This document shows, in pieces, positions 1-39,973 of a DNA stretch of 39,973 bases (the first letter of the stretch is position 1; the number at the start of each line of letters is the position of its first letter). The notes beneath the pieces are model-generated. The model did no database searches. It was not told the DNA's origin and was given only the letters and a program-made list of their open reading frames with translations. The stretch lies in contig CADBPJ010000029.1 in assembly GCA_902796445.1 (NCBI GenBank), forward strand, positions 1 to 39,973. The letters run 5' to 3'. A program made the translations under genes and the position numbers. Origin of the DNA: an uncultured Ruminococcus sp. Lineage in GTDB: Bacteria; Bacillota; Clostridia; UBA1381.

Positions 1-1215
1 TGCCGCACCAATTACTATAGGCATAACTGCAACTATACCCAGGAAGAATGAGCCGACTAAGTTTAGTCTTGATGTTACCTTTGCGATATAATCGCTTGTC
101 GGTTTACCCGGACGTATACCAGGTATATAGCCACCGCTCTTCTTGATGTTGTTTGACATCTCGATTGGGTTGAACTGAATTGTTGAATAGAAGTATGTGA
201 AGAATATTATCAACAAGAAATATAATACTCCGTATACAACTGTTGTCCACGCGGGTCCGTTTGTTGATAAACAATTCAGAATTGTTCCGCCGAATCCTGA
301 TGACGGAACGTTGCCGCCATTTAGCAATCTTACGATTGTTGACGGGAATGCCATAATGGATGATGCAAAGATGATCGGCATAACGCCGCCTGCAGCAACC
401 TTTATGGGGATGTTTGTGCTTTGACCGCCATACATTTTTCTTCCTACAACACGCTTAGCGTACTGCACAGGAATTCTCTTTTCTGCATCTGTAAAGAATA
501 CTACAAGTGCTATCGCAGCTATTGCAACTGCAAGTATTACCAATGCAATTACTGTGCCCATTGCGCTGAATGTTCCGCTCTTCATTACATATGTGTTAAA
601 TACTGATGTTACAGCTGACGGTATTCTTGACACGATACCTGCAAAGATAATCATTGATATACCATTGCCCAAGCCCTTTTCTGTAATAAGCTCACCAAGC
701 CATACAATGAATGCTGTACCTGCTGTGAATGTAAGAACTATTACAGCAAAGGATAGCGGACCTTCATTTGATATAGGTGTAAGACCTGGTGTTGAAACTC
801 CCATATTGTGAAGAGTTACATACAAACCTGCACCCTGTACCAATGCAAGTGCGATACCTACATATCTTGTAATCTTGTTTATCTTCTTTCTACCCTCTAC
901 ACCCTCTTTTGAAAGTCTTTCAAGTGCGGGGATAGCAACAGTTAATAGCTGTATAATAATCGAAGCATTGATGTATGGCGAAACACCCATTGCAAGGACT
1001 GTAGCATTTTCAAATGCTCCACCTGTAAATGTGTTGAACAAGCTGAACAAATCCATGCTGCTGCCTTGACCAAGGAATGCCTGCATCGCTTCTGCACTCA
1101 GATATGGAACGGGCAATGCTGCACCAAATCTGAATATAACAAGCATCAGGAGTGTGAATAGAATTCTGCGTCTTAAATCAGGAATTTTAAATGCGTTTCT
1201 GATTGTTTCGAGCAT
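1..1215 (-). CDS. secY: SecY, preprotein translocase channel subunit (C-terminus cut by window edge)
   Basis: SecY forms the membrane channel of the Sec translocon with SecE and SecG. The reading frame begins MLETIRNAFKIPDLRRRI, the usual SecY N-terminus, and the ATG lies one base after the rplO stop (TGA-A-ATG). About 405 codons are present. Hallmarks are the plug/TM2 region (GAFENATVLAMGVSPYI), the cytoplasmic loop with GGQSTNIPIKV, and the C4/C5-loop motif GYIPGIRPGKPT. Roughly 25-35 residues are missing at the left edge compared with the usual length. It is the last visible gene of the S10-spc operon, its normal place in Firmicutes, where adk usually follows. Confidence 0.97.
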   Translation of the reverse strand, partial: MLETIRNAFKIPDLRRRILFTLLMLVIFRFGAALPVPYLSAEAMQAFLGQGSSMDLFSLFNTFTGGAFENATVLAMGVSPYINASIIIQLLTVAIPALERLSKEGVEGRKKINKITRYVGIALALVQGAGLYVTLHNMGVSTPGLTPISNEGPLSFAVIVLTFTAGTAFIVWLGELITEKGLGNGISMIIFAGIVSRIPSAVTSVFNTYVMKSGTFSAMGTVIALVILAVAIAAIALVVFFTDAEKRIPVQYAKRVVGRKMYGGQSTNIPIKVAAGGVMPIIFASSIMAFPSTIVRLLNGGNVPSSGFGGTILNCLSTNGPAWTTVVYGVLYFLLIIFFTYFYSTIQFNPIEMSNNIKKSGGYIPGIRPGKPTSDYIAKVTSRLNLVGSFFLGIVAVMPIVIGAA

Positions 1216-1216
1216 T

Positions 1217-1657
1217 TCAGATCACCTCTGCCTTTCCGCCTGCCTTTTCGATTTTTTCCTTAGCTGACTCGCTGACCTTTGCTACCTTAACAGTAAGCTT
1301 CTTTGTAACCTCGCCTCTGCCAAGAATTTTTACGCCGTCAAGAGTTTTGCTGATGATGCCCTTCTCAAGTAAGCTTTGTGCTGTTACCTCGTCACCATCG
1401 TTAAACTTGTCGAGCACCTCTACGTTTACCGAAACATACTTCTTAGCGAAGATGTTTGTAAAGCCACGCTTAGGCAAACGTCTGTACAACGGCATCTGAC
1501 CGCCTTCAAAACCAGGTCTTACGCCGCCACCGCTTCTTGCCTTCTGACCCTTATGGCCTCTGCCTGAAGTCTTGCCAACGCCTGAACCGATACCACGGCC
1601 AACGATTTTCTTTCTGTGAGTTGAACCCTCAGCAGGTTTCAATTCTTCAAGTCTCAT
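1217..1657 (-). CDS. rplO: 50S ribosomal protein L15
   Basis: L15 binds 23S rRNA and joins during late assembly of the large subunit. The protein opens [17 protein letters not shown] and has the glycine/arginine-rich segment [19 protein letters not shown] typical of the family, 146 residues long. An upstream in-frame TTG would add 7 residues, but GGGAGG sits 8-9 bases before the ATG at 1657, so the ATG is chosen. It lies between rpmD and secY, the conserved order. Confidence 0.97.
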
Positions 1658-1674
1658 TCGCTGCACCTCCCTGC

Positions 1675-1854
1675 TCAAATTTCTTCTACTGTTACAAGGT
1701 GAGATACCTTGTTTATCATTCCTCTGATCTCAGGACAATCGTTTTTCTCAACAACTGAACGGATCTTCTTAAGTCCAAGAGCCTCGACAGTTCTGATCTG
1801 GTCCTGCTTTCTGCCGATTGTGCTCTTAACCAAAGTAATTTTTAATTTAGCCAT
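1675..1854 (-). CDS. rpmD: 50S ribosomal protein L30
   Basis: A 59-residue protein ([19 protein letters not shown]...) with the family pattern of a short basic strand followed by [10 protein letters not shown] and a C-terminal half ending HLVTVEEI. L30 is a small globular protein of the 50S subunit. The ATG follows the rpsE stop with a short gap, and the TGA lies 17 bases before the rplO ATG. It is easily missed because it is so short. Confidence 0.95.
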
Positions 1855-1889
1855 TACTTAACCATTCCTTTCTGCTAATCAGTGTTTGA

Positions 1890-2393
1890 TTAACCATTGA
1901 TCTGGTCTACAGTCTTGCCGCGAAGCTTTGCAACTTCTTCTGCGCTCTTTAGTGATGCAAGACCTGCGATTGTTGCGTTAACAACGTTACGCTTATTATT
2001 TGAACGTAAGCATTTTGTTCTGATATCCTTTATACCTGCAAGCTCCAATACTGCACGGGCAGCACCGCCTGCGATAACACCGGTACCTTCTTTAGCCGGC
2101 TTAAGGAGAACCTTACCTGCGCCGTCTACACCGATTGCCTCATGAGGAATTGTTGTGCCTACCAATGGAACTCTTATCAAGTTCTTCTTAGCAGCCTCAA
2201 TACCCTTTCTTATTGCTTCGGGGATTTCAGCAGCCTTACCTGAACCGCTGCCTACGATACCGTTTCCGTCACCTACAACTACTAAGGCACTAAATCTCAT
2301 TGTACGTCCGCCCTTAACAGTCTTTGATACTCTGTTAATTGCAACTACGTTTTCCTCAAGCTCTAATGTTGTAGCATCAATTCTTTCAGTCAC
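1890..2393 (-). CDS. rpsE: 30S ribosomal protein S5
   Basis: S5 sits at the back of the 30S subunit near the mRNA entry site and affects decoding accuracy together with S4. The 167-residue protein has the N-terminal double-stranded-RNA-binding fold ([27 protein letters not shown]) and the C-terminal segment [20 protein letters not shown]. The start is a GTG at 2393, with AGGAGG nine bases upstream; no ATG fits better. It follows rplR in the usual order. Confidence 0.97.
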
Positions 2394-2413
2394 TTGTTTG
2401 CTCCTCCTATCTA

Positions 2414-2773
2414 TTAGAATTCCAAGCCGCCTTCTCTTGCACCTTCAGCAAGAGCAGCAACTCTACCGTGATATACGTATCCGCCTCTGTCGAATACAAC
2501 TGACTTAATGCCTGCAGCCAATGCCTTCTCAGCTATTGCCTTGCCGACCATCTTTGCACCCTCAATGTTGGATCCGTTACCCTCAAATCCTTTTTCAACA
2601 CTTGAAGCAGCTACAAGAGTAACTCCGTTCACGTCATCAATAACCTGAGCGTAAATGTGGTTTAAGCTTCTGAATACGTTAAGACGAGGTCTCTCCGCAG
2701 TACCGGAGATGTTCTTTCTTACTCTGTAATGACGCTTAATTCTCGCCTGATTTTTATCTTTCATCTTTATCAT
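2414..2773 (-). CDS. rplR: 50S ribosomal protein L18
   Basis: L18 binds 5S rRNA with L5 in the central protuberance. The 119-residue protein carries a basic N-terminus ([19 protein letters not shown]), then [20 protein letters not shown] and the C-terminal [21 protein letters not shown] typical of L18. AAAGGAG lies about ten bases before the ATG at 2773. A second ATG three codons further in would be too far from this site. Confidence 0.97.
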
Positions 2774-2793
2774 TTTAAGAACACTCCTTTCAA

Positions 2794-3342
2794 TTATTTC
2801 TTCTTAGCACCTGTCTTACCTTCTTTACGTCTGATGTATTCATCAGCGTACTTGATACCCTTGCCCTTATATGGCTCCGGAGCTCTGAAGCTTCTGATTT
2901 TAGCTGCAGTTGCACCTACTCGCTCTTTATCAGCACCCTTTACGATGATCTGGTTAGGAGCAGGTACCTCAAGTGTAATACCCTCTTCTGCCTCGAAATT
3001 AACAGGATGTGAATAACCCAAAGTTAAGTTCAAGGTCTTGCCCTGCATAGCAGCTCTGTAACCAACACCGTTGATTTCAAGAGTCTTTGTGAAGCCATCA
3101 GTTACACCGATTATCATATTGTTTACAAGTGTTCTTGTAAGACCATGAAGTGATCTGTGCATCTTATTGTCTGAAGGACGTACAACTGTGATTGTGTCGC
3201 CTTCAACTGTAACCTTCATATCAGGATGAAGTGTTCTTGTCAAAGTTTCCTTTGCACCCTTAACTGTGATAGTATTATCAGCAGTTATGTCTACCTTAAC
3301 TCCCGCAGGAATTGTGATAGGCAATCTACCTATTCTTGACAT
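2794..3342 (-). CDS. rplF: 50S ribosomal protein L6
   Basis: L6 lies near the factor-binding centre and the sarcin-ricin loop. The 182-residue protein begins [19 protein letters not shown], has the central [21 protein letters not shown] and ends with the family signature [16 protein letters not shown] and a lysine-rich tail. Length and both repeated half-domains are normal. A GGAGG site precedes the ATG. Confidence 0.97.
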
Positions 3343-3415
3343 AGGATTTTCCTCCTTAACTTAAATTCTCTCTGTCCTTATGGGACAGGTTTTCAGTTTC
3401 TTATATGTTTTATTA
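3343..3415 (-). promoter_or_regulatory. rpsH-rplF spacer with a small hairpin
   Basis: This 73-base spacer is one of the longest inside the operon. In the RNA sense it forms a 6-bp hairpin with arms CTGTCC and GGACAG (plus-strand 3372-3377 and 3383-3388). There is no T-run, so it is not a terminator. It may be an RNA-processing or protein-binding site, but that is not shown. Confidence 0.35.
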
Positions 3416-3814
3416 TTACCAAACGAAGCAAAGAACTTCGCCGCCGATATGCTCTTTACGAGCTTCCTTGTCTGTCATAACACCCTTTGAAGTTGAAACG
3501 ATTGCTGTTCCAAGACCCTTCAATACTCTGGGCATTTCTTCTGCTGATGCGTAATATCTAAGACCTGGTTTTGAAACTCTCTTAAGGCCTGATATTACTC
3601 TCTCGCCTGACGGACTGTATTTAAGTGTCATTCTGATAACATTCTGCTTGCCATCTTCGATAATCTGATAACCCTTTATATATCCCTCGTTAGCAAGAAT
3701 TTCTACGATTGATTCCTTCATCTTTGATGACGGACAGTCAACTGTTTCATGCTTCTGAGTGTTAGCGTTTCTGATTCTTGTTAGCAAGTCAGCGATAGGA
3801 TCAGTGATTTGCAT
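3416..3814 (-). CDS. rpsH: 30S ribosomal protein S8
   Basis: S8 binds the central domain of 16S rRNA early in assembly, and in Escherichia coli it is the repressor of the spc operon. The 132-residue protein starts [17 protein letters not shown] and ends with the near-invariant GEVLCFVW; the [14 protein letters not shown] loop is present. It stands between rpsN and rplF with a longer than usual upstream spacer (91 bases). Confidence 0.97.
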
Positions 3815-3905
3815 TTAAGTTACCTCCTTCCGCAGTAAACCCATTGTTTACTACTGACGTGTTTACGAATTTATCAATTCGTCCTTCTATCAAAATTACG
3901 GTTAA
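3815..3905 (-). promoter_or_regulatory. rpsN-rpsH spacer with two hairpins
   Basis: A 91-base spacer, long for this operon. It holds a 7-bp perfect hairpin (ACGAATT, plus-strand 3865-3871, with AATTCGT 3876-3882, loop TATC) and a 6-bp one (GTAAAC/GTTTAC near 3835-3853). Neither has a T-run. A role as an S8-binding or processing site is possible given the gene it precedes, but this is inference from position only. Confidence 0.35.
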
Positions 3906-4091
3906 TTACCAGCTTGCTTTCTTTACGCCTGGGATCTGTCCCTTATATGCAAGCTCTCTGAAGCAGATACGGCAGATGCCGAACTTACGAAGATATGCGT
4001 GCGGTCTGCCGCAAATCTTACATCTTGTATAGAACTGTGTGCTATACTTAGGTTTTCTCTGCTGTTTAACCTTCATAGATGTTTTTGCCAT
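3906..4091 (-). CDS. rpsN: 30S ribosomal protein S14, zinc-binding (type Z)
   Basis: S14 is a head protein of the 30S subunit. At 61 residues this is the short zinc-binding form: Cys24-x2-Cys27 and Cys40-x2-Cys43 make the metal site, in the context [20 protein letters not shown]. The C-terminus [11 protein letters not shown] is standard. The C+ form is the usual one in Clostridia. The gene lies between rplE and rpsH as expected. Confidence 0.97.
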
Positions 4092-4122
4092 GATTTTGTT
4101 CCTCCTTTAACCTGTCTACCGA

Positions 4123-4662
4123 TTAAGCGCTGAACGGAGCACCGAATAGTGTTAGCAATTCGCGAGCCTCTTCGTCAGTCTTTGCAGTAGTTACAAAGTT
4201 AATATCCATACCTCTGATTTTATCAATCTTATCATAGTCGATTTCAGGGAATATTAGCTGTTCTTTGATACCGAATGAGAAGTTTCCTCTTCCGTCAAAG
4301 CCGTTTGCGCTTATACCTCTGAAGTCACGTACACGTGGTAGAGCAACGTTGAACAATCTGTCCATGAACTCATACATCTTGTCACGTCTTAAAGTAACCT
4401 TACAGCCAATTATCATACCTTCTCTTAATTTGAAGTTTGCGACTGACTTTCTGGCACGTGTTAGTACCGGCTTCTGACCTGTTATAGCAGCCAAATCTGC
4501 ACAAGCAGCGTCGATTACCTTTGAGTTTTCCTTAGCTTCGCCAAGACCGATGTTTATCGTAATCTTTGAAAGCTTTGGAATTTGCATAACACTCTTATAT
4601 GAGAATTTACTCATAAGAGCCGGTGCGATTTCCTGATTATACTTATCCTGTAATCTACTCAT
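4123..4662 (-). CDS. rplE: 50S ribosomal protein L5
   Basis: L5 binds 5S rRNA and touches the P-site tRNA and the small subunit. The 179-residue protein has [18 protein letters not shown], the [20 protein letters not shown] block and [19 protein letters not shown], all typical. A GAGGAGGT site lies 11 bases upstream of the ATG. The neighbours rplX and rpsN are in canonical order. Confidence 0.97.
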
Positions 4663-4685
4663 TATCTAAGTGTACCTCCTCTCAA

Positions 4686-5009
4686 TCAATCGTTAAATGT
4701 TTCGCCGCACTTCTTGCAGTACTTAGCCTTTGAGCCGTCATCAAATACCTTAACTCCAACTCTTGCAGGCTTGCCGCACTTCGGGCAAACTCTCATAACG
4801 TTTGATGCGTCGATGGGCATTTCCTTATCGATAATTGCGCTTGCCTGTCCCTGCATTCTTGCTTTCTGATGCTTCTTTGCAACTGCAACGCCTTCTACGA
4901 TAACCTTATTCTGCTCTGGGAATGCTGCTATGACATTACCCTCTTTGCCCTTATCTTTACCGGCGATTACTACTACCTTATCGCCTCTTTTTACATGCAT
5001 TTTATTCAT
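4686..5009 (-). CDS. rplX: 50S ribosomal protein L24 with C-terminal Cys4 zinc-ribbon
   Basis: L24 starts large-subunit assembly and sits near the peptide tunnel exit. The N-terminal KOW motif is clear (KRGDKVVVIAGKDKGKEG, residues 7-24). The C-terminal half has Cys75-x2-Cys78 and Cys98-x2-Cys101 in place of the non-cysteine residues seen in many homologues, so it probably binds zinc. Length (107) is normal. AAGGAGG lies nine bases before the ATG. Confidence 0.97.
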   Translation of the reverse strand: MNKMHVKRGDKVVVIAGKDKGKEGNVIAAFPEQNKVIVEGVAVAKKHQKARMQGQASAIIDKEMPIDASNVMRVCPKCGKPARVGVKVFDDGSKAKYCKKCGETFND

Positions 5010-5027
5010 TTCCGACTTCCTCCTTAA

Positions 5028-5396
5028 TTAAAGAACTTCCGGAGCCAATGAAAGAATCTTCATGTATTCTTTGTCTCTAAGCTCTCTTGCAACCGGTCCG
5101 AAAATACGAGTACCTCTTGGGTTCTTATCGTCCTTTACTATTACAGCTGCATTTTCGTCGAATCTGATATATGAACCGTCAGCACGTTTTGACATGTTTA
5201 CTGTTCTGACAACAACCGCCTTAACAACGTCGCCTTTCTTAACAACGCCGCCTGGTGTTGCCTTTTTAACGCTACAAATAATTTCATCGCCAACAGCCGC
5301 ATATCTCTTTTTTGAGCCGCCCATAACACGGATACACATAACTTCCTTAGCACCGGTGTTGTCGGCAACCTTCAAGCGTGTCTGTACCTGAATCAT
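5028..5396 (-). CDS. rplN: 50S ribosomal protein L14
   Basis: L14 is a 23S-binding protein that forms intersubunit bridge B8. All 122 residues match the family: [18 protein letters not shown] at the start, the loop [13 protein letters not shown], and the end [25 protein letters not shown] site precedes the ATG. Confidence 0.98.
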
Positions 5397-5421
5397 TATG
5401 AAATCCTCCTTCCGAAATAGC

Positions 5422-5679
5422 TTACTTAACTTTTTCTACTATTTCTACCAATCTCCATCTCTTATCCTTTGAGAGAGGTCTTGTTTCCATTACCTTTACC
5501 TTATCGCCTATCTGGCATACATTCTCTTCATCATGAGCCTTTAGCTTATAGGTACGCTTTACAATTTTGCCGTAAAGCGGGTGTTTTACGTTATATTCAA
5601 TAGCTACAACGATAGTCTTATCCATTTTATTGCTGACTACCTTACCTATCTTTACCTTACGTCTGTTTCTTGTTTCCAC
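5422..5679 (-). CDS. rpsQ: 30S ribosomal protein S17
   Basis: S17 binds the 5' domain of 16S rRNA early in assembly. The OB-fold core [20 protein letters not shown] is present, followed by [19 protein letters not shown]. The frame is open eight codons further upstream to a TTG, but AAAGGAGG lies nine bases before the GTG at 5679. Starting there gives 85 residues, the usual family size, so a GTG start is assigned. Confidence 0.93.
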
Positions 5680-5723
5680 AGATATGTGCCTCCTTTCAAG
5701 CAATATAAATCTGTTTTAATTGG

Positions 5724-5918
5724 TTAACCCTGTAACTCACGCTCGTGAATAGTGGTTAGAATACGAGCAATAGTCTTCTTAACGTCAGAAATTCTCTTCG
5801 GATTTTCTAACTGGTTTACTGCCTTTTGAAAACGCAGATTGAATAGTTCCTGCTTACATTCCTGCAGCTTTGCTTCGAGCTCAGCGGTTGATAAATCTCT
5901 GATTTCGTTTATTTTCAT
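5724..5918 (-). CDS. rpmC: 50S ribosomal protein L29
   Basis: A 64-residue two-helix protein ([20 protein letters not shown] ... [13 protein letters not shown] pattern) near the tunnel exit beside L23. Its ATG overlaps the rplP stop by one base (TAATG), so the two genes are translationally coupled. Position between rplP and rpsQ is canonical. Confidence 0.96.
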
Positions 5919-6337
5919 TACTGCTCACCATCCTCACGTTTAACAAACTTACACTTGATTGGGAGCTTATGCATTGCAAGACGCATAGCTTCACGAGCAA
6001 CCTCTTCTGAAACGCCGTCCATCTCGAACAATACTCTACCCGGCTTAACTACTGCTACCCAGTACTCCGGAGCACCCTTACCTTTACCCATTCGAACACC
6101 TGCAGGCTTAGCTGATACAGGCTTGTCAGGGAATATCTTTATCCATACCTTACCGCCACGCTTGATATATCTTGTCATAGCGATACGGGCTGCTTCTATC
6201 TGTCTTGATGTTATCCATGCCGGCTCTGTAGCTTGCAAACCGAATGTACCGTTTGTAACCTTGTTGCCGCGAAGAGCTTTACCCTTCATTCTGCCACGCA
6301 TAACACGTCTGAACTTAACTCTCTTAGGTAATAACAT
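5918..6337 (-). CDS. rplP: 50S ribosomal protein L16
   Basis: L16 binds near the A site and central protuberance and helps position aminoacyl-tRNA. The 139-residue protein begins [19 protein letters not shown], and has the central [21 protein letters not shown] and the conserved [18 protein letters not shown]. Its ATG overlaps the rpsC stop by one base (TAATG). Confidence 0.98.
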
Positions 6338-7116
6338 TACTGCTCTCCTCCTTTTGAGTTATTTCTTCTCTCACGCTTTTCGCCAGCCGGACGACGCGGA
6401 GCTTTTCCGTCACGACGACCACCCTTAGCATCACGACGCTTCGCATCTCTTGCCTGAGCCTCTGCTTCCTTCTTTCTGCCTTCAGCTACGTTTAGGATTT
6501 CGCCCTTGTAAATCCATACCTTAACACCTAAGATACCATATGTTGTCTTTGCCTCAGCAAAACCGTAATCGATATCAGCACGTAGTGTCTGTAGAGGAAT
6601 TGTACCCTCGTGATACTGCTCAGTTCTTGCAATTTCTGCACCGCCTACACGGCCTGAAACTGCGGTCTTGATACCCTTAACGCCCATTCTCATAGCTCTG
6701 CCCATAACCTGCTTCATAGCACGTCTGAATGAGATACGATTTTCAAGCTGTGCTGCAATGTTCTCTGCAACAAGCTGTGCGTTTGTGTCAGGGTTCTTAA
6801 CCTCCATAATGTTGACATTAACTGTCTTATTAGTAAGCTTTTCAATCTGTGCCTTAAGCTTATCTATCTCGGCACCGCCACGTCCGATGATGATACCCGG
6901 CTTTGCAGCGTGGATTGTTACAAATACTCTGTTCTGCTTTCTCTCGATACCAATCTTTGCGATACCGGCATTAAAGCATAATTCTTTTACGAATTTTCTT
7001 ATCTTGTGATCTTCTACAAGCTGGTCACCAAAGTCACGCTTATCTGCGATCCATTTTGAGTCCCAGTCCTTGATCACGCCGACTCTTAGTCCATGCGGAT
7101 TAACCTTCTGTCCCAT
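6337..7116 (-). CDS. rpsC: 30S ribosomal protein S3, with long basic tail
   Basis: S3 forms part of the mRNA entry channel and its helicase activity. The N-terminal KH domain carries [14 protein letters not shown]. The C-terminal domain has [18 protein letters not shown] and [18 protein letters not shown]. At 259 residues it is longer than the usual ~220; the extra residues form a tail very rich in Arg, Lys and Gly (from about residue 220). rplV lies 18 bases upstream. Confidence 0.98.
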
Positions 7117-7134
7117 GAGTGAACCTCCTTCTTC

Positions 7135-7473
7135 TTAGTCTTCCAATTCCTTAACCACTAATGTGATATGGCTGGTTCTCTTTAAGATTCTAAACGCTCT
7201 GCCCTGTGCTCTGGGCTGAATTCTTTTAAGTGTTGGACCCTGTGTTGCGTAACACTCTGATACGATCAACTTGTCAGCATCCATGTTATTGTTATTAACT
7301 GCATTAGCTACTGCTGATGCAAGAAGCTTGCCAACGTATTCACAACCAGATTTTGGTGTGTTCTTCAAGATAGCCTCTGCAACCTTTACAGGCTTATTTC
7401 TGATAAGGTCAAGGACAATTTTAATCTTTCTTGATGAAATACGGGCATATTTTACTGTTGCACGTGCTTCCAT
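7135..7473 (-). CDS. rplV: 50S ribosomal protein L22
   Basis: L22 has a globular body on the outside of the 50S subunit and a beta-hairpin that lines the exit tunnel. The 112-residue protein shows ARISSRKIKIVLDLIRNKPV, the SAVANAVNNNNMDADKL helix, and the hairpin-tip sequence PRAQGRAFRILKRTSHI, where macrolide-resistance changes occur in this family. Standard length and place. Confidence 0.97.
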   Translation of the reverse strand: MEARATVKYARISSRKIKIVLDLIRNKPVKVAEAILKNTPKSGCEYVGKLLASAVANAVNNNNMDADKLIVSECYATQGPTLKRIQPRAQGRAFRILKRTSHITLVVKELED

Positions 7474-7542
7474 TTAGGAAATCCTCCTTCCAATCATTTT
7501 GATTGTATTTTCTCTGAAATTCTCTTTAACGAATATTCCCGA

Positions 7543-7815
7543 TTATCTTGATGTCTTTGCTCCTGCGTGACCTTTGAAGGTTCTTGTAGGTGCAAACTCG
7601 CCAAGCTTATGTCCAACCATGTCTTCTGAAACGAAAACCGGAACATGCTTTCTACCATCATGAACTGCGATTGTGTGACCAACCATCTCAGGGAATATAG
7701 TCGAAGCTCTTGACCAAGTCTTTATGACTTTCTTCTCGTTAGCTTCGTTCATCGCATCGATTCTTTTCATAAGACGCTCTTCGACGAAAGGTCCTTTTTT
7801 AATCGATCTGCTCAT
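7543..7815 (-). CDS. rpsS: 30S ribosomal protein S19
   Basis: S19 is a head protein that pairs with S13 near the A site. The 90-residue protein starts [15 protein letters not shown] and has the signature [27 protein letters not shown] split around its core. A spacer of 69 bases with a 6-bp hairpin (CAATCA/TGATTG, 7491-7505) separates it from rplV. Confidence 0.97.
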
Positions 7816-7852
7816 TCTCTGTTCCTCCTTTTACGAACAATATAAGGACAAA

Positions 7853-8686
7853 TTACTTGTCATTTCTTCTCTTAACAATGAACTTATTAGTTCTGTTCTT
7901 TGGCTTTCTTGTTCTAAGACCAAGTGCAGGCTTACCCCATGGAGTAACCGGTGCGGGACGTCCGATAGGTGACTTACCTTCACCACCACCGTGCGGGTGA
8001 TCGTTCGGGTTCATAACTACGCCTCGAACTGTCGGTCTCCAACCCATGTGACGCTTTCTACCTGCTTTACCGATAGAAATGTTCTCATGCTGCTGGTTAC
8101 CTACTGAACCGATTGTTGCCTTACAGTTAAGTGCTACAAGTCTTACTTCACCTGAAGGAAGTCTAACCTGTCCATAACCGTTTTCTTTAGCCATTAGCTG
8201 TGCACTCTCGCCGGCTGATCTTACAAGCTGACCGCCCTTGCCCGGGTGGATTTCCAAGTTGTGAATTAATGTACCAACAGGAATATCCTTGATGAACAAT
8301 GCGTTACCAACCTTAACGTCTGCGCCTTCACCTGATGTAACTGTCATACCGTCTGTAAGACCTTCAGGTGCGATTATATATGCCTTTGTGCCGTCCTCAT
8401 ACTGAAGAAGGGCAATGTTTGCTGATCTGTTAGGATCGTACTCGATACCGATAACAGTAGCATTCATACCGTCCTTCTGACGCTTGAAGTCTATAATTCT
8501 GTACTTCTGCTTGTTACCGCCGCCTCTATGACGAACTGTTATTCTACCGTAAGAGTTTCTTCCGGCATTCTTCTGCTTCTTAGCAAGAAGTGAACGTTCC
8601 GGAGTCTTCTTGGTGATTTCAGCAAAATCTGAAACCGTCATAAATCTTCTGGCAGGCGATGTAGGATTATACTTTTTTATAGCCAT
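7853..8686 (-). CDS. rplB: 50S ribosomal protein L2
   Basis: L2 is needed for subunit joining and peptidyl transfer. The 277-residue protein has the OB-fold/SH3 halves of the family and the C-terminal block [20 protein letters not shown], which contains the histidine near the peptidyl-transferase centre. The N-terminus [18 protein letters not shown] is typical. Full length. Confidence 0.98.
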
Positions 8687-8737
8687 TATCCTTTACTCTC
8701 CTTTATCTATTTTCTGGATTTCTTCTTATTAATAGGA

Positions 8738-9040
8738 TTACATATCGAAGAACTCTATTGTCTTTGAGTCCTTTGCAAGAGTAACGATTGCTTTCTTCCA
8801 TGAAGCACGTCTGCCCTCGTAACGTCCCATTCTCTTAAGCTTGCCATCATAGTTCATTGTGTTAACCTTAGCAACCTTAACTCCGAAAACCTCCTCAACT
8901 GCATACTTGATTTCAAGCTTGTTTACAGTCTTTGGAACCTCGAAAGTGTATTTCTTGATTTCATTACCTTCTCTGTCTAATTCAACCTTCATTGATTTCT
9001 CAGTGATGATAGGTCTTTTAATGATATCGTATGAATTCAT
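8738..9040 (-). CDS. rplW: 50S ribosomal protein L23
   Basis: L23 is the tunnel-exit docking site for trigger factor and SRP. The 100-residue protein has [13 protein letters not shown] at the start and [23 protein letters not shown] in the middle. Its ATG overlaps the rplD stop by one base (TAATG), suggesting coupled translation. Confidence 0.97.
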
Positions 9041-9660
9041 TATGCATACACCTCCTCAATCTTAGCAACTGCTTCTTTTGAAAGAACCAATGCCTTATGC
9101 TTAAGAATGTCATATGTGTTAAGTGTACCAACGTGTGATGCATCTACACCCATGATATTTCTTGATGATTTGTAGATATTATTGTCAGCATCTGCTGTAA
9201 CTATAAGAGCTGATGAAACATCAAGTCCCTTAAGCAGTGCAGCAATCTTAGCTGTCTTTATCTCCTCAAGTGATAGTCCGTCTACTACGTATACTGCGTA
9301 CTCATTGTACTTAGCAGTAAGAGCTGACTTAAGAGCTATTCTCTTGATCTTCATATTCACACTGTAGCGATAGCTTCTGTGCTTAGGACCTAAAGCAACG
9401 CCGCCGCCTACCCATTGCGGAGCACGGATACTACCCTGTCTTGCACGACCTGTACCCTTCTGTCTCCATGGCTTCTTACCGCCGCCACGAACTTCAGTAC
9501 GAGTCTTTGTATTCTGTGTACCCTGTCTCTTATTTGCAAGGTGGTTTACGACTACTGTGTGAAGAACTGATTCGTTAACCTCTACTGCAAATATTGCATC
9601 TGAAGCTTCCATTGAACCTGTCTTCTGACCTTCCATATTATATAGAGCCAATTTAGCCAT
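9040..9660 (-). CDS. rplD: 50S ribosomal protein L4
   Basis: L4 has a globular domain and a long loop that narrows the exit tunnel. The loop is visible as [19 protein letters not shown] at about residues 60-78. In gamma-proteobacteria L4 also represses the S10 operon by binding its leader; whether it does so here is unknown. 206 residues, normal. A GGAGG site precedes the ATG. Confidence 0.97.
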
Positions 9661-9689
9661 TATGTTTCCTCCTTTCCAAATACCCGAAA

Positions 9690-10319
9690 TTACGCTTTAA
9701 CGGCGTTTCTTATTGTTATAAGACCGCCCTTAACGCCCGGTACAGCGCCCTTAACGAGGATTAGGTTTTCCTCAGCGTCTACCTTTACGATTTCAAGATT
9801 CTGGATTGTTACCTTATCAACACCGTAGTGTCCGGGAAGTTTCTTACCCTTGAATACACGGCCCGGGAATGAACACATACCCATTGAACCTGATACTCTC
9901 TGTGAGTGTGAACCGTGTGACATAGGACCTCTGTGAAGATTCCATCTCTTCATCGGACCTGCGAAGCCGTGACCCTTTGAGATACCGGATACATCAACCT
10001 TCTCGCCTGCCTCAAAAACGTCAACCTTGATTTCGTCACCAACGTTCAAGCTCTCAATATCTTCAAGTCTGAACTCTCTGAGATATCTCTTGTTGGCTGC
10101 ATTAGCCTTTGCAAAATGACCCTTTAGCGGCTTGTTAACATTCTTTTCTTTAATCTCGCCGTAACCTACCTGAACTGCATTGTAGCCATCTGTCTCAACA
10201 GTCTTCTTCTGAATAACTGTGCATGGACCTGCAAGAATTGCTGTAACAGGAATTACTTTGCCGCCTTCACCAAAGATTTGAGTCATTCCAATCTTTGTGC
10301 CTAAAATTGCTTTTTTCAT
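9690..10319 (-). CDS. rplC: 50S ribosomal protein L3
   Basis: L3 is an early assembly protein whose central extension reaches the peptidyl-transferase centre. The 209-residue protein begins [16 protein letters not shown]. The extension is clear: [25 protein letters not shown] and [19 protein letters not shown]. It follows rpsJ after a 99-base spacer. Confidence 0.98.
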
Positions 10320-10418
10320 GATTTTCCTCCTTAACAGTTATTGGTTTGCGAAAAGCGACGCAAACATGACCTGCATCATAACCCTTATGGGTTACTGCAT
10401 AAAAATGTGCCTTTGGGC
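10320..10418 (-). promoter_or_regulatory. rpsJ-rplC spacer with two hairpins
   Basis: The 99-base gap after rpsJ contains two perfect hairpins: GTTTGCG (10344-10350) with CGCAAAC (10359-10365), and TAACCC (10379-10384) with GGGTTA (10389-10394). The second has the same CCCATAAGG core in the RNA sense as the hairpin before rplF. No T-run follows, so these are more likely processing or pausing structures than terminators. Confidence 0.4.
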
Positions 10419-10733
10419 TTATTTCTGGATAATGCTTATATCCACACCTGCGGGCAAATCAATCTTCATAAGTGATTCCATTGTCTTAGCACCAGGAACA
10501 ACTATGTCGATCAATCTTTTGTGAGTTCTTCTTTCGAACTGCTCACGAGAATCCTTGTACTTATGAACTGCACGAAGAATTGTGATAATCTCCTTGTCAG
10601 TCGGTAGCGGGATAGGACCTGAAACCTTAGCGCCTGTTCTCTTAGCGATCTCTACGATCTTCTCAGCGCTCTGATCCAATACCACATGATCATAAGCCTT
10701 TAACTTGATTCTGATTTTCTGGTTTGCTGCCAT
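10419..10733 (-). CDS. rpsJ: 30S ribosomal protein S10 (NusE)
   Basis: S10 is a 30S head protein and, as NusE, a partner of NusB/NusG in antitermination. The 104-residue protein starts [20 protein letters not shown] and has [16 protein letters not shown] and [13 protein letters not shown]. The frame is open upstream for 22 more codons, but AAGGAGGG sits just before the ATG at 10733 and the family starts there. It is the first gene of the operon. Confidence 0.97.
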
Positions 10734-11066
10734 ACTTCGATTCCCTCCTTGTTTATAATTTGTTGCACTCTGCACGACAGCTCGCGGAAATTTGTACACA
10801 CTCTCGGGTGTTTCTCACCACCCCTTTTAAAAACCCGCCAAATCCATTTGATTTGCGGGCTGTACAAGTCAATTTCACCATTTTATCAATGTGCATAAAA
10901 CGCATACTTATCCCATTTGCACGCAAGACACAGGTTTAGCGTACATAGGACACAGACTTAATGGCTTGACTGCCGCCCGACTTCATGAGTCGGACAATCT
11001 CCATGGAAAAACCGGCGTTAGCCTACGCCGCAACCTCCCACTTCATCGTTTGTCTAGTGTTACAAC
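10734..11066 (-). ncRNA. Structured 5' leader of the S10 operon
   Basis: About 333 bases lie between the predicted start of transcription (~11066) and rpsJ. In RNA order it contains a 6-bp hairpin CGGCGT/ACGCCG (11013-11030), a 6-bp hairpin CCGACT/AGTCGG (10977-10993), a pair of TGTGTC-containing segments, then a terminator-like hairpin at 10834-10859. Leaders of this operon are autoregulatory in some bacteria (L4 in Escherichia coli). The actual effector here cannot be read from the sequence. Confidence 0.6.
10825..10859 (-). terminator. Terminator-like hairpin inside the S10 leader (possible attenuator)
   Basis: On the minus strand CCCGC-AAATC pairs with GATTT-G-GCGGG (one bulged G, loop AAATG), followed directly by TTTTT. 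It stands between the promoter and the rpsJ ribosome site, so it would stop transcription before the operon unless read through or prevented. Confidence 0.6.
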
Positions 11067-11072
11067 ATAGCT

Positions 11073-11101
11073 ATTTTAGCATAATATCGGGAAAAAGTCA
11101 A
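11073..11101 (-). promoter_or_regulatory. S10 operon promoter
   Basis: Minus-strand TTGACT (11096-11101), 17-bp spacer, TAAAAT (11073-11078), in an AT-rich upstream region (11102-11220) that could act as an UP element. A second TTGACG lies just upstream. It is the only strong sigma-A-like promoter found in front of rpsJ. Confidence 0.8.
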
Positions 11102-11202
11102 TATTTTCGTCAAAAAAATTTTATAAAATTTTTAACAAAATGCAAGAATTTTTAAAAACAATTTTGTGCATTTTAACGCAGGAATTTTTATTATAAAATA
11201 TC

Positions 11203-11231
11203 TTGTAAAATAAAAGAATATATGATATACT
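11203..11231 (+). promoter_or_regulatory. Promoter of a 226-nt leader/sRNA
   Basis: TTGTAA (11203-11208), 17-bp spacer, TATACT (11226-11231). Transcription would start near 11238 and run to the terminator at 11436-11464, or through it into the small membrane protein gene at 11547. Confidence 0.55.
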
Positions 11232-11235
11232 GATT

Positions 11236-11400
11236 ATGCCAAATAATTTTCAATTAAATATTTTTATAAGGATAGCTCTATTTTTATGGGTTTTGTTCCT
11301 ATATGTATGGATTTTCTTTTCATATGCAATAATATCGGCGAAGAATTTGATAAAAACGCAAATTCCGTCCGATGTTATTGCAGCTATTCTGCGTAATTGA
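11236..11400 (+). CDS. Possible 54-residue single-span membrane peptide (doubtful)
   Basis: An ATG at 11236 opens 54 codons (MPNNFQLNIFIRIALFLWVL...) with one clear hydrophobic span at about residues 9-33 and a stop at 11398-11400. Against it: the predicted transcription start (~11238) falls on the ATG, there is no Shine-Dalgarno site, and the region is AT-rich. It may instead be non-coding leader RNA. Kept because the hydrophobic pattern is more protein-like than chance. Confidence 0.25.
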   Translation: MPNNFQLNIFIRIALFLWVLFLYVWIFFSYAIISAKNLIKTQIPSDVIAAILRN

Positions 11401-11464
11401 AAATTGTTTGGCGACAATCGGAGTTTGCGTTTTTTGTGCGACAGCTTCGGTTGTCGCACTTTTT
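11356..11464 (+). terminator. Tandem terminator/antiterminator structures upstream of the small membrane protein gene
   Basis: A 12-bp stem (11356-11367 with 11419-11430, one G-U pair) runs into TTTTTT. Next is a 10-bp stem GTGCGACAGC/GTTGTCGCAC (11436-11445, 11450-11459) with a TTCG loop and TTTTT. GCGACAA at 11411-11417 can pair instead with TTGTCGC at 11451-11457, which would break the second terminator. The layout is that of an attenuator. Confidence 0.6.
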
Positions 11465-11546
11465 AATTTATGGGATAGCAGAAAGGAGTACATCCTACAG
11501 AAAGTGTATTTACAAATTCATCTTTAATCAAGAAAGGAAAATACAT

Positions 11547-11915
11547 ATGAAAACAACAAAATTAGTAATCGGAATAGTAAGTATAGTTTTATTCGCCATC
11601 ATCACATTTCAAAGCTGTGCTGTAGGCTTAGGAAATGCTATAATTGATAATGGCGAGGTCAGCGGTTCAGGCGGCATTATTCTTGCATTTTCTATGTTAA
11701 TCGCAGGCATTCTTGCCATTGCATGCAGAAAATCAAAACCAGGTAGTATAGTTGCAGGTGCATTCTACGCATTCGGCGGACTTATAGGCATATGCAACGC
11801 GGGAACATTTTCAGATTTGAAAATATGGTCAATTTTATCTTTTATTTTTGCAGCAGTGATTATAATAGGAAGTATATTTTCTAAAAAGCATAGTGTAAAT
11901 ACAGAAAGTAAATAA
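11547..11915 (+). CDS. Small four-span membrane protein, function unknown
   Basis: 122 residues with about four hydrophobic spans (about 5-25, 42-60, 67-86 and 92-110) separated by short Gly/Ser-rich turns, and a charged C-terminus. The N-terminus FQSC resembles a lipobox, but the sequence around it is too hydrophobic and long to be sure. AAGAAAGGA lies upstream of the chosen ATG at 11547; the frame continues further upstream without a ribosome site. I do not recognise a named family. It is probably controlled by the leader with tandem terminators in front of it. Confidence 0.75.
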   Translation: MKTTKLVIGIVSIVLFAIITFQSCAVGLGNAIIDNGEVSGSGGIILAFSMLIAGILAIACRKSKPGSIVAGAFYAFGGLIGICNAGTFSDLKIWSILSFIFAAVIIIGSIFSKKHSVNTESK

Positions 11916-12018
11916 TACTTTCATAGGTCTCTCTCCACACGAGGAGGCTTATGTTTCAGTTTAACACATCATAATCACAAAAATGATTCAATTTTCCAAA
12001 AATAATTTCATCTTGTAC

Positions 12019-12047
12019 TTGAAATCTCAACCAATATAGTGTATAAT
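12019..12047 (+). promoter_or_regulatory. galE promoter
   Basis: TTGAAA (12019-12024), 17-bp spacer, TATAAT (12042-12047); galE begins 32 bases downstream after a GGGGAGGA ribosome site. Confidence 0.8.
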
Positions 12048-12079
12048 TTAGTTAGTATATATATTGGGGAGGAAATATT

Positions 12080-13093
12080 ATGAACATTCTTGTTACAGGC
12101 GGTGCAGGATATATAGGCAGCCACACTTGCGTTGAGCTTTTAAACGCAGGCTATGACATAGTCGTTGTGGATAATTTCGACAACTCATGTATGAAAGCGG
12201 TTGATACTGTTAAGGATATTACAGGTAAGGATTTCAAATTCTATGAGGTAGACCTGTTAGACCGCGAAAATCTTGAGAAGGTGTTTATTGAAAACAAAAT
12301 TGATGCTGTAATCCATTTTGCAGGCTTAAAGGCAGTAGGTGAATCAACACAAATTCCGTTGAGATATTACCATAATAATATAACAGGTACATTGATACTT
12401 ATGGAGCTTATGGAAAAGTATGATGTAAACAACATCGTATTCTCATCATCAGCTACAGTTTACGGTATGCCGAAATCCGTTCCGATTACAGAGGATTTCC
12501 CGCTATCAACAACGAACCCTTATGGTTCAACAAAGCTTATGCTTGAGCAGATTTTAACTGATGCCGCAAAGGCAAACGATAAGCTTTCTGTTACATTACT
12601 AAGATACTTTAACCCAATCGGTGCGCACGAAAGCGGAAATATGGGCGAGGATCCACAGGGTATACCCAACAACCTCCTCCCCTATGTTGCACAGGTTGCA
12701 GTAGGTAAGCTTGAAAAGGTACACGTATTCGGTGACGATTACCCAACACCCGATGGCACAGGCGTAAGAGATTACATACACGTAGTTGACCTTGCAATCG
12801 GACACTTAAAAGCAATCGAAAAGAAAGCTAATGAGGCAGGTGTTCATATTTACAACCTTGGCACAGGCAACGGCTACAGCGTATTGCAGATTATAAAGGC
12901 ATTTGAAAAGGCGTGCGGCAAGGAATTGCCATACGTTATCGACCCAAGACGCCCAGGCGATATAGCCGAATGTTGGGCAAATCCTGCAAAGGCAAAGGCA
13001 GAGCTTGGCTGGGAGGCAACAAGAGGTATTGAAAAAATGTGCGAGGACAGCTGGAGATGGCAGTCGACACATCCAAACGGATATAATAGTTAA
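12080..13093 (+). CDS. galE: UDP-glucose 4-epimerase
   Basis: GalE interconverts UDP-glucose and UDP-galactose in the cytoplasm (Leloir pathway and supply of UDP-galactose for glycans). The 337-residue protein has the NAD-binding GGAGYIG at residues 7-13, the catalytic Ser/Thr in SSSATVYG (122-129), and Tyr148-x3-Lys152 in NPYGSTK. The C-terminal substrate region ([15 protein letters not shown]) is intact. It has its own promoter and no gal partners beside it, which suggests a housekeeping or cell-surface sugar role rather than an inducible galactose operon. Confidence 0.96.
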
Positions 13094-13114
13094 TGACAGA
13101 ACACAAATATGTAC

Positions 13115-13166
13115 AAAAAGAAAACCATCTGCGGTATACCAACGTATATCCACAGACGGTTTTCAT
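13115..13166. terminator. Imperfect inverted repeat between galE and the convergent araC gene
   Basis: AAAACCATCTGCGG pairs with CCACAGACGGTTTT with two mismatches (arms roughly 13115-13128 and 13150-13163). It lies between the ends of two convergent genes and has T-rich flanks on both strands, so it may work as a two-way terminator. Confidence 0.5.
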
Positions 13167-13235
13167 ATGTTCTGCACTATTTTTTCGCATCCCTTATAGA
13201 GATTATTGATTTTCTTAACAGCCTCTTTTTACTGC

Positions 13236-14084
13236 TTAAATTGTCCATGCTCCGTTTTGTTTTCTCAATTCGGCAGGTGTTATCCCATAAACCTTTTTGA
13301 ATTTCTGGCTGAAATGGCTGAAACTTTTAAACCCAAGCTCTTCTGCAATATCCTCAGGTCTTAACGAGGTCAGTATCAAATCATTATATGCTGTTTCAAG
13401 TCTTTGCTCGGACACGTATTCATACAAAGTCATATTCAAATACTTTTTTACCAGCCTCAAAAGCTGCGGACGGCTATAGCCTGACTCTGCCACAAACGCA
13501 GATACACCTTTTTTAAGATTTTCTCTTTTCTTCATTTCTTTTAATGCGTTTATAATCACAGCAGGACATTCATTTCCGTCTCCGACCTCTGATTTTTCGA
13601 TAAGTGTTTTTATCAAATAAGAAAGCAAAAATTTATACTCGTACACCAATAAATCATTATTTACATTATTATGTACAAAGCTTAATATTTTTTGTACCTG
13701 AGGCTCCGAAAATATCAGTGGATGTTGTTTAAAATCAAAGCACTCAGGAATGGTTTTTCCATTGTATTCGCATATATCCTCAACCTCACACGCTTTCACT
13801 GAAAATGAACTTATCTTCAGATCCTCTGATTGTTTGAGAAAGCTATGACTGTCTTTAGGCGACATAAATACAATATCATCTCTTTCAAGCCTGTATTCTT
13901 CGCCATTAATGAACGCTAAACACATTCCTCTCAATACAATAACAAACTCATAAAAGTCATGGGAATGATAAACACTTGTCAGTCTGCGATTTTCAGCAGT
14001 CTGGAATATGAAATGATTTTGCTTCACATTATTGCCTATCTGCAGACTATTTATAGTATCAAATTTATATATAACCTTATCCAA
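13236..14084 (-). CDS. AraC-family transcriptional regulator
   Basis: 282 residues. The N-terminal half is a cupin-type sensor domain (HSHDFYEFVIVLRG, then DIVFMSPKDSHSF). The C-terminal ~100 residues carry the two AraC helix-turn-helix units, ending GFKSFSHFSQKFKKVYGITPAELR. The start is a TTG at 14084 with AGAGGTG seven to eight bases upstream; there is no suitable ATG. It is transcribed away from the EamA transporter and glycosidase genes, its likely targets. Both promoters are near-consensus and share one 150-bp gap. Confidence 0.93.
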   Translation of the reverse strand: MDKVIYKFDTINSLQIGNNVKQNHFIFQTAENRRLTSVYHSHDFYEFVIVLRGMCLAFINGEEYRLERDDIVFMSPKDSHSFLKQSEDLKISSFSVKACEVEDICEYNGKTIPECFDFKQHPLIFSEPQVQKILSFVHNNVNNDLLVYEYKFLLSYLIKTLIEKSEVGDGNECPAVIINALKEMKKRENLKKGVSAFVAESGYSRPQLLRLVKKYLNMTLYEYVSEQRLETAYNDLILTSLRPEDIAEELGFKSFSHFSQKFKKVYGITPAELRKQNGAWTI

Positions 14085-14106
14085 ACCCGACTCACCTCTT
14101 TTCTGC

Positions 14107-14135
14107 AGTATATCATGTTTTTTTCATACTGTCAA
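14107..14135 (-). promoter_or_regulatory. Promoter of the araC-type regulator
   Basis: Minus-strand TTGACA (14130-14135), 17-bp spacer, TATACT (14107-14112). Confidence 0.8.
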
Positions 14136-14141
14136 TTAAAA

Positions 14142-14168
14142 TGATTAGAAATCGCATAAATTGATTAG
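14142..14168. promoter_or_regulatory. Direct repeat, possible AraC operator
   Basis: TGATTAG occurs at 14142-14148 and again at 14162-14168, 20 bp apart on the same face of the helix. It lies exactly between the two divergent promoters, the usual geometry for an AraC-type half-site pair. Confidence 0.5.
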
Positions 14169-14176
14169 CTATAGCA

Positions 14177-14205
14177 TTGACACAAAAACATATGAATGAT
14201 ATACT
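14177..14205 (+). promoter_or_regulatory. Promoter of the transporter-glycosidase operon
   Basis: TTGACA (14177-14182), 17-bp spacer, TATACT (14200-14205), followed by a GGAGGAAG ribosome site. Confidence 0.82.
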
Positions 14206-14232
14206 TTTAAAAACACCAGGAGGAAGATAACT

Positions 14233-15099
14233 ATGTATTATATGCTGTTATTCTCTATAGCGGCCGCATCATTTAACAGTGTGCTACTTAACAAAGCAAA
14301 AGTGAGCAAAAATGGCGATGTATTTCCTTTTAATCTTATAGTTTCACTGATATGGTGTGCTATTCTTTTTGTCGCAAACAAAGGACAAGTCACTATATCC
14401 CCTCAAATTATATTCTGGGGTATCTTGTATGGCCTTACCCAGACTTGTTTCATCTCATTTAAAACAGCGGCAATGAGTACAGGCTCGGTGGCAATCACAA
14501 CGCTTATCGGCAACAGTTCGCTTCTTATATCCATATTTGTCAGCCTGATAATATGGAAAGAACAAGTCACTATCGCCGATATTATAGGTCTTGCATTGCT
14601 TGCCGCCGCAATATTTATGTGTACATACACAAAAGATGCAACAAAATCAACGAAACATAATCGTTTATGGAAATATTTTGCGGTATTGTTTTTGATATTC
14701 GCCGCAGGTGTCGGAATAGTTTTTAAAGCATTCGGTAAATCAGGTAATCTTGAATATTGCGGAGATATGATGTTTGTTTCATCAATCGTGATGATCATTT
14801 CAAATCTTGTGATATGCCTTGCTACAGGCAATCTGAAACAAAATAAAATAACGGCACACTCCAAAAGCTTTATTGCTTTTGCCGTTGTATCAGGTATATT
14901 GAGCTGTCTGTATAACAGGCTAAACATATTTTTGACAGGTAATATGGATGCATTAATATTCTTCCCGTCCTTTAATGGCGGAGTTATGTTCTTATCAGCA
15001 GTTTTGAGTGCTCTCATTTGCAGAGAGAAACTGCGATTTACTCAGATAATAGGGCTTGTTGTCGGTATTTTTGCCATCTGCCTTATTGGTATATTATAA
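14233..15099 (+). CDS. EamA/DMT-superfamily transporter
   Basis: 288 residues with about ten predicted membrane spans in two repeated halves, the layout of the drug/metabolite transporter superfamily. Each half ends with the typical pattern of a conserved basic residue before the last span (LIIWKEQVTIADIIGLALLAA and ALICREKLRFTQIIGLVVGI). The substrate cannot be deduced. The gene lies 21 bases before the six-hairpin glycosidase gene and shares its promoter, so it may handle the sugar that enzyme releases, or a product of it. Confidence 0.85.
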   Translation: MYYMLLFSIAAASFNSVLLNKAKVSKNGDVFPFNLIVSLIWCAILFVANKGQVTISPQIIFWGILYGLTQTCFISFKTAAMSTGSVAITTLIGNSSLLISIFVSLIIWKEQVTIADIIGLALLAAAIFMCTYTKDATKSTKHNRLWKYFAVLFLIFAAGVGIVFKAFGKSGNLEYCGDMMFVSSIVMIISNLVICLATGNLKQNKITAHSKSFIAFAVVSGILSCLYNRLNIFLTGNMDALIFFPSFNGGVMFLSAVLSALICREKLRFTQIIGLVVGIFAICLIGIL

Positions 15100-15120
15100 A
15101 CACGCGAAAGGAAATTTTTT

Positions 15121-16749
15121 ATGATTAACTTTGAACACAAACTTCCTGCAATGAATATTGACGGAAAACAGAATGGTACTTACAATAACACAGAACTTGC
15201 ATTCCCGTCTGTTCTTACTACAACCGACCCTGAATTGGGTTGCTTTATGCATATGCTGCGTTCGAACATCTACGAGGGCAGAACATTGGTTTTTATTGAC
15301 GGAAAAATTTTGATGTGCGACAAGAACTGGATAAGAGACCATGTTCACGTAATGAAAGGAATGAAACATTGGGATTACAATCTTGATTCTTTTCTGAATT
15401 TCATAATCGACACACAAAGAGAGGACGGGCAGTTTTACGAGCTTATAAAACAGTATGATGACATGCATTGGACATTCGTAAACGAGGACTGCTATGTTAT
15501 GTACCCTGACGACAACCTCACACTTGTAAGACTTGAACTTGAGGCAGATATTGAGTATCTTGTTGTCGAGGGAGCGATGTATTTGTACCAGACAACAGGC
15601 GATGATGAATGGTTAAGACGAGTTTTGCCACGTCTTGAAAAGGGAATTGATTATATAACCTCTGACGAAAAGCGTTGGGACAAATCTCTCGGGCTTGTTA
15701 AGCGCCCGTTTACTATTGATACATGGGATTTCACATACGGAAAAAATGGTGAAAACCGAAAGATTGAAGATGACACACCGATGTCTATTATGCACGGCGA
15801 TAACTCGGGTGTATATCAGGCAATGAATCAGCTTGCGTGGTTTAATCGCAGACTTAATAACGAAGAAAAAGCCGAAGAATGGGAAAAGCGTGCTGAAGAA
15901 TTGAAGAAAAATATGTTCAAATATCTATGGAACGGAAAATTCTTTATGCATCAGCTACACCTTAACCACAATGGTGCAGACACCCTTGAAAGCGAACGAC
16001 TTTCTCTGTCAAATACATATGACATTAACCGATATGTCACTACTACCGAACAGGCACGATCAATTATTGAGGAATATATATCAAGACGCAAAACAACTCA
16101 CAATTTTGCAGAATGGTTCAGCATTGATCCGCCTTACGAAAATTTTGTAGGATACTCACACACTCCAGGGGACTATGTAAATGGTGCGATTTCGCCGTTT
16201 ACCGCAGGTGAGCTTGCCAAAGCCGCATTTAATAACGGCTACGAAGAATACGGTTGGGACATAATCACAAGATTTATGAAGCTCGCCAAGCGTGACGGGA
16301 CTGTTTACTTCTTATACAATGGTGATGCAACACCGCAGCCTGAAGGCGGTCCGAGTGCATGGGGTGCAGCATCGTTTATCAGTGCTGTAGACGAGGGACT
16401 TGCAGGCATTAATGACATAGGCGTTAATTATGACGAAATATATTTTGCACCGAAATTCCCTGTAACACATTATACGGAATTGAGATATATAACAGGATAT
16501 GAGGTTTCAAAAGCGCTTGTTGATGTCCGCTATATATTAAAAGATGAGGGAATGCGTTATGATATATATTCACCTGCAAAAAACATCAAAGCACACATTC
16601 TTACACCGAAAGGCAAAAAATGTTCTAAGCTGATTGTAAACTCACAAGAAATTAATTACACCGAAAATATGGTAGGTGACTCTTTGTATGTGGATTTCGA
16701 TATAACAGACATTAGTACGACACCTGTAAGCATAGAAATAATCTTCTGA
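15121..16749 (+). CDS. Six-hairpin (alpha/alpha-toroid) glycosidase-family protein
   Basis: 542 residues without a signal peptide, so cytoplasmic. The sequence looks like the (alpha/alpha)6 barrel of the six-hairpin glycosidase superfamily (GH78/GH63/GH37-like): repeated helices with Trp/Gly-rich turns, WIRDHVHVMKGMKHWDYN early on, DTWDFTYG and HGDNSGVYQAMNQLAW in the middle, PEGGPSAWGAASFISAV near the catalytic-barrel end, then a short beta domain (~460-542). I cannot assign a GH family or identify the catalytic acids. It probably trims an imported oligosaccharide; the AraC regulator across the promoter gap is the likely control. Confidence 0.7.
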   Translation: MINFEHKLPAMNIDGKQNGTYNNTELAFPSVLTTTDPELGCFMHMLRSNIYEGRTLVFIDGKILMCDKNWIRDHVHVMKGMKHWDYNLDSFLNFIIDTQREDGQFYELIKQYDDMHWTFVNEDCYVMYPDDNLTLVRLELEADIEYLVVEGAMYLYQTTGDDEWLRRVLPRLEKGIDYITSDEKRWDKSLGLVKRPFTIDTWDFTYGKNGENRKIEDDTPMSIMHGDNSGVYQAMNQLAWFNRRLNNEEKAEEWEKRAEELKKNMFKYLWNGKFFMHQLHLNHNGADTLESERLSLSNTYDINRYVTTTEQARSIIEEYISRRKTTHNFAEWFSIDPPYENFVGYSHTPGDYVNGAISPFTAGELAKAAFNNGYEEYGWDIITRFMKLAKRDGTVYFLYNGDATPQPEGGPSAWGAASFISAVDEGLAGINDIGVNYDEIYFAPKFPVTHYTELRYITGYEVSKALVDVRYILKDEGMRYDIYSPAKNIKAHILTPKGKKCSKLIVNSQEINYTENMVGDSLYVDFDITDISTTPVSIEIIF

Positions 16750-16760
16750 TTTCAAAAATG

Positions 16761-16788
16761 GGACTGTTGCGTTAAGCAACAGTCCTTT
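16761..16788. terminator. Two-way terminator between convergent genes
   Basis: GGACTGTTGC (16761-16770) pairs perfectly with GCAACAGTCC (16776-16785), loop GTTAA. A short T-run follows on the plus strand and ATTTTT on the minus strand. Confidence 0.75.
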
Positions 16789-16792
16789 GCAT

Positions 16793-17917
16793 TTACAGTC
16801 TACCCTTAAAATCACTATATCCAAATTTGCGAATATACTTTACCTCGCCACTCTCATCCATTCCGCAGATTGCAGGCAAAGCCATTCCGTTAAAGGTATT
16901 GTTTTTTACTGTCGTATATATAGCCATATCGCAAAATGTCAGCCTGTCGCCAATCTGCAACGGCTTTTCAAATGAATAGTCACCTATTATATCGCCTGCA
17001 AGACAGGTCAGGGACGATAATCTGTAGGTATACTCCTTTTCGTCTGCCTCATACCCGTCTTTTAAGGGCGGGCGATACGGCATCTCCAATACATCAGGCA
17101 TATGACATGCCGCAGATGTATCAAGCAGTGCCGTTTTTATTCCGTTATCGACTATTTCACATACGGTTGTTATGAGGTATCCTGCATTTAATGCCACAGC
17201 CTCGCCAGGCTCCAGATATACCTCGACATTGTACTTTTCTTTTATTCTGTTTATTTCCGACACAAGCAAATCAACGTCATAATCATCACGTGTAATATGG
17301 TGACCGCCGCCAAAATTCAGCCATTGCATATTGTATAAATATTCTCCGAATTTTTCCTCCACTGCTTTTAGTGTAGTAGCAAGGTCATCAGAATTCTGCT
17401 CGCAAAGTGTATGAAAATGCAGACCGCTTATCCCCTCTAACTCACGAGGCTCAAAATTCGCTTTCGTTATACCAAGCCTTGAGCCGTATGCACAAGGGTC
17501 ATATATGCCATGCTCCTGAGTTGAACATTCGGGATTTATACGCAAGCCAAAGTTTCCGCCGTGGCTTATTGCACGAGCACGGAACCTTTTCCACTGCGAG
17601 AACGAGTTAAACACAATATGGTCACAAATATCAAGGATTTCGTCAAACTCCTCGTCCTTATATGCAGGACTGAACACGTGGTTTTCACCCTTCATCTCCT
17701 CATGCGCAAGGCGCGCTTCATATAGTCCGCTTGCAGTAGCTCCGCTTATATAATTGCCGATAAGCGGATAAAAATGATAGTTAGAAAACGCCTTTTGTGC
17801 TAACAGGATATGTGCGCCTGTACGTTTTTCAACGTCTTGCAGTATCTTGAGATTTTTCTTTAGTCTACCCTCGTCAATTACGTAGCACGGAGTAGGTATA
17901 TTTTCAACACTGTACAT
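16793..17917 (-). CDS. nspC: Carboxynorspermidine/carboxyspermidine decarboxylase
   Basis: A PLP enzyme of alanine-racemase fold (type III) that decarboxylates carboxyspermidine or carboxynorspermidine to the polyamine. The 374-residue protein has the PLP lysine at residue 42 (LLAQKAF), GLRINPECSTQEHGIYDP, the HFHTLCEQNSDDL loop, NFGGGHHITR and the C-terminal half-site DTSAACHMPDVLEMPYRP, all typical of NspC. It overlaps nothing: one base separates it from the upstream dehydrogenase gene, so the two are translated from one message. It is the last step of the spermidine operon. Confidence 0.93.
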   Translation of the reverse strand: MYSVENIPTPCYVIDEGRLKKNLKILQDVEKRTGAHILLAQKAFSNYHFYPLIGNYISGATASGLYEARLAHEEMKGENHVFSPAYKDEEFDEILDICDHIVFNSFSQWKRFRARAISHGGNFGLRINPECSTQEHGIYDPCAYGSRLGITKANFEPRELEGISGLHFHTLCEQNSDDLATTLKAVEEKFGEYLYNMQWLNFGGGHHITRDDYDVDLLVSEINRIKEKYNVEVYLEPGEAVALNAGYLITTVCEIVDNGIKTALLDTSAACHMPDVLEMPYRPPLKDGYEADEKEYTYRLSSLTCLAGDIIGDYSFEKPLQIGDRLTFCDMAIYTTVKNNTFNGMALPAICGMDESGEVKYIRKFGYSDFKGRL

Positions 17918-17918
17918 A

Positions 17919-19121
17919 TCAATCTACCAAATCAGGGTTAAAGCTTTCTTTCCAAGGCAATCCCCACTTGTTAAGTGCATCCATAAACGGATCGGGGTCA
18001 AACTCCTCTATATTAAATACACCAGGTCCCTGCCATGTACCTGTCATAAGCATCATTGCACCAATCATTGCAGGCACGCCTGTTGTGTATGACACTGCCT
18101 GAGAGCCAACCTCACGATAGCACTCCTGATGGTCACAGGTATTGTATAAATAATACGTTTTTTCCTTGCCGTCCTTTTTGCCTATAAATATACAACCTAT
18201 ATTTGTCTTTCCTACAGTTCTCGGGCCCAATGATGCAGGATCGGGCAATACTGCCTTTAAAAACTGTAACGGGATTATCTCCTTGCCCTCATACATTATA
18301 GGCTCGATTGATGTCATACCCACATTTTCAAGGCACTTTAAATGTCTTAGATAGCTCTCGCCAAAGGTCATAAAGAAACGTATCCTCTTAATACCGGGGA
18401 TATTTATGGCAAGTGACTCGATTTCCTCGTGGTGCAAAAGGTACATATCCTTTTCACCGATTTCAGGGAAATCATACACTCTCTTTATCTCCATAGGCTC
18501 TGTTTCTACCCAATGTCCATCCTCCCAATAACTGCCCTTAGCACTTACCTCTCGGATATTTATTTCAGGGTTAAAATTCGTAGCAAACGGATAGCCATGA
18601 TCGCCTGCATTGCAATCAAGAATGTCAATGTAGTTTATCTCATCAAACTCGTGCTTTAATGCATATGCTGCAAACACACTTGTAACACCAGGGTCAAAGC
18701 CGCTGCCCAAAAGCGCAGTAATTCCCGCCTCCTTGAAACGGTCACGGTACTCCCACTGCCACTTGTATTCAAACTTTGCAGTGTCCTCAGGCTCATAGTT
18801 TGCAGTATCGACATAATGTGTCTTTGTTGCAAGGCAAGCGTCCATTATAGTCAAATCCTGATATGTCAGGGCAAGATTAAGCACTACATCAGGCTTAAAG
18901 CTGTTTATAAGCTCGATTAGCTCGTCTACATTATCAGCATCTACTTGCGCTGTATGAATAATTGTTTTTGATTTACCGCTAAGCTTGTCCTTTAGTGCAT
19001 CGCACTTTGACTTTGTGCGGCTTGCTATCATTATTTCCTCAAATACAGCATCGTTCTGTACACACTTATGAATAGCTACGGATGCAACGCCGCCGCAACC
19101 GATTATTAAACATTTTCCCAT
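17919..19121 (-). CDS. Carboxynorspermidine/carboxyspermidine dehydrogenase (saccharopine dehydrogenase family)
   Basis: This enzyme condenses aspartate semialdehyde with a diamine and reduces the imine with NADPH, giving carboxy(nor)spermidine for NspC. The 400-residue protein begins MGKCLIIGCGGVASVAIHKC with the dinucleotide-binding GCGGVA at residues 8-13. It has the family motifs DTANYEPED and LGSGFDPGVTSVFAAYA. The frame continues ten codons upstream, but AAAGGA precedes the ATG at 19121. It starts four bases after the speB stop. Confidence 0.93.
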   Translation of the reverse strand: MGKCLIIGCGGVASVAIHKCVQNDAVFEEIMIASRTKSKCDALKDKLSGKSKTIIHTAQVDADNVDELIELINSFKPDVVLNLALTYQDLTIMDACLATKTHYVDTANYEPEDTAKFEYKWQWEYRDRFKEAGITALLGSGFDPGVTSVFAAYALKHEFDEINYIDILDCNAGDHGYPFATNFNPEINIREVSAKGSYWEDGHWVETEPMEIKRVYDFPEIGEKDMYLLHHEEIESLAINIPGIKRIRFFMTFGESYLRHLKCLENVGMTSIEPIMYEGKEIIPLQFLKAVLPDPASLGPRTVGKTNIGCIFIGKKDGKEKTYYLYNTCDHQECYREVGSQAVSYTTGVPAMIGAMMLMTGTWQGPGVFNIEEFDPDPFMDALNKWGLPWKESFNPDLVD

Positions 19122-19125
19122 CTCT

Positions 19126-19983
19126 TTAGTTCCTTTCTTTATATACAGCAATCAATAATTCTCTCATTACCTTTAACGCAACCGCAGTTGATGCACCGCT
19201 TGCATCAAGCATAGGCGAAAGCTCGTTTATATCCATTCCCACAATGTTAAGCTTTGATACCTTAAGTATTGCATCAAGTAACTCCGTAAAGCTTACACCT
19301 CCGGCTTCCGGTGTACCTGTGCCCGGGAATACCGAGGGATCAAGCACGTCAAGGTCAATCGTGAAATACACAGGCTTTCCCTTGAGGCTTTCTATTACGT
19401 CATCGAGTCCGTCAAAATTAAATTTTTGGGTTTTTACGTGGTTCTTACCCCATTCAAATTCAGCACGTTCCCCACTGCGTATTCCGAACTGATATATTTT
19501 ATCATCTCCCACCATATCCCAGACACGGTGTATAACCGATGCATGGGAAAGCGTTGCACCAAGATACTCATCACGCAAATCTGCATGAGCATCAAAGTGT
19601 ATGACATGTAAATCAGGGTATTTTTCATATACTGCACGTACAGCTCCCAACGTCACAAGGTGCTCACCGCCTATCATAAGCGGAAGCTTGTCACTATCAA
19701 GGATTTTCCGTGTATGATTTTCTATATCGCCCAACGCCTTTTGTGTATCGCCAAAACACAGCTCAAGATCTCCCGAGTCGAATATCTCAATATCCTCCAA
19801 GTCCAAATCCTGATACGGACTATATGTTTCAAGTCCGTAGGACTCGGCACGCATATATCGTGATGCAAACCGCGTTCCGGGTCTATACGACGTCGTAGAA
19901 TCAAATGGTGCACCGAAAATCACTATTTTGCTGTCACAAAATTCACTGTCACAGCCTAAAAAAGTTTCTATATTCTTTTGCAT
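19126..19983 (-). CDS. speB: Agmatinase (agmatine ureohydrolase)
   Basis: SpeB hydrolyses agmatine to putrescine and urea. The 285-residue protein has the ureohydrolase dimanganese ligands: His108 in GGEHLVT, Asp131-x-His133-x-Asp135 in HFDAHADLRDEY, and the later DLDVLDPS pair; DSTTSYRPGTRF is also typical. The frame is open upstream for 20 codons, but GTGGGGGAT precedes the ATG at 19983. First gene of a three-gene operon that takes agmatine to spermidine; the arginine decarboxylase needed to make agmatine is not in this window. Confidence 0.93.
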   Translation of the reverse strand: MQKNIETFLGCDSEFCDSKIVIFGAPFDSTTSYRPGTRFASRYMRAESYGLETYSPYQDLDLEDIEIFDSGDLELCFGDTQKALGDIENHTRKILDSDKLPLMIGGEHLVTLGAVRAVYEKYPDLHVIHFDAHADLRDEYLGATLSHASVIHRVWDMVGDDKIYQFGIRSGERAEFEWGKNHVKTQKFNFDGLDDVIESLKGKPVYFTIDLDVLDPSVFPGTGTPEAGGVSFTELLDAILKVSKLNIVGMDINELSPMLDASGASTAVALKVMRELLIAVYKERN

Positions 19984-20014
19984 GGCAATCCCCCACTCAC
20001 AAAATCTTGGTATA

Positions 20015-20043
20015 AGTATATCATACCTTAAAAAAAAATGCAA
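20015..20043 (-). promoter_or_regulatory. Promoter of the speB-dehydrogenase-nspC operon
   Basis: Minus-strand TTGCAT (20038-20043), 17-bp spacer containing an A/T tract, TATACT (20015-20020); speB starts about 32 bases downstream. Confidence 0.7.
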
Positions 20044-20046
20044 GCA

Positions 20047-20286
20047 TCAATAAAGCTTTATATAGTCATTTTTAGGAGAATGTAAAAACTTTGTCTTGTA
20101 TGCCCTATAAAAGGACGTGTAATCATTAAATCCGCACTTTGTGTATACTGATGTAGGTTTTTCGCCACGAACAAGAAGCTCCTTTGCCAAAATCAGCCGT
20201 TTAGCAGTTATGTATTCCCATACCGTAGAGCCTGTCACATTTCTGAATTTGCGGTTAAGTTGAGATTTACTTATAAACGGAGCAGG
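20047..20286 (-). pseudogene. C-terminal fragment of an AraC-family regulator
   Basis: About 76 codons encode the AraC DNA-binding domain: [33 protein letters not shown], then KCGFNDYTSFYRAYKTKF. Upstream of about 20286 the frame stays open but reads the antisense of an SDR gene and has no AraC-like sequence, so the sensor domain and first part are lost. There is no start or ribosome site. It is half of a broken divergent pair (see the adjacent SDR fragment). Confidence 0.8.
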
Positions 20287-20845
20287 CGGAAACAACCCAA
20301 GAGCAACAACAGACAAGGAGTATTTTGAAACAGGAGATATAGATGCTGATACAAAGAGCTTTTTTGATTTAGATGCAGACGGTGTGGCATTTGTATTCAA
20401 TCTTAACTTTCTCGGCGTTCTTATTCCGACACAGATTTTCGCAAAGCAGATGATAGGAAAAGAAGGTTGTAATATTTTAAATATTTCAAGTATGAATGCA
20501 TTTACACCGCTTACAAAAATCCCTGCATATTCAGGCGCAAAGGCGGCTGTATCAAATTTCACACAATGGCTTGCCGTGCATTTTTCTAAAGTTGGTATTC
20601 GTGTAAACGCCATTGCACCCGGATTTTTCTCGACAAAGCAAAATGCGAGCCTTTTGTTTAACGCAGACGGAACTCCCACTCCAAGAACAGGAAAAATATT
20701 AGCGGCAACGCCAATGGGCAGATTTGGCGAGGCAAATGAACTTGAAGGCAGTATACTGTTTTCGCTCAACAACGATGCCGCAGGCTTTATAACAGGTGTT
20801 GTATTGCCCGTTGACGGCGGTTTCTCGGCATATTCGGGAGTATAA
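20264..20845 (+). pseudogene. C-terminal fragment of an SDR sugar-acid oxidoreductase
   Basis: In-frame protein sequence begins abruptly at [16 protein letters not shown] (20264) and runs through [25 protein letters not shown] (catalytic Ser), YSGAKAA (Tyr-x3-Lys) and the C-terminal [12 protein letters not shown]. This looks like the D-mannonate/fructuronate reductase-like SDR group. The N-terminal TGxxxGIG cofactor motif and about 80-90 residues are missing, and a stop (TGA at 20261) lies just upstream. A GTG at 20384 could start a shorter peptide, but it would lack the cofactor site, so the gene is dead. Confidence 0.8.
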
Positions 20846-20860
20846 TTCAAGAAGTCCAAG

Positions 20861-20902
20861 GGGACATATAAAAACGGGCAATGCGTCGCTTTTATATGTC
20901 CC
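20861..20902. repeat. Perfect 13-bp inverted repeat
   Basis: GGGACATATAAAA (20861-20873) and TTTTATATGTCCC (20890-20902), 16-base loop. It lies between the ends of two convergent genes. Neither strand has a T-run after the stem, so it is not a classic terminator. It might be a dispersed repeat. Confidence 0.6.
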
Positions 20903-20905
20903 TCA

Positions 20906-21751
20906 TTATATGCTCAAATATTTCGACGGCGGTATTCCCATGATTTTTTTGAACGTCTTTGAATAGTGATAAATATCACAAAATCCGCACAGCTGCGCAA
21001 TTTCGGAAATTGTATGCTTTTTTTCTGCCAAAAGGTCTATAGAATGATAGACACGTGTCCGCATCAGGTATCGGTGGAGCGGCAGGCCTGTTGAGATTTT
21101 TATAAGCTTGCTAATATAATTCGGATGCAAATTCAGAGCTTTTCCGATTATTTTATTTGAAAGCTGTTTATCTATATTTTCGTTTATATATCCTATGACA
21201 ATGTTTGCAATTTCTTTATTTCCATTGTACTTCTGCCCCTGCTGTTCTCTCAAACATTCCAATAATAGTTCTGATAAAATATTCGCCGTAATATCTTCAA
21301 AGTACAGCAGCTTTTGTGAATATTCGCGTTCAATTCGGCTAAGTCTTGATGAAAATTTCTTCATTTCTCTTATATATGTAACCTCATTAAAAACAGGTAC
21401 TTTTAATTCTTCCAAATTTTCCAAAACATAATGCGAATCAAAAAAATCAAATTCAACAGGCGGTATTGGTTTTTTGAGTGTTACATTAGATTGAGTATAA
21501 TCAAAATTCAATGCTATATAAACTGCCTTACTTTGAGGCGTCAGGAGCTGATATTTATTCCCCGATGGTATAATCAGAACATCACCTTTATTTAAAATAT
21601 ACTGTTCTTCCTCTGTCCATATTTGGGCTGTGCCCTCATACATATAAAAAAATCTGTGATCATATGGAATTGTTGGTTTATAGTCCGCATTTCTATCTAT
21701 GGGAATATAATGGGCATACCTTATAAAAGGATGTATTTTTGATATATTCAT
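20906..21751 (-). CDS. AraC-family transcriptional regulator of the isomerase locus
   Basis: 281 residues: an N-terminal cupin sensor (PYDHRFFYMYEGTAQIW, then NKGDVLIIPSGNKYQLL), a middle helical linker (about 120-175), and the two helix-turn-helix units (LSNKIIGKALNLHPNYISKL and HTISEIAQLCGFCDIYHYSK) ending KIMGIPPSKYLS. AAGGGGG precedes the ATG. It is divergent from the isomerase operon and shares with it a palindromic promoter, so it most likely senses a sugar and controls that operon and itself. Confidence 0.93.
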   Translation of the reverse strand: MNISKIHPFIRYAHYIPIDRNADYKPTIPYDHRFFYMYEGTAQIWTEEEQYILNKGDVLIIPSGNKYQLLTPQSKAVYIALNFDYTQSNVTLKKPIPPVEFDFFDSHYVLENLEELKVPVFNEVTYIREMKKFSSRLSRIEREYSQKLLYFEDITANILSELLLECLREQQGQKYNGNKEIANIVIGYINENIDKQLSNKIIGKALNLHPNYISKLIKISTGLPLHRYLMRTRVYHSIDLLAEKKHTISEIAQLCGFCDIYHYSKTFKKIMGIPPSKYLSI

Positions 21752-21802
21752 TCCAAAGCCCCCTTAGATTTATTTTATACAAATTTTAGTTTATATTATA
21801 CA

Positions 21803-21834
21803 TTGATTATATCACAAAACAACGATATAATCAA
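21803..21834. promoter_or_regulatory. Palindromic bidirectional promoter/operator
   Basis: TTGATTATATC (21803-21813) and GATATAATCAA (21824-21834) are perfect inverted copies around a 10-base centre. Each strand therefore reads TTGATT - 17 bp - TATAAT: plus strand 21803-21808 and 21826-21831, and the mirror image on the minus strand. One serves the isomerase operon, the other the AraC gene. Confidence 0.8.
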
Positions 21835-21863
21835 GATAATTTATAAAAAGGAGGTTGTTTGAT

Positions 21864-23309
21864 ATGATACAAAGAAAATCAAAAAGAACAGCAAGAATAG
21901 GTGTTTTTGCAGTAATTCACGAAATTTATTTTGAACAGTTTGATGGACTGCGGGACAGTCTTTACGGTTATCACAATGACTTAATTGACATAATCAAAAC
22001 AAATGATGTTGAGGTTGTCGATTTTGGATTTGTAGGCAACAACCAGAGGGCTTACGAGGTCGCAGAAGAAATCAAAAAACAAAATATAGACCTTTTAATG
22101 TGCAATATGATTACATATGCAACATCATCTGTGTTTGCACCAATTCTTCTCGGCTGTGACATTCCTATGATTTTAGTTGCTCTTCAGCCGCTTTCAAAAC
22201 TTGATTATACAAAGGCCAATACCTTTATGCAGTTAGAAAATGATAATATATGTGCTGTCCCTGAATTTATGGGTGTGGCAAACAGACTCAGAAAGAAGAT
22301 ACATGATGTAATAATAGGCACACTTTATGATGATGAGGATGCAAGGGCAGAGCTTTCGAAATGGTGTAATATCGCAATGGTTATCCATAGCTTAAAGGGT
22401 GCGAGAATGGGACTTATGGGCCATACAATGGAGGCAATGTATGATATGCACGCAGATCCGACTGCGATTTCTTCAGCGTTCGGTATTCACGTACCTCTTT
22501 TGGAAATAGATGATGTCGTAGAAGTGTATAACGAAATAACAGAGGAAGAAATACAGGCAAAAATCAACGTCATTGATGAAGAGTTTGATATGCCCGATCC
22601 TAAGAGTGACCCAATAACAACCAAGCTTACGGATGCGGATAAGCTTCAGGCGGCAAAATCAGCAGTTGCACTCGATCGACTTGTTGAAAAATATAACCTG
22701 ACAGGACTTGCTTACTATTATGAGGGTCTTGATAATACCATTCAGAGAACGATTTCTTCGACTTTTATAGTCGGCAACTCTATTCTTAACGCACAAGGAA
22801 TTCCTATGTGCGGTGAGTTTGATATAAAAACCTGTATAGCAATGCTTATTATGGACAGACTCAACATCGGAGGCAGTTTTGCGGAGTTTCACCCATTCGA
22901 TTTTGACGAGGACTTTATTCTTGTAGGTCACGACGGTCCACATCATCTTGCGATTGCAGACGGAAAGCCGATATTGAGAAGTCTTAAGAAATATCACGGC
23001 AAACCAGGAAGCGGTGCAGGCGTAGAGTTTAAAATAAAAGAAGGGCCTATCACGATGCTCGGTATAACTCAAAACTATGACGGTAAGTTCAAATTCGTTA
23101 TTGGAGAAGGATTTTCAAAGGCAGGTCCTATACCTCCGACAGGAAACACAAATACTCGAGGATTTTTTGAGCCGACCACAAAGGAATTTATAAAGAAATG
23201 GGTAATGGAAGGCCCGACACATCACTATGCATTGGGTATTGGTCACCATGCAGATGAACTTGCAAAGATTGCCGATATTTTAGGAATAGAAAGGGTGATT
23301 GTAAAATGA
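21864..23309 (+). CDS. L-fucose/L-arabinose isomerase family protein
   Basis: 481 residues. The fold and motifs follow the fucose/arabinose isomerase family: an N-terminal Rossmann-like region (RIGVFAVIHEIYFEQF; a VALQPLSKL strand), then manganese-site acids in CGEFDIKT and AEFHPFDF, and histidines in GHDGPHHL and HHYALGIGHH. The exact sugar is unknown. The ATG at 21864 has AAAGGAGG eight bases upstream; a TTG three codons earlier overlaps that site and is rejected. The stop overlaps the start of the next gene by four bases. Confidence 0.85.
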   Translation: MIQRKSKRTARIGVFAVIHEIYFEQFDGLRDSLYGYHNDLIDIIKTNDVEVVDFGFVGNNQRAYEVAEEIKKQNIDLLMCNMITYATSSVFAPILLGCDIPMILVALQPLSKLDYTKANTFMQLENDNICAVPEFMGVANRLRKKIHDVIIGTLYDDEDARAELSKWCNIAMVIHSLKGARMGLMGHTMEAMYDMHADPTAISSAFGIHVPLLEIDDVVEVYNEITEEEIQAKINVIDEEFDMPDPKSDPITTKLTDADKLQAAKSAVALDRLVEKYNLTGLAYYYEGLDNTIQRTISSTFIVGNSILNAQGIPMCGEFDIKTCIAMLIMDRLNIGGSFAEFHPFDFDEDFILVGHDGPHHLAIADGKPILRSLKKYHGKPGSGAGVEFKIKEGPITMLGITQNYDGKFKFVIGEGFSKAGPIPPTGNTNTRGFFEPTTKEFIKKWVMEGPTHHYALGIGHHADELAKIADILGIERVIVK

Positions 23310-25423
23310 AAAACATAACACTTGAAATGAGTCTTAAGCCGTTTAAAGAGACAAATAGCGAATACATAGAAAACGTGTGCCGTATATTTTTCACACAGTG
23401 GGCACCACTCTTGAAGCAAGCAGATACCGTATCGGTTATGCTCTGGTCAGCAGACGGCAGCGAAATTCTTGACTACACAGGCGACAAAGAGCAAAGCTTT
23501 GAATGGGCATATAGAATTGGCGATGCAAACAAGCCTGAGGCTCCCGATGCAAATAATTGGCGTACAAATTCAAAAAAGATTTACCTACATTCAGCAAATT
23601 ACTTGTATATAGAAAATCCACCGACTATGACATATGCAATTCTTGCTGATATTATAAAGACAATTAAAGCGGTCGGAAGAGAGCTTACAGGCGGCAAAAA
23701 AATCACCGTAGGCGCAACATTTGATCCCGGTCCTGAATTTGCAAAATCATCATTCAAGTATCAGCGTCATAACGAGATATGCCTTGGTAATGATATGGGA
23801 AAAGCCACTATGGTTTGTTGTTATGGTGTTTTAAACGGTGATACGAACAAATATGCCGCATATCCTCACGGTATACCCGACGGTACAAAATTCGGAACGT
23901 TTTTAGGTAAGCAGTCAGAAATTTTTCTTTCCGATATGGGCTATGACTATATATGGCTTTCAAACGGACTTGGATTTGGCAGAGAGACGTGGTCAGCGCT
24001 TGGCGCACTCTATGACGGAGAAAACTTTAACGCATCGACTCTTGATGAAATCAAAGATTGCGTAACCGAGTTCTGGGATTTATTTACAGCTGAATGTACC
24101 TTCCCTATCCAGGTTCGTGGTACAAATATGTCTATGGGAATAGACCTCTCAACAGATGGTGTTCCACTTAAAACAATTTATGATTCTGTTGACGGTATTC
24201 TGCCTCCGCCGAACTCTCCGTGGGCCGCTCTTAACGGCAATTTCGGCTTGGAGCTTATGGGATATATGTCAAGAATATCCTATATTCCCGACAAGGCTTT
24301 TCTTTTAAGATATTATATTCATGATCCGTGGTGGATGAACTCTCCGTGGTATGACAGATACAACAGCCAGCCACACGACATTTATCTGCCGTTTGCAATT
24401 TCGAGAATAGATGAGGACGGCAAGGTTAATACGCCTACTAATCTGAATATACTAACAATAGACAACGCTTTAGGCGATATGCCCGACAGCTGTGTGTATG
24501 AACCCCTACCCCACCTGATGAAGGCAATAAAGGAGATGCCCGATGAACTATCACCTATCGTATGGGTATACCCGTTTGACGAATATTCTGCTGCTGATAA
24601 CGAATATATGTTAAAATCAATGAATGATGAGGATTGGTATATTGCAAATTCAATAACCGCGGGATGCCCCATATCCTCCGTAACAACAACTGATATATTC
24701 AAAAAGCAGGACAAGAGTATCTACAAATCCTCTGTTATAGTCACTCCTGTTCCGTATACGGATAAATTCCGTGACGAGATTGAAAAGTTCATTGATAATG
24801 GCGGAAGAGTAATATTCTACGGCGACAAAAACAGATGCAGTGATATTTGTAACTGCCAATATGCAGATGATGAGGTTTCTATTCTTGATGCTCTCAAAAA
24901 ATATGGTGTCTCCATAGTATATGAAAAGCACAGTAATGAAAAATCACCCGTCATAATGTGTCACAGATACAATAACGCATTTATATATTCGGTATTCTCA
25001 CCGTCAACAACGGTTAAAACTCTTATGAAATTTCCGTATGGTGCTCCAATTCTTGACGGATACGACACTATCCTTGAAAACGGATACGCATCGTATCATT
25101 TCCCAAAGGCCGAGCACAGGGAGTGTAGATTTTTCGTTGAACAAAATGACGGCGTTGTAAGCTGTTACGAAATACCGCCTATAAGTTGTGAATATAGACG
25201 AAGAATAGAGATAAACGGACTAAAAAATGCCACAGTCAGATTTTTAGCAGAGCAATATTGCAAGGATAATATACACGCTGTACTAAATCCCTACCCATTC
25301 AGTGACGAATACACTTACGCAGACGAATTTGAAAGCCAATACGTTGAAATTGACGGAATTGCGTTTTTCGAGGCAAGAAATATGACAGGAAAGCTTGTTG
25401 TTTCCATGCCGTTTAAAAATTGA
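23306..25423 (+). CDS. Large protein of unknown function, coupled to the isomerase gene
   Basis: 705 residues, no signal peptide. I do not recognise a named family. The first ~450 residues are rich in Trp, Asp and Glu in a pattern resembling a carbohydrate-active TIM-barrel (EMSLKPFKETN, GATFDPGPEFAKSSFKYQR, DYIWLSNGLGFGRETWS). A later segment (about 480-590: VIVTPVPYTDKFRDEIEKFI, DNGGRVIFYGDKN) resembles the flavodoxin-like domain that follows the barrel in some beta-galactosidases, and the tail looks like a beta sandwich. It starts within the isomerase stop (ATGA), so the two are made together and probably act on the same sugar. Confidence 0.75.
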   Translation: MKNITLEMSLKPFKETNSEYIENVCRIFFTQWAPLLKQADTVSVMLWSADGSEILDYTGDKEQSFEWAYRIGDANKPEAPDANNWRTNSKKIYLHSANYLYIENPPTMTYAILADIIKTIKAVGRELTGGKKITVGATFDPGPEFAKSSFKYQRHNEICLGNDMGKATMVCCYGVLNGDTNKYAAYPHGIPDGTKFGTFLGKQSEIFLSDMGYDYIWLSNGLGFGRETWSALGALYDGENFNASTLDEIKDCVTEFWDLFTAECTFPIQVRGTNMSMGIDLSTDGVPLKTIYDSVDGILPPPNSPWAALNGNFGLELMGYMSRISYIPDKAFLLRYYIHDPWWMNSPWYDRYNSQPHDIYLPFAISRIDEDGKVNTPTNLNILTIDNALGDMPDSCVYEPLPHLMKAIKEMPDELSPIVWVYPFDEYSAADNEYMLKSMNDEDWYIANSITAGCPISSVTTTDIFKKQDKSIYKSSVIVTPVPYTDKFRDEIEKFIDNGGRVIFYGDKNRCSDICNCQYADDEVSILDALKKYGVSIVYEKHSNEKSPVIMCHRYNNAFIYSVFSPSTTVKTLMKFPYGAPILDGYDTILENGYASYHFPKAEHRECRFFVEQNDGVVSCYEIPPISCEYRRRIEINGLKNATVRFLAEQYCKDNIHAVLNPYPFSDEYTYADEFESQYVEIDGIAFFEARNMTGKLVVSMPFKN

Positions 25424-25436
25424 TATTATTGTCAAA

Positions 25437-25477
25437 AAGAACCGCTTGACCCTTGTGGGTTAAACGGTTCTTTTTCT
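25437..25477. terminator. Two-way terminator after the isomerase operon
   Basis: AAGAACCG-c-TTGACCC pairs with GGGTTAA-a-CGGTTCTT (loop TTGT, one G-U pair, one internal mismatch). TTTTT follows on both strands. It separates the operon from the convergent GH31 gene. Confidence 0.82.
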
Positions 25478-25503
25478 TATATAACCTTAGTATATGGACA
25501 ATT

Positions 25504-27210
25504 TTATTCAGCCTTTTGATATACAGGGATATTATCACTCTCTACATAAAACCAGCCATTGCTTACTTTTTCCTTTGTCCAATAATCCACCCATTCACCT
25601 TCGGGAAGATATACCTTTCTTCCGTCTTCTTTAGCTGTCATAGGTGCAACTATCAGATTGTCACAGAAGATATACTCGTCATCTATTGAATACGTTTGTG
25701 TATCATTCGTATAGTCTGCAACCAATGCACGTACAGGCGGCTTGCCTGTTTCTTTGTACTCTTTAAATGCTTGCTTTAGCATTGGAATGAGCTGTTGTCT
25801 TACGTTAAGAAGGTCTATTACCTCTTTTTCGCAATCATATTCTTTCCAAGGCATTTCAGGATAGCACCATGCATTTATCAAGCACTGCACAGAAAATACA
25901 GTTGACTGTAAACGTCTTAACAAATCCTTTTTTGATGATGCATTTCTGAGTTCAGGTGTCCAAAGTATTCCTGAAAATCCTGAGTTTACCACGCCACGAA
26001 TAAAATCCTTGTGGTCATACAAGTCACTGTATAGTACAAACGGATATGAAGCTGCTAATGCACCTGCATTACGCACCTCTGAAAGTGTCGGGGTGTCTCC
26101 CAATGCCTTTAATATCGTTTGCATGTACAACGTACCGAACATCTGATGATACTGCTCACCATCCATACCTGACGGAAATTCGACGCAGTTGGGGAAACTC
26201 CAATCATGAACAAAATCACTGTTGTCACACTCATCAAGCTTAAATCCGTCTATGCCCATATCAACAAGGTATTCCTTATGGTGCTTTGCAAAAATCTTCT
26301 GTGCCTCATCTGTTGCAAAGTCAGGTATCAGTCCCTGCCATACCTCGTAGTCACCACTGTAGTCATGTAAATCCTTGTATATAGGCGATGTCGCATTTAC
26401 AAAAGCATGCTCCCATAGATTTATATGGAAGTTATTGTCTTTAAGATACTTTATAACCTCCTTATAGTTCGGATAACGCTCCTTATCCCACAAATACGAG
26501 CAAGAATACGAGCTTGACTGCCAACCCGGCTCAAGACCTATTATATCTACAGGAATATTGTTGTCTCTGAAATACTTTGCAAGCTCTATTATCTCATCGC
26601 CCGTGTTCTTTGCATACGCTCTGTACATTACACCAAGCCCCCATTCGGGAACATCACAGCCGCCACCTGAGAACATATTGTACTGCGACACTACATCAAG
26701 AATATTTTCACCCTCAAATATGTATACATCAATACCTTTTGCGACGGGAATTTCGACTGACATTACAGTTGTTTCCTGCAAACCGCATTTTTTGTATAAG
26801 TCCGCTGCTGATGCGATAATGGTATTGTTTTCAACAGGCTTTCTGTTCTTATTTTTACCATAACCGCAACACACTTCAATATATCTTGCTGTATCAAAAT
26901 ACATTCCGTAGCCTTTATTTGTTACAAAGAACGGAACAGGTGCGTGTGAATCGCCTGTGTTTGCAGCAGGGTCCGAGTTTGCACGAAGTGCCAGCTTATG
27001 GTTTTTATGATTAAATCCCTTTAGCTGCAAACCAAATCCAAATACTTCTTCTCCGAATTCCAACGGGAATTCCAAAACACAGCCGCGTGCCGTTGTTTTA
27101 AACTTGAAATTATCCGTATTATATTTTATTTCTGTTTCTTGATAATTTAGTCCCTTGCAGTAATTACTCGGTACGATCTTCTCTGGAGTTCCAAATGTAA
27201 TTTTTTTCAT
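25504..27210 (-). CDS. GH31-family glycosidase (alpha-glucosidase/alpha-xylosidase type)
   Basis: 568 residues, no signal peptide. Family features are the N-terminal beta-sandwich (FGFGLQLKGFNHK), PVDIIGLEPGWQ at barrel strand 3, GIDGFKLDECDNSD carrying the nucleophile aspartate, and the late NLIVAPM segment with GEWVDYWTKE. It is shorter than most GH31 enzymes (650-800), mainly at the N-terminus and C-terminal domains. The specificity (glucose, xylose, galactose, sulfoquinovose) cannot be assigned. GAGGTGAT precedes the ATG. It probably belongs with the convergent sugar operon. Confidence 0.9.
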   Translation of the reverse strand: MKKITFGTPEKIVPSNYCKGLNYQETEIKYNTDNFKFKTTARGCVLEFPLEFGEEVFGFGLQLKGFNHKNHKLALRANSDPAANTGDSHAPVPFFVTNKGYGMYFDTARYIEVCCGYGKNKNRKPVENNTIIASAADLYKKCGLQETTVMSVEIPVAKGIDVYIFEGENILDVVSQYNMFSGGGCDVPEWGLGVMYRAYAKNTGDEIIELAKYFRDNNIPVDIIGLEPGWQSSSYSCSYLWDKERYPNYKEVIKYLKDNNFHINLWEHAFVNATSPIYKDLHDYSGDYEVWQGLIPDFATDEAQKIFAKHHKEYLVDMGIDGFKLDECDNSDFVHDWSFPNCVEFPSGMDGEQYHQMFGTLYMQTILKALGDTPTLSEVRNAGALAASYPFVLYSDLYDHKDFIRGVVNSGFSGILWTPELRNASSKKDLLRRLQSTVFSVQCLINAWCYPEMPWKEYDCEKEVIDLLNVRQQLIPMLKQAFKEYKETGKPPVRALVADYTNDTQTYSIDDEYIFCDNLIVAPMTAKEDGRKVYLPEGEWVDYWTKEKVSNGWFYVESDNIPVYQKAE

Positions 27211-27280
27211 GTCATCACCTCATACATCGTTATTATTATATTTTAAAACAATCACAAACCCTACAGGATTTATTGTGGCC

Positions 27281-27309
27281 ATTCTATCATACAGAATATG
27301 TAATGTCAA
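27281..27309 (-). promoter_or_regulatory. GH31 gene promoter
   Basis: Minus-strand TTGACA (27304-27309), 17-bp spacer, TAGAAT (27281-27286), about 70 bases upstream of the ATG. Confidence 0.75.
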
Positions 27310-27540
27310 TAGTTTCTAAAATAATATTTTATGCTAATTCACGATTTTCGAAGATTTTCGGAGAAATCCCGACCATCTTTTTATTGTCGTGAATTAATAA
27401 ACCGCCCCAAAAGTTAGGGAACAGTTTGGGAACGTGTCTCTTTTTGTTTTAAACAGTTTGACATATTGCTCTGGCTCGTCTACTCATTTTTTGGAACAGT
27501 TTGGGGACTGTTCTGTCGTATCAATAAACTGCCAATACAT

Positions 27541-27569
27541 AAAGGGGTGTGCAAAACGCACACCCCTTT
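27541..27569. terminator. Perfect 12-bp hairpin
   Basis: AAAGGGGTGTGC (27541-27552) pairs with GCACACCCCTTT (27558-27569), loop AAAAC. T-rich flanks are weak, so a terminator role is likely but not certain. Confidence 0.55.
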
Positions 27570-27678
27570 CCGCTTTATTATAAGCATCCCTTTATTCCTG
27601 TTCCTTTTACCTGTTTATGCTGAAGCTTTGACTGTAAGTTGTCAAGTGCTTCACCGAAACGGCTGTTTCAAACAAATG

Positions 27679-27717
27679 CTCCCAAAGCCAGTGTTTATCA
27701 GGCTTTGGGAGTGTTTT
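27679..27717. terminator. 11-bp hairpin, possible terminator of the defence-like operon
   Basis: CTCCCAAAGCC (27679-27689) pairs perfectly with GGCTTTGGGAG (27701-27711); TGTTTT follows on the plus strand. It lies 43 bases beyond the end of the minus-strand operon that stops at 27754. Confidence 0.6.
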
Positions 27718-27753
27718 GCATTATTTTAATTAGAGTATAACACACTATGGTCA

Positions 27754-28827
27754 TTAACTATTTTGTTCTTCAATAAGCTGGTTGTATATGCTTTTGGCAG
27801 TGTCCTGAAATTCCTTTATAATAATATCTTGCTCATCTCTCATAAATGGATGAGGAGTCATAACATCGTCTTCTTCAATAAATGTTTGACACATATCTAC
27901 TTTTAAGTCTTCACCCTTGAAATTAATATTAATAATAAATTCATTGGATTCTTTGCTATTATAATATCGTAATTTCATAGATGAAATATAAAATCCTTCT
28001 GCAATACATTTTTGGACAAACTCATTGTTTCTTAACCCTTGTCCATTTAAAATTGCCTGACTAATGCCTGAAAGATTATTATTTTCATCACCTGTAATTT
28101 CCTCTTCAGAATAACTATCATCATCTTCAGATAATTCATATTTCTTTACTGTCAAAGCTGTAACCGTTTTTATTTTCCATTGATTAAACTTGTGTTCCAT
28201 CAATAAATCAAAAAATTTAACTCTATTTTCTTTGTTCAATAATCCAAAGTTTAAACGCTTAATATTAAATAAGTTTGGTTCATTGTCAACTTTTCTTAGA
28301 CCATCAAATAAATTAATTACTCGCGAAGCATCATATGAAGATTGTTGTCTTATATCAACAATCGCTTTATGTTCACTGTTTTTCCTGATATATACTCTAA
28401 GGTTTCTAGGCTCATATTCAAAAATTTTATTTTTTCCAGCTGTTTTTTTATAATAAACCATTTCTAAAGTGATATCAGCATCCGTCTTTATAGGTCTTGA
28501 AATATTGTATTCACCCATTTTTGCTGATCTTCTTGCATTAATACTTTGAGTAATAACATCTAAAATATCTTCGTCATTATTAGGTGTTGCAATTTCAAAT
28601 ATTAATGATTTTTCATAAGTATTCGATCCATATAAAAGCTCCTGAAAATCAGACAAATCCCTAACTCCCATAAAAATGGTATAAACTTCCTCGGAAAGTT
28701 TCTTTGAGTTATTTGAAGTTAGAAATATATTTTTAGTTTTAAAAAAAGCTTTTAGTGCAGCAGGTCTTATTTTCTGCTCTTCAATCAATCGTTTATATTC
28801 TGTACAATCCACATAGCATTCAATCAT
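27754..28827 (-). CDS. Protein of unknown function, last gene of the xre-fic-nuclease operon
   Basis: 357 residues, mixed alpha/beta, no signal peptide or membrane span. There is a very acidic segment at about residues 240-258 (SEDDDSYSEEE) that looks like a linker between a larger N-terminal and a smaller C-terminal domain (about 260-357, FVQKCIAEGFYISSMKLRYYN). I do not recognise a family or catalytic motif. A GTG nine bases upstream overlaps the nuclease stop, but AGGAAGG lies 7-8 bases before the ATG at 28827, so that start is preferred. Tight coupling to the nuclease gene suggests the two proteins work together. Confidence 0.8.
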   Translation of the reverse strand: MIECYVDCTEYKRLIEEQKIRPAALKAFFKTKNIFLTSNNSKKLSEEVYTIFMGVRDLSDFQELLYGSNTYEKSLIFEIATPNNDEDILDVITQSINARRSAKMGEYNISRPIKTDADITLEMVYYKKTAGKNKIFEYEPRNLRVYIRKNSEHKAIVDIRQQSSYDASRVINLFDGLRKVDNEPNLFNIKRLNFGLLNKENRVKFFDLLMEHKFNQWKIKTVTALTVKKYELSEDDDSYSEEEITGDENNNLSGISQAILNGQGLRNNEFVQKCIAEGFYISSMKLRYYNSKESNEFIININFKGEDLKVDMCQTFIEEDDVMTPHPFMRDEQDIIIKEFQDTAKSIYNQLIEEQNS

Positions 28828-28832
28828 TTCTA

Positions 28833-29777
28833 TCACCTTCCTGTATCTACCGGAGACAATTCTCTATTATCAATAAATTCTATTTTGATTTTATTACACA
28901 TATCATCATCAGGTGGATTTTCAGTTCCCTTTAATGCCTGAATGAAGTTTTCGTTAATGAATTGAACATCATTCGCCGTACGGGGATAAAAAACAAAAAC
29001 ATATTCATCTGCTGCTTGCATTTGATAGAATTTAAATATACTCCACATATATTTAAAACTCTCAACAATATTTTCATCAAAAGAAAATACGATATATTGC
29101 ATTTTAGGAATATTTATCGAAATATTTGTTCTGCTATCAATTTCTGTTTTATAATATGTATCTAACCCCAAGAAATATTTGGAATATAGATATTCTAGAG
29201 TCATATAAGTCCCACTTTTCTGATTTGAGTTATTGATGCTTGGATAAATAAATTTAAATTCCTTAGTAAAAGTTGTAATAATTTTATCCCTCAAAGAATT
29301 CCATCTATTTATCTCATTATTGCTTGCGATATATATAGTAATTGGGTCTCTTCTCGATATTGCAGAAAGTTTATTAATGCTCTTTTTAAATTTAACATCA
29401 TCATATTTATCATTTGCATGTACCAAAAGTAACCCTGTGTTTATTACAACATCATCCAATGGCAAATCTAATAATTCATCCGTGTTTTGTGCACAATCAA
29501 TAGAATTAATAAGTTCTTTAACCCAGTCAGAAATATTTTTATCGGTTATAGAAACCATTTGTCTATTTTTACATTCAACTACTATCCCTTGTTTGTGACT
29601 TTTATATGGGTGATTTAATGATAAAAGGATATCAAGTCCATGCGTTTGTTTTTTATGTAAACTTTTTTTGCATTTAATCTCACGATCTCGTGCTATCTCA
29701 GTCCATCCAAACCCTTCAAAAAGTTTTTCGCCATACCCTTCTAGTTTCTCTCCTATTTTTTTTGCATTTTCTCCCAT
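28833..29777 (-). CDS. PD-(D/E)xK nuclease-like protein of a putative defence operon
   Basis: 314 residues. The first ~75 residues have the restriction-endonuclease-like core: helix GYGEKLFEGFGW with Glu17, Asp49 in HGLDILLSL, and Glu68-x-Lys70 in VVECKNR. These are the metal-binding residues of PD-(D/E)xK nucleases such as the Mrr type. The remaining ~240 residues are unknown and may recognise the target. The ATG overlaps the preceding stop by one base (TAATG). DNA cleavage is inferred from the motif only. Confidence 0.75.
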   Translation of the reverse strand: MGENAKKIGEKLEGYGEKLFEGFGWTEIARDREIKCKKSLHKKQTHGLDILLSLNHPYKSHKQGIVVECKNRQMVSITDKNISDWVKELINSIDCAQNTDELLDLPLDDVVINTGLLLVHANDKYDDVKFKKSINKLSAISRRDPITIYIASNNEINRWNSLRDKIITTFTKEFKFIYPSINNSNQKSGTYMTLEYLYSKYFLGLDTYYKTEIDSRTNISINIPKMQYIVFSFDENIVESFKYMWSIFKFYQMQAADEYVFVFYPRTANDVQFINENFIQALKGTENPPDDDMCNKIKIEFIDNRELSPVDTGR

Positions 29778-30472
29778 TATTTTTCACTACCTTTCGGGAA
29801 ACAGATTTTTTTAATTATTTCCAAAACAGATTCTTCTATATCTTCTTTATTTTTGTATATAACAACAGATCCGGACGAAAATATCGTAAAAGCAACTTTG
29901 TTTTCGGAATCCGAATCAAATGCCGAAAACGATAGTTGTTTAATATTTTTTAAATATTTTTTTAGAATTACTTTATAATTATCATAAGCAGATAAATCAA
30001 CTGAACAATTTGCAATTATACCATCATCAATGATAACATCTTCTATTTTTACCTTTGTTATAGAAACATCTTTTTCAAGAAAGGAATTGTAAATGGCATC
30101 TTCTATATCAGTAGAAATATTATCTATTATAACTTCATTATGTAGAATAATAGAAAGAGTTGTAAGCAATTTTAGAACTATATTTTTATTTCCCCAAACA
30201 TCTATTAATTTATCTTTTAAACTAATAGAAAATTTGGCTACAGAGGTTGTTTTCACTGGAATAATTTCAACTTTTGCTTCTAAAAAATTATATCTGGTTT
30301 CATTCTTCGTATGTTCAAATACATAGTAACCATCCATCCAATCATATGAACATTCATTGATTACAAATTTTTCCCCATCACTTTCCCAATTCAATAATTC
30401 ATTTGAATAATTAATTAAATTAATATTTTTTGTTGGCTTAAATTTAAAGAATGAAAGTTTTTGAAACGCCAT
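29777..30472 (-). CDS. Protein of unknown function with a possible TBP-like segment
   Basis: 231 residues, rich in Ile, Lys, Asn and Asp, no membrane spans. No named family recognised. The C-terminal stretch (about 192-223: FTIFSSGSVVIYKNKEDIEE) resembles the strand-turn-strand-helix of a TATA-binding-protein-like repeat (IFSSGK...). The similarity is short and only suggestive. Its ribosome site lies in the last codons of fic (AGGAGG within ..LRRY-stop), so it is coupled to fic and followed by the nuclease. Confidence 0.7.
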   Translation of the reverse strand: MAFQKLSFFKFKPTKNINLINYSNELLNWESDGEKFVINECSYDWMDGYYVFEHTKNETRYNFLEAKVEIIPVKTTSVAKFSISLKDKLIDVWGNKNIVLKLLTTLSIILHNEVIIDNISTDIEDAIYNSFLEKDVSITKVKIEDVIIDDGIIANCSVDLSAYDNYKVILKKYLKNIKQLSFSAFDSDSENKVAFTIFSSGSVVIYKNKEDIEESVLEIIKKICFPKGSEK

Positions 30473-30473
30473 G

Positions 30474-31211
30474 TTAGTACCTCCTTAATACTAATTTCAA
30501 ATACTCGTCCAACTGCTGTTCTTCCAATTCTGCAACAAAGTCTGCAAAAGGTTGCAAATCATCATTAACCGCATACTGTTCTAATGCGTTATAGTAATCA
30601 AGCCTTTTTTCTTTATCAATCGAAACAGGTAAAAATCCTTGTATCATCAGCTGATAATTCATAAGTAATCTGCTTGTGCGACCATTTCCGTCTATGAAGG
30701 GATGAATACGCACAAATTCTGCGTGTGCCCATGCTGCAAGTTCTATTGGGTTTAAAGCAGTTTTATACTTCAAATCTTCATAGAATCCTTTAATCTGCAT
30801 ATACATTTCATTTCCTGCCGGCGGAGTAAAACCAGCACCACTTATGCGTACTTCCTGATTTCTGTATATGCCACCAACAATAATGTTTTCAGTAAGTATT
30901 GCATGCAAATCCTTAACAATACTTTCAGTCAAGGGCTTGTTTTCAACTATACATTTTTTTAGATACTCATATGCTTTTTTATGATTTACAACTTCATAAA
31001 TCTCACGAAGTTCTTTACCGCCTATTGAAACACCATCCTCTAACACAACTTTTGTTTCTATAAGTGTTAGCGTGTTACCTTCTATTGCAGTAGAGTTATG
31101 AGTGAACCTTAATTCAAAATCCTTTTCATATGAAGAAAGAGTAACAGAGTCTATTTGGGATTTGTTCTGCTCGTATTTAATCTTTTTTGCCAAAATTCTT
31201 TCAAAATCCAT
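30474..31211 (-). CDS. Fic-domain protein with N-terminal inhibitory motif
   Basis: Fic proteins usually transfer AMP (or another nucleotide part) onto hydroxyls of target proteins. The 245-residue protein has the full active site HPFIDGNGRTSR (His170 to Arg181) and the flap region RISGAGFTPPAG. The inhibition motif is Ser40-x3-Glu44-Gly45 (STAIEGN), which places the inhibitory helix on the same chain before the Fic core (class II). The xre gene ends two bases upstream. Target unknown; the neighbours suggest a defence or toxin role. Confidence 0.92.
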   Translation of the reverse strand: MDFERILAKKIKYEQNKSQIDSVTLSSYEKDFELRFTHNSTAIEGNTLTLIETKVVLEDGVSIGGKELREIYEVVNHKKAYEYLKKCIVENKPLTESIVKDLHAILTENIIVGGIYRNQEVRISGAGFTPPAGNEMYMQIKGFYEDLKYKTALNPIELAAWAHAEFVRIHPFIDGNGRTSRLLMNYQLMIQGFLPVSIDKEKRLDYYNALEQYAVNDDLQPFADFVAELEEQQLDEYLKLVLRRY

Positions 31212-31212
31212 T

Positions 31213-31425
31213 TTATTTTTCCTCTCTTATAAATTCACATATATCGCTTATATCACAATCAAGACAATCTGCAATTCTTAATAATACCGTCATAGATACT
31301 GATTCATCACGACGTAGCTTAGTCATTGTATTGGGGGCAACTTCTGCTGCCTTTCTCAAATCTGCTTTGCCCATTTTTTTATCAACAAGTAATTTCCATA
31401 ACTTGTTATATGAAATCTTACGCAT
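31213..31425 (-). CDS. Small XRE-type helix-turn-helix regulator
   Basis: 70 residues forming little more than one XRE DNA-binding domain (KADLRKAAEVAPNTMTKLRR). GAGGTGA precedes the ATG. It is the first gene of the xre-fic operon and probably represses it. The GxCDISDICEF end matches the YqaE/cro-like short regulators common in Clostridia. Confidence 0.88.
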   Translation of the reverse strand: MRKISYNKLWKLLVDKKMGKADLRKAAEVAPNTMTKLRRDESVSMTVLLRIADCLDCDISDICEFIREEK

Positions 31426-31455
31426 AGTTCACCTCTAAAACACATTATTAAATAT

Positions 31456-31484
31456 ATTATATCACAATTAGTAATTCTTTTCAA
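31456..31484 (-). promoter_or_regulatory. Promoter of the xre-fic-nuclease operon
   Basis: Minus-strand TTGAAA (31479-31484), 17-bp spacer, TATAAT (31456-31461). Confidence 0.8.
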
Positions 31485-31570
31485 GATACTTTCGCAATAA
31501 TTTGAGAATTGTTAGTTTGAAAATGCAATTGTTAATCTAAATAAACGATTTAATACAGAACATCACCACT

Positions 31571-31613
31571 TCATCAATCAAAAATCAAGTCATAAATCAT
31601 TTTTGATTGATGA
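31571..31613. repeat. Perfect 15-bp inverted repeat between the two divergent defence operons
   Basis: TCATCAATCAAAAAT (31571-31585) and ATTTTTGATTGATGA (31599-31613), 13-base spacer. It lies midway between the divergent promoters at 31456-31484 and 31658-31686. It could be an operator for one of the xre products or a transcription barrier. Confidence 0.65.
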
Positions 31614-31657
31614 TTAAGTACAAATGTGAAATTTCTTCACTTTTTATTATAAAATCA

Positions 31658-31686
31658 TTGATTTGTTATATAACACGTGGTATAAT
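31658..31686 (+). promoter_or_regulatory. Promoter of the xre-methylase-helicase operon
   Basis: TTGATT (31658-31663), 17-bp spacer, TATAAT (31681-31686), then GGAGGGAT before the ATG at 31723. Confidence 0.8.
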
Positions 31687-31722
31687 TAAGGTATTATTCA
31701 AACTATTATCGGAGGGATCAGT

Positions 31723-32013
31723 ATGTGCGAAGCAATAACTGAAAATAAGCGTGCAGAGCTCATATCCACTTTGGCAGAAAATCTGCCGGTTTTCCGTGCA
31801 AAGCTTGGAGCTACGCAGGATACATTTGCACAGCGAATAGGACTTACTAAAACTACACTTAATCATATAGAGAACCGTAAGAAGGAGCTTACATGGAGCA
31901 ATTTTATAACCATTGTCCTTCTTCTTATCCAAAACGAAGATACAAAACCGTTGGTAGAATTTATGGGATTGTATCCGGAAGAGCTTGAAAGCTTCCTGAC
32001 ATTCAAAGAGTAA
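31723..32013 (+). CDS. XRE-family regulator in front of the restriction-modification genes
   Basis: 96 residues with an XRE helix-turn-helix in the first ~75 (FRAKLGATQDTFAQRIGLTK, TLNHIENRKKELTW). It precedes the methylase gene by about 100 bases on the same strand. Many restriction-modification loci carry such a controller protein that times methylase and nuclease expression; that role is inferred from position. Confidence 0.85.
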   Translation: MCEAITENKRAELISTLAENLPVFRAKLGATQDTFAQRIGLTKTTLNHIENRKKELTWSNFITIVLLLIQNEDTKPLVEFMGLYPEELESFLTFKE

Positions 32014-32112
32014 GTAGAACCAAATATACTACCTTTAAGATTGAAGAATTTAAGTAGATACAAAATTATGAATATAATTCAAATCTACAATAACCGGTAA
32101 AGGAGGATTTTC

Positions 32113-34062
32113 TTGTCAGATTTAATTGTGATTGATAAATATCCTGTCAAAGAGGCACTTAAAAGACTTCTTGAAGACAAAACGACAGGAAAAAATATAA
32201 TATTTGCAACGGATATGTATTCAGATTACGGATACACCGAATTAAATACAATGACTGTACACGCAATAATGGGTTTTTCTTCCTGCGACATACAGCCAAG
32301 AGTGCGCAAAGCGCAGGCGGAACAAAATCTCCGTACACGAAAAAAAGCGGAGGTTTTCACTCCGACGTGGATATGCAATATGATGAATAACCATTGTGAC
32401 AGCGAATGGTTTGGACGTAAAGATGTGTTCAACCGTACGGACAATGAAAATCATTGGTATTCCACTTGTGAGCGAATTATATTTCCTGAAGGCAAAACAT
32501 GGCAGCAGTATGTTGACTCACGTCGGCTTGAAATAACGTGCGGTGAAGCTCCTTATCTTGTTTCACGGTATGACACAACAACGGGCGAAATTATTCCGAT
32601 AAAAGAGCGTATCGGTCTGCTTGACAGAAAGCTCCGCATAGTAAACGAGAATACCACCGATGAAGAGGAATGGCTCAAATGGACAGAACGTGCATTTGAG
32701 AGTGTTTATGGTTATGAGTTTCAGGGCGATAATCTTTTGATTGCAAGAATAAATATGCTTGTAACGTTTTGTGATTATCTTAGAGAACGTTGGCACAGAG
32801 AAGCAACAGCAACGGAAATAAAAAAAATTGCAAATATTATTGCATGGAATTTATGGCAGATGGACGGACTTGCCGACAGTGTTCCTCTTGGAATACCGGA
32901 AGATAATTACTCTCAGATATCTTTGTTAGATGAAAATGACGAGAAAGAAACGCCCTCAGTTAGTTGCAAAATAAAGGATTGGCGTGATAATCGTCCAAAG
33001 ATATTCAGAAAGCTCAAGGATAAAAACGAAAGAGGTGTTAATATGAAATTTGATTATGTAATCGGAAACCCACCGTATCAGGAATCATCCGAAGGAACAT
33101 CTGATAAGCCGATTTATAATTATTTTATGAACGAGGCATACAAAGTAAGTGAAAAAGTTGAACTCATAACTCCAGCCAGATTTCTCTTTAACACAGGAAA
33201 AACCCCAAAGATATGGAATCAACAGATGCTATATGATAAACATTTAAAGGTTTTGCATTATGAGCAGGATAGCAGTAGAGTTTTTTCAAACACTGATATA
33301 AAGGGCGGTGTTGCGGTAACTTACCGTGATGCCACTCGAAATTTTGGAGCAATTGAAGTATTTACACATTTTAAGGAGTTAGAATCTTTGAAGAAAAAAG
33401 TGAATGGAGAAAAATCGTTAAGCGAATTAATTTATGCTCCTGAAAGCTATAAATTCACAAAACAAATCCATGAAGATATATCTGACATTAAAGATTATTT
33501 GAGCAACGGACATGACTATGATTTAACAACTAATATTTTCGATAAATTGGCGGATATTGCATTCTTCGACAAAATCCCGAATGATGGAAATGAATATATA
33601 CAAATTTACGGAAGAAAAAACAATGAGAGAATTTACATGCATATCAGAAAAGATTATATAATTGAACATGAAAATTTGTTAAAATGGAAAGTGTTTTTGC
33701 CAAAGTCAAATGGATCAGGAGCAATTGGAGAAGCTTTAAGTACACCGCTTTGCGGTACACCGCTTTGCGGTCATACTCAATCATTTATTAGCATTGGTTC
33801 GTTTGATACTCAATCAGAAGCAGAAGCTTGCTTGAAATATATCAAATCAAAATTTGCTCGTTCATGTTTAGGGATTTTAAAAGTTACACAAGACAATAAA
33901 AAAGCAACCTGGCGATACGTCCCTCTCCAAAATTTCACTACTGACAGTGATATTGACTGGAGCGTATCTATCCCCGAAATCGATAAGCAACTTTATAAAA
34001 AGTACAACTTGACTCAGGAAGAAATTGACTTTATTGAAAGCCATGTTAAGGAGATGAACTGA
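32113..34062 (+). CDS. N6-adenine DNA methyltransferase (Eco57I-like)
   Basis: 649 residues. It has the adenine-methylase motif IV NPPY at about 319-322 (YVIGNPPYQES), the upstream VFTPTWICNMM at about 80-90 and a SAM-site-like LEITCGEAPYL at about 141-149. The C-terminal third (about 450-649) is the likely target-recognition part. The start is a TTG at 32113 with AAAGGAGG six bases upstream. Two exact 15-bp tandem copies in the recognition part encode TPLCG twice. The stop overlaps the next gene by one base (TGATG). Probably the modification subunit of the restriction system. Confidence 0.9.
   Translation: MSDLIVIDKYPVKEALKRLLEDKTTGKNIIFATDMYSDYGYTELNTMTVHAIMGFSSCDIQPRVRKAQAEQNLRTRKKAEVFTPTWICNMMNNHCDSEWFGRKDVFNRTDNENHWYSTCERIIFPEGKTWQQYVDSRRLEITCGEAPYLVSRYDTTTGEIIPIKERIGLLDRKLRIVNENTTDEEEWLKWTERAFESVYGYEFQGDNLLIARINMLVTFCDYLRERWHREATATEIKKIANIIAWNLWQMDGLADSVPLGIPEDNYSQISLLDENDEKETPSVSCKIKDWRDNRPKIFRKLKDKNERGVNMKFDYVIGNPPYQESSEGTSDKPIYNYFMNEAYKVSEKVELITPARFLFNTGKTPKIWNQQMLYDKHLKVLHYEQDSSRVFSNTDIKGGVAVTYRDATRNFGAIEVFTHFKELESLKKKVNGEKSLSELIYAPESYKFTKQIHEDISDIKDYLSNGHDYDLTTNIFDKLADIAFFDKIPNDGNEYIQIYGRKNNERIYMHIRKDYIIEHENLLKWKVFLPKSNGSGAIGEALSTPLCGTPLCGHTQSFISIGSFDTQSEAEACLKYIKSKFARSCLGILKVTQDNKKATWRYVPLQNFTTDSDIDWSVSIPEIDKQLYKKYNLTQEEIDFIESHVKEMN
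33741..33770 (+). repeat. Tandem 15-bp repeat inside the methylase gene
   Basis: TACACCGCTTTGCGG occurs twice head to tail without mismatch. Each unit contains the dyad CCGC-ttt-GCGG and encodes TPLCG in frame. Change in copy number would lengthen or shorten the protein by 5 residues without a frameshift. Confidence 0.85.
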
Positions 34063-37000
34063 TGATAAGAATAAATACCACTCAGCGAGTTATCCCTATG
34101 ATGTATGCCTATACAACTCCTGAAATTGCAAGGCATAACGGCTGGATAAAAATAGGCTACACCGAAAAGCAAACGGTTGAAGCTCGAATCAAACAGCAAA
34201 CTCACACAAGCGATACTCTTGCACAGCTTGAATGGAAAAGTACAGCAATTTATGATGATGGTTCAGGCGACAGTTTTACCGACCACGATTTCCATTCTTA
34301 TCTTCAAAAGAACGATATTGAACGCAAGCCTGATACCGAATGGTTTAAAATTTCTGCAAACGACTCCAGATCAAAGCTTATGGACTTTAAGCAGAACAGA
34401 GGCGTTATGCTTGCTAAGGGTACTTCTGTACCCTATTCACTCCGTGCCGAACAAAATGATACTGTCATAAAGACAATAGAATATTTCAGCACTCACGAAA
34501 AGGGTGAATTCCTTTGGAACGCCAAGCCGCGATTCGGAAAGACTCTTGCTACATATGACCTTTGCAAGCATATGAAAGCGGCAGACGAGAGCAGAGCATT
34601 TAATGTACTTATTGTTACAAACCGCCCTGCCATTGCAAATTCCTGGTATGAGGATTATGTGAAATTTTTAGGTGACGAATCAGGCTTTGCATTTGTTAGC
34701 GAAACGGACAGTCTTAAAAGAAAACCTTATGTACTGTCAAGAGAACAATATGTTGAAAGAGTTGTTAACTCAGACGATATTAAATCCGCCATTGAATTTG
34801 TCAGTTTACAGGACTTAAAGGGCTCTATCCACTTCGGCGGGCAGCATAACAAGCTCAAAGAAGTAAAAGATATGAACTGGGATTTACTTGTTATTGATGA
34901 AGCACATGAGGGTGTTGATACAACAAAAACCGATGTTGCGTTTTATCAGATTAAGCGCAAATATACACTTCACCTTTCAGGTACTCCATTCAAGGCGCTT
35001 GCCAATGATAAGTTTAATGAAAATGCAATATACAACTGGACTTATGCCGACGAGCAGACAGCAAAGCGTGATTGGGACTATGAAAAGGGTAACAACCCTT
35101 ATGAGCCGTTACCTCGTCTTAATCTGTTTACATATCAGATGTCAGAAATTATCCGTGATGAGCTGAAACAAGGTATAGATATTGACGGTGAAACAGAGGA
35201 CTATGCATTCGACCTTAATCTGTTCTTTGAAACAAAATCAGATGGTACTTTCAGGTATGACGAATCGGTGGATAAGTTCCTTGACGCATTGACAAGACTT
35301 GAAAAATACCCATTCTCAACAGATGAACTTCGACAGGAATTAAAGCATACAATATGGTTGCTTAATCGTGTTGACAGTGCTAAAGCTCTTGCAAAAAAGC
35401 TGAGTATGCACCCTGTATTCAGTGAATATAAGATAGTCCTTGCAGCAGGTGACGGAAGGCTTTCGGAAGAAGATGAAGCAAAAAAATCTTTTGATAAAGT
35501 GCGTGATGCTATTGAAAACCACGAGAAAACAATAACACTGTCCGTAGGTCAGCTTACAACAGGTATTACGATTCCTGAATGGACCGCTGTACTTATGCTT
35601 AGTAACATTAAGAGTCCTGCATTATATATGCAAGCAGCGTTCAGAGCACAAAATCCATGGAAATATCACCAGGACGGAATTTGCTATGTCAAGGAAAATT
35701 CTTATGTTTTCGATTTCGACCCGGCAAGAACACTTATTATCTTTGAGGAATTTGCAAATGACCTTTCTTCCTCAACTTCAGGTGGTAGAGGTGACAGTGA
35801 CTTAAGAAAACAGAATGTCCGCGAGCTGCTCAACTTTTTCCCTGTTGTTGGTGAGGATGAAAATGGTGAAATGATTGAGCTTGACGCTGAAAGAGTACTT
35901 ACCATTCCGAGAAAGATACGTTCCCTTGAAGTAGTCAGACGAGGCTTTATGTCCAATTTCCTATTCCAGAATATTGCAAATATATTCAATGCACCGCAGG
36001 AAGTTATTGATATTATTCAGAATTTCCAGCCTGTATCCGAAGGGGATTTGGTTGATGTATCTTCCGACACAAGAAAAGAACTATCTGTAAATGATGATGG
36101 CGAGGTTGAACTCGAAAATGAATATGTGATTGGTCAGACCAAAGATGTATTTGGCGATAAGATTTACGGTGAAATCACAGAGATTATTGAAACAAAGACC
36201 TCTGAAATCATAGAAAACAGTCCTGAAACACAGCTTATCAAGCAGTTGCAGGAAACTTTCAAAACAGACCTTGTAAAGCCGATTATGGATATTACTGCAC
36301 AGAAATATGACAGTGATCTTAAATCCAGAGATGAAAAAGCTATTCAAAAAAATCTTGAACAGAAAACCGAAAAAATCGTCAATCAGGAAGTCAGCGATTA
36401 TACTATCAAGAAGGCTGAAATCGAGTCACAACGAAAAGAAGAGCTTTCTAACCTTTTTAGCATAGGTAAGACAGAGGATGAGGTGAACGAAAAATACGAT
36501 AACCTTATTGCAGAAGCGACGCATCACTTTAAAGAACGTATTTCCGAAACACTTGAAGAAGCATTACCTACATTAACGGAAGAAGTTGTTCGAACAGTAG
36601 AAACAAAGAAAAAAGAAAATCAAAAGCAGACCATTGAGGATGCTGTCCGCAATCACCTTCGCGGCTTCTCACGAACTATCCCTTCATTCCTTATGGCTTA
36701 CGGTGATGAAAACACCACTCTTGCAAATTTTGATGCTATTATTCCTGATGAGGTATTCAGGGAGGTTACAAGCATTTCGCTTGATGAGTTCCGTTTCTTG
36801 CGTGACGGCGGTAATTATACTGATGCTGAAACAGGAGATGAAAAATTCTATCAGGGCAAGCTATTCGATCCGGTAGTATTTGATGACTCCGTAAAGGAAT
36901 TTCTATCACTGAAAAAGCGTCTTGCAAATTATTTTGACGAAAGTAACACGGAAGATATTTTCGACTATATTCCGCCGCAGAAAACAAATCAGATTTTTAC

Positions 37001-37376
37001 ACCTAAAAAGGTTGTAAAGCAGATGGTAGATATGCTTGAAGAAGAAAATCCCGGTTGCTTTGATAACCCTGACAAAACTTTTGCAGACCTTTATATGAAA
37101 TCGGGTTTGTATATTACAGAAATTGTGAAAAAGCTGTATAATAGTTCAAAGATGATTGAACTGTTCCCAAACAGCGAAGAACGATTAAATCACATATTTG
37201 AAAAGCAGGTTTACGGACTTGCTCCGACAGAAATTATTTATCGTATTGCTATTAGCTTTATCCTAGGATTTGATGAGAATGCGCCAAACAGAAATCATAA
37301 TTTCCGTATGCTCGATGCACTTCCTTACGCAAAGGAAGGTACGCTTGCAACAAAGCTTGATGAAATATTTAATTAG
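34062..37376 (+). CDS. GIY-YIG (T5orf172) nuclease-SF2 helicase-degenerate methylase fusion protein
   Basis: 1,104 residues. The N-terminal T5orf172-type GIY-YIG domain (about 14-97) has WIKIGYTEK, Arg42 and the final Glu in DTEWF. An SF2 helicase follows: Walker A PRFGKT (155-161), DEAH (279-282), LSGTPFKA (~306-313), and motif VI-like QAAFRAQNP (~524-532). Then a long charged coiled-coil region (about 690-850) and a C-terminal part with FTPKKVV (~979) and DLYMKSGLYITEIV, like a methylase without NPPY. AAGGAG lies eight bases before the ATG. Most likely the translocating restriction subunit partnered with the methylase. Confidence 0.88.
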   Translation: MIRINTTQRVIPMMYAYTTPEIARHNGWIKIGYTEKQTVEARIKQQTHTSDTLAQLEWKSTAIYDDGSGDSFTDHDFHSYLQKNDIERKPDTEWFKISANDSRSKLMDFKQNRGVMLAKGTSVPYSLRAEQNDTVIKTIEYFSTHEKGEFLWNAKPRFGKTLATYDLCKHMKAADESRAFNVLIVTNRPAIANSWYEDYVKFLGDESGFAFVSETDSLKRKPYVLSREQYVERVVNSDDIKSAIEFVSLQDLKGSIHFGGQHNKLKEVKDMNWDLLVIDEAHEGVDTTKTDVAFYQIKRKYTLHLSGTPFKALANDKFNENAIYNWTYADEQTAKRDWDYEKGNNPYEPLPRLNLFTYQMSEIIRDELKQGIDIDGETEDYAFDLNLFFETKSDGTFRYDESVDKFLDALTRLEKYPFSTDELRQELKHTIWLLNRVDSAKALAKKLSMHPVFSEYKIVLAAGDGRLSEEDEAKKSFDKVRDAIENHEKTITLSVGQLTTGITIPEWTAVLMLSNIKSPALYMQAAFRAQNPWKYHQDGICYVKENSYVFDFDPARTLIIFEEFANDLSSSTSGGRGDSDLRKQNVRELLNFFPVVGEDENGEMIELDAERVLTIPRKIRSLEVVRRGFMSNFLFQNIANIFNAPQEVIDIIQNFQPVSEGDLVDVSSDTRKELSVNDDGEVELENEYVIGQTKDVFGDKIYGEITEIIETKTSEIIENSPETQLIKQLQETFKTDLVKPIMDITAQKYDSDLKSRDEKAIQKNLEQKTEKIVNQEVSDYTIKKAEIESQRKEELSNLFSIGKTEDEVNEKYDNLIAEATHHFKERISETLEEALPTLTEEVVRTVETKKKENQKQTIEDAVRNHLRGFSRTIPSFLMAYGDENTTLANFDAIIPDEVFREVTSISLDEFRFLRDGGNYTDAETGDEKFYQGKLFDPVVFDDSVKEFLSLKKRLANYFDESNTEDIFDYIPPQKTNQIFTPKKVVKQMVDMLEEENPGCFDNPDKTFADLYMKSGLYITEIVKKLYNSSKMIELFPNSEERLNHIFEKQVYGLAPTEIIYRIAISFILGFDENAPNRNHNFRMLDALPYAKEGTLATKLDEIFN

Positions 37377-37395
37377 TAAATGGCATATTGCAGCA

Positions 37396-37434
37396 AACGT
37401 AGTAACCCATCAACAGGGTTACTACGTTTTTTTT
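37396..37434 (+). terminator. Strong intrinsic terminator of the restriction-modification operon
   Basis: AACGTAGTAACCC (37396-37408) pairs perfectly with GGGTTACTACGTT (37416-37428), loop ATCAACA, then a run of T to 37434. It may also shield the convergent relaxase gene, which ends 37437. Confidence 0.92.
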
Positions 37435-37436
37435 GG

Positions 37437-37922
37437 TCAAAACACAAGCTTTACACTATCTGCAACGTCTGTGTTCCAGAGCAGAGCTTCAACATATGCT
37501 TTAAAGCTGTATATATTCATAAAATCAATTCTTTCCTTATATCCGCTATGTATATTTGTTGTGTTCATCGCAAAATGTATATGCAGTCTTTCCGCTTCAT
37601 CTCCTTGATGAATTGCAAAAATCAGCTGTCTGCCTGCAAAGAAATTGCATATATCATATGCAAGTATTAAAGCTTGGTCTAACGAAATTCTTCTGCTTTC
37701 CCTATCACTAAAACTCAAAACAAAATGCTCCATTTGTTTCCCCATATTATGACAAAATGTATCTTTTACAATTTGTATGCACATTTGCGGATTCAACAAT
37801 GACGATCCCTGTCCACCATAATAATTACCGGGGACCTTTTGCGGGTTGAGTATATAATTTATCAGGTTATCCACCGCCGCTTCGTTTTTATATTCCCCAC
37901 GTACTACTTTAAGTATAGCCAT
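37437..37922 (-). CDS. Single-domain relaxase (MobA/MOBP-like)
   Basis: Relaxases nick DNA at oriT and bind the 5' end for conjugal transfer. This protein is only 161 residues, yet has the whole catalytic core: Tyr23 in NLINYILNPQK, and the metal-binding histidines His105, His114 and His116 (HQGDEAERLHIHFAMN). Usual relaxases are over 400 residues, so there is no helicase or primase tail. The first 19 bases overlap the end of the mobC-like gene. It could be a natural mini-relaxase or a truncated one; the ending is clean and close to the terminator. Confidence 0.85.
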   Translation of the reverse strand: MAILKVVRGEYKNEAAVDNLINYILNPQKVPGNYYGGQGSSLLNPQMCIQIVKDTFCHNMGKQMEHFVLSFSDRESRRISLDQALILAYDICNFFAGRQLIFAIHQGDEAERLHIHFAMNTTNIHSGYKERIDFMNIYSFKAYVEALLWNTDVADSVKLVF

Positions 37923-38176
37923 AATGAATCCATCTCCTTAAGCAACTGTTCAGCTTCATCTTCCCTGATTCCGATTTGAACAATTCTGTTCACCAATGTC
38001 TGCATATTGACAAGACTTTTTACCATACCTTTTTTATCAAAAATATATGTATTGCTGTTAAAAAGTTTTGTTCGTGCAAAATCTGATTTTTTCAATCCTG
38101 CTTGTTTAGCATTTGCTTCAAATGAAAGATATTCCTCCTCCGATAAGCGTATTTCTAATTTTCTGTTTCTTGTCAT
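37904..38176 (-). CDS. MobC-like accessory mobilisation protein
   Basis: 90 residues with the ribbon-helix-helix/MobC pattern: MTRNRKLEIRLSEEEYLSFE, AKQAGLKKSDFARTKLFN, then a helix LVNRIVQIGIREDEAEQLL. MobC proteins bind oriT and help the relaxase open it. AAGGAG precedes the ATG at 38176; longer in-frame starts have no ribosome site. It overlaps the relaxase start, so the two are made together. Confidence 0.82.
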   Translation of the reverse strand: MTRNRKLEIRLSEEEYLSFEANAKQAGLKKSDFARTKLFNSNTYIFDKKGMVKSLVNMQTLVNRIVQIGIREDEAEQLLKEMDSLWLYLK

Positions 38177-38213
38177 TTTATATTCTCCTTCCTGTATGAC
38201 AATCACTTTCCTA

Positions 38214-38243
38214 TGTATATATGTACTTAACAGTACATAGCAA
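38214..38243 (-). promoter_or_regulatory. mobC promoter with operator-like dyad; oriT candidate
   Basis: Minus-strand TTGCTA (38238-38243), 18-bp spacer, TATACA (38214-38219). The spacer is a perfect dyad, TATGTACT (38220-38227) with AGTACATA (38232-38239). Another TATGTA/TACATA pair lies at 38247-38264. MobC proteins often bind such sites beside oriT and repress their own gene. Confidence 0.55.
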
Positions 38244-38428
38244 GAGTATGTATTGTCGTACATATTTTTATTTCTATGTTCTATTTATTTACTTTTTAAT
38301 TTTGTCGCGCTAATAATATTATGAAGCTGACAAAATACAAACTCATAATCACATATTATATCCATGATATGCTATACGCATATTCCGTCAGGCTACGGTT
38401 CATAGAAAAAGAAAGGTGGGATTTATAT

Positions 38429-38719
38429 TTGAAATTCAAAAACAAACGATACGTCACCAGAGGAATCAACAACGCTGTACCGCTGCTTACTCAGTTGTTC
38501 CTCTGGCAGTGCATAGATACCCTTAATTGCCCTAAGGACTATCTGCAGGTATTTAAGTGTTCTATGTATGACGGTATGCAGAAAATCATACACATTCAGG
38601 AGCAACCTGAATATACAAAGGAGTATCTGTTTAAGACGGATACTCCTCTTTTTGTTGGGAAAATATTCGCCATTGATGATGGCGAACACTCAACCATGTT
38701 ATTAGCTGAAGAATATTAA
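38429..38719 (+). CDS. DUF960-family protein
   Basis: 96 residues with the DUF960 pattern: KRYVTRGINNAVPLLTQLFL, WQCIDTLN, DYLQVF and QKIIHIQEQPEY. Members are small proteins of unknown function found on mobile elements of Firmicutes. The frame is open 36 codons further upstream to an ATG, but that part is unlike the family. AAAGGTGG lies nine bases before the TTG at 38429, which gives the usual length, so the TTG start is chosen. It precedes the amidoligase gene by 15 bases. Confidence 0.8.
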   Translation: MKFKNKRYVTRGINNAVPLLTQLFLWQCIDTLNCPKDYLQVFKCSMYDGMQKIIHIQEQPEYTKEYLFKTDTPLFVGKIFAIDDGEHSTMLLAEEY

Positions 38720-38734
38720 AACGGAGGATTTTAT

Positions 38735-39844
38735 ATGAGAGAAAAATTAGTATGCAGCTCGTGCGGAAAAGAGCTGACAAACGAAAACTTGATAGAATTT
38801 GATGGACTGACTTTCTGTGCAGACTGTCTCGAAAATCAAACCACTACCTGCGACTGCTGTGGTGAACGTATATGGAGGGATGAAAATTCAGGTGATGCAA
38901 ATACAATATTATGTGAAAGGTGCTACGAATACAACTATACCCATTGCGAACGTTGCGGAAGAGTAATACATAACGACAACACATACTACCTTAACGATGA
39001 TGACGATTACCCGTATTGTCTTGATTGCTGTGAGACAATTCGTAATTTATCAATTAAATCATACAACTACAAGCCCGAACCGATTTTCTACGGTTCGGGT
39101 AATTTATTTATGGGTGTTGAGCTTGAAATCGACAAAGGCGGTGAATACGACAAGCACGCAAGCAATATTCTTGATGTTGCAAACCGTTCACGTGAGCATA
39201 TTTACTGCAAGCACGACGGCAGTATCAATGACGGATTTGAAATTGTATCTCACCCAATGGGCCTTGATTATCACATCAACAATATGAATTGGCTTGATGT
39301 GTTTGAAAAGGCTGTCCAAATGAATTATCGCTCCCATAACACATCAACTTGTGGCTTGCATATTCATTGTTCCCGCTCCGCTTTTGGCAAAGAACATGAA
39401 CAGGTGGAACAAACTATCGGCAGAATAGTATTCTTTGTTGAAAAGCACTGGAATGAGCTTGTTAAGTTTTCAAGACGTACACCGGAAAATCTTAACAGGT
39501 GGGCGGCTAAATATGCAACCATTTCAAGCACAACAGAAGAAACCTATAAAAAGGCAAAGGATAAGCGTATGGGCAGATATGTAGCGGTAAATCTCGAAAA
39601 CTATGACACAATAGAATTTCGTCTATTCAGAGGCACATTAAACCATAAAACATTTATAGCAACCTTGCAGTTGGTTGACGAAATATGCTATCAGGCAATT
39701 CACTTATCCGACAAGGAAATGGAAGATATGTCTTGGTCGGATTTTGTTTCAAGGATTTTGCCAAAAAAGGCAGAGCTTATTGACTATCTGAAATATAAAC
39801 GGCTTTATATCAATGAAGCTGTTGAACGTGAGGAGGATATGTAA
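38735..39844 (+). CDS. Amidoligase (GS-like COOH-NH2 ligase) with N-terminal zinc ribbons
   Basis: 369 residues. Residues 1-100 carry three Cys4 (LIM-like) zinc sites: Cys7/10/28/31, Cys39/42/60/63 and Cys71/74/95/98. From about 124 on comes the amidoligase domain of the glutamine-synthetase fold: FMGVELEID (metal-binding Glu129/131), HDGSINDGFEIVSHP, TCGLHIHCSR and IEFRLFRG. Such enzymes form amide bonds on peptides or small molecules using ATP. The next gene, a class II glutamine amidotransferase, could supply or remove ammonia/glutamine; the two overlap by one base (TAATG). Confidence 0.88.
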   Translation: MREKLVCSSCGKELTNENLIEFDGLTFCADCLENQTTTCDCCGERIWRDENSGDANTILCERCYEYNYTHCERCGRVIHNDNTYYLNDDDDYPYCLDCCETIRNLSIKSYNYKPEPIFYGSGNLFMGVELEIDKGGEYDKHASNILDVANRSREHIYCKHDGSINDGFEIVSHPMGLDYHINNMNWLDVFEKAVQMNYRSHNTSTCGLHIHCSRSAFGKEHEQVEQTIGRIVFFVEKHWNELVKFSRRTPENLNRWAAKYATISSTTEETYKKAKDKRMGRYVAVNLENYDTIEFRLFRGTLNHKTFIATLQLVDEICYQAIHLSDKEMEDMSWSDFVSRILPKKAELIDYLKYKRLYINEAVEREEDM

Positions 39845-39973
39845 TGTGTTGTTTATTTGGATTCTATAATTACAGCGGTCAGCCTATAAAAAATTTAGGT
39901 CATTTGACGAATTGCCTTGCCGAAGAAGCTACCGTAAGAGGCACAGATGCAACCGGAATTGCCTACAATCACA
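39844..39973 (+). CDS. Class II glutamine amidotransferase-like protein (partial)
   Basis: Only the first 43 codons are in the window. They begin Met-Cys-Cys-Leu-Phe-Gly-Phe. Cys2 would be the N-terminal nucleophile after removal of Met, and the later EEATVRGTDATGIAYN fits the Ntn glutaminase RG-x-D-x-TG loop of GatII/GlmS/PurF enzymes. This pairing with an amidoligase is known on Firmicute mobile elements and is thought to act on cell-wall or peptide substrates. Confidence 0.8.
   Translation, partial: MCCLFGFYNYSGQPIKNLGHLTNCLAEEATVRGTDATGIAYNH

Follow-up and report, generated by a model that had tools for sequence, protein, structure and literature searches.

An AraC-family regulator gene and a divergent sugar isomerase operon of an uncultured Ruminococcus sp. 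are separated by a region containing a 32-bp dyad, in which two predicted sigma-A-type core promoters are superimposed. We consider it quite probable that this symmetric core can be read either way and that the AraC-family protein, on an adjacent repeat, steers the direction of reading as well as its own synthesis. Sequence comparison shows that the dyad exists, recurs and depends on divergent neighbors, and that a 21-bp direct repeat beside it is conserved. A preliminary description had already proposed superimposed promoters for the regulator gene and the isomerase operon, and the comparative evidence appears to support this proposal well.

Geometry of the dyad and its predicted promoters

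The window, i.e. the whole stretch of 39,973 nucleotides that was analyzed, contains the following features:

20906-21751, reverse strand: AraC-family regulator, 281 aa, with a cupin-like N-terminus and an AraC-type HTH; ATG at 21751, Shine-Dalgarno AAGGGGG at 21765-21759
21769-21781, forward strand: TTTATTTTATACA, the distal half of a direct repeat and probably an AraC-family half-site; -69 to -57 relative to the predicted isomerase start
21790-21802, forward strand: proximal half of the direct repeat, TTTATATTATACA; abuts the isomerase -35 and overlaps the regulator gene's predicted start; -48 to -36 of the predicted isomerase start
21803-21834, no strand: 32-bp dyad, two superimposed sigma-A-type core promoters (predicted); arms TTGATTATATC and GATATAATCAA with 10 bp between them
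21803-21831, forward strand: predicted isomerase promoter; -35 TTGATT at 21803-21808, 17 bp, -10 TATAAT at 21826-21831; predicted start A at 21838 (by spacing)
21806-21834, reverse strand: predicted regulator-gene promoter; -35 TTGATT at 21834-21829, 17 bp, extended -10 TGATATAAT ending at 21806; predicted start A at 21799 (by spacing)
21864-23309, forward strand: sugar isomerase, distant relative of L-arabinose isomerase, 481 aa; ATG at 21864, GGAGG at 21850-21854
23306-25423, forward strand: second operon gene, 705 aa; 4-base overlap with the isomerase stop

Direct reading of the sequence confirms the perfect palindrome with 11-bp arms that had been described before: TTGATTATATC occupies 21803-21813 and GATATAATCAA occupies 21824-21834, around ten bases. 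The claim that each strand reads TTGATT-17-TATAAT also held, as a promoter scan finds one promoter on the forward strand (21803-21831) and one on the reverse strand (21834-21806). Each arm consists of the -35 of one promoter overlapping the -10 of the opposite promoter (TTG + ATTATA), and the two -10 elements, 20 bp apart, are located towards the outside of the dyad, each within the opposite -35. TTGATT matches the -35 consensus at four of six positions. The hallmarks of a sigma-A extended -10 promoter (a TATAAT-like -10, a TTGnnn -35, a spacer of 16-18 bp and TGn) are found on both strands; in the window's own dyad TG precedes the -10 on the reverse strand only, the forward strand having CGATATAAT. 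Counting seven bases from the end of each -10 places the predicted starts at 21838 (forward) and 21799 (reverse), about 39 bp apart and with an A on the respective strand in both cases. Of the two starts given in the preliminary description, near 21838 and 21796, the former agrees with this count and the latter is three bases off. The intergenic region measures 112 bp from the AraC-family ATG (21751, reverse strand) to the isomerase ATG (21864, forward strand), and the edges of the dyad are 51 bp and 29 bp away from these two start codons, respectively. The predicted leaders comprise 26 nt for the isomerase and 48 nt for the regulator gene, each with a Shine-Dalgarno sequence. Since the two cores overlap completely, their geometry would allow only one polymerase at a time on the dyad.

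The palindrome is beyond chance. A perfect 11-bp inverted repeat is expected in about 0.5% of 112-nt sequences of the same composition, and a dyad carrying a promoter with at least ten of twelve matches on both strands in the same register was absent from all 50,000 simulated regions and from the rest of the window. These simulations bear on the notion that the promoter works in a single direction, the hexamers of the other direction being an AT-rich coincidence and the second gene using another promoter. TATAAT-like words are indeed common in AT-rich DNA, and a 3-kb region contains 12 promoter-like sites where 10.7 are expected. However, the both-strand dyad never arose in the simulations, both -10 elements are conserved in the orthologues described below, and the distances from the dyad are regular on both sides, with medians of 49-51 bp to the regulator and about 32 bp to the target. 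We therefore regard a one-directional promoter as very unlikely.

Recurrence of the dyad in Clostridia

The same genome contains one further copy of the dyad with a single mismatch, whereas the reversed-pattern control gave none. This copy is flanked by a different AraC-family gene and by one for a small membrane-type protein, at distances of 51-52 and 29 bp, which are close to those of the window's dyad. In a set of 61 genomes comprising the own genome and its relatives, a site with up to three mismatches was present in 37; the reversed control was found in one genome. The consensus that recurs in Clostridia is TTGATTATAnCA-N8-TGnTATAATCAA, which corresponds to an extended -10, a 17-bp spacer and TTGatt on both strands. 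The full consensus was not used as a query; its n and TG emerged from the matches.

The spacing of the arms was analyzed with fixed arms TTGATTATA and TATAATCAA and a free gap of 2-30, where gap 14 corresponds to 17-bp spacers. Within the order, i.e. among close relatives, 14 of 15 exact sites had gap 14 and none had 16- or 18-bp spacers, in a sample too small to reveal such spacers; the class-level search did reveal them. There, 391 genomes yielded 53 sites, 31 with gap 14, six with gap 13, one with gap 15 and at most three with each of the other lengths. When genomes of all phyla were considered, gap 14 accounted for 21 of 118 among the matches listed and any other length for at most seven. 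Contigs of the cultured Lutispora saccharofermentans and of a Monoglobus strain are among those with sites. Outside the class but within the same phylum, the exact site was found in only 2 of about 288 genomes. Sigma-A tolerates just such a distribution, a peak flanked by minor shoulders at 16 and 18 bp, although in close relatives the 17-bp peak is sharper than ordinary promoters need and may reflect another constraint on the symmetry. Among all divergent regions in 1.2 Mb of sequence, 20 was the only recurrent offset between the best forward and reverse promoters (seven regions); all seven are known sites on contigs picked for holding the dyad, and their number is thus no independent estimate of prevalence.

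The dyad is tied to divergent genes: 47 of 54 distinct gap-14 sites lie between them, compared to 17 of 103 sites with unrelated gaps, 52 of which fall within genes. At least 32 of the 47 divergent sites are flanked by a gene of the AraC or LysR family. The median distance from the dyad to the regulator start is 49 bp for AraC and 51 bp for LysR genes, and the target start follows at about 32 bp on the other side. Targets include the isomerase of the window, a lyase of the fumarase/aspartase type, an aminotransferase and a GFO/IDH/MocA oxidoreductase. In a third group that lacks a regulator, a TatD-type nuclease gene is divergent from a gene of the aldehyde-dehydrogenase family (ProA-like); these pairs (L108-L117 and L274) belong to one family of the class.

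At the LysR loci, the center of a palindrome ATAA-N8-TTAT lies about 31 bp away from the dyad and close to -67 relative to the target, and a conserved TATGTAT adjoins the -35. In LysR orthologues that were chosen by their protein, the dyad was present as well and had decayed in the most distant ones. The dyad itself could be ruled out as a LysR T-N11-A box, since it is even-centered and the LysR site lies outside of it. In Oenococcus oeni (L161, 7112-7143), a dyad of the same arms encloses CGAACATATGTTCG, which we take to resemble the LexA/DinR box of Gram-positive bacteria.

A dimeric global regulator of Clostridia that binds to divergent promoters could also leave such a pattern, and the very sharp spacing in close relatives, the near-invariant arms and the many unrelated target genes would suit it. 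However, every conserved position is a sigma-A determinant, spacer variants of 1 bp are tolerated, and decay is uneven between the two arms, as would suit a constitutive promoter paired with an activated one. Moreover, such a protein should also have sites in front of single genes, which hardly agrees with the 47 of 54 sites found between divergent genes. We consider the binding site of a global regulator unlikely.

Isomerase orthologues and the adjoining direct repeat

To avoid circularity, orthologues of the isomerase were picked by protein search. All 17 orthologues with a divergent upstream region possess the dyad, 16 of them with 17-bp spacers and one (L307) with 16-bp spacers, while it was found in none of the seven orthologues whose upstream neighbor is a gene or coding sequence on the same strand (L293, L301-L306). 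At these 17 dyad loci the divergent gene is an AraC gene in 14 cases, the contig ends in two (L131, L307) and the AraC gene is gone in one (L292). In 16 orthologues the central eight bases vary freely, as does the n of TGn, and TA...T of both -10 elements is invariant. The TTG of the -35 is retained in 16/16 on the regulator side and in 12/16 on the isomerase side, and the regulator direction mostly reads TGnTATAAT. Such unequal conservation of TTG would be expected if only the isomerase promoter leans on an activator.

Between the dyad and the AraC-family gene, a direct repeat (21769-21802) consists of two halves spaced 21 bp apart and is conserved in the isomerase orthologues. In 16 of them the self-identity at lag 21 amounts to 0.50, compared to a mean of 0.335 over lags, and an equally strong signal at any lag was obtained in 0 of 2000 shuffles. 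This 21-bp-spaced repeat is the probable AraC operator. It shows two traits of an AraC-type class II site, namely half-sites in direct repeat abutting the -35 and an AraC-family protein encoded alongside. Relative to the predicted isomerase start, it lies where class II AraC sites are situated. With respect to the predicted start of the regulator gene, the repeat covers -3 to +31. This predicted site, which like the recurrence of the dyad was absent from the preliminary description, would by itself give both autorepression and activation.

Alternatively, the dyad itself might be the operator of the adjoining AraC-family regulator, with inverted half-sites and only incidental promoter hexamers. 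AraC proteins bind as dimers, two 16-bp half-sites would fit into 32 bp, and many of the dyads adjoin AraC genes. An operator of this kind should be tied to a single regulator family, however, and the dyad also occurs at LysR genes and at TatD/ProA pairs without any regulator. The AraC loci have their own conserved 21-bp direct repeat and the LysR loci their own palindrome, separate from the dyad in both cases. In addition, the variable positions of the dyad coincide with the free n of TGnTATAAT, and dyads shorter by 1 bp exist at orthologous or AraC loci (L118/L307, L284, L104). We thus judge an AraC operator highly improbable. The main argument for a promoter rather than an operator is that unrelated regulators with unlike sites share one core.

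The locus without the divergent AraC gene, L292 (G416:C87), has kept the dyad and the 21-bp repeat upstream of the isomerase, with no AraC gene upstream. On another contig of the same genome, a near-identical dyad adjoins an AraC gene (L205/L275).

Proposed mechanism and known systems

From the arrangement described above we infer two-way transcription, binding of the AraC-family protein to the repeat, activation, autorepression and competition. A single polymerase would occupy the symmetric core, directed towards the regulator gene or towards the isomerase operon. By default it would sit in the regulator direction, given that the orthologues keep TTG in all 16 cases and mostly TGnTATAAT there. 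The AraC-family protein would bind to the asymmetric direct repeat beside the dyad and contact the isomerase-facing polymerase (class II activation), and it would at the same time cover the start of its own gene and so limit its own synthesis. In this manner the regulator could steer the reading direction of the shared core, and direct competition could add to this effect. The coupling of the two messages by competition that the preliminary description proposed, however, appears plausible only in the induced state.

In the bidirectional promoters reported by Warman, Grainger and colleagues, a single symmetric -10 serves both directions and the starts are separated by 7-25 bp, most commonly by 18 bp (PMC12825309; PMC10268837). 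All five bidirectional promoters tested in E. coli were too weak for competition at basal level, and competition was seen only under strong activation of one direction (PMC12825309). The dyad resembles these promoters in being symmetric, in the predicted engagement of polymerase in two directions, one at a time, and in its location, as they too often lie between divergent, functionally linked genes. Their activators favor one direction and can repress the other, as would be the case in our model. In contrast to them, the dyad has separate -10 elements 20 bp apart instead of a shared one, starts about 39 bp apart, as predicted from spacing, compared to 7-25 bp, a near-perfect symmetry and a conserved sequence and gene context. 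Its sequence would place it outside their definition, although the two kinds would function in a similar way.

LysR systems have long been known to have divergent promoters that lie close together or overlap. In the general LysR scheme, the primary site near -65 overlaps the regulator's own promoter, and the target is activated while the regulator represses itself (PMC4834489); gltC-gltAB of B. subtilis is such a LysR-type, divergent and autoregulated promoter (PMC6794564). The LysR relatives with the dyad fit this scheme (PMC4834489) with their divergent regulator and a site near -67 of the target, whereas the regulator of the window is of the AraC type.

At pBAD of E. coli, AraC binds to I1-I2, direct-repeat half-sites 21 bp apart with the proximal one by the -35, and activates in class II fashion. 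The direct repeat of the window has the same 21-bp spacing and also its proximal half by the -35. While in E. coli a DNA loop couples two distinct promoters, those of araC and araBAD, the two predicted promoters of the window are merged in one symmetric core. In the open-access literature we found no description of a perfect reciprocal dyad of both core promoters or of its recurrence.

Recurrence beside two unrelated kinds of regulators in gut Clostridia suggests a compact genetic switch. The AraC and LysR site types occupy the same slot of about 50 bp beside the dyad. We give about even chances to the broader idea that the dyad represents a distinct recurrent promoter class of Clostridia, in which AraC or LysR proteins placed in this slot would select the direction and give up self-synthesis in exchange for target expression. 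If so, one symmetric core would be reused throughout the class as a two-way switch with the direction chosen by the regulator, and mutually exclusive polymerase binding as a selected regulatory device would become directly testable. As a symmetric core provides nearly equal promoters by construction, the effect of a regulator on direction and noise could be measured cleanly. For uncultured gut Clostridia, the signature TTGATTATAnCA-N8-TGnTATAATCAA would also predict which regulators and targets form pairs and where the regulators have their sites.

Regarding the surrounding genes, Pfam and NCBIfam gave no match for the 705-aa protein (23306-25423). Beyond the AraC gene, at 20047-20845, a 5'-truncated short-chain dehydrogenase gene (D-mannonate oxidoreductase-like, in frame from about 20262) stands head to head with what is left of a second AraC-family gene, its C-terminal HTH part. 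It seems that another divergent AraC/target pair has lost both N-termini, together with the intergenic region, through a deletion or misassembly. Three consecutive reverse-strand genes that adjoin the AraC gene (16793-20043) have the look of a polyamine cluster; judged by eye, they presumably encode a carboxynorspermidine decarboxylase, a saccharopine-dehydrogenase-like protein and an agmatinase-like protein.
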